Origin: a virus
IMG/VR virus record: IMGVR_UViG_3300027976_000140
Span: 1 to 29,791 of that record
Length of the DNA: 29,791 bases
Direction: 5' to 3' (one strand)
Made by a program: the position numbers and the translations under genes. This document shows positions 1 through 29,791 of the stretch, piece by piece. The first letter of the stretch is position 1. Each line of letters begins with the position of its first letter. The notes under the pieces are model-generated. The model was given only the letters and a program-made list of their open reading frames with translations. It ran no database searches and was not told where the DNA came from.

Positions 1-1
1 A

Positions 2-487
2 GAGAATGCCGGTGATCTTCAAATTTCCACTGATTTCAAAGAGGTACGACACTTTAGAGAGATCAATATTTCCTTGCATTGGCAGGATATTCATGATATG
101 TTTGTGGTGTGTGTACAAGAATCGTGGAAAGTGTATATGGGTCATATGAAAGTCCAATTTGATGTGCAGTGGCCTAGACAGTTTGGTTACGAACAATTCA
201 GAATGAAACGCTACATGCCCAACAACAAGGATCAGTTTGGTTTGCACACTGATGTGGGTAGCTACTCTTCAGCGCGCCGCTTCCTTGCATTTCAGTGGTA
301 TCTCAATACTCCAACACGAGGAGGTGAGACGGGTTTTGGAATAAACCCCGAAAACCCACAGTTGATTGTTCCCGCTGTTTGTGGTAGGATGTTGATGTTT
401 CCTCCATTATGGACTCACCCACACTGGGGTGCAAAGGTCCATGAGAGTCCCAAGTATATCGTTACTGGATATTTGCATTATATTTAG
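2..487 (+). CDS. 2-oxoglutarate/Fe(II)-dependent oxygenase, C-terminal part (5' end outside window)
   Basis: The frame is open from the first bases of the window, so the start lies upstream. The visible 161 residues carry the double-stranded beta-helix signature of 2OG/Fe(II) dioxygenases (prolyl-4-hydroxylase type). The iron ligands are an HxD pair (His codon 245-247, Asp codon 251-253) and a distal His in the WTHPHWG segment (codon 422-424). The KYIVTGY segment after it fits the 2-oxoglutarate-binding side. Phages often carry such enzymes, and they hydroxylate protein, nucleobase or small-molecule substrates. The substrate cannot be told here. A late promoter box and the next gene follow closely. 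Confidence 0.85.
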   Translation, partial: ENAGDLQISTDFKEVRHFREINISLHWQDIHDMFVVCVQESWKVYMGHMKVQFDVQWPRQFGYEQFRMKRYMPNNKDQFGLHTDVGSYSSARRFLAFQWYLNTPTRGGETGFGINPENPQLIVPAVCGRMLMFPPLWTHPHWGAKVHESPKYIVTGYLHYI

Positions 488-491
488 ATCA

Positions 492-499
492 CATAAATA
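492..499 (+). promoter_or_regulatory. T4-type late promoter box (CATAAATA)
   Basis: CATAAATA lies 22 bases upstream of the next start codon, between two genes. It differs by one base from the T4 late promoter box TATAAATA, which is recognised by phage-encoded sigma factor gp55. The same box recurs before the genes at 12775 and 17598. An AAGGAG ribosome-binding site (509-514) follows, 6 bases from the ATG. Confidence 0.65.
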
Positions 500-520
500 A
501 GGGATTACAAGGAGATCATC

Positions 521-2020
521 ATGGCTGTCACATCTCCCGCGAACATGAAGGTGGATCAAGTAGAGTTGAAAACTCTGCTCGATAAGCTTATCATCAAGTA
601 CCGAAAACCAAATGTGAGTTTTGACGGCGGGAATCAGATCAAGGTTCTCGGCCCAACGCCTCGCCCTGCCCGTGTTGATATCCTCAAGGCTATCGCGGGC
701 GTCTGTAACTCCATCAAGGGTGCATCAGGGGAATATCGTCCCGGTCAGAACAATCAACCAGGGGAAACTCGTTTCACGTCTCAGAAAAGCATCATAAAAA
801 TCATCGTCAAGCCTGGACTTGGTAAGCCCACGGTTGCTGAGATGCGACCAGCGGATATCAAGCCTGCTATCGTCAATGAATGGATGTCACCCAATCAAAT
901 GGTTAAGAATGTGTTGACCTACCTCAAGAATTATGACGGGTTGGGTGACACATTCAAAGCCAGAATAGCAAAGCTTCTGACAGATACAGAAAATGGTTCT
1001 ACACTCACGGTGCAATTTGCACACGATGATAAGATCGGTGACAAGATTGAACCAGAATTCTTTGAAATTCTGACCGCAATAAAAATTGCCGTTCTTTTGA
1101 GAAAGAACGACCTCACCATGCGAAAGATCTTGGGAATTCCCAATGAACGAGATCTACGCAAAGCAAAAATAAAGGTCTTCATTCCCTCTAAGTCTAACAC
1201 ACCCCTCTTGGACTATGAGTTGAGCATTTCTGAGAATGACAGCAAGCCTGATGAGCATCCAATTCGCATTAGTGTGAAATCCTCTTTTGAGGGTGGTTCA
1301 AGTAATTCTGTGAAATTTCCTGATGTGTTTGACAGCACCCGAGAAGTGGACCAGTGGTACAAAGCTCTACCGCAGTCTATGAGGTTGACACAGGGAGGTC
1401 CACGGGAGACTGCCTATACAGCCATGGAAACCAAGGAAAAGTTTGCTGGTAAATTGTTCCTCTTTCCTCTCCGCACGGTGAACAATCTTATAGGCAACAA
1501 GCCTGTTGTTGATGTCATTCTTCGACGTTTCATTGCTCCTGTGAAGGGATTGAAGGACATTAAGTTTTTGAAGATCGTGTTGACAGAAACATACAAGCAT
1601 TTTGGTTTATTGACACCTGCAACACTACTGTCTTCTGCCCCTATCAAGTTGAGTGCTGAAGTACAGAAGGAATTGCAGTTGTTCTTGAATGGCAACCTTG
1701 GAAAGCAGGGCGCAGCAGTAAAGGCAAACTTCACGGCAGGAAATTTAGGTGCCGTATGTGAGAAGATTCTCATTCAATGTGCTCGACCTGATAGCGAAAC
1801 CAAACACAACTACTATTCGATGTTCTATGATCAGGTTCTACGCAAGCGTCGTATCGCCTATGCAGTGGCTCATATACACGGTACAACCATTCGTTATGGT
1901 TTCTATTCCATGGTCAATTTCGAAAAGGAATATAATTATTGGGTAGCACTCCGCACCAAGAACTATATGAACGTCACCAGCGAGACGTTGGGTATGGACG
2001 TAAAAGCAAAAACAGGATAA
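521..2020 (+). CDS. Phage protein of unknown function, 499 aa
   Basis: I do not recognise a family with confidence. The ATG has an ideal AAGGAG ribosome-binding site (509-514) and a late promoter box just upstream, so it is probably expressed late. It has no signal peptide or membrane segment. The N-terminal half is rich in Lys and Ile and looks like a mixed alpha/beta fold. Around residues 245-265 an ISVKSS strand preceded by acidic residues recalls the core of PD-(D/E)xK nucleases, but this is too weak for a call. The C-terminus (from about residue 430) is rich in aromatic residues. The next gene starts 10 bases later and encodes a ligase-like protein, so the two are probably co-transcribed. 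Confidence 0.8.
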   Translation: MAVTSPANMKVDQVELKTLLDKLIIKYRKPNVSFDGGNQIKVLGPTPRPARVDILKAIAGVCNSIKGASGEYRPGQNNQPGETRFTSQKSIIKIIVKPGLGKPTVAEMRPADIKPAIVNEWMSPNQMVKNVLTYLKNYDGLGDTFKARIAKLLTDTENGSTLTVQFAHDDKIGDKIEPEFFEILTAIKIAVLLRKNDLTMRKILGIPNERDLRKAKIKVFIPSKSNTPLLDYELSISENDSKPDEHPIRISVKSSFEGGSSNSVKFPDVFDSTREVDQWYKALPQSMRLTQGGPRETAYTAMETKEKFAGKLFLFPLRTVNNLIGNKPVVDVILRRFIAPVKGLKDIKFLKIVLTETYKHFGLLTPATLLSSAPIKLSAEVQKELQLFLNGNLGKQGAAVKANFTAGNLGAVCEKILIQCARPDSETKHNYYSMFYDQVLRKRRIAYAVAHIHGTTIRYGFYSMVNFEKEYNYWVALRTKNYMNVTSETLGMDVKAKTG

Positions 2021-2030
2021 AAGGAATAAG

Positions 2031-3257
2031 ATGCTTAGTCTTAAAAATCTCAATGAATCAAAAGAGGGTAAGAATCTTCACTTGGAGCACCTGGAGGATC
2101 AGGTGCTCAATCGTGGGCTTGCAGGCGCCCACGAAGCCCTTGAATTTTTATATTCACTGAAAGCTATGCTTTCGGGGCATGTTGAGAAGCCTATCAATGT
2201 CACGATAAAGTGGGACGGAGCGCCCGCGGTGATTTGTGGTATCAATCCAGAGAATGGAAAATTTTTCGTGGGCACCAAGGGTGTCTTCTCCAAGGCAGCT
2301 AAACTGAACTACACCGAAGCAGATATTCTCAAGAATCACGAGGGAGAAGGTTTGCGTAGCAAGCTTATTCTATGTCTACGATACTTGCCAAAACTCGGCA
2401 TCAAGGGTATCTTGCAGGGCGACATGATGTTCTCGAAGGGTGACCTTCATACCCAGATTATTGCAGGGGAGAAGTATATCACATTCACCCCCAACACTAT
2501 CACCTATGCCATTCCACTGAATCAGACGGCTCTTGCTCAATCAATCCTGAAAGCACAGATTGGTATTGTGTTCCACACTGAGTATCGTGGTAAGACCATG
2601 GCAACCCTGAAATCCTCATTCAACATCGATATAGGATATTTGACTCACTCTAAAGATGTCTGGTTCCGTGATGCCTCGTTGGTTGATCAATCGGGTACGG
2701 CAACCTTCACCGCCTCTGAAACAGAGCGCCTTGGTGCGCTATTGACACAAGCCTCGGTAGCCTTACGAGCAATCAATGGTAAGATCCTGAATCAGATTTC
2801 CTTGAATGAGACGTTCCGCGGTTGGGTCAAACAGTTCAATAACACAAAGGTCAGAGCGGGAACAGCCATTGATAACACAACGGCACATACCAATGACTTT
2901 ATTCGTTGGTTGGATATAAAAATGACGGCATCCATTGGAGAAGCGAAGCAACCCGAAACCAAGCGCAAGCGTACCCAAGAGAAGACAACCATACTGGGAT
3001 TCTTTCGAGATCACCGATCTGACTTGAAGCAAATTTTTGACTTGACAAACACCCTCGTCTATGCTAAACTTGTGATCGTTAATAAACTAGGGCAGGTTCA
3101 AGGTACTCAGACCTTCCTCAAGACAGGTGATGGATTTGTGGCAACCGCGCCGGAAGGGTTTGTGGCTGTTGATAGAATAGGAAATGCCGTGAAGCTTGTT
3201 GATCGTTTGCAATTTAGCCATGCAAATTTCAACATTGCGAAGAATTGGACCAAGTAA
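2031..3257 (+). CDS. Ligase/nucleotidyltransferase-like phage protein (resembles DUF6267)
   Basis: The 408-residue product has a KWDG motif at residues 60-63, which matches motif I (KxDG) of ATP-dependent DNA/RNA ligases and capping enzymes. There the lysine is adenylylated. GTKG at 81-84 and QGDMM at 129-133 sit where later nucleotide-binding motifs would be expected, and HTEYRG lies at 182-187. The typical C-terminal OB domain is not obvious; residues after about 290 are Lys-rich and then beta-strand-like. Similar proteins in large myophages are annotated DUF6267; I make that link from memory. The N-terminus (Leu7-Asn8-Glu9/Ser10) resembles a T4 capsid-targeting peptide, so the protein may be carried in the virion. 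Polynucleotide joining is the first hypothesis and is unproven. Confidence 0.75.
   Translation: MLSLKNLNESKEGKNLHLEHLEDQVLNRGLAGAHEALEFLYSLKAMLSGHVEKPINVTIKWDGAPAVICGINPENGKFFVGTKGVFSKAAKLNYTEADILKNHEGEGLRSKLILCLRYLPKLGIKGILQGDMMFSKGDLHTQIIAGEKYITFTPNTITYAIPLNQTALAQSILKAQIGIVFHTEYRGKTMATLKSSFNIDIGYLTHSKDVWFRDASLVDQSGTATFTASETERLGALLTQASVALRAINGKILNQISLNETFRGWVKQFNNTKVRAGTAIDNTTAHTNDFIRWLDIKMTASIGEAKQPETKRKRTQEKTTILGFFRDHRSDLKQIFDLTNTLVYAKLVIVNKLGQVQGTQTFLKTGDGFVATAPEGFVAVDRIGNAVKLVDRLQFSHANFNIAKNWTK
3042..3070 (+). promoter_or_regulatory. Candidate sigma70 promoter inside the ligase-like gene
   Basis: TTGACA (3042-3047), a 17-base spacer and TAAACT (3065-3070) form a good sigma70-type promoter. 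The surrounding CTTGACAA is also found at the two intergenic promoters at 27622 and 29251. It lies inside a coding region about 240 bases before the glycan block, so it may give an early transcript for that block or may be chance. Confidence 0.35.
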
Positions 3258-3261
3258 GAGG

Positions 3262-3269
3262 ACTAAATA
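3262..3269 (+). promoter_or_regulatory. Late promoter-like box (ACTAAATA) before the glycan block
   Basis: ACTAAATA lies in the 50-base gap between the ligase-like gene and the first glycosyltransferase gene. It shares TAAATA with the other late boxes but is weaker than TATAAATA. A short hairpin follows (GTTGA/TCAAC, about 3275-3289, then TTTT), which could act as a weak terminator for the upstream transcript. Confidence 0.45.
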
Positions 3270-3307
3270 TCAGCGTTGAGTAGATCAACTTTTGTTATGG
3301 AGTTACT

Positions 3308-4183
3308 ATGAAAGACCTCGTGATCGGTGCTATTACAGGGTATAATTGGGATCAGATCAAACATTGGGTGAACTCCCTTGATCGTTCGGGATACACAGGC
3401 ATCAAGTCTGTGCTTGCCTATAATGTTGATTATGACACCTTGGGAGAACTTGAAAAGCGTGGGTATTCGATCCTTGCCTTTTCCAAGGATGATGAAAATA
3501 GACGTGTCACATACCCAAACAAAGATTTTGCTATCGTGGTCGACCGCTTCCTTCATTACTACCTCATGCTGGACAATCCTGCTAACCGTGCAGGAATTCG
3601 CTATGTGGTAGCAACTGATGTTCGTGATGTGATTTTCCAGAAAAATCCTTCAGACTACCTTGATCATTCCTACCTCCGTTCTCATGAACTCGTCCTCTCC
3701 TCAGAAGGTATTGCTTACCAGCATGAACCTTGGGGAGCAAACAACCTTCTCAAATCCTTCGGTCCTCTCATGTACGAGCGTCACAAAGAGAACACCATTG
3801 TCAATGCGGGTGTGCTCGCCGGTCAATTCGATACCTTCATGGGTTTGAGTAAGACAATCTATCTTCTTTCACACGGCACAACACAACAAGTGCCTGGCGG
3901 TGGGGGACCAGACCAAGCAGCACTCAACCTTCTCATATCCACCGCAGTCTATGACCATATCACTGAAATCGCCACTCACGAAAAGACGTGGGCCGCACAA
4001 CTGGGTACCATGATGGACCCCAGGAAGATTGATGCGTATCGCCCGTTCCTCACTGAAGCGTTACCCTCGTTTAACGCAGAGACCGGCATGGTGGTGAATC
4101 CAACTGGCACCCCTTACACAATCGTTCACCAATGGGACAGGGTTCCAGAAGTGGCAGAAGCAGTGGAAAGGTGTTACGCATGA
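3308..4183 (+). CDS. GT-A-type glycosyltransferase-like protein
   Basis: This 291-residue protein opens the glycan block. Residues 97-112 (around Thr103-Asp104-Val-Arg-Asp107) form a hydrophobic strand ending in an acidic DxxD, as at the nucleotide-sugar and metal site of GT-A enzymes. A GGGGPDQAALN segment near residue 200 and the VHQWDR end near residue 275 are typical of eukaryote-like and phage GT-A proteins that act on protein or glycan acceptors. The donor and acceptor cannot be told. The stop overlaps the next start as ATGA (4180-4183), so translation of the two is coupled. Confidence 0.7.
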   Translation: MKDLVIGAITGYNWDQIKHWVNSLDRSGYTGIKSVLAYNVDYDTLGELEKRGYSILAFSKDDENRRVTYPNKDFAIVVDRFLHYYLMLDNPANRAGIRYVVATDVRDVIFQKNPSDYLDHSYLRSHELVLSSEGIAYQHEPWGANNLLKSFGPLMYERHKENTIVNAGVLAGQFDTFMGLSKTIYLLSHGTTQQVPGGGGPDQAALNLLISTAVYDHITEIATHEKTWAAQLGTMMDPRKIDAYRPFLTEALPSFNAETGMVVNPTGTPYTIVHQWDRVPEVAEAVERCYA

Positions 4184-5217
4184 TTGAAGCAGAAATGCCT
4201 AGAGATTCTATGGAGCCTTCGCCAGCAACCAAGGCTCTGATGCTCACCCAGTCAAAAAAACTGAGGCGTATTCTCTTTGTGGTTCATCGCTATGGTTATT
4301 CTGGTGGCTCTGAGCAATACACAAAGGATATGGCAGAAGAGATGATGTCCCGCGGTCACTATGTCGTGGTGTTTGCAGGGGAGCACAAAGGTGACATGAA
4401 TGGAATCATCGTCACCTCAGAACCCATGATCCTCAAGGACAAGTGGGATTTGATCGTGGTTCATGGCGGAGATGTTGGTGTCCAGAATTTTGTGTTGGAA
4501 CGCGCCGAAGAACTCGGTGGTCCTGTACTCTATATGCTCATTCTACCTTCAAATTCACAGGTCTGTGTCGGTGCGCTCCATCGATCTGCTTATCTCGGAT
4601 GCTCGACATTGGCTGATTGGAGACATGTTCAAGATTGGAAAGCGGGTGATCGTGCCGTGAGAGTCAGACATGGTATCAATAGGGCTTCCTCTGTTGGTCG
4701 ACCGGGGTTCCGCAGCCTCTATGGGATCAACACCCCCTATATGTTCCTGTCCTCTGGTGGTTACTGGCCCAACAAAGCGTTTGGAGAATTGGTTGATACG
4801 TTCAATAAGGTTGGTCGTAAAGATGTCACCCTCGTTCTCACAGGATACGACAATCGGCACAACCTTATGCCAGAAGAGACAGAATTTGTGAAGCCTTTCC
4901 TGTTCGATAGCCGACAGGATATGCTTGACGCGCTCCTAGACGCCGACTTGTACATACTCAACAGCTACACAGAAGGCTTTGGATTGGTCTTGCTTGAGTC
5001 GATGCTCAACATGACACCATGGGTCGCTCGCGATATCGCCGGTGCTGAACTTATGCGCGAATATGGTTCGACCTATACCACACAAGGGGAATTGGAAGCG
5101 TATCTTCGTTCATTCAAGTCTATCAACGGAACCCACTTGCTTGAGGCACAGAAATATGTCATTTCTACACATCTTGTGAAGCATACTGTCAATGATATTC
5201 TGGTGGTCCTTGCATGA
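4180..5217 (+). CDS. GT4-family (GT-B fold) glycosyltransferase
   Basis: The ATG at 4180 is chosen because it gives an ATGA overlap with the previous gene. The 345-residue protein starts its Rossmann domain at about residue 29 (RILFVVHRYGYSGGSEQY, including the Gly-rich acceptor loop). It carries the EX7E motif of retaining GT4 enzymes at Glu265-Glu273 (EGFGLVLLE), which contacts the nucleotide sugar. The GGYWPNK segment near residue 195 starts the donor-binding domain. Length and motif spacing fit the family. It transfers a sugar from a nucleotide sugar to a glycan acceptor that cannot be identified here. Confidence 0.88.
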   Translation: MIEAEMPRDSMEPSPATKALMLTQSKKLRRILFVVHRYGYSGGSEQYTKDMAEEMMSRGHYVVVFAGEHKGDMNGIIVTSEPMILKDKWDLIVVHGGDVGVQNFVLERAEELGGPVLYMLILPSNSQVCVGALHRSAYLGCSTLADWRHVQDWKAGDRAVRVRHGINRASSVGRPGFRSLYGINTPYMFLSSGGYWPNKAFGELVDTFNKVGRKDVTLVLTGYDNRHNLMPEETEFVKPFLFDSRQDMLDALLDADLYILNSYTEGFGLVLLESMLNMTPWVARDIAGAELMREYGSTYTTQGELEAYLRSFKSINGTHLLEAQKYVISTHLVKHTVNDILVVLA

Positions 5218-5831
5218 TGACGTTTGGAATTATGACGATAGGGGACAATCTCACAAGGTTGTCAGAGGTCGTGCAATCGATCAAGGCTCTAGAAATTCCC
5301 AAGGTTGAGATCATCATTGCTGGCAGCTATAATGCTTCCTCAGATAGTTTGGATGGATTGGGGGCAAAGGTTATTCTTTCGAATGGTTGGTTGCCCAGGA
5401 AGAAGAATCTTGTAGCAAAGGTGGCAGAGAATGAAACACTCGTCTTGCTTCATGACTACTACCTCTTCAATCCAGAGTGGTACGAAGCCTACAGGAAATT
5501 TGGTGGTGGGTGGGATGTTTGTTCGAACCCCCAAATCCTTCTAAACGGCAAGCGTCATTTCACAGACTGGGTGCTGTGGGATCATCCAACACTTCCGCGG
5601 TATCATTCGTTGGACTATGACGTTTGGGATCAGACTAAATATCAGTATGTCAGTGGTGGTTATTTTCTTGTGATGCGAGACTTACTCAGAGCCAATCCTA
5701 TCAATGAAGCAATGCCCCCAGGTTCACCCGAAGATGTTGAGTGGAGTTTGCGAATCAGGGACAAGGCAATCATCCGATGCAATCCAGGTGCATTCGTGAG
5801 ACACAATAAGGCACACCGTGATAACACCTAA
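5214..5831 (+). CDS. GT2-like (GT-A fold) glycosyltransferase
   Basis: The start overlaps the previous stop (ATG at 5214). The 205-residue protein has the order of a short GT2-type domain: a beta strand (TFGIMTIGDN), a second strand (VEIIIAGSYN), and a hydrophobic strand ending in LLHDYYLF near residues 78-85, in place of the usual DxD. It ends with YVSGGYFLVMR and EDVEWSLRI, the acceptor and catalytic-base regions. It is shorter than many GT2 enzymes but the core is complete. The gap of 119 bases after it is the longest inside the block. Confidence 0.7.
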   Translation: MMTFGIMTIGDNLTRLSEVVQSIKALEIPKVEIIIAGSYNASSDSLDGLGAKVILSNGWLPRKKNLVAKVAENETLVLLHDYYLFNPEWYEAYRKFGGGWDVCSNPQILLNGKRHFTDWVLWDHPTLPRYHSLDYDVWDQTKYQYVSGGYFLVMRDLLRANPINEAMPPGSPEDVEWSLRIRDKAIIRCNPGAFVRHNKAHRDNT

Positions 5832-5950
5832 ACCCACAAAAGAAGAGTGCCCAGATATCCACACTCGCACTCAACCATCATTAGTAATGTTCCTTCAGTG
5901 GTTTGCGCCAGTATGGGGACGAAGCGAATCTCAAGTGGGGAAAGCACAAC
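5832..5950 (+). other. 119-base gap without a gene inside the glycan block
   Basis: No strong promoter, terminator hairpin or convincing reading frame was found here. A TTG codon at 5903 is in frame with the next gene, but the ATG at 5951 is the better start. The gap breaks the otherwise continuous overlapping gene chain, so the region from 5951 on may have been acquired as a separate unit. Confidence 0.4.
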
Positions 5951-7324
5951 ATGAAAAATAAATTGGTTATTTTTGATTTGGACGGTGTGTTGATCGACAG
6001 TCGAATGCTGCATTTCGCCGCGCTCAATCAAGCGATTGAACAGATCTACCCCGCGGCCGTCATATCGTGGGAGGAACATCTTTCGAAGTATGATGGTTTG
6101 CCTACAACAAAGAAGCTTCTTCTCCTCACTGAGGAGAAGGGATTGCCAGCAACGTCCTATGATCAAATCTGGAAAGCGAAACAGCAACACACGATCCACC
6201 TCTATGAGGGTATCAAACCAAGTCCAGCTCTCCAAACGATTTTTCACCTTCTTCAAATGCAGGGTATCAGAATCGCTGTGGCGACCAATAGCATCCGACA
6301 GACACTCGTGTTGGCATTATGCCAGCTCGGCGTCATGCCACAAGTGAACTACTTTGTCAGTAATGAAGATGTCGGGAATCCGAAACCCTTTCCTGAAATG
6401 TATTGGAAGTGTATGGTCGCCATGAGGACGGACGTATACAACACCGTTATTGTTGAAGATAGTCACATCGGTAGGGAAGGTGCTCTGGCGTCAGGTGCCC
6501 ACCTCATCCCAGTGTCAAACTCTTCAGATGTGACCATTGAACTTGGGGAGTCAATCGTAGACTACTTCAGGGGTGTGGTTCGGACCTCTGTTCCTTGGCG
6601 CGATAAGAAGTTGAATGTGGTTGTGCCTATGGCAGGTCACGGTTCACGCTTTGCTGTTGCTGGGTACACCTTCCCAAAACCTCTCATTGAGGTCAATGGA
6701 CGCCCCATGATCCAAGTCGTGAAGGAAAGCCTCAATATTGATGCACACTACATATTCATAGTACAGAAGGATCATTATGAGAAATATCAGTTGCGCTACA
6801 TGCTCAACATGATTTCCCCAGGGTGTGATATCGTACAGGTGGATGGTGTCACAGAGGGTGCAGCTTGCACGGTCCTGAAGGCTAAAGATTTGATCAATAA
6901 CGAGAACCCGATTCTCATTGCCAATTCCGACCAATGTGTTGAGTGGAATTCGAATGAGTGTTTGTATGCGTTTTCGGCTGATGGTATTGCTGGGGGAATT
7001 ATCACCTTCAAGTCTGTCCATCCCCAGTATTCTTTTGCCAAGGTAGATGACCAAGGATTTGTGAGTGAAGTTGCAGAGAAGAAAGTTATCTCTGATAATG
7101 CGACCGTTGGATTGTACTATTGGGCTCACGGTGCGGATTATGTGAATTGTGCCGAACAGATGATTCAAAAGAACATTCGCGTCAACAATGAATTCTATGT
7201 GTGCCCTGTGTATAATGAAGCCATTCAGAACGGTGCAAAGATTCGTGTAAAGAACGTCGAGAGAATGTGGTCACTGGGTACCCCAACGGACCTGGATTAT
7301 TATTTGAGGAATCACACCACATGA
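5951..7324 (+). CDS. HAD phosphatase fused to a sugar-type nucleotidyltransferase
   Basis: This 457-residue protein has two domains. Residues 1-210 are a HAD hydrolase of the phosphoglycolate phosphatase/beta-phosphoglucomutase type: Asp9 and Asp11 (FDLDGV), Thr112-Asn113-Ser114, Lys145 and Glu169-Asp170 are the four HAD motifs, with an alpha-helical cap between. Residues 222-457 are a nucleotidyltransferase of the sugar-1-phosphate type, with the Gly-rich loop around 228-234 (MAGHGSRF) followed by PKPLIEVNG. It probably dephosphorylates one intermediate and attaches a nucleotide to a sugar or polyol phosphate. The ATG at 5951 follows a GGGGAAAG-like ribosome-binding site. The gene directly precedes the cupin and RuBisCO-like genes. 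Confidence 0.88.
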   Translation: MKNKLVIFDLDGVLIDSRMLHFAALNQAIEQIYPAAVISWEEHLSKYDGLPTTKKLLLLTEEKGLPATSYDQIWKAKQQHTIHLYEGIKPSPALQTIFHLLQMQGIRIAVATNSIRQTLVLALCQLGVMPQVNYFVSNEDVGNPKPFPEMYWKCMVAMRTDVYNTVIVEDSHIGREGALASGAHLIPVSNSSDVTIELGESIVDYFRGVVRTSVPWRDKKLNVVVPMAGHGSRFAVAGYTFPKPLIEVNGRPMIQVVKESLNIDAHYIFIVQKDHYEKYQLRYMLNMISPGCDIVQVDGVTEGAACTVLKAKDLINNENPILIANSDQCVEWNSNECLYAFSADGIAGGIITFKSVHPQYSFAKVDDQGFVSEVAEKKVISDNATVGLYYWAHGADYVNCAEQMIQKNIRVNNEFYVCPVYNEAIQNGAKIRVKNVERMWSLGTPTDLDYYLRNHTT

Positions 7325-7641
7325 GAATGGATAGGATTGAACGCTTCAAGAATGGGTGGATCATCGGTGACTTCGAACCTTCATTACTTCGAACCAAGGA
7401 CTTTGAGATCTCCGTCATGCACCACAAGAAAGGTGCCTACATACCATTGCACTATCATCATCTCGTAGAAGAGATGAACGTGTTTGTGGTCGGCTCGATG
7501 ACCTGCAATGGTCGTTTGTTAGTGCCTGGGGATATCTTTATTTTCGAGAAAGATGAAGTGAGTGATTGTGATGTCCACGAGGATACCACCATTGTTGTTG
7601 TGAAAGTCCCTTCCATAATAGGAGACAAATATAATGTTTGA
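7321..7641 (+). CDS. Small cupin-domain protein
   Basis: The 106-residue product is a single cupin barrel. The first cupin motif is seen as LHYHHLVEEMNVFVVG (His44, His46 and Glu50 or Glu51 as metal ligands). The second motif is VPGDIFIFEKDE with a His at 86. Cupins of this size act as isomerases or epimerases, as dioxygenases, or as metal-dependent sugar-binding proteins. The gene overlaps both neighbours (ATGA at 7321 and an 8-base overlap at 7634), which ties it to the RuBisCO-like gene. I infer that it handles the same or the next metabolite. The reaction is unknown. Confidence 0.82.
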   Translation: MRMDRIERFKNGWIIGDFEPSLLRTKDFEISVMHHKKGAYIPLHYHHLVEEMNVFVVGSMTCNGRLLVPGDIFIFEKDEVSDCDVHEDTTIVVVKVPSIIGDKYNV

Positions 7642-8821
7642 TCCATTTCGCGAATCCGTCGATCCAGAGAAATATCTCATTGTCACCTATCACATGTCCA
7701 GTACGATCAGCCTGAAGAAGGCGGCATACGATCTAGCCATTGGTCAGAGTATGGGGAATCCCAATGAGCGCAATTCATGGGAAACAGATGAGATGTTTGA
7801 ACGACACTCGTGTTTGGTGTTGTCAACCACGCTGGAAGATGCCAAGGAGGGTTTCGTTGACATTGCATTCGCTGTTGAGAACACAGATTGGGATGGCGAT
7901 GGCATTGCCCATTTGATGTGTCAGATTTCTGGTGGTCAAGCAGACATCGACCATATCACTCGTTCACGGGTCATCGACCTGAAAATTCCTCAGTCAGTAC
8001 GCAAGCATTTCCATACCCCAAAATATGGTATCTCAGGGTTACGCGCATTCAATCAGCAATTCGATAAGCCATTTATGGGGGGAATTGTCAAGCCGAAAAC
8101 GGGACTCTCTCCTGCGCGATTACTTGAGATGGTCAAGCAAATGGTTGACGGTGGTGTAGATTTCATCAAGGAAGACGAGATTCTATCGAACCCACAGTTC
8201 TGTAGTTTAGCTGATAGGGTACCCCTGATTTCCAACTACATTCAGAACTGTGGCAGAGCAGTCAAGTATTGCTTTTCAATCAACGGAGATCCTCATGTAA
8301 TAGAAAGTCGCGTAAAATTCATTGCTTCTGAAGGTGGCAATGGAGTCCATATCAATTTTTGGAGTGGTCTTGGTGTGTATCATTCCATACGCCGACTTGA
8401 CCTCCCTATATACCTACACTATCAGAAGAGTGGTGATAAGGCTATCACGCACCATGCTAATGCGTTTGGAATTAGCTGGTATGTGATGTGCCAATTGGCT
8501 GCACTTGCCGGCGTTGACTCCCTTCATGCGGGCATGTATGGCGGCTATCTATCCGATGAAGAAACACAACTCAATATTCTAATGAAAATGCTGCAAACAA
8601 ACAATGTCATTCCAGGACTTTCCTGTGGTATGCACGCCGGCTTGGTCAACCATATTACCGAGCATGTGGGAAATGATTACTTGGCTAATACTGGTGGAGC
8701 AATACACGGACATCCGCGCGGCACGACCGCGGGATGCAAAGCTATGCGCCAAGCAATCGATCATACATATGGTACAGAGTATGATGAAGCAATCAAGAAG
8801 TGGGGTTTGATCAATGGATGA
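7634..8821 (+). CDS. RuBisCO-like protein (RLP, form IV-type)
   Basis: The 395-residue protein follows the RuBisCO large-subunit plan, an N-terminal ferredoxin-like domain and then a TIM barrel from about residue 145. In spinach numbering, residues equal to Lys175 and Lys177 (here 153 and 155, VKPKTGLS) and to the carbamylation and metal triad Lys201-Asp203-Glu204 (Lys179, Asp181, Glu182) are kept. So are His294 (His262), His327 (His298), Ser379 (Ser330) and the phosphate-binding GG (354-355, before HGHPRG). Lost are Arg295 (Tyr), His298 (Ser), loop-6 Lys334 (Tyr305), Asn123 (Gly) and probably Glu60. Carboxylation is therefore unlikely. Known RLPs catalyse enolization, isomerization or decarboxylation of sugar phosphates. 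The ATG has an AGGAGA site at 7620-7625. Confidence 0.9.
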   Translation: MFDPFRESVDPEKYLIVTYHMSSTISLKKAAYDLAIGQSMGNPNERNSWETDEMFERHSCLVLSTTLEDAKEGFVDIAFAVENTDWDGDGIAHLMCQISGGQADIDHITRSRVIDLKIPQSVRKHFHTPKYGISGLRAFNQQFDKPFMGGIVKPKTGLSPARLLEMVKQMVDGGVDFIKEDEILSNPQFCSLADRVPLISNYIQNCGRAVKYCFSINGDPHVIESRVKFIASEGGNGVHINFWSGLGVYHSIRRLDLPIYLHYQKSGDKAITHHANAFGISWYVMCQLAALAGVDSLHAGMYGGYLSDEETQLNILMKMLQTNNVIPGLSCGMHAGLVNHITEHVGNDYLANTGGAIHGHPRGTTAGCKAMRQAIDHTYGTEYDEAIKKWGLING

Positions 8822-9635
8822 TGTGTCAGTTTGGATTCTCACCTTCAATCGACCAGTAGCACTCAATCGTCTTGTGACAGGTCTGGGGCGTCAAGGCATT
8901 CGTTCGAATGTGATGTCCAACCATTCTGTTGTAGAATACACCGATGAGTCGAAGAGTTACTTGGATCGAACGGTAGTCAACAGCTTGAACACCGATGAGT
9001 CGAATTGCTGGAATGCGAGAAGTTGGAACAGTGTATTTCTGAAAGCCCTACAGAAGAGTGAGACCGCGGGTATTGCTTGCATACAAGATGATACCTTTGT
9101 CCATCCTGAGTTTGCCACCTGGCTGAGGGAATGGAGAAAGCAATATGATTTCATTTGGGGACCAGCGGGTGATCAGTTCTACTATCTCACTCTCGATGTC
9201 CTCAAGAAGTCTGGTTGGTGGGATGAGCGATTCTCCTCTCCGTATTGCGGGGATGCCGACTTCATGAAACGGGTATTCCATTCTGGGTATGACAGAACAC
9301 GGATGAGTATCGAAGACACCCATGATTGGGGTCACATACACAATCCTATAGGGGTGAGGAGTGCTATTCGCACCGAGCTCCAGAGTAAGGCGTGTGATGC
9401 CAATTATGAGAATGTGCATTGGCACATGGAGAGAATCAAGACCCAGGAAAAGAATCGTGTCCTCTTGGGCGCCCAATCCTTTTTCAAGGAAAAATGGGGA
9501 CATGTGCTCAATAACAATACACCAGTCACCACAACCTATCTTCCAAACATTGAAGAGATAGATTGGTACCCGTGGGCGACTACTAAGTATGGTATCACAG
9601 CTTATGATATCCGATACGAAAGGAGTATGCGTTGA
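8814..9635 (+). CDS. GT2-like glycosyltransferase
   Basis: The 273-residue protein starts 8 bases before the end of the RuBisCO-like gene. The N-terminus (VSVWILTFNRP) is the typical first strand of a GT-A enzyme. IACIQDDTFVHPEF at 87-100 gives the acidic metal-binding motif (Asp92-Asp93). GWWDERFSSPYCGDADFMKR near residue 136-156 matches the conserved GxxDE-type and ED-type catalytic regions of GT2-like enzymes. A 16-base direct repeat lies in the gene. The donor sugar is unknown, and the context suggests that it may use the activated product made by the genes upstream. Confidence 0.72.
   Translation: MDDVSVWILTFNRPVALNRLVTGLGRQGIRSNVMSNHSVVEYTDESKSYLDRTVVNSLNTDESNCWNARSWNSVFLKALQKSETAGIACIQDDTFVHPEFATWLREWRKQYDFIWGPAGDQFYYLTLDVLKKSGWWDERFSSPYCGDADFMKRVFHSGYDRTRMSIEDTHDWGHIHNPIGVRSAIRTELQSKACDANYENVHWHMERIKTQEKNRVLLGAQSFFKEKWGHVLNNNTPVTTTYLPNIEEIDWYPWATTKYGITAYDIRYERSMR
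8938..9004 (+). repeat. Two 16-base direct repeats inside the glycosyltransferase gene
   Basis: ACACCGATGAGTCGAA occurs at 8938-8953 and at 8989-9004. The copies are 51 bases apart and in the same reading frame, so both encode a TDES segment. This probably marks a short internal duplication. Confidence 0.6.
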
Positions 9636-10291
9636 GAACAAAAGATGAATTTTTTCAGCATGGGATGATGGATGAGTGGAACCGGGCCCGGGTCGAAGCG
9701 TTGACTGTTGCGCTAGGCGCAGGCTGGTTTCCAGGCAAGCGTGTCCTCGATGTGGGGTGTGGACATGGCAACAACGGTAGACTCATTGAGAAGTTGGGTG
9801 CTCAGGTCGCATTTACCGATGGTCGCCAATTCTTTGTGGACTTCCTCATAGGGGACGGATACGAAGCCTATCTTGTGGACCACGACACTGCATGGACTGT
9901 CCCAGGAAATTTCGACTTGATCGTTCATTGGGGATTGCTCTATCACCTAGACAACTGGAAACAGGATTTGGAACATTGTTTTCTGGTTGCCCCCAGGGTG
10001 TGCCTTGAAACAGAGATCATTGATTTGTCAGATCCTACCTATGAACAGAAGAAAAATGAGATGGATCAATATGACCATGCCGTGAATCGCATTGGAACGG
10101 TTATGTCAGCCAACAATCTTCAGGCACACGTTGAATCACTCGGCGCAAGCTGGACCCGTTACGATGCGTCCAGTTTGAATATTCCTGCCGGCTCCTCACA
10201 TGGCACACATTATTATGATTGGTTAGAAACAAACAGCGGAGTCTTCCGACAGGGGCAGCGACGGTTTTGGATGATCACAAAGGATGCATGA
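9632..10291 (+). CDS. SAM-dependent methyltransferase (TTG start)
   Basis: The 219-residue protein has a clear class I methyltransferase motif I, VLDVGCGHGNNG (38-49), an acidic residue after the second strand (FTDGRQFF), and a motif IV-like segment (FDLIVHWGLLYHLDNW). The start is TTG at 9632, overlapping the previous stop (TTGA). An AGGAG site at 9621-9625 lies 6 bases upstream, which supports TTG over later ATG codons (first at residue 12). The substrate is unknown. It is the first of four methyltransferases in the block, so the final glycan or metabolite is probably methylated at several positions. Confidence 0.85.
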   Translation: MRTKDEFFQHGMMDEWNRARVEALTVALGAGWFPGKRVLDVGCGHGNNGRLIEKLGAQVAFTDGRQFFVDFLIGDGYEAYLVDHDTAWTVPGNFDLIVHWGLLYHLDNWKQDLEHCFLVAPRVCLETEIIDLSDPTYEQKKNEMDQYDHAVNRIGTVMSANNLQAHVESLGASWTRYDASSLNIPAGSSHGTHYYDWLETNSGVFRQGQRRFWMITKDA

Positions 10292-10839
10292 ACGTGACAA
10301 CTATCGTAGAGGTTGGCGCCCATAAGGGAATTGAAACATTCAACTTCCTCACTGATGCTGAGGCATTGGTGTATGCGTTCGAACCTGATGTCAATAACTT
10401 TCAAGAGTTGTATGTAAAGTCGCAGTCCTATTCTAGGCTCACTGTTCTTCCGTTCGCTGTGGATATTGGAGATAACCAAGAGCCATTGTTTGAACAGCCC
10501 GATGGTCAGAGTACTCTACAACCACCTTGGGGGCAACCAGGTGCTGCATTTAGGATGGTCTGGACAATACGACTCGATACCTTCATGAGATTATACTCGA
10601 TTGAGAAAATCGATTATCTTCGAATCGATGCACCCTTCAGGGATGAGATGTGTCTTGAGAGTCTTGGAAGCATGGTTGATCGGGTGCAACGCGGTCGAGT
10701 GTGTGTCTATACGATGAGGGGATTCGAAGGTTATGCCCAAAGTCTTGTACCAGAATTTTTGCGCAATAACGGGTTTGAGTGTGAGTATAACTCGTCTACC
10801 GAATCGGGCAGAACTGAGATTCGATTTTGGAGACCGTGA
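10288..10839 (+). CDS. FkbM-like methyltransferase, copy 1
   Basis: The 183-residue protein starts at an ATGA overlap at 10288. It has the FkbM pattern: TIVEVGAHKGIETF (motif I), VYAFEPD (end of strand 2, Glu for the SAM ribose), LPFAVD, and IDYLRIDAP in the position of the IDxEG segment. The second half is less canonical. It is a paralogue of the gene at 10972, with the same motif order and similar length (183 against 203 residues). FkbM-type enzymes methylate hydroxyl groups of sugars and secondary metabolites. Confidence 0.8.
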   Translation: MNVTTIVEVGAHKGIETFNFLTDAEALVYAFEPDVNNFQELYVKSQSYSRLTVLPFAVDIGDNQEPLFEQPDGQSTLQPPWGQPGAAFRMVWTIRLDTFMRLYSIEKIDYLRIDAPFRDEMCLESLGSMVDRVQRGRVCVYTMRGFEGYAQSLVPEFLRNNGFECEYNSSTESGRTEIRFWRP

Positions 10840-10861
10840 GGGTGGGATTTTAACCGACCCC

Positions 10862-10975
10862 ATGGGCGAAGATGTGGTAGAGGAATTGACACCATTATGC
10901 TCTGAAGAACTCTCTAAGTCAATTGCTCGTTTTACGTTGGAAAAACTTCTTGGACATGGGGAGAATAAATTATGA
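10862..10975 (+). CDS. Candidate small protein, 37 aa
   Basis: Between the two FkbM-like genes an ATG at 10862 opens a 37-codon frame whose stop overlaps the next ATG (10972). The peptide (MGEDVVEELTPLC followed by a Leu-rich helical end) is acidic and would form one or two helices. There is no strong ribosome-binding site. It could be a real small gene coupled to the next one, or the remnant of a longer gene. I recognise no family. Confidence 0.4.
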   Translation: MGEDVVEELTPLCSEELSKSIARFTLEKLLGHGENKL

Positions 10976-11583
10976 AAATCGTTGTGGAACTCGGTGCAAA
11001 CAATGGCGATGACACTGCAAGGTTACTCGCCGAACATAATCCCGATAGGTTGTATGCAGCAGAACCGGACCCAGTATTGTTCTCTCGCCTCGTACAGCGA
11101 TTCTCAGGTGATCTTCGTGTCATTCTGTGGCCCTTCGCGGTCCACACCGAGGATGCAATCAAGACCTTCAATATCATGGAGCATGAGCGTGGTATCAACA
11201 GCCTCTACCCACTCCACCCCAACCTCCTCAACACCCCGCTGCAAAAGCATTGGCAATACCAGAAGGGTATGACAGGACAGATCACTGTCCACACCATCAA
11301 CTTCGCCACATTGTTAGACCTATATAATATTGATCACATTGACTACATGTGGTCCGACTGTCAAGGCAATGACCTCTTGGCACTCAAGAGTATGGGCGAC
11401 AGGATTCAGAATCTCCGGCGCGGCCGTTGCGAAGTGACGTATCAGGTGCCTGTCTACATAACTGATGTTGACAACACCTATGTGAGTATGATGGCGTTCC
11501 TTGATAGTGTGGGGTTCAAGCACAGAGTTGATTATGTGCACCAGGATAATTCCGAGATCGATATTATATATTGGAGGGATTGA
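10972..11583 (+). CDS. FkbM-like methyltransferase, copy 2
   Basis: The 203-residue protein opens with IVVELGANNGDDT (motif I, residues 3-15), then LYAAEPDPVLFSRL (strand 2 with Glu), ILWPFAVH and the IDYMWSDCQGNDLLAL segment that replaces the IDVEG motif of FkbM enzymes. It overlaps both neighbours. Compared with copy 1 it has a longer middle part and a more regular motif I. It probably methylates a sugar hydroxyl of the same product. Confidence 0.84.
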   Translation: MKIVVELGANNGDDTARLLAEHNPDRLYAAEPDPVLFSRLVQRFSGDLRVILWPFAVHTEDAIKTFNIMEHERGINSLYPLHPNLLNTPLQKHWQYQKGMTGQITVHTINFATLLDLYNIDHIDYMWSDCQGNDLLALKSMGDRIQNLRRGRCEVTYQVPVYITDVDNTYVSMMAFLDSVGFKHRVDYVHQDNSEIDIIYWRD

Positions 11584-12254
11584 TGTCAGAACACTTTTTG
11601 AAATTGTTGGAACGTGAAGCCGCACAGTGGACCCTGGAAAACAGAGAGCCAGTTGTGGGATGGTACAATGAACACAATGCCGATAAGAACGAGGAATTGT
11701 TGTTCAGAGGTATCCCCGTCAAGCAGAACACCCTCGCTTTAGAGTATGGGTGTGGTCCTGGAAGAAACCTTATCAAGTTCAATGGTTGGTTTGCACGAAT
11801 CGACGGAGCAGATCGTTCGCCTGGCATTCTTTCGAAGGTGCCTTTGAATTTGGGTGCCGCTGGTGTTCCAGTTCCATTGCTCTACCTCACTGATGGACAC
11901 TCCTTGCCACAGGTTGAGAATGAAACCTATGATGTGGTATTCTCGTTGATCTGTATGCAGCACATTTCCTGTCGTGAATGGAGATTGGACCTCTATAAGG
12001 AATTCTTGCGCGTCCTGAAGCCGGGTGGATTTTTCACCTTCCAGATGGGCTATGGTCCTGGACACAATCACTCTGTCGATTACTTCCACGGTTACGATGG
12101 AACCGATAACCCTGATGTGCGCGTTGAGCGAGTTGAGGATCTTCAGAAGGACATTGAGGATAATGGGTTCACCGGGTTTGTGCATGTGTTCACTGAACCT
12201 TGCCATGACTTACACCCACAATGGATCTGGGTCCGATGTCAGAAACCCCTGTAA
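11583..12254 (+). CDS. SAM-dependent methyltransferase
   Basis: The 223-residue protein has motif I LALEYGCGPGRNL (51-63), an acidic post-II region (IDGADRSPGIL), motif IV (YDVVFSLICMQHI) and LRVLKPGGFFTFQMG, which is the standard Methyltransf_11/25 order. The ATG at 11583 is chosen because it overlaps the previous stop (TGATG) and a GGAGGG site lies just before it (11574-11579). It overlaps the next gene by 19 bases. The substrate is unknown. Confidence 0.87.
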   Translation: MSEHFLKLLEREAAQWTLENREPVVGWYNEHNADKNEELLFRGIPVKQNTLALEYGCGPGRNLIKFNGWFARIDGADRSPGILSKVPLNLGAAGVPVPLLYLTDGHSLPQVENETYDVVFSLICMQHISCREWRLDLYKEFLRVLKPGGFFTFQMGYGPGHNHSVDYFHGYDGTDNPDVRVERVEDLQKDIEDNGFTGFVHVFTEPCHDLHPQWIWVRCQKPL

Positions 12255-12736
12255 GGCTGATCGCCCATAGGGGCAACGTCGAAGGCATCAACAGAGAAAA
12301 AGAGAACACGCTTGACTATATCGACCTCGCAATCCGCCTTGGCTATGATGTCGAGGTGGATGTGTGGGGTAAAGAAGGTCAATTTGGATTGTGGTTGGGC
12401 CACGATAGCCCCACACATCATATCAACTTTGACTTCTTGGTAACGCGGATTCAATATCTCTGGGTGCATTGTAAGAATGCCAGAGCCTTGTACCTCATGA
12501 GAGAGTATGCACCAGAGTGCCGATTCTTTTTCCACCAGACAGATGACTACGCCCTCACAAGTTGGTATGATATTTGGTGTTATCCAGAAAAGAGTCCTTA
12601 TGGTTCCCATGCAGTCATTGTTCTTCCTGAGCAATGGATGAAGCTAGAGGATCTTCCGAAGTACATAAACCACTTTCAGGTGACGGGAGTTTGTTCTGAT
12701 TCTGTAGGACAAATCAAAAGACGTATAAATAGTTGA
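12236..12736 (+). CDS. Short glycerophosphodiester phosphodiesterase-like protein
   Basis: The 166-residue protein carries the catalytic pattern of the GDPD/PI-PLC-like superfamily: His11-Arg12 (AHRG), Glu40 and Asp42 (VEVDVW), and His56 (GHDSP). Family enzymes are usually 230-300 residues long, so this is a short version with about half to two thirds of the barrel. Short forms like this occur in polysaccharide gene clusters, which fits the context. It could hydrolyse a phosphodiester in a glycan or lipid. The late promoter box of the next block lies inside its last codons (12724-12731). Confidence 0.75.
   Translation: MSETPVRLIAHRGNVEGINREKENTLDYIDLAIRLGYDVEVDVWGKEGQFGLWLGHDSPTHHINFDFLVTRIQYLWVHCKNARALYLMREYAPECRFFFHQTDDYALTSWYDIWCYPEKSPYGSHAVIVLPEQWMKLEDLPKYINHFQVTGVCSDSVGQIKRRINS
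12724..12731 (+). promoter_or_regulatory. T4-type late promoter box (TATAAATA)
   Basis: TATAAATA is a perfect match to the T4 late promoter box. It lies 43 bases upstream of the ATG at 12775, overlapping the end of the GDPD-like gene. It should drive the late block 12775-17558. Confidence 0.75.
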
Positions 12737-12774
12737 TCGGAAACAATAACTTCCACCTGTAGAGGGTGCTATTC

Positions 12775-14763
12775 ATGCGTTCTTTTCTCGAAATAACTGA
12801 AGCCACAGAAAAACATGCGGTGCTCGCCTATGGGCGACTCAACCCGCCCACCACAGGTCACGCAAAACTTGTTGATAAAGTTCACGAAATTGCCCAAACA
12901 CACAAGGCAACCCATTCGGTTGTCCTCAGTAATTCTGTAGACCCCAAGAAGAATCCACTCTCGCAAGGTCAAAAGATCAAACACGCCCAGCGTTTCTTTC
13001 CTAAGACCAACATCGTCGCTGCCGACAAACAACTACCGACAATTTTCCATCATGCAGCCAATGCACACAAAGAGGGTGTACTCCACCTCCATGTCGTCGC
13101 TGGCGATGATCGAGTCAAACACTTCCAGGATTCTTTAAACAAGTACAACGGTCATTTTGATAAAGATGGCAATGGCTATAAGTTCAAGTCCATCACCGTA
13201 CATTCTGCTGGAAAGCGGGATGACAACGCCAAAGGCACAGAAGGTATGTCTGCGAGCAAAATGCGCGATCATGCTACTAAAGGGAATTTTGCAGAATTCA
13301 AAAAAGGTGTTCCGAGCCATGTCAAACATGAACATGCCAAGGAACTCTATGATGAAGTTCGAAAGGGTCAATCCTTGAAAGAAGAAACTGACAATATGGA
13401 CTACCTCTCCGAAGGTGTCCATGATGCTAGTATTTTCAAAGCCGTCTTCTTGGCAGGAGCCCCAGGATCAGGAAAAGATTTCGTCCTGAAGAAAGCACTT
13501 GAGGGACATGGTTTTACGGAAATCAATTCTGACAAAGCCCTTGAGCATCTGATGGCCAAAGCCTCACTCGATAAGAAAATGCCTGAGCATGAACAGGAAC
13601 GCCGTAATGTGGTCCGTGACAGAGCAAAGTCTATGACTGAACTTCGCCAGCGCCTCGCCATCCACGGTCGCAATGGGTTGATCATCAACAGCACAGGCGC
13701 CTCTCATGTCAAATTAAAGAAGCTCAAGGATATGCTATCAGAGCTAGGCTATGATAATAAGATGATCTTCGTGGACGCCTCAGATAATGTCAGCCGTAAC
13801 CGCAACGTGGAACGAGGACAGCGCGGCGGTCGTATGATCCCTGAGAAAATCCGTTCTGAGAAATGGCGCGAAGCGCAAGATGCACGAGTCAAATTTGCCG
13901 AGCTATTCGGGGGAGAACACTACCACGAATTCAATAACGATGAGGACTTGAGGCACAACACGGACCCTGAGGTTCACTCACAGAAGAGTGCTGAACTGGA
14001 TGGTCTACATAAGACTGTTCGTAAGTTCGCCCAGACACCAGTAAAGTCTGCCCAAGCCCAACAGTGGATTCATACCAATATGGGTAAGTTGGCAAAGATG
14101 CCTGTGGGCAATACCAAGCAACAAGCGAATGTCATTCCTCCCCATCCAGAGTCAAGAGCAAAGCGCGAAGCTGATGGGCTTGGACTCAAATACATGGGTC
14201 ATGGGCGATATGGTAAAGATGGTCGTGTGACTCACTATACCTTACATGATCGTTTGATTGAAAAGCAGAAGGCCCTCAAGCCCCCAGTGAAGAAGGTAGA
14301 GACAGTTCACGACTTGAACAATACAAAATCAGAAGCGAAGAAACTCAACGAAGAATTCACAGAACTTTTTATGGAGGATATGGATCATGGGACTACTGAA
14401 ATGGTTAGAGAAATTGATGCCAAACAATACTTCAGTGACGCCTTTCAAGGACATAGAGGAGATCGATCTAACTTGGCCAACCACAGCGGTTTCGTTGACC
14501 TTGCAGACTGTCAAGAAGAAGTCCAAGAAGAAACCAGCCAAGAAGGTTCGCAAGGTCCAAAAGACTTTCACAGATTTCGACAAGGATTGGTCGTTTCAAG
14601 TTCCAAAGAAATCCAAGAAAGTTCGCCGGTAGTCGATACGATGGAAACAGGGGGACCTATCCTGGGTGGTGGTCCCTCTGAAACCAACGATATGAGCAAG
14701 GGTGGACTCTCTACGAGTGTTCCAAAGAAAACACTCAAGCAAGTGTTGAGGGGAAACAAGTAA
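12775..14763 (+). CDS. Nucleotidyltransferase-P-loop kinase fusion, late head-associated candidate
   Basis: The 662-residue protein starts with MRSFLEITEA, in which Ile7-Thr8-Glu9/Ala10 fits the T4 prohead protease site (I/L-x-E before A/G/S). Residues 14-180 are a cytidylyltransferase-fold domain of the NMNAT/PPAT kind: GRLNPPTTGH (20-29) is the nucleotide-binding TxGH motif and SASKMR (159-164) is the matching C-terminal motif. A second LSE/G site lies at 211-214. Residues 220-385 are a P-loop kinase (GAPGSGKD at 228-235), similar to zeta-toxin or polynucleotide-kinase-type folds. The last 130 residues are of low complexity and overlap another frame with better protein character (14387-14632). 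The ATG at 12775 has an AGAGGG site. Substrates are unknown. Confidence 0.82.
   Translation: MRSFLEITEATEKHAVLAYGRLNPPTTGHAKLVDKVHEIAQTHKATHSVVLSNSVDPKKNPLSQGQKIKHAQRFFPKTNIVAADKQLPTIFHHAANAHKEGVLHLHVVAGDDRVKHFQDSLNKYNGHFDKDGNGYKFKSITVHSAGKRDDNAKGTEGMSASKMRDHATKGNFAEFKKGVPSHVKHEHAKELYDEVRKGQSLKEETDNMDYLSEGVHDASIFKAVFLAGAPGSGKDFVLKKALEGHGFTEINSDKALEHLMAKASLDKKMPEHEQERRNVVRDRAKSMTELRQRLAIHGRNGLIINSTGASHVKLKKLKDMLSELGYDNKMIFVDASDNVSRNRNVERGQRGGRMIPEKIRSEKWREAQDARVKFAELFGGEHYHEFNNDEDLRHNTDPEVHSQKSAELDGLHKTVRKFAQTPVKSAQAQQWIHTNMGKLAKMPVGNTKQQANVIPPHPESRAKREADGLGLKYMGHGRYGKDGRVTHYTLHDRLIEKQKALKPPVKKVETVHDLNNTKSEAKKLNEEFTELFMEDMDHGTTEMVREIDAKQYFSDAFQGHRGDRSNLANHSGFVDLADCQEEVQEETSQEGSQGPKDFHRFRQGLVVSSSKEIQESSPVVDTMETGGPILGGGPSETNDMSKGGLSTSVPKKTLKQVLRGNK
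14387..14632 (+). CDS. Candidate overlapping gene, 81-aa Lys-rich protein in another frame
   Basis: Inside the 3' part of the preceding gene, but in another frame, an ATG at 14387 has a strong GGAGGA site (14373-14378, spacer 8). The 81-residue product begins MGLLKWLEKLMPN, then has a TPFKDIEEIDLTWP segment and a strongly basic end with two KKSKK blocks. Its codon choice (AAG, GTC, TTC, GTT) is like that of neighbouring genes, and the fusion protein's own frame here gives an odd His/Gln/Ser-rich tail. Either this is a true overlapping gene, or the long frame should end earlier. A third short segment (14641-14763) could restart translation after its stop. Confidence 0.5.
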   Translation: MGLLKWLEKLMPNNTSVTPFKDIEEIDLTWPTTAVSLTLQTVKKKSKKKPAKKVRKVQKTFTDFDKDWSFQVPKKSKKVRR

Positions 14764-16112
14764 TGCGATCCTTCAAAGAACTTGCTGAGGAATTTGTCCC
14801 AAAATTCCAACGTGCCACAAAGACAGACCTTCATTATACAGGTCAGATCAATGGCAAGAGCTATGTGGTTCCCCATTCCTATGAGTCGGGTGGTTCAAAG
14901 AAATCCATAAGACATGCAATCGTGGTGTCGCCTGGGTATGTGCAACACAACAATGCCTCATTGACCCCCGAAGAAGCAGCCAGAGTCCATTCACATATCA
15001 AGGATATTCATGGTGGGCAAGAAGTTTCCATGAAAAAAGAATCGTGGCTCCCTATGCGTGGACCCAGGGCTTCGGAGGAAACACCAGAAGTGAATGAGGA
15101 GTGGGAGAACGCACACTCGCTCAAGGGTAAGCTCAAAGAGGAAAAACAACTTGCTCTACGCTTAGGTATGAAGAGTACTGACAGGAAAGTTGCAAAGAAA
15201 CCAGAACCAGAATCCGCAGCACAGGATCTTGAGGCGAGCCGTAAAGCGGCAACCTTAGCCTTTGCCCGAAAGCGCGGATATATTAAGGAGACTGATATGC
15301 TCAACGAAGGACGACCCATAAGAGGCGATGTTGCCCATCATCACCAGACAGCTATTGCCAAGAAAACACTTCGCATGAATGATGTGGGTGTGAGTATCAT
15401 GGGTGGACAAACCAAGGATGAAGCCAGAGCACACCTTGCCAAGATGGGTTGGTCAAAGAAGCAAATTCACGATCATGAACACGCACAATTCGCGGAAGAG
15501 GTCACCGTGCAAGAAGATGGGTCAAAGAGACCAATCGATAGTCTATTAGTCTTCACTGAAAAGAACAAAGAGGTTGAACAGCTTGACGAATTGAGCAAGC
15601 CAACCCTGAAGAAGTATATCCGTAAGGCATACGGCGACCTTGGACACCAATCGGGAATGGTTGCACACTATGCATCAAAGAACTACAAGCACCCATGGTT
15701 GGTGAAAAGTTCCGAAGATGAAGCAAAGAAACACCAGAGAAAAGAAAAGAACCGTGGTGAAGGGTTAGACCGTGCGTTGACCGAGTTGGGTGAGTCCTTC
15801 ATGGGCACCTATCATCGTAATGAGAATAGCCATACCGCAAATATTGTGCACCTCGCCAAGCATTTTGGACATGTCGCAGTACCTAAGTCGGCAGTGATCG
15901 TAGTAGAGGAGGTGACATATAAAGTAGGCCAGAATTTTAGAATTGGGGACGATCTTGCTTTGTTAGTAAACACTAGCGCTAAGTTCTGTGTACTAATTAT
16001 GTTTAAAAATGGTCTCAGGTATACCAAGCCTATTAAGGTTGGCAATCCTAAAAGAATTACCCAGAAAGAACTCAGTAAAATGTCGGATACTCGCGCAGTC
16101 TTAGTTAACTAA
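14763..16112 (+). CDS. Late Lys/Glu-rich protein, possible head-internal protein
   Basis: The 449-residue protein starts at a TAATG overlap (14763) with MRSFKELAEE, a capsid-targeting-like N-terminus (Leu7-Ala8-Glu9). LNEG at 180-183 fits a second prohead-protease site. The EQLDELSKPTLKKYIRKA region (272-289) is a motif that I associate, from memory, with structural and core proteins of large T4-like phages. The composition is rich in Lys, Glu and His with little hydrophobic core. The last 66 codons (from about 15912) are AT-richer, use many TTA, GTA and AGA codons, and look like a compact beta-rich domain (YKVGQNFRIGDDLALLVN) unlike the rest, so the tail may be a transfer. Confidence 0.8.
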   Translation: MRSFKELAEEFVPKFQRATKTDLHYTGQINGKSYVVPHSYESGGSKKSIRHAIVVSPGYVQHNNASLTPEEAARVHSHIKDIHGGQEVSMKKESWLPMRGPRASEETPEVNEEWENAHSLKGKLKEEKQLALRLGMKSTDRKVAKKPEPESAAQDLEASRKAATLAFARKRGYIKETDMLNEGRPIRGDVAHHHQTAIAKKTLRMNDVGVSIMGGQTKDEARAHLAKMGWSKKQIHDHEHAQFAEEVTVQEDGSKRPIDSLLVFTEKNKEVEQLDELSKPTLKKYIRKAYGDLGHQSGMVAHYASKNYKHPWLVKSSEDEAKKHQRKEKNRGEGLDRALTELGESFMGTYHRNENSHTANIVHLAKHFGHVAVPKSAVIVVEEVTYKVGQNFRIGDDLALLVNTSAKFCVLIMFKNGLRYTKPIKVGNPKRITQKELSKMSDTRAVLVN

Positions 16113-16153
16113 AACCGAAGATCGTTAGGGATTGGATGAACAAGGAGAATATG

Positions 16154-16543
16154 ATGAAACAAGTACAGCTCGAAGCTAATGGTGTAGCATATAATGTCAT
16201 TGCTGAAACAGAGGACTACTACATTCTTGATGGCCACCCCACAAATTGGGGCACAGATGCCGATCAAGCACAAGCAAAGTTCTTCGCAGACGAACTCAAC
16301 AAGAAGAAGTTGACTGAAGAACTCCATGCTTATGATGTACACCACGCGGGTAAGCATATCGACACAATTTTCTACGGGTCACATGAGGAACCGGAGAGCG
16401 TCAAGAAGTCCCTAGTAGATCACGATGGTTATCACCCAAACATCACGGTGAAGAAGCAACGCAACAAGAAGAAGAGTGTAGAAGAAGAAGTTCAACCAAG
16501 AGTAACTTTAGCCGCAGTCAGGCGACTATTGAGCGGGGATTGA
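16154..16543 (+). CDS. Small phage protein, 129 aa
   Basis: I chose the ATG at 16154, 6 bases after AAGGAG (16142-16147), over those at 16136 and 16151. The product has two parts. Residues 1-62 (VQLEANGVAYNVIAETEDYYIL) are beta-rich. Residues 63-105 contain YDVHHAGKHIDTIFY, a VKKSLVDHDGYHPNI segment and a basic end, a short domain seen in many T4-like phage proteins. Its function is unknown. It sits between two Lys-rich late proteins and is expected in the same late transcript. Confidence 0.78.
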   Translation: MKQVQLEANGVAYNVIAETEDYYILDGHPTNWGTDADQAQAKFFADELNKKKLTEELHAYDVHHAGKHIDTIFYGSHEEPESVKKSLVDHDGYHPNITVKKQRNKKKSVEEEVQPRVTLAAVRRLLSGD

Positions 16544-16544
16544 C

Positions 16545-17558
16545 ATGAAGAAATTCAAAGAACTCAAGGAATCAAAATATGGGGATGCCATGTCTTCACG
16601 GTTGCCCTCGCACTTGGACGATCCGCGTGTTGAAGCCGAGAAGAAACCCAAGCCCAAGACTGGTGCGCCAAGTTATTCGATCAAGATCCCAAAGCCAAAG
16701 CGTGGTTATGGTTATCGACCATTGCCTCTGAAGGAAGAATCAACTTGGAATCTCTATCGTGAATCAGCTCTACTTGAGTCTGTGTTGGATGTTCCTACGT
16801 CTTCCCCCGAAGCCATTGCCAAGAAACATGAAGTGTCAGTTGAAGACATTCGGGCCCAGCTCGCAAAGGGTACAGAGGTTGAGAAAGAGCATACCTCAAA
16901 TTTGAGGCAGGCGCGTGAAATTGCCTTGGATCATCTGGGAGAGAACCCTGAGTATTACACGAAGTTAAGTAAGGCGAAACTAGAAGAGAGTTTGAAGGAG
17001 AATTCCATGCTCAACAAAGCTGAAGGATATAAGGTGGGAGACAAGGTAAAGCCGAACATTGGTCCTCATAAAGGTATCGTGCATACAGTCATTCATGTGC
17101 ATTCAACGGGACATCTCAATATCAAGCCTGATATCCATGTGTCTAAAAATCGTTATAAGTTGGGCGCGGCCCAAGCAAAACCTGAAGATGTCTCGCGACA
17201 TATGGAAGATTCGACCTTGTTAGCTGGCCGCGAAGAAAAGCCAATGCCCAAGAAAAGTGCAAACGAGATGAAGCCTAAGACAGGTACGGGTATCAATCGC
17301 AAGACAATCCAAGAGATTTTCCAAGCAGCCAAGGATAAGATGTCTGCCCAGAACCTCCCCACTGAAGGTGCAAATGATCAAACCAAGGAAGTTCCTGGTG
17401 CCCCAGCCCCAACCGCCAAGAAGGATAATACCCCTACCCCTGAAGGTGGGAAGAAGAAACAAGAAGTCAAGGGTTCTGGGGTAGACGATAAGTTTCAGGC
17501 AGATCCTACTTTCACGTCATTATCGAGGATGCCTGATACTGCAATCCCTAGGCGGTAA
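16545..17558 (+). CDS. Late Lys/Pro-rich protein with a DUF5661-like domain
   Basis: The 337-residue protein begins MKKFKELKESK (Leu7-Lys8-Glu9/Ser10), again like a capsid-targeting peptide. Residues 87-143 (SPEAIAKKHEVSVEDIRAQL, then KEHTSNLRQAREIALDHLGE) match the DUF5661 pattern found in phage proteins. Residues 164-195 (YKVGDKVKPNIGPHKGIV) look like a small KOW/SH3-type barrel. Between and after these the chain is Lys-, Pro- and Glu-rich and probably disordered. Several further L-x-E sites are present (for example LKEE near 62-65 and LLES near 76-79). It is probably packaged in the head, by inference. Confidence 0.78.
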   Translation: MKKFKELKESKYGDAMSSRLPSHLDDPRVEAEKKPKPKTGAPSYSIKIPKPKRGYGYRPLPLKEESTWNLYRESALLESVLDVPTSSPEAIAKKHEVSVEDIRAQLAKGTEVEKEHTSNLRQAREIALDHLGENPEYYTKLSKAKLEESLKENSMLNKAEGYKVGDKVKPNIGPHKGIVHTVIHVHSTGHLNIKPDIHVSKNRYKLGAAQAKPEDVSRHMEDSTLLAGREEKPMPKKSANEMKPKTGTGINRKTIQEIFQAAKDKMSAQNLPTEGANDQTKEVPGAPAPTAKKDNTPTPEGGKKKQEVKGSGVDDKFQADPTFTSLSRMPDTAIPRR

Positions 17559-17569
17559 CTTTTCCGATA

Positions 17570-17577
17570 CATAAATA
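17570..17577 (+). promoter_or_regulatory. T4-type late promoter box (CATAAATA)
   Basis: CATAAATA followed by GCA lies in the 39-base gap before the gene at 17598. It is the same box as at 492-499. It should drive the HAD-like gene and the structural genes after it. Confidence 0.65.
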
Positions 17578-17597
17578 GCATCATAACACTCGAAGGA

Positions 17598-18116
17598 ATG
17601 GATACCCCTATGCTTCGCAACCCTGATGCTATCATATATTCTGACTCTGATGGAGTCATTTGTGATTTTTCTGCGGGGTCGGAGAAGGTTCTTGGGCACC
17701 GGTTCGACAATAAGGCACGAGCCAAGAATGGGGAGAAATTAAATGCGGTGAATGACTTTTGGGAAACCTTACCCCCAATGCCTGACCTGCATATGTACTG
17801 GGGGTATATTGCCAAGTATCATCCCCACATTCTCACTGCGGTCCCTAGTTTTCCGTGGGTGTTTGAATGGCAGGACATTGACAGAGGAAAGCGGGCGTGG
17901 TACAGGAAGAATATCCCGACGATCCCTCAGAGAAACATCCATATAGTAGAACGAGAACGCAAACGAGACTTCGCACGAAATGGAAAGGTGCGGAACATTC
18001 TCATCGACGACCATGTTCAGAATATCAATGAGTTTGAGGCCGCCGGTGGGATTGGAATTCATCATGTGAGTGCGAAAGTTACGATTTTGAGACTGAAGGA
18101 ATTAGGTTATCACTAA
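17598..18116 (+). CDS. HAD-like phosphatase (5'-nucleotidase-like)
   Basis: The 172-residue protein has the HAD nucleophile motif Asp16-x-Asp18 (YSDSDGVICDF), a Thr at 80 after a hydrophobic strand (HILTAV) and an acidic pair Asp137-Asp138 (ILIDDHVQN). These match motifs I, II and IV of the HAD superfamily in the small nucleotidase/deoxyribonucleotidase style. Helical insertion regions lie at about 30-75. The start is uncertain: 17598 has AGGA directly adjacent, while the ATG at 17610 has a wider spacer of about 12 bases. It probably hydrolyses a nucleotide or sugar phosphate. Confidence 0.75.
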   Translation: MDTPMLRNPDAIIYSDSDGVICDFSAGSEKVLGHRFDNKARAKNGEKLNAVNDFWETLPPMPDLHMYWGYIAKYHPHILTAVPSFPWVFEWQDIDRGKRAWYRKNIPTIPQRNIHIVERERKRDFARNGKVRNILIDDHVQNINEFEAAGGIGIHHVSAKVTILRLKELGYH

Positions 18117-18130
18117 CAAGGAGAAATACC

Positions 18131-18700
18131 ATGCCATTATGGACAATGACAGACGGCGCAGCAGGGGCCCCAAAGTTTCTTTCTATTGACAACGGACAGG
18201 GTAACCGTAGGTCGCAAAACTCACAGATTGCATACCAGAACGTCACCGTCGGTGCTGTCGCAAGCAATAGCGCTATCGGTGTGTTTGGCGTGGACGTGAA
18301 CGAACAAGCCAACGTCACATTCGAAGGACGAAGAACAACCCATTCAGGTTGGGTCGAGCGCAAAGTTGGAACAGGATATGTGTCAGCGGTCTTGACCTCT
18401 GGTGGTACTGGTTATACCAACGGCGCTGGTTTCCTTACCTTCGCGGGTGGTGGGGCTGGTTCGGGGGCTAACGCAACCTACAACGTCGTGGCTGGTGTGA
18501 TCACCACCATCACTATCAACTCACCCGGAGCCAATTACAACGTAGCACCAACTGCTAACGCGGTTGCAGCCTACACCACACCAGCGACACTCACAGTCGT
18601 ACCAGGTGGACGTATTGGTCGCCGATCATATATCACCCTCGTGGCTTCTGGTTCTATGAGCCGCGATGCTAACACCGACGATGTGATTGTTGGTGGCTAA
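18131..18700 (+). CDS. Virion structural protein (decoration-like)
   Basis: The 189-residue protein is rich in Gly, Ala, Thr and Val with few charges, typical of beta-rich virion proteins. The start MPLWTMTDGAAGAPKFLS and the THSGWVERKVGTG segment (about 75-87) match a family that I know from T4-like cyanophages as a structural protein. Between residues 90 and 160 there is an inserted Gly/Thr-rich domain (TSGGTGYTNGAGF, ITTITINSPGANYN) of the kind repeated in phage tail and capsid surface proteins. It has an AAGGAG site (18118-18123) and follows the HAD gene by 14 bases. It probably decorates the capsid or tail. Confidence 0.72.
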   Translation: MPLWTMTDGAAGAPKFLSIDNGQGNRRSQNSQIAYQNVTVGAVASNSAIGVFGVDVNEQANVTFEGRRTTHSGWVERKVGTGYVSAVLTSGGTGYTNGAGFLTFAGGGAGSGANATYNVVAGVITTITINSPGANYNVAPTANAVAAYTTPATLTVVPGGRIGRRSYITLVASGSMSRDANTDDVIVGG

Positions 18701-19119
18701 TGGATTCTTTTCGTGATTATCTAAGAGAATGTATGGAAGGGGTTCCAGCGATAAACTGGGACCCCACCAAACTTGTTCTGTCTGATCCCATGACTCGCGA
18801 TGATTTGAATGAGCACTTGTCTGATATCACAGATGAAGTGGTGGTTCATCCCGCGGTTACCTACGAACAAGTGAGGCAGTTCCTACAGGCTGAAGGTCTT
18901 CACATTCCACCAGTCTCTCTCTATGCAACAGAATTCCAAGACACTGATGGGGAGATCCTCCTCCCTCTTGTCTCATCTGAGAACATCGAAGAGATTGTGT
19001 ATTTGTATTTTGTATTTGCACAAGACGAACTCCAATTCAGTTACGATGTCCTGGCTGAAATTGCTACCGCAGATGAACTTGAAGGAATTTGGGACGAGGC
19101 TGAGATAGACGAGCAATAA
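18700..19119 (+). CDS. Acidic protein of unknown function, 139 aa
   Basis: It starts at a TAATG overlap with the structural gene. The N-terminus MDSFRDYLREC fits the capsid-targeting-like pattern (Leu8-Arg9-Glu10), though it is less regular than in the other four proteins. The chain is very acidic (many Asp and Glu), with a helical middle (YEQVRQFLQAEGL) and an acidic end. No family is recognised. Acidic proteins of this kind may serve as scaffold or core components, which is inference. Confidence 0.7.
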   Translation: MDSFRDYLRECMEGVPAINWDPTKLVLSDPMTRDDLNEHLSDITDEVVVHPAVTYEQVRQFLQAEGLHIPPVSLYATEFQDTDGEILLPLVSSENIEEIVYLYFVFAQDELQFSYDVLAEIATADELEGIWDEAEIDEQ

Positions 19120-19138
19120 TCTAAATGGGTAATTTATT

Positions 19139-19531
19139 ATGATTGATTTGAATCCCGATACCGTGGCGATCTATGCAGTAAAATCTTACGACAAGCCAAC
19201 CTATATCAAGAGTGAACTTCAGGAAGATTTGAAGCACTTGAGTTATGTAAGGCGTCTCTTCCGTCGGTATCATCAATATGGAGAGTTACGCGAACGGCTG
19301 ATTCTGAATCACATTGTTATCTTGTATAACATTTTCGGACTCCCCGCAGCGACTAGATTACTGTTCTATCATGTGCGTGTCGAGGATCAAGCGATACTCA
19401 AGACGTTCCTGGTATTTCTGAATTACATGCCCGAAAATGTTCCAGGCATTCGTGGCACAACCATACTTTCATCGAACTTGCAAATCGACCCTGTTATTGT
19501 CGAGGCACTGAGGAAAATCAAGACTCCATGA
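19139..19531 (+). CDS. Conserved T4-like phage protein (DUF7207-like)
   Basis: The 130-residue protein contains YVRRLFRRYHQYGELRERLI, LNHIVILYNIFGLPAATRLL and a LKTFLVFLNYMP segment. I recognise these as features of a small helical protein family conserved in T4-like phages near structural genes (DUF7207 by memory). It has no membrane segment. The start lies after a 19-base gap; a GGGTAA sequence stands in for the ribosome-binding site. Its function is unknown. The next start overlaps its stop (ATGA at 19528). Confidence 0.78.
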   Translation: MIDLNPDTVAIYAVKSYDKPTYIKSELQEDLKHLSYVRRLFRRYHQYGELRERLILNHIVILYNIFGLPAATRLLFYHVRVEDQAILKTFLVFLNYMPENVPGIRGTTILSSNLQIDPVIVEALRKIKTP

Positions 19532-19848
19532 ATGCAGTACTAGCACTTCTCCAAAAACTCGATCCTAGTCTTGGTAATCCTAGTCTTGGTAAGAGTGCGC
19601 TATTCAGGGTTCTTGAGTATATCGTGCTTATCATTATGCTCTATGGGCTATATGCAGATGCCACAGGCAATCTCTTAGCCGCCAAATCGAACCGCGATGA
19701 ACAAATCAAAGGGTATGCGGTTCAGATGGGGCTCAACCATACAGAAGTCTACCATTTGAAAGATAGCTTGGCAGACCTTGAAGAAAAGAACAAGGAACTG
19801 ACCGCGAGAATCAATCGACTTGAAGATAAAATTATTAGGGGTCACTAA
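19528..19848 (+). CDS. Membrane-anchored coiled-coil protein (possible spanin)
   Basis: The 106-residue protein has one membrane segment at about residues 27-44 (LEYIVLIIMLYGLYAD). A long coiled coil follows (about 65-103: YHLKDSLADLEEKNKELTAR and on). Such topology is typical of inner-membrane spanins and of some phage membrane scaffolds. Near the N-terminus a perfect 15-base tandem duplication (19562-19591) encodes PSLGN/PSLGK. The neighbours are a zinc peptidase and a holin, which supports a lysis role, but a role at the membrane during assembly is also possible. Confidence 0.62.
   Translation: MNAVLALLQKLDPSLGNPSLGKSALFRVLEYIVLIIMLYGLYADATGNLLAAKSNRDEQIKGYAVQMGLNHTEVYHLKDSLADLEEKNKELTARINRLEDKIIRGH
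19562..19591 (+). repeat. Perfect 15-base tandem duplication
   Basis: ATCCTAGTCTTGGTA is repeated directly (19562-19576 and 19577-19591) in frame within the membrane coiled-coil gene, adding five residues. Exact identity suggests a recent slippage event. Confidence 0.8.
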
Positions 19849-20753
19849 TGCAGTTACTTATCGAATGCACCACAGAATTTCAAGACGAACTCTTGCATGA
19901 CTTCACACTCTTTGCCTGTGAACGTCTAGAAATTTCTACTCAACCGTCCTTTACATTCGTGGAGAACACCGGTGGAACCTCGTTTGGTTCTTACAGTCCA
20001 TCGGAAGAAGGCATCATTGTTGCCACCGAGGGTAGACACATTTCAGATATCTTGAGAACCCTGGGTCACGAACTCGTTCATCACAAGCAGTTGTCTGAGG
20101 GTGAGAATGAGATGACCTTGGAGGAACTAGAGTATGAGGCAAACGCGGTTGCTGGTATGCTGATGCGCGATTACAATAAGCTGCACCCAGAGATGTTTGA
20201 AGGTGCTGTCACAGCAGTTCCACCTCCCGACTCATTAGGGGATTCACAAGGCGCAACCTTCCCTGATGTCACTCGCCCATCTGGACCTATCAACATGGCA
20301 GAAGCAAAGATAAAAGAGTCCGATTCCGACGCTTTGAAATTACTCAAATTGGGCAATATGGCATTGCGAGCATTTCCTTCATCACCAAAGCAGCAAGAGA
20401 TACAGAAGCAGATTGAGACTTTGCGTAAAAAAATGAAAAATGGAGGTACTCCTGAATACCACACAACTCTCAAAGAAGAGGGTGTGATCAATTCAGCAGG
20501 ATCGGGTGCTATCGCTGGTATTGGGATAGGACCAGATGGTGAACCTGGTGTCACGAAGAAAAAGAAATCTCCAATCATGAGGCCGATGTTGAAACGCTTC
20601 AAGCAACTCAGAGAAGAAATCACAGACCCCGCAGTTGATGTGCGAAAGAAACTGGCGTCAACGAGTGTGACCGCAACCGCAAAGGAACTTCTTGCACGAC
20701 GAAAATTAGTGGCGCAGATCGATACACCGAAGACTGTTAGGACAGGACAATAA
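19848..20753 (+). CDS. Zinc metallopeptidase-domain protein with phage linker tail
   Basis: The 301-residue protein has a gluzincin-type motif His74-Glu75-x-x-His78 (GHELVHHKQ), followed by Glu97 in EYEANAVAG as the probable third zinc ligand. The catalytic part covers residues 1-115. The rest is a linker and tail with helical and Lys-rich parts, including an AGSGAIAGIGIGPDGEPGV segment (near 220-240) that I know from structural proteins of T4-like phages, and a basic C-terminus. It starts at a TAATG overlap. It could be a virion-associated peptidase or a peptidoglycan or protein processing enzyme. The target is unknown. Confidence 0.78.
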   Translation: MQLLIECTTEFQDELLHDFTLFACERLEISTQPSFTFVENTGGTSFGSYSPSEEGIIVATEGRHISDILRTLGHELVHHKQLSEGENEMTLEELEYEANAVAGMLMRDYNKLHPEMFEGAVTAVPPPDSLGDSQGATFPDVTRPSGPINMAEAKIKESDSDALKLLKLGNMALRAFPSSPKQQEIQKQIETLRKKMKNGGTPEYHTTLKEEGVINSAGSGAIAGIGIGPDGEPGVTKKKKSPIMRPMLKRFKQLREEITDPAVDVRKKLASTSVTATAKELLARRKLVAQIDTPKTVRTGQ

Positions 20754-20754
20754 C

Positions 20755-21297
20755 ATGATGGATTTTCTAAAGTCAGCAGGTGGTATCCTCGCGTCACTTG
20801 CCCCAACAGTCGCTACAGCTATGGGTGGTCCGTTCGCCGGTATGGCTACCTCGGCCATGATCAATGCATTGGGACTTGCTCCTGATACGTCTTCAGATGA
20901 TTTGATGAGAGCCGTGGCAGGCGCCACGCCTGAGCAATTGTTGTTGCTGAAGGAAGTGGAAGCCAAGTTTATCACCGACCTAAAGCGATTAGATGTTGAT
21001 CTGTTGAAGTTGGACATCGAGGATCGTAGCTCAGCCCGACAGAGGGAAATCGACACGAATGATTGGACCCCACGAATTCTTGCGGGTCTTATCCTAGGTC
21101 TGTTCATCGGGGTGCAATACTTCATTTTTGGGGGTCATATAGTCGAACCCACCATGAGAGACTTTGCCATGCGTTCATTGGGAACGCTTGATGCTGCGTT
21201 GGCAATGGTGCTTGCCTATTACTTTGGTTCTTCGCAAGGTTCAAGGAACAAGGACCAACGAATCGCCATACTCACAAACGAAAAGATGGACAAATAA
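20755..21297 (+). CDS. Holin of the GTA three-TM type
   Basis: The 180-residue protein has a Gly/Ala-rich amphipathic N-terminus (residues 1-40), a charged middle (LLKLDIEDRSSARQREIDTN) and two membrane segments: ILAGLILGLFIGVQYFIFGG (about 104-123) and LDAALAMVLAYYF (about 142-155). The RSSAR..ID..DWTPR segment before the membrane helices is a hallmark of GTA_holin_3TM proteins. The protein would form holes in the inner membrane at the end of infection. It sits between the zinc peptidase and a coiled-coil membrane protein and overlaps the latter by one base (TAATG). Confidence 0.75.
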   Translation: MMDFLKSAGGILASLAPTVATAMGGPFAGMATSAMINALGLAPDTSSDDLMRAVAGATPEQLLLLKEVEAKFITDLKRLDVDLLKLDIEDRSSARQREIDTNDWTPRILAGLILGLFIGVQYFIFGGHIVEPTMRDFAMRSLGTLDAALAMVLAYYFGSSQGSRNKDQRIAILTNEKMDK

Positions 21298-21707
21298 TGT
21301 CGAGTATAAGGGGTGATGTCCTACCAGAATGTCAAGTCGCATTCACTGACCTACGATTAACTGTGGCACTCATTGAACACGATATAGTCCTGTCTGCAAA
21401 GGTTATTGACAAACTCAGTGAGGCGGTAGAGAAAATTGAAGAGATGAATGCCAATTTGGTAAAGATCATTGCGGTCCATGATTTGAAGCACGAGAACACC
21501 ACCGAAGATGTCAAAGAGTTGGAACGTCGAATTGATGATCATCGGTTGAGTTCGGTCACCACAACCACCACAGAGAATGATGCAAAAAAGACCCTTGAAC
21601 AATTGAAGAAGTGGCAGTATATGATCTTCGGTGGCGCTATTGTTGTCGGATGGGTAATCTCGCATTTGAAATGGCCCGCACTCCTCAGTCTCTTCGGTAT
21701 CAACTAA
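21297..21707 (+). CDS. Coiled-coil protein with C-terminal membrane anchor
   Basis: The 136-residue protein has a helical and coiled-coil body (residues 10-80, e.g. AKVIDKLSEAVEKIEEMNAN) and one C-terminal membrane segment (about 110-131: YMIFGGAIVVGWVISHLKW). This topology resembles haemolysin XhlA-type holin partners. It overlaps the holin gene and probably works with it. No terminator follows; the next gene has its own promoter. Confidence 0.7.
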   Translation: MSSIRGDVLPECQVAFTDLRLTVALIEHDIVLSAKVIDKLSEAVEKIEEMNANLVKIIAVHDLKHENTTEDVKELERRIDDHRLSSVTTTTTENDAKKTLEQLKKWQYMIFGGAIVVGWVISHLKWPALLSLFGIN

Positions 21708-21713
21708 TTCTGC

Positions 21714-21742
21714 TTGCAATTCTCCCCCCGTTCGTGTATAAT
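21714..21742 (+). promoter_or_regulatory. Sigma70 promoter next to the primase start
   Basis: TTGCAA (21714-21719), a 17-base spacer and a perfect TATAAT (21737-21742) lie in the gap before the primase. The predicted transcription start would be at about 21749-21751. The ATG is at 21751, so the transcript would have almost no leader. Confidence 0.7.
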
Positions 21743-21750
21743 CCTTTTCT

Positions 21751-22827
21751 ATGTTACATATTGACCTGAAGTATACCCATTTGATATCCTGCCATCTTGA
21801 ACGATTCACTAGGAAAGGTGATTATCTCTTCAATTTCAGGTGTCCTATCTGTGGTGACTCACAAACAAAAAAGACCAAGACACGAGGGTATATCTACCGC
21901 GATAAACAAAGGCTCGCATTCAAGTGTTGGAACGGATGCGCCCCGCTATGGCTTGGGGCACTCATTAAGCACCTCAGCGTTGATTTGTATAAAGAATATC
22001 TACTCGAAACCTTCGTGGACAACCACACACCACGAACGAAGAAGCTGATAGGCGAACCTGGATTCTTTGCTGGTAAAGCCACTGTGACCCAACAGATGCG
22101 TTTCGGTACCGTAGAGGCGGTTATCTACGAACATGCCGAAAAGGTGAGCGATCTTCCGGAGGAACATTTTTGTAGTCAGTATGTCAAGAGCCGACAGATA
22201 CCGAAGCAGTTTTGGGGTAAGTTGTACTATGCTAAGAACTACAACAAATTCATCTCGGAAATCGCACCACACTATGACAAAAAGATCAAAGATGAGCCCA
22301 GACTCTGTATCATGGTCTATGATCAATTTGGAGCCGTTTGTGCCGTTTCTGGACGTGCTTTAGAGGACTCTGCCTTACGTTATGTGACCATTCGAACGAC
22401 TACCGATGAGAGCAAACTGGTGTATGGACTTGAGCGGGTGGATCAGAACAAACCTGTACAAATAGTCGAAGGTCCCCTTGATAGTCTGTTCCTGGGAAAC
22501 ACGGTTGCCTCGTGTGATTCAAACCTCATACTGACAGCCGGTCGACTGTCGGCAACTCAGATTGTTTTGCTGTACGACAATGAACGTCGTAGCCCCGAAA
22601 TTGTCCTACAGATGACACGAGCGATAAACCTAGGTCACAAAGTTGTGGTATGGCCTGAATGGTTGGTAGAGAAAGATATCAATGGCATGGTTTTATCGGG
22701 GCATTCTCCCGAGAGCATACAAGAAATCATATATAGGAATACATTCACAGGACTAACCGCACTTGCAGAATTGACGCGCTGGAAGAAAACCCCCAACAAT
22801 AGGAGAGTTATGTTATGGATGAAGTGA
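21751..22827 (+). CDS. DNA primase, T4 gp61 type
   Basis: The 358-residue protein has an N-terminal zinc-binding domain with Cys31 and Cys34 (FRCPICGDS) and Cys59 and Cys63 (KCWNGC), close in pattern to T4 gp61. This domain picks the priming site. The catalytic part contains a toprim-like core, IVEGPLDSLF (Glu for metal binding) and LLYDNERRSP (the DxD region), as in DnaG-type primases. It makes RNA primers for lagging-strand synthesis together with a replicative helicase that is not in this window. The start at 21751 is needed because the zinc domain begins right after it. No ribosome-binding site is seen. Confidence 0.9.
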   Translation: MLHIDLKYTHLISCHLERFTRKGDYLFNFRCPICGDSQTKKTKTRGYIYRDKQRLAFKCWNGCAPLWLGALIKHLSVDLYKEYLLETFVDNHTPRTKKLIGEPGFFAGKATVTQQMRFGTVEAVIYEHAEKVSDLPEEHFCSQYVKSRQIPKQFWGKLYYAKNYNKFISEIAPHYDKKIKDEPRLCIMVYDQFGAVCAVSGRALEDSALRYVTIRTTTDESKLVYGLERVDQNKPVQIVEGPLDSLFLGNTVASCDSNLILTAGRLSATQIVLLYDNERRSPEIVLQMTRAINLGHKVVVWPEWLVEKDINGMVLSGHSPESIQEIIYRNTFTGLTALAELTRWKKTPNNRRVMLWMK

Positions 22828-23498
22828 AGGTTTTGGATTACGGTCATGTGCGTCTGGTGGATCATATGGGATCGGACTTGTCGATTGTTCGCTCAGCCCG
22901 AGTCAGCTACGACGCGGCGTGGCGCACAGGCGAGGATGCTGGAAAAGATGCCAAGCTGATTCAATACCTTATCAAGAATCGTCATTCCACCCCACTTGAG
23001 TCTGTCACATTCACATTCGATGTCAAGGCTCCCATCTTTGTGTTCAGGCAGTGGCATCGTCACCGCACCTGGGCATACAATGAAATGTCTGCACGTTACA
23101 CAGAACTTCCCGAAGAGTTTTATGTACCCGAGGCGGACCAGATCACCACTCAGTCCGCTAGCAACAAACAGATGCGTACTGATGAAGTGAATCCACATGC
23201 AGAGTCGATGCGGGACCTCATGCGTTCCACTAATACCATAGCATTCAAAGCCTATCATACCATGCTTGCAGAAGGTTGCCCTCGTGAACTCGCCCGCTCA
23301 GTATTACCCGTAGCTACATACTCACAGATGTTTGCATCGGTAAACTTACACAACTTGTTTCATTTCCTAGGCCTGAGAATGCATTCCCATGCCCAGTATG
23401 AGATTCGTGTATACGCTATTGCAATCTTAGAACTCGTTCGACCTGTCTGTCCTATTGCGGTCGCCGCATGGGAAGAAGTTCAATCAACAAAGAAATAG
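22815..23498 (+). CDS. thyX: Flavin-dependent thymidylate synthase ThyX
   Basis: The 227-residue protein has the ThyX signature RHRx7S, here Arg82-His83-Arg84 to Ser92 (RHRTWAYNEMS). The usual C-terminal parts are also present: LHNLFHFLGLRMHSHAQYEIR, holding the dUMP and FAD-binding Arg and Gln residues. It makes dTMP from dUMP with FAD, NADPH and methylene-THF, feeding phage DNA synthesis. The start overlaps the primase stop, with an AGGAGAG site at 22801-22807. Its last codons are part of a tandem duplication that continues into the next gene. Confidence 0.95.
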   Translation: MDEVKVLDYGHVRLVDHMGSDLSIVRSARVSYDAAWRTGEDAGKDAKLIQYLIKNRHSTPLESVTFTFDVKAPIFVFRQWHRHRTWAYNEMSARYTELPEEFYVPEADQITTQSASNKQMRTDEVNPHAESMRDLMRSTNTIAFKAYHTMLAEGCPRELARSVLPVATYSQMFASVNLHNLFHFLGLRMHSHAQYEIRVYAIAILELVRPVCPIAVAAWEEVQSTKK

Positions 23499-23789
23499 GA
23501 TACAAAACATGGACGCACCTAAAGGGTTCTCGTTGAAAATTTTCCGCGATAGATACGCTTTCACGGAAACAGAAACCTGGCAAGATGCCTGTCTCCGTGT
23601 CGCTCACCAGGTGGCGACGGTCGCCGCATTGGAAGAAGTTCAATCAACAAAGAAATAGGATACAAAACATGAACGTACCTTTTTACGAACCTAAAGGGTT
23701 CTCGTTGACAATTTTCCGCGATAGATACGCTTTCACGGAAACAGAAACCTGGCAAGATGCCTGTCTCCGTGTGGCTCACCAGGTGGCGA
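23458..23789 (+). repeat. Tandem duplication of the thyX end and nrdJ start
   Basis: About 160 bases are repeated directly: copy 1 at about 23458-23617, copy 2 at about 23618-23789. Each holds the last codons of thyX, a short gap, and the first roughly 34 codons of the reductase gene up to CACCAGGTGGCGA. Copy 2 has an extra 12 bases after its fourth codon (TTTTACGAACCT), and the two copies differ by a handful of other substitutions. The arrangement is thyX-[nrdJ start]-[thyX end]-nrdJ. Confidence 0.92.
23509..23658 (+). pseudogene. Chimeric 49-codon frame: nrdJ start fused to thyX end
   Basis: This frame is created by the tandem duplication. Its first 35 codons match the reductase start (MDAPKGFSLKIFRDRYAF) and its last codons match the thyX end (LEEVQSTKK). 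The reading frame is intact and has the same leader as the real gene. A 49-residue peptide may be made, but no function follows from its make-up. It is best read as a duplication by-product, and intactness despite several base differences is slightly odd. Confidence 0.75.
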
Positions 23790-25450
23790 TAGCCGAAACC
23801 CCTGACAAACAAAAAATGTATATGGATCGTTTTTATGATGTTCTCGCCAAGAACCTATTCGTTCCAGGTGGACGCATATGGACGAACTCAGGACGGACCA
23901 ATCCTCAGCTTTTGAATTGCTTTGTGTTAGACCCCAACAAGGACAGCAAAGAAGGTTGGGGAAAATCCGCATACGATATGATTGTTACCTCCATGACAGG
24001 AGGGGGTTGCGGCGACGATTTCTCAGACGTGAGACCCAAGGGCGCGAGTATTGCAGGTCAACGTGGACTTGCTCCTGGTGCCGTCGAACTTATGCGAATG
24101 CTCAATTCATGTTCGAAGTCAGTACGCAATGGTGGACAGCGCCGCGTGGCCCTTATGTTCTCACTCGATCTATCCCACCCAGACATTGAAGAATTCCTCT
24201 CTGCGAAACTTATCAAAGGTGAACTCAACCACGCGAATGTGTCTGTGAAATCCCGACACACCAAAGCATTCATCAAAGCCATCAAGGACGATGGAGAAAT
24301 TGAATTGCATTGGAAGGGCAAGTACAAACGGTTCATCAAGGCGCGTGTGTTGTGGGATACCATCGTCGAGAATGCGTATAATTCAGCCGAGCCGGGTTTC
24401 TTGAATTGGGAGTTGGTTGAACATGATAGTAACATTTATTACATAGAGGAGTTGGTGACCACGAATCCTTGCGGGGAATTGGCACTCGCCTCCATGGAAC
24501 CCTGTTGCCTGGGGCATCTCGTGTTGTCTCGGTTTGTGACTCCTGATGGTATCAACTACCCTGCACTTGGAGATACGATTCGCTTGGCGGTGCGATTCTT
24601 GGATAATGTGCTAAGTGTGAATCATTTTCCTCTCAGTGAGATGAAAATAAAATCGAGCAACCTCAGACGTATTGGATTGGGGACCACGGCGCTCGCTGAT
24701 ACACTCGCACTCCTGGGGCACCGTTATGGTTCGGAAGAGGGGAACAAGTTTATCGATAAACTGTATCGTTTTATTAGCAAAGCTGCCTACGAAGCCTCTG
24801 TGCTCTTGGCAATCGAAAAGGGTGCATTCCCACTCTGCCACCCGTTGAAGCATGTTGAATCTGGATTCATGAAGCGTATGCCAGCCAAGACACAATCCTT
24901 GGTGCGAGAACATGGTATTCGCAACTGTGCCATCATTACACAAGCACCTACAGGCACAGTCAGTATTCTCTCAGAGAATTGTAGTTCAGGCATCGAGCCT
25001 ATGTTTGCGCCAGCCTATGAGCGACGATATTGGGATGGTGAGGTTCGAAAGATGGAGTTGGTCTTCCATCCCCTCTTTGAGAAGTTCATGCTCGAAAAGA
25101 AAAGCGTGGATCATTTTGTGGGTACCCATGATCTGACCGTACGCGATCACCTTGAGGTGCAGCGTATTATTCAGAGGCATGTAGACAATGCAGTCAGTAA
25201 GACGATAAACATGCCGCATAACTATCCTATAGAGGATATGGAAAAGTTGTGGTTAGAGTATCTGCCTCACCTGAAGGGTACAACCTTCTATCGGGAGAAG
25301 ACACGAGGATTTGTCAACGCAGAGGGTGCGGTTGAGGAACCCCCGTTGAGCGCCATTCCTCTCAAGGAAGCCAAGATGCGTTTCAAAGAAACACACAAAA
25401 CAGGGACGGAAGCCGTCATGGAATGTCCAACAGGAGTATGCCAACTATGA
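23669..25450 (+). CDS. nrdJ: Class II (adenosylcobalamin-dependent) ribonucleotide reductase
   Basis: The 593-residue protein has the reductase active-site set: Cys84 (LLNCFVL), NPCGE with the thiyl Cys268 and Glu270, and Cys438 (ENCSSGIEP). The C-terminal pair Cys586 and Cys591 (CPTGVCQL) is for re-reduction by thioredoxin or glutaredoxin. QAPTGTVSIL followed by SSGIEP is typical of class II NrdJ. No NrdB partner is nearby, which fits the B12-dependent class. It makes deoxyribonucleotides for phage DNA. The start ATG at 23669 is the second copy of the duplicated start. Its expression depends on host cobalamin. Confidence 0.92.
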   Translation: MNVPFYEPKGFSLTIFRDRYAFTETETWQDACLRVAHQVAIAETPDKQKMYMDRFYDVLAKNLFVPGGRIWTNSGRTNPQLLNCFVLDPNKDSKEGWGKSAYDMIVTSMTGGGCGDDFSDVRPKGASIAGQRGLAPGAVELMRMLNSCSKSVRNGGQRRVALMFSLDLSHPDIEEFLSAKLIKGELNHANVSVKSRHTKAFIKAIKDDGEIELHWKGKYKRFIKARVLWDTIVENAYNSAEPGFLNWELVEHDSNIYYIEELVTTNPCGELALASMEPCCLGHLVLSRFVTPDGINYPALGDTIRLAVRFLDNVLSVNHFPLSEMKIKSSNLRRIGLGTTALADTLALLGHRYGSEEGNKFIDKLYRFISKAAYEASVLLAIEKGAFPLCHPLKHVESGFMKRMPAKTQSLVREHGIRNCAIITQAPTGTVSILSENCSSGIEPMFAPAYERRYWDGEVRKMELVFHPLFEKFMLEKKSVDHFVGTHDLTVRDHLEVQRIIQRHVDNAVSKTINMPHNYPIEDMEKLWLEYLPHLKGTTFYREKTRGFVNAEGAVEEPPLSAIPLKEAKMRFKETHKTGTEAVMECPTGVCQL

Positions 25451-25806
25451 GAGCACTCATTCTAGCCTCAATTCTATTTCTATCGGGTTGTGGGTATGTC
25501 GTTGTGCCTCACTGGGACAATACAGAGTACAATGATCTAGTCAGCGTTGCTGCCCTAAGTAGTAAGGGTGATTGTAGTGTTGAACAGCGGGATAAACTCT
25601 CTGAGATCACCACCCACGCATTGTACTATAGCAAATTCCTTCCTGCGAATGATCTGACCCACGAGGGTATTGCTCAGATGAATAAGACGGTTCAGGAGTT
25701 GAATGATGCACCTAAAGTGAGCCAAGCATTTTGTGATATTCGACTACGGGCGATTCACCTGATGTCCACCTCAATGGCCAAAGCAGTGGGAGGTAAACCA
25801 CGATGA
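25447..25806 (+). CDS. Small lipoprotein
   Basis: The ATG at 25447 overlaps the reductase stop. The 119-residue product has a short basic start, a hydrophobic stretch and the lipobox LSGC (Cys at residue 14; FLSGCGYVV), so it should be lipidated and placed in the envelope. The mature part (about 105 residues) is helical with two further cysteines. It is not an obvious outer-membrane spanin because no Pro-rich region follows. It may serve superinfection exclusion or lysis, by inference. Confidence 0.78.
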   Translation: MRALILASILFLSGCGYVVVPHWDNTEYNDLVSVAALSSKGDCSVEQRDKLSEITTHALYYSKFLPANDLTHEGIAQMNKTVQELNDAPKVSQAFCDIRLRAIHLMSTSMAKAVGGKPR

Positions 25807-26045
25807 GTATCTATGCACTTTTACAACACGACGAACTTCGGGTACGAGAACTAGGAGAACTTCTCAATACCATTGCCTCGGCACTGGATCAGAAGAAGAT
25901 CACGGAACAGGAATATGTCACCCTCATGATTGATGCAGAACGACTCAAGGAAGTTATGGATTTGTCGGAGGACTTGGAACTCAGGTTGAAAATCAATGCC
26001 GCATTTAAGGTGGTCATTCAAATAGCAAAGATGGTGAATCTATGA
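25803..26045 (+). CDS. Small helical protein, 80 aa
   Basis: The 80-residue product is almost entirely helical with heptad-like spacing (LRVRELGELLNTIASAL, LKEVMDLSEDLELRLK). It overlaps both neighbours (ATGA). No family or membrane segment is seen. Confidence 0.68.
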   Translation: MSIYALLQHDELRVRELGELLNTIASALDQKKITEQEYVTLMIDAERLKEVMDLSEDLELRLKINAAFKVVIQIAKMVNL

Positions 26046-26452
26046 GATATAGCGCTGGGTATAAGTATCAGCTCGCCGAAAGCTGTACGGTTACAATGCC
26101 TGATCTCCCCGTTCGGACCCGAGAAATTGATACAGATTATATATGGTTAGGAGACGCGAATCTGTTGATCATTAAGAAGGGGTACGCATGGGATGGACCT
26201 AGTGGGCCCACTATCGATACCAAAGACTTCATGCGCGGTAGCCTTGTGCATGATGCATTGTATCAATTGATCCGAGGGAATCATCTTGATAAGAATGAGT
26301 ATCGAGTGTTAGCAGATAAAGAACTCTATAGAATTTGTCGCGAAGATGGTATGTCCTGGGTTCGCGCTAATGTTGTGTATTATACGCTACGAGTATTCGG
26401 AAACCCCGCAGCACGACCAGAAGCCGACCACAAAGTTATCGACGCACCATGA
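26042..26452 (+). CDS. DUF1353 protein
   Basis: The 136-residue protein carries the DUF1353 hallmark: KKGYAWDGPSGPTIDTK followed by FMRGSLVHDALYQLIR, and an N-terminal beta part. The family is common in phages and often lies near lysis and packaging genes. Its biochemical role is not established. It overlaps both neighbours (ATGA at 26042 and 26449). Confidence 0.85.
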   Translation: MRYSAGYKYQLAESCTVTMPDLPVRTREIDTDYIWLGDANLLIIKKGYAWDGPSGPTIDTKDFMRGSLVHDALYQLIRGNHLDKNEYRVLADKELYRICREDGMSWVRANVVYYTLRVFGNPAARPEADHKVIDAP

Positions 26453-26730
26453 TTATCTATAACCTACGGCGACCTATTGCGCGTGTGCAATATATACGTG
26501 TGGATCGAGGAACACAATGGGGCAATCCCTTCGTTATACTGAATCAGTCAGATAAAGAACGGGAGCGAGTGTGTGAGTTGTTTGAGGAATATGCAATATG
26601 GAGACTGACCGTGGACCCTGAGTGGTTACACCCGCTGCGAGGTTCGAACCTCGCCTGTTGGTGCACACCAAAACGCTGTCATGCGGAAGCATTATTGAGA
26701 TTAGCCACCCAATTAGAGGAGATACTATGA
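26449..26730 (+). CDS. DUF4326 protein
   Basis: The 93-residue protein matches the DUF4326 pattern: an N-terminal strand, RGTQWGNPFVI, and the SNLACWCTPKRCHAEALLRL end with a CWC/CH cysteine-histidine cluster that could bind metal. Phages often carry it among accessory genes. Its function is unknown. Confidence 0.85.
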   Translation: MIIYNLRRPIARVQYIRVDRGTQWGNPFVILNQSDKERERVCELFEEYAIWRLTVDPEWLHPLRGSNLACWCTPKRCHAEALLRLATQLEEIL

Positions 26731-27002
26731 CACCTTGCGAAAATTTCGGTTGGGCACTTGAACAACTCAAGATGGGGAAAAAGGTTGGTAGGACAGGTTG
26801 GAATGGTAAGGGAATGTTTGTGTTCCTCGTACCAGGATCAACATTCACCGTGAATCGTGCCCCATTACTGGGCTTCTATCCAGAGGGGACAAAGATAAGG
26901 TACCATGCACATGTGGACATGAGGACAGCCGATGGAGAGATTGTGCCGTGGCTGGTCAGTCAGACAGATTTATTGGCAGATGATTGGGAGATTGTACCAT
27001 GA
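26727..27002 (+). CDS. DUF2829 protein, Tad2-like anti-Thoeris protein
   Basis: The 91-residue protein has the DUF2829 pattern throughout: FGWALEQLKMGKKVGRTGWN, MFVFLVPGSTFTVNRAPL, YHAHVDMRTADGEIVPW and SQTDLLADDWEIV. Proteins of this family (Tad2) have been shown to bind and sequester the cyclic ADP-ribose signal made by Thoeris defence systems, so that the effector is not activated. The full length and the conserved Trp, His and Asp residues support an intact protein. Start at the ATGA overlap (26727). It lies in a row of accessory genes. Confidence 0.85.
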   Translation: MTPCENFGWALEQLKMGKKVGRTGWNGKGMFVFLVPGSTFTVNRAPLLGFYPEGTKIRYHAHVDMRTADGEIVPWLVSQTDLLADDWEIVP

Positions 27003-27199
27003 CATTTACACACACATGTCAGTCTTGCAATAGACACATTTCATTATCCTATGATGAGGCAGACAGCACACCTGAATTTTGTCCTTTTTGTGGGGAAGAT
27101 ATCGAGGATGATGGTGAAGCGTCTTATGATGACCCAGGTGCCCGCGGTATTGCTGGCGCAGATTTCGATATGGGTGATGAGTGGGATGGGTACAGATGA
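26999..27199 (+). CDS. Small zinc-ribbon protein
   Basis: The 66-residue product has two CxxC pairs (CQSC and CPFC), a treble-clef/zinc-ribbon arrangement, followed by an acidic tail (EDIEDDGEASYDD). The last 76 bases overlap, in antisense, the 3' end of the homing endonuclease gene on the other strand. Its function is unknown. Confidence 0.7.
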   Translation: MTFTHTCQSCNRHISLSYDEADSTPEFCPFCGEDIEDDGEASYDDPGARGIAGADFDMGDEWDGYR

Positions 27200-27597
27200 G
27201 CCAACGAACTCTTGTGTAACTTCAGACTGACCCATTTGTTATAGTAGTTATCCGAGAGTAGAGCGCCCGAAGTCAAAATCTCTAGGGCCTCGAAGTAATT
27301 CGTTTCCCCACGCTTGGTTGTCAGGTGTAGAATCTCACGGGTAAAGAACTCCTCACCAAGAGTTTCGATATCCTTTAGCAGTTCGTCACTAGAGCCCCAG
27401 TAGGATACCCAATCACTGGCAACCCGGAGTTTCTTCCTGCGTTTGTTCTTTTTTGTAATGCCTTGGATCTTGGACTTTGTGAAAAGCTTACGTCCCAGGT
27501 ATATTCTACCCGTTTGTAGGTTAGTAATACGGTAGACAAACCCGAAGTGTTTATCATTTGGTCCAATAAAATCAATACCTTGATGCTGCCAGGCCAT
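27124..27597 (-). CDS. GIY-YIG-type homing endonuclease (Seg-like)
   Basis: This is the only gene on the minus strand. The 157-residue protein has the GIY-YIG core in FVYRITNLQTGRIYLGRK (about 20-37). SDWVSYWGSSDELLKDIETL (about 61-80) and YFEALEILTSGAL, with its catalytic-type Glu, follow. This layout is known from small endonucleases of T4-like phages. Its start at 27597 has a TAGGAGG site just upstream and a late-promoter-like CCTAAATA. Such free-standing genes copy themselves into relatives by cutting a nearby target. The last 76 bases overlap the zinc-ribbon gene. Confidence 0.8.
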   Translation of the reverse strand: MAWQHQGIDFIGPNDKHFGFVYRITNLQTGRIYLGRKLFTKSKIQGITKKNKRRKKLRVASDWVSYWGSSDELLKDIETLGEEFFTREILHLTTKRGETNYFEALEILTSGALLSDNYYNKWVSLKLHKSSLAHLYPSHSSPISKSAPAIPRAPGSS

Positions 27598-27613
27598 AGT
27601 GTTCCTCCTATCG

Positions 27614-27621
27614 TATTTAGG
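27614..27621 (-). promoter_or_regulatory. Late promoter-like box for the homing endonuclease
   Basis: On the minus strand the sequence reads CCTAAATA, 17 bases upstream of the ATG and just before the TAGGAGG site. It sits back to back with the sigma70 promoter of the plus strand (TTGACA at 27623). Confidence 0.45.
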
Positions 27622-27622
27622 C

Positions 27623-27651
27623 TTGACAAACCCACCCTATCGTGTTATCAT
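27623..27651 (+). promoter_or_regulatory. Sigma70 promoter
   Basis: TTGACA (27623-27628), a 17-base spacer and TATCAT (27646-27651) form a strong early-type promoter directed at the small membrane protein gene at 27675. A GGAGGA site follows at 27665-27670. Confidence 0.78.
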
Positions 27652-27674
27652 TCATATAACAAACGGAGGACTCT

Positions 27675-27908
27675 ATGGAATCCATTGCCGACATTGCTGT
27701 AAAAATTTTGACCTGGACCTTCATGATTATCGCAACCCCATGTATTGTGTTGTTGGGGGCGTCAATCGCCGTTGTTGGGTCCTTCATTGGTGCCATTGTG
27801 CTGATGGTCGGGGGACTCGTCCTTGTTATTGCAATCAGTGTAGTACACCTCCATGGTCTTCTTCAGCGTCTCGCTGCCAAGATCCGAGGTACGGCATGGA
27901 CCAGTTAG
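27675..27908 (+). CDS. Small membrane protein, 77 aa
   Basis: The product is largely hydrophobic with two predicted membrane helices: ILTWTFMIIATPCIVLLGAS (about 11-30) and the VGSFIGAIVLMVGGLVLVIA stretch (about 34-53). A basic C-terminal helix follows. It has its own sigma70 promoter and a good GGAGGA site, so it is probably made early. Early phage membrane proteins often block superinfection or change the host envelope; this is inference only. Confidence 0.78.
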   Translation: MESIADIAVKILTWTFMIIATPCIVLLGASIAVVGSFIGAIVLMVGGLVLVIAISVVHLHGLLQRLAAKIRGTAWTS

Positions 27909-28345
27909 AATTTGGTGCGATCCTCAATGAACGACCAGAACTCTATGATGGATTTGGGTTCTTCATGAACAGAGAAACTAATAAGGTACAATTCTATTAC
28001 TTTGATGATATGGCACGTAAGCACGGCAAACTACCAGGCAATCCCGACGTGCCCGAAGATCGTGAATCCTACCATGTGCTACTCACTTCTGTGCGAAAGG
28101 GTATCGTGCATGTGGAGAAGCCTTTCACGTCATGTTTCATTGATCCGTTCGTCTATGCGACACGGATCGTTCGGGCTGGATTCAATGGGATCATGATCCG
28201 AGAGACACAATACTCTCTGATTCTTCTTTCGACCGCCTTACTAGATACCTTGAAACTCTTCAAAACAGCCGGTGGATTCGTGATGAAGGATGAGGATGGG
28301 GTTGATGTGTTTCATGAGGGCCTAAACAAGGGGAAAAAATTATGA
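27896..28345 (+). CDS. Unknown phage protein, 149 aa
   Basis: The ATG at 27896 follows a GAGGT site and overlaps the previous gene by 13 bases. A longer upstream reading frame reaches back to 27599 but encodes Cys-rich nonsense over the promoter and the membrane gene, so the shorter start is used. The protein is soluble, with FGFFMNRETNKVQFYYF near the N-terminus and a hydrophobic helix (SLILLSTALLDTLKLF) near residue 104. No family is recognised. Confidence 0.7.
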   Translation: MDQLEFGAILNERPELYDGFGFFMNRETNKVQFYYFDDMARKHGKLPGNPDVPEDRESYHVLLTSVRKGIVHVEKPFTSCFIDPFVYATRIVRAGFNGIMIRETQYSLILLSTALLDTLKLFKTAGGFVMKDEDGVDVFHEGLNKGKKL

Positions 28346-28662
28346 TTATTGCAGCGAATTTGGTAGAAGTTGGGGTGAAGATGTTGACCAAGTACCTCCG
28401 TGAGGGTGTGGTTGAGGTACAATTCACAAAGAAGGACGGCACACTTCGCGTGATGAACTGCACCAAGGATATGACAAAAATTCCTGTGGAAAACCATCCC
28501 AAGCCACAACCAGTGACAGAAGAGTCGGGAGCCTTGGACCTCGATGACCTGCCTCCATATACACAAAAGCCTGTGCAATTGATCACCGTGTTTGATGTGG
28601 ATAAGCAGGAATGGAGAAGTTTCAACTATACCACAGTCCGCTCAATCAGTTTAGCCAATTGA
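28342..28662 (+). CDS. WYL_2-like (Sm-fold) phage protein
   Basis: The 106-residue protein has VEVQFTKKDGTLRVMNCTKD near the N-terminus and ITVFDVDKQEWRSFNYTTVR near the C-terminus. These are the two conserved parts of the small WYL_2/Sm-like beta-barrel family of T4-like phages, with an acidic linker between. The family is thought to bind nucleic acid or regulators, but this is not proven here. It overlaps both neighbours. Confidence 0.78.
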   Translation: MIIAANLVEVGVKMLTKYLREGVVEVQFTKKDGTLRVMNCTKDMTKIPVENHPKPQPVTEESGALDLDDLPPYTQKPVQLITVFDVDKQEWRSFNYTTVRSISLAN

Positions 28663-28664
28663 TG

Positions 28665-28745
28665 ATGGGTTCCAAAACGGAGGATATGATTATGGGTTCC
28701 AAAACGGAGGATATGATGATGGGTTCCAAAGTGGTGATGTGGATG
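28665..28745 (+). repeat. 27-base repeats carrying a ribosome-binding site and start codon
   Basis: The unit ATGGGTTCCAAAACGGAGGA plus seven more bases occurs at 28665-28691 and 28692-28718 almost identically, and a partial third unit begins at 28719. Each of the first two units holds GGAGGAT (28679-28685 and 28706-28712) six bases before the next ATG GGT, so each copy duplicates a start site of the lipoprotein gene. Confidence 0.85.
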
Positions 28746-29201
28746 ATGGGTTTTGTGATGTTGACCGCTGTGGGATGCGGCGGGTCAAGGTTTATTGTTG
28801 TGGAAGATGCCCCTAAGGGTGCCCGCGCCGACCAGACCTTGGGTCTTCGCGCCGTCGTTGATGTGGATACCCTTGCACCAACCGAGCGTTACTCGTGGTT
28901 GTCCTTGTGTGATAAGGTAGAGACTCCCTCCTTCAAGATCTTCACCAAAGTCACCTATGTGAACTGTGAGCCACAAATGGAATTGACACAAAAGGTGCAG
29001 AAGACTACGACTACAGGTTGGGTTGCTGGTGTGGTTGGACCTGTTATCACTACAGGCATGACGGCGGCAGCAATTGGATATGCCGGTAATCGGATTGGTG
29101 ATGGACTTAGTAAGTCTGGTTCTAAGACCTCCTATACAAATAGCGGCAACGGAGGACCAGGAGGCAACGGAGGACCGGGTGGAAATGGTGGTTTGCCATA
29201 G
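28719..29201 (+). CDS. Lipoprotein with glycine-rich tail
   Basis: I chose the ATG at 28719. It is 6 bases after GGAGGAT (28706-28712), and from there the product begins with a proper signal peptide (MGSKVVMWMMGFVMLTAVGC) ending at a lipobox-like cysteine (AVGC). In-frame starts at 28662 and 28692 lie in the repeats before it and would add a less plausible N-terminus. The mature part is soluble with four further Cys/Thr-rich strands. It has a hydrophobic Gly/Ala segment (WVAGVVGPVITTGMTAAAIG) that may be a glycine-zipper membrane insertion, and a C-terminal GNGGPG repeat. A terminator follows. Confidence 0.72.
   Translation: MGSKVVMWMMGFVMLTAVGCGGSRFIVVEDAPKGARADQTLGLRAVVDVDTLAPTERYSWLSLCDKVETPSFKIFTKVTYVNCEPQMELTQKVQKTTTTGWVAGVVGPVITTGMTAAAIGYAGNRIGDGLSKSGSKTSYTNSGNGGPGGNGGPGGNGGLP
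29145..29198 (+). repeat. 18-base repeats encoding the GNGGPG tail
   Basis: Three successive 18-base units (29145-29162, 29163-29180, 29181-29198) encode GNGGPG, GNGGPG and GNGGLP at the very end of the lipoprotein. The first two are nearly identical. Confidence 0.8.
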
Positions 29202-29217
29202 ATCGGCATAAGTAATG

Positions 29218-29250
29218 GATAGCCCCGGCTCAACTGGGGCTATCTTTTCT
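29218..29250 (+). terminator. Rho-independent terminator
   Basis: GATAGCCCC (29218-29226) and GGGGCTATC (29236-29244) form a perfect 9-base stem with a 9-base loop, followed by TTTTCT. It closes the transcript that starts at 27623 or upstream. Confidence 0.9.
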
Positions 29251-29251
29251 C

Positions 29252-29280
29252 TTGACAACCCACACAAATTCTGATACAAT
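29252..29280 (+). promoter_or_regulatory. Sigma70 promoter
   Basis: TTGACA (29252-29257), a 17-base spacer and TACAAT (29275-29280) follow the terminator directly. This starts a new transcript with the gene at 29297. Confidence 0.82.
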
Positions 29281-29296
29281 CATCGAAGGATAACAC

Positions 29297-29431
29297 ATGC
29301 TACTCATTGCAGGACAATTTGCCCTCTTCATTGTTTCGATTGTTGTGGTGTTGCTCTTTCTATCAGGTGCGATAAAGGCGATACAGTTTGCGTTGAACCT
29401 CTTGATATCGGTCATCAAGACCAAGGAATAA
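29297..29431 (+). CDS. Small membrane protein, 44 aa
   Basis: An ATG at 29297 with a GAAGGA site (29285-29290, spacer 6) opens a 44-codon frame. The product has one membrane segment (FALFIVSIVVVLLFLSGAI, about residues 8-26) and an amphipathic helix ending in KTKE. It is the first gene after the terminator and promoter, and its stop is one base before the next ATG. Very short single-span phage proteins can be host-inhibiting or envelope proteins; the function is unknown. Confidence 0.68.
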   Translation: MLLIAGQFALFIVSIVVVLLFLSGAIKAIQFALNLLISVIKTKE

Positions 29432-29432
29432 A

Positions 29433-29732
29433 ATGGTTTTTGAATGTCATATCACTATTGCGGATAGTCTCTCACATACCCATGTGAATATCAAGCAATC
29501 TGTTTTGGATGCGAAGTGGAAATTTTCGTGCATTGATGGTGACCCCCTTCTTGGTAAACAAATTTTGTACTACGCTACCCGATGGTTCGAACATCGTGAG
29601 AATGCGATCATAGAAACCAACAGACAAAAGGATCTATTCATTCAGCACGGTCTCCGTGTGGTGAGAGCGAAGGTTGAAGAAGTGATTTACGATGCACGGC
29701 TCATTGGCGGTGTGTGGAAGGAAATCCCATGA
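29433..29732 (+). CDS. Unknown phage protein, 99 aa
   Basis: The ATG at 29433 follows the previous stop by one base. The 99-residue product has an N-terminal strand (VFECHITIAD), an SVLDAKWKFSCIDGDPLLG middle and a helical, basic C-terminus (LRVVRAKVEEVIYDARLI). I have an impression of similar phage proteins but no family name. The stop overlaps the next start. Confidence 0.72.
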   Translation: MVFECHITIADSLSHTHVNIKQSVLDAKWKFSCIDGDPLLGKQILYYATRWFEHRENAIIETNRQKDLFIQHGLRVVRAKVEEVIYDARLIGGVWKEIP

Positions 29733-29791
29733 AACCCTATCTCCATGGACAAGTGAGCGTCAGAAAATTTGGGGGGAAAGTCGAAGACTAC
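29729..29791 (+). CDS. Start of a phage protein cut by the window end (possibly DUF6915)
   Basis: The ATG at 29729 overlaps the previous stop (ATGA). Only 21 codons are visible; the visible sequence (MKPYLHGQVSVRKFGGKVED) recalls the start of DUF6915 phage proteins, where a Lys-Phe-Gly-Gly-Lys segment is followed by an Asp-Tyr pair. The rest lies outside the window. Confidence 0.5.
   Translation, partial: MKPYLHGQVSVRKFGGKVEDY

Follow-up and report, generated by a model that had tools for sequence, protein, structure and literature searches.

The RuBisCO-like protein (RLP) encoded at 7634–8821 is, with a probability that we put at roughly 0.5, an enzyme that rearranges a sugar phosphate within a portable phage cassette, the product of the cassette being a nucleotide-activated sugar destined for a phage-directed surface glycan. 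Known roles of the RuBisCO fold are carbon fixation, methionine salvage and the catabolism of branched sugar acids. The RLP described here is tied to activated-sugar genes, and therefore probably helps to build an unusual sugar rather than fixing carbon.

The DNA analysed, here called the window, is the 29,791-bp IMG/VR virus record IMGVR_UViG_3300027976_000140. A contig from another metagenome (L002) shows 100% identity to the window over 9,437 bp, from 442 to 9878; G+C content is even along the contig, and the gene order is shared by related contigs across many phages. On these grounds we reject a chimera of phage and bacterial DNA, the artefact against which the initial annotation had cautioned. 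Phage genes for primase, thymidylate synthase and ribonucleotide reductase lie around the cassette. The window starts within a partial 2OG-Fe(II) oxygenase gene (2–487, Pfam 37.5 bits), and at 12766–14763 it encodes a 665-aa protein in which a cytidylyltransferase domain is joined to a P-loop (AAA_33/Zeta-like) kinase domain; relatives of this protein recur in syntenic contigs (cluster 67). The features of the RLP region are as follows.

3308–4183, plus strand: glycosyltransferase-like protein, a weak match (PHROG 1579, E 1e-4)
4132–5217, plus strand: GT4-type glycosyltransferase (Pfam Glyco_trans_1_4, 45.5 bits)
5903–7324, plus strand: fusion of a HAD phosphatase/mutase (residues ∼20–204) and a sugar-1-phosphate nucleotidyltransferase (NTase; residues ∼235–470)
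7321–7641, plus strand: small cupin of ∼106 aa with an HxHx4E metal motif (PHROG 24762, 102 bits)
7634–8821, plus strand: RLP, a complete 395-aa frame with the full RuBisCO fold
8814–9635, plus strand: 273-aa protein overlapping the RLP stop codon (cluster 9, recurring in 15 loci of the syntenic group)
9632–12254, plus strand: four SAM-dependent methyltransferases, two of FkbM type (Pfam)
12221–12736, plus strand: GDPD-type phosphodiesterase-like protein of 171 aa with HRG, E-x-D and HD motifs

The RLP matches Pfam RuBisCO_large at 138.5 bits (cut-off 30.1) and RuBisCO_large_N at 23.7 bits (cut-off 20.7), and has both the N-terminal alpha/beta domain and the TIM barrel that define the superfamily (PF00016/PF02788). 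An AlphaFold2 model, for which 60 family members served as input, reached a pLDDT of 92.8 and a pTM of 0.90. The solved structures nearest to this model are RuBisCOs and RLPs, the top one being form III RuBisCO 2cwx (Z 44.7, rmsd 2.2 over 379 residues, 26% identity); the IV-Photo structures 1ykw and 2qyg, at Z ∼42 and 23–25% identity, are level with other groups. The Pfam matches and the model, which was also among the checks proposed in the initial annotation together with the comparison of active sites, bear out its description of a full-length RuBisCO relative. The family is under strong purifying selection, and since the median dN/dS is 0.065 (96 pairs) a chance reading frame is excluded.

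In order to place the family, a maximum-likelihood tree was built with forms I, II and III, MtnW (2,3-diketo-5-methylthiopentyl-1-phosphate enolase), OiaX (3-oxo-isoapionate-4-phosphate decarboxylase) and OiaX-like proteins as references, clades IV-GOS and IV-Photo being left out. The OiaX reference was confirmed at 780 bits and the MtnW reference checked against PDB 2zvi. The family groups into a single clade (support 100/100) whose long branch lies apart from all the reference groups; the adjacent clade in the careful tree is MtnW, a placement that is weak (94/74). Against NCBIfam, the RLP scores 117.4 for MtnW (cut-off 513.6), lying outside the MtnW clade (100/100), 151.6 for OiaX (cut-off 700), again lying outside that clade, and 187.9 for the form III equivalog (cut-off 497.45). 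With the family HMM, members score at least 385 bits (one partial copy 299) and all other sequences 209 or less. Thus, relative to the groups in the tree, the RLP does not fall inside a known RLP group, a placement that by the initial annotation's own account would have told against it, and membership of MtnW and of OiaX is rejected by residues, scores and tree alike. In the broad sense of a RuBisCO homolog without the residues needed for carboxylation, it belongs to form IV. The RLP clade IV-GOS is named in PMC10173188, and a 2007 ocean survey had already noted RuBisCO homologs outside the known forms (PMC1821046); the phage clade may therefore coincide with one of these groups.

Active-site residues were compared by aligning 118 family members to sequences of forms I/II/III, MtnW and OiaX, using spinach numbering for the references. 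The residues of the metal and carbamate triad, K179, D181 and E182 (spinach K201, D203 and E204), and both lysines of the KPK motif, K153 and K155 (spinach K175 and K177), are invariant in 118/118 members, so that at these positions the RLP has what a catalytic RuBisCO has, with carbamylation predicted. H298 corresponds to spinach H327, a site that is His in 93 members and Gln in 25, and S330, G332 and G355 match S379, G381 and G403. Other residues of catalytic RuBisCO are lacking: loop-6 K334 is replaced by Y305 (Tyr in 118/118), N123 by G101 (Gly in 118/118), H294 by Q264 (Gln in 118/118), T65 by N42 (Asn in 118/118) and R295 by K265 (Lys in 99 members, Ser in 19). Spinach H298 has become D268, mostly Asp across the family, E60 has become G37 (Gly in all members), G380 is C331 (Cys in all 118) and G404 is A356. 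With T65, W66, K334 and G404 all changed, the P1 phosphate site appears altered. These data agree with the initial annotation, which listed the triad, both KPK lysines, one active-site His and the phosphate loop as kept and Arg295, His298, Lys334 and Asn123 as lost; they add H294, E60, T65, G404 and G380 to the losses.

The change at position 294 sets the family apart. This His is conserved in the other RLP groups compared, and because it is Gln in the phage family, known RLP mechanisms offer a limited analogy. MtnW, OiaX and the OiaX-like RLPs have lost K177 and kept H294, the inverse of what is seen in the phage family. Judging from the alignment, none of the other RuBisCO families in the comparison has this active-site signature, and carboxylation by the RLP is very unlikely. 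Compared system by system, form III RuBisCO (Pyrococcus horikoshii 2cwx) shares the two-domain fold, the KPK lysines and the carbamate triad with the RLP, yet K334, N123, H294, R295, H298, E60, T65 and G404 are changed in the latter, which lies in a separate clade. OiaX and the OiaX-like 3nwr are, like the RLP, RuBisCO-like and non-carboxylating; however, they lack K177 and keep H294, R295 and K334, the reverse of the RLP, and the setting of OiaX is catabolic whereas that of the RLP consists of NDP-sugar genes. MtnW shares the fold and the triad, and its pathway also uses a HAD protein and a cupin, but the K177, N123, H294, R295 and K334 sites differ, and there are no methionine-salvage genes by the RLP.

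The RLP sits in a mobile cassette made up of an NTase, a cupin, the RLP and usually a small GDPD-type phosphodiesterase. Clustering of neighbours at 117 RLP loci placed a sugar-phosphate NTase beside the RLP in 112, a ∼107-aa cupin adjacent to it in 91 and a ∼150-aa GDPD-like protein in 80, while most other neighbours vary. Most loci have the cupin and RLP immediately downstream of the NTase, and two loci (L075, L114) are near-minimal three-gene NTase-cupin-RLP units with opposite-strand genes on both sides. Even in deep cellular homologs (L046, L049) the RLP lies beside an NTase, and at deep-branching loci (L046, L048) a canonical full-length GDPD is found near it. By distance correlation, the cassette is not set apart from certain glycan genes next to it (RLP–NTase r 0.65, RLP–methyltransferase r 0.62), and such correlations are thus too unspecific to prove co-evolution.

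Within the window, the genes from NTase to RLP and beyond are tightly packed: the NTase TGA overlaps the cupin ATG at 7321–7324, the cupin overlaps the RLP by 8 bp (7634–7641), and the RLP overlaps the next gene at 8814–8821. The initial annotation had the RLP overlapping a cupin and a glycosyltransferase. The cupin stands (PHROG 24762, with its HxH...E motif); the glycosyltransferase label for 8814–9635 is unconfirmed, because that protein has a marginal PHROG match (E 0.008) and no match in Pfam or NCBIfam. The GT4 glycosyltransferase at 4132–5217 is upstream of the RLP and does not overlap it. The HAD-NTase fusion matches Pfam HAD_2 at 86 bits and NCBIfam PGMB, RmlA and GlmU-like models. 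The NTase family profile matches 4evw over its full length (E 2e-31), and relatives exceed the Pfam cut-off, the window copy alone falling below it (20.2 vs 27); no NCBIfam equivalog cut-off that would give a sugar or nucleotide specificity was reached. The HAD domain is missing from most RLP cassettes. Some phages carry a second HAD-NTase fusion beside the cassette NTase (as in L017, 13569–14966), and more than one activated sugar may therefore be made per locus. Searched against the PDB, the cupin profile matched KdgF, quercetinase and oxalate decarboxylase; RmlC/FdtA enzymes were not found.

The GDPD-like protein of the window scores below the Pfam cut-off (11.8 vs 23.6). Its motif residues are invariant or nearly so across the family alignment, its profile matches the PDB GDPD 7e0v (E 2.4e-5), and its AlphaFold2 model (pLDDT 94.8) is a barrel with Z 12.2 to GDPD 1o1z; catalytic motifs on a GDPD barrel are what define the GDPD family, and the protein has both. 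The methyltransferases at 9632–12254 probably serve glycan decoration. Among other arrangements, SAR11 contigs (L040–L045) have a version in which the RLP lies between two NTase-type genes, one of them very divergent and without a Pfam match (L043, 4930–5667); in L043 the RLP adjoins a ThyX-type thymidylate synthase gene. Two RLP loci (L303, L342) differ from the remaining RLP loci of the sample in having a GHMP-type sugar kinase, encoded on the opposite strand.

In cultured cyanophages the cassette occurs in part and the RLP is absent. Bellamy and SynMITS9220M01 encode, upstream of the cupin, a fusion of an NTase with an RpiB/LacAB sugar-phosphate isomerase (102 bits, exceeding the subfamily cut-off), and a PfkB-type kinase and a KdsC-type phosphatase precede the NTase-RpiB gene. 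This cassette shares with that of the RLP a homologous cupin (44–50% identity), an NTase, a GDPD-like protein and a location in a T4-like phage glycan region, but has the RpiB isomerase, kinase and phosphatase instead of the RLP. The two versions were never seen together: of 122 cupin-centred loci whose flanks were complete, the RLP occurs in 60, RpiB in 51 and both in none. PfkB and KdsC are nearly always present at the RpiB loci; of the rest, nine have PfkB/KdsC without a detected RpiB and two have neither. RpiB, PfkB and KdsC were absent from all 116 RLP-centred loci. On the cupin and NTase trees the split appears as a single deep switch, which argues for one natural replacement rather than many and leads us to reject repeated independent exchange of RLP and RpiB. 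The RpiB version has kinase and phosphatase genes that are absent from the RLP version, so one gene has not simply taken the place of another. The sugars made by the two versions may differ.

ADP/GDP-heptose-type pathways employ an isomerase, a kinase, a HAD phosphatase and a nucleotidyltransferase, and the RpiB cassette follows the same enzyme logic; in the RLP cassette, by contrast, the RLP and cupin replace the isomerase-kinase-phosphatase set. RpiB enzymes carry out aldose-ketose isomerisation through an enediol(ate), and some RLPs are isomerases. An RpiB-type operon (L338, 1997–5000) encodes a GDPD-KdsC fusion, a PfkB-like kinase, an NTase-RpiB fusion and a cupin; the predicted GDPD-KdsC fusion ties the GDPD to the same pathway. 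RLP-free glycan regions of Synechococcus phage S-SM2 (L208, 2388–7663) and Bellamy (L209) also have a class II aldolase, small HAD_PNKP-like phosphatases, a large NTase and a GDPD-like gene, and a product there annotated as 'phosphoheptose isomerase' has, contrary to that name, a weak match to a HAD phosphatase model.

The RLP family is carried by hundreds of environmental bacteriophages. A scan with the family alignment found relatives encoded by at least 339 viral contigs, so a lone metagenomic oddity is rejected, and a T4-type Gp23 major capsid gene was present in 7 of the 22 source contigs tested. In bacterial and archaeal genomes a pattern-based scan, which can miss divergent members, found only 17 RLP loci, in SAR11 single cells, Crocinitomicaceae, Patescibacteria, Verrucomicrobia, Elusimicrobia and DPANN archaea; some of these, on short contigs, may be of viral origin. 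The RLP occurs in 2/297 sampled SAR11-order genomes, one of the two being the search centre, and a recent loan from SAR11 is thus unsupported. Two queries of 50,697 phage records found no RLP, nor is there one in PHROGs. No full RuBisCO fold was among the best matches in the BFVD viral structures (best TM 0.40), a weak list that does not prove absence.

Several other readings of the RLP have to be weighed against isomerisation or epimerisation of a sugar phosphate. It is conceivable, though in our view doubtful, that the phosphate of a sugar acid or keto-sugar is cleaved or decarboxylated by the RLP, in an OiaX-like retro-aldol reaction or decarboxylation, to supply a short C3–C5 unit to the NTase. 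RLPs that decarboxylate are known, the OiaX-like 3nwr is the PDB entry closest in sequence (143 bits), and a class II aldolase occurs in the related RLP-free cassettes of S-SM2 and Bellamy; however, the OiaX score is 152 against a cut-off of 700, the clades are separate, and the OiaX residues K334, R295 and H294 are all changed. Somewhat less probable is action after the NTase, on an NDP-sugar, with the cupin as an RmlC/FdtA-type sugar-nucleotide isomerase. The position of cupin and RLP directly behind the NTase in most loci would suit this order, and cupins are common NDP-sugar isomerases; set against it, what an active site of the RuBisCO fold binds is a terminal phosphate, a PDB search with the cupin profile misses RmlC/FdtA, and the RpiB isomerase of the sister cassette acts on sugar phosphates.

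A rewired methionine salvage, in which RLP enolase, HAD phosphatase and cupin dioxygenase would parallel MtnW, MtnX and MtnD, draws on the fact that the same three fold types stand side by side in the window. We consider it highly improbable, given an MtnW score of 117 vs 513.6, a separate clade, differences from MtnW at the K177, H294, R295 and K334 sites, and a HAD that is missing from most cassettes where the NTase is nearly always present. That the RLP is decaying or no longer catalytic and has a role in structure or regulation, as the loss of several RuBisCO catalytic residues might suggest, is scarcely tenable when the metal/carbamate triad and KPK lysines are invariant in 118 members and the median dN/dS is 0.065. 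To a functional RuBisCO serving as a carbon-fixation auxiliary metabolic gene (AMG) we give virtually no credence: annotation pipelines do name such viral genes rbcL, EC 4.1.1.39 (PMC12607003), but K334→Tyr, N123→Gly, H294→Gln, T65→Asn and E60→Gly are found in all members and the form III score is 188 vs 497. Residues, scores and tree together lead us to reject carbon fixation.

The preferred reading is thus that of a sugar-phosphate rearrangement. Because the RLP keeps the residues for Mg2+ binding and enediolate chemistry, has lost those for carboxylation and alternates with an isomerase set, enolisation followed by reprotonation is the best supported reaction. A ketose phosphate would be bound by Mg2+ held on carbamylated Lys179 with Asp181 and Glu182; the carbamate of Lys179 would abstract a proton to give the enediolate, and Lys153 and Lys155 would reprotonate the neighbouring carbon, the net result being isomerisation or epimerisation with no carboxylation. 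The product would be activated by the NTase, fused in the window to a HAD phosphatase/mutase, the cupin and GDPD-type protein presumably taking further steps, and the activated sugar would then be transferred and methylated. We infer the substrate, the direction of the reaction and the order of steps. The NTase, cupin and GDPD-like protein common to both cassettes point, as far as sequence can, to a nucleotide-activated sugar, and the NTase in 112/117 loci supports the earlier suggestion that an RLP reaction is used in building a glycan or activated metabolite, the reaction itself being predicted.

The initial annotation knew of no described phage RLP in such a setting. For the setting this holds: our literature search, which covered few subscription journals and preprints, found no description of the clade, its active site, the cassette or the sister version, nor, where aimed at phage RLPs, any description of these. 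Viral rbcL genes as such have already been reported: the accessible text of PMC12607003 lists them as carbon-fixation AMGs in landfill viruses and in random IMG/VR viruses, states that one product clusters with 'RbcL-like' proteins, and cites a Great Salt Lake virus with rbcL. These are virus-encoded RuBisCO homologs like the RLP, and possibly belong to its family; that text holds no active-site or cassette analysis of them.

We are slightly more inclined than not to believe that this viral-dominated clade, with its hitherto undescribed Gln294/Tyr334/Gly123 site and its intact KPK motif, carries out a new enolisation-type reaction in making a nucleotide-activated sugar, and that the cassette, three to four genes long, is passed between T4-like phages, SAR11 and other bacteria and archaea with small genomes, serving as an interchangeable module for diversity of surface glycans. 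Because the cassette is compact and its sister version uses a conventional isomerase, the substrate of the RLP is directly testable. If the reading is true, an anabolic role in phage glycans would place the RuBisCO fold, the best known of enzyme folds, in a biological setting new to it and probably add a new reaction, and the interpretation of viral rbcL as a carbon-fixation AMG would be corrected, at least for members of the RLP clade.
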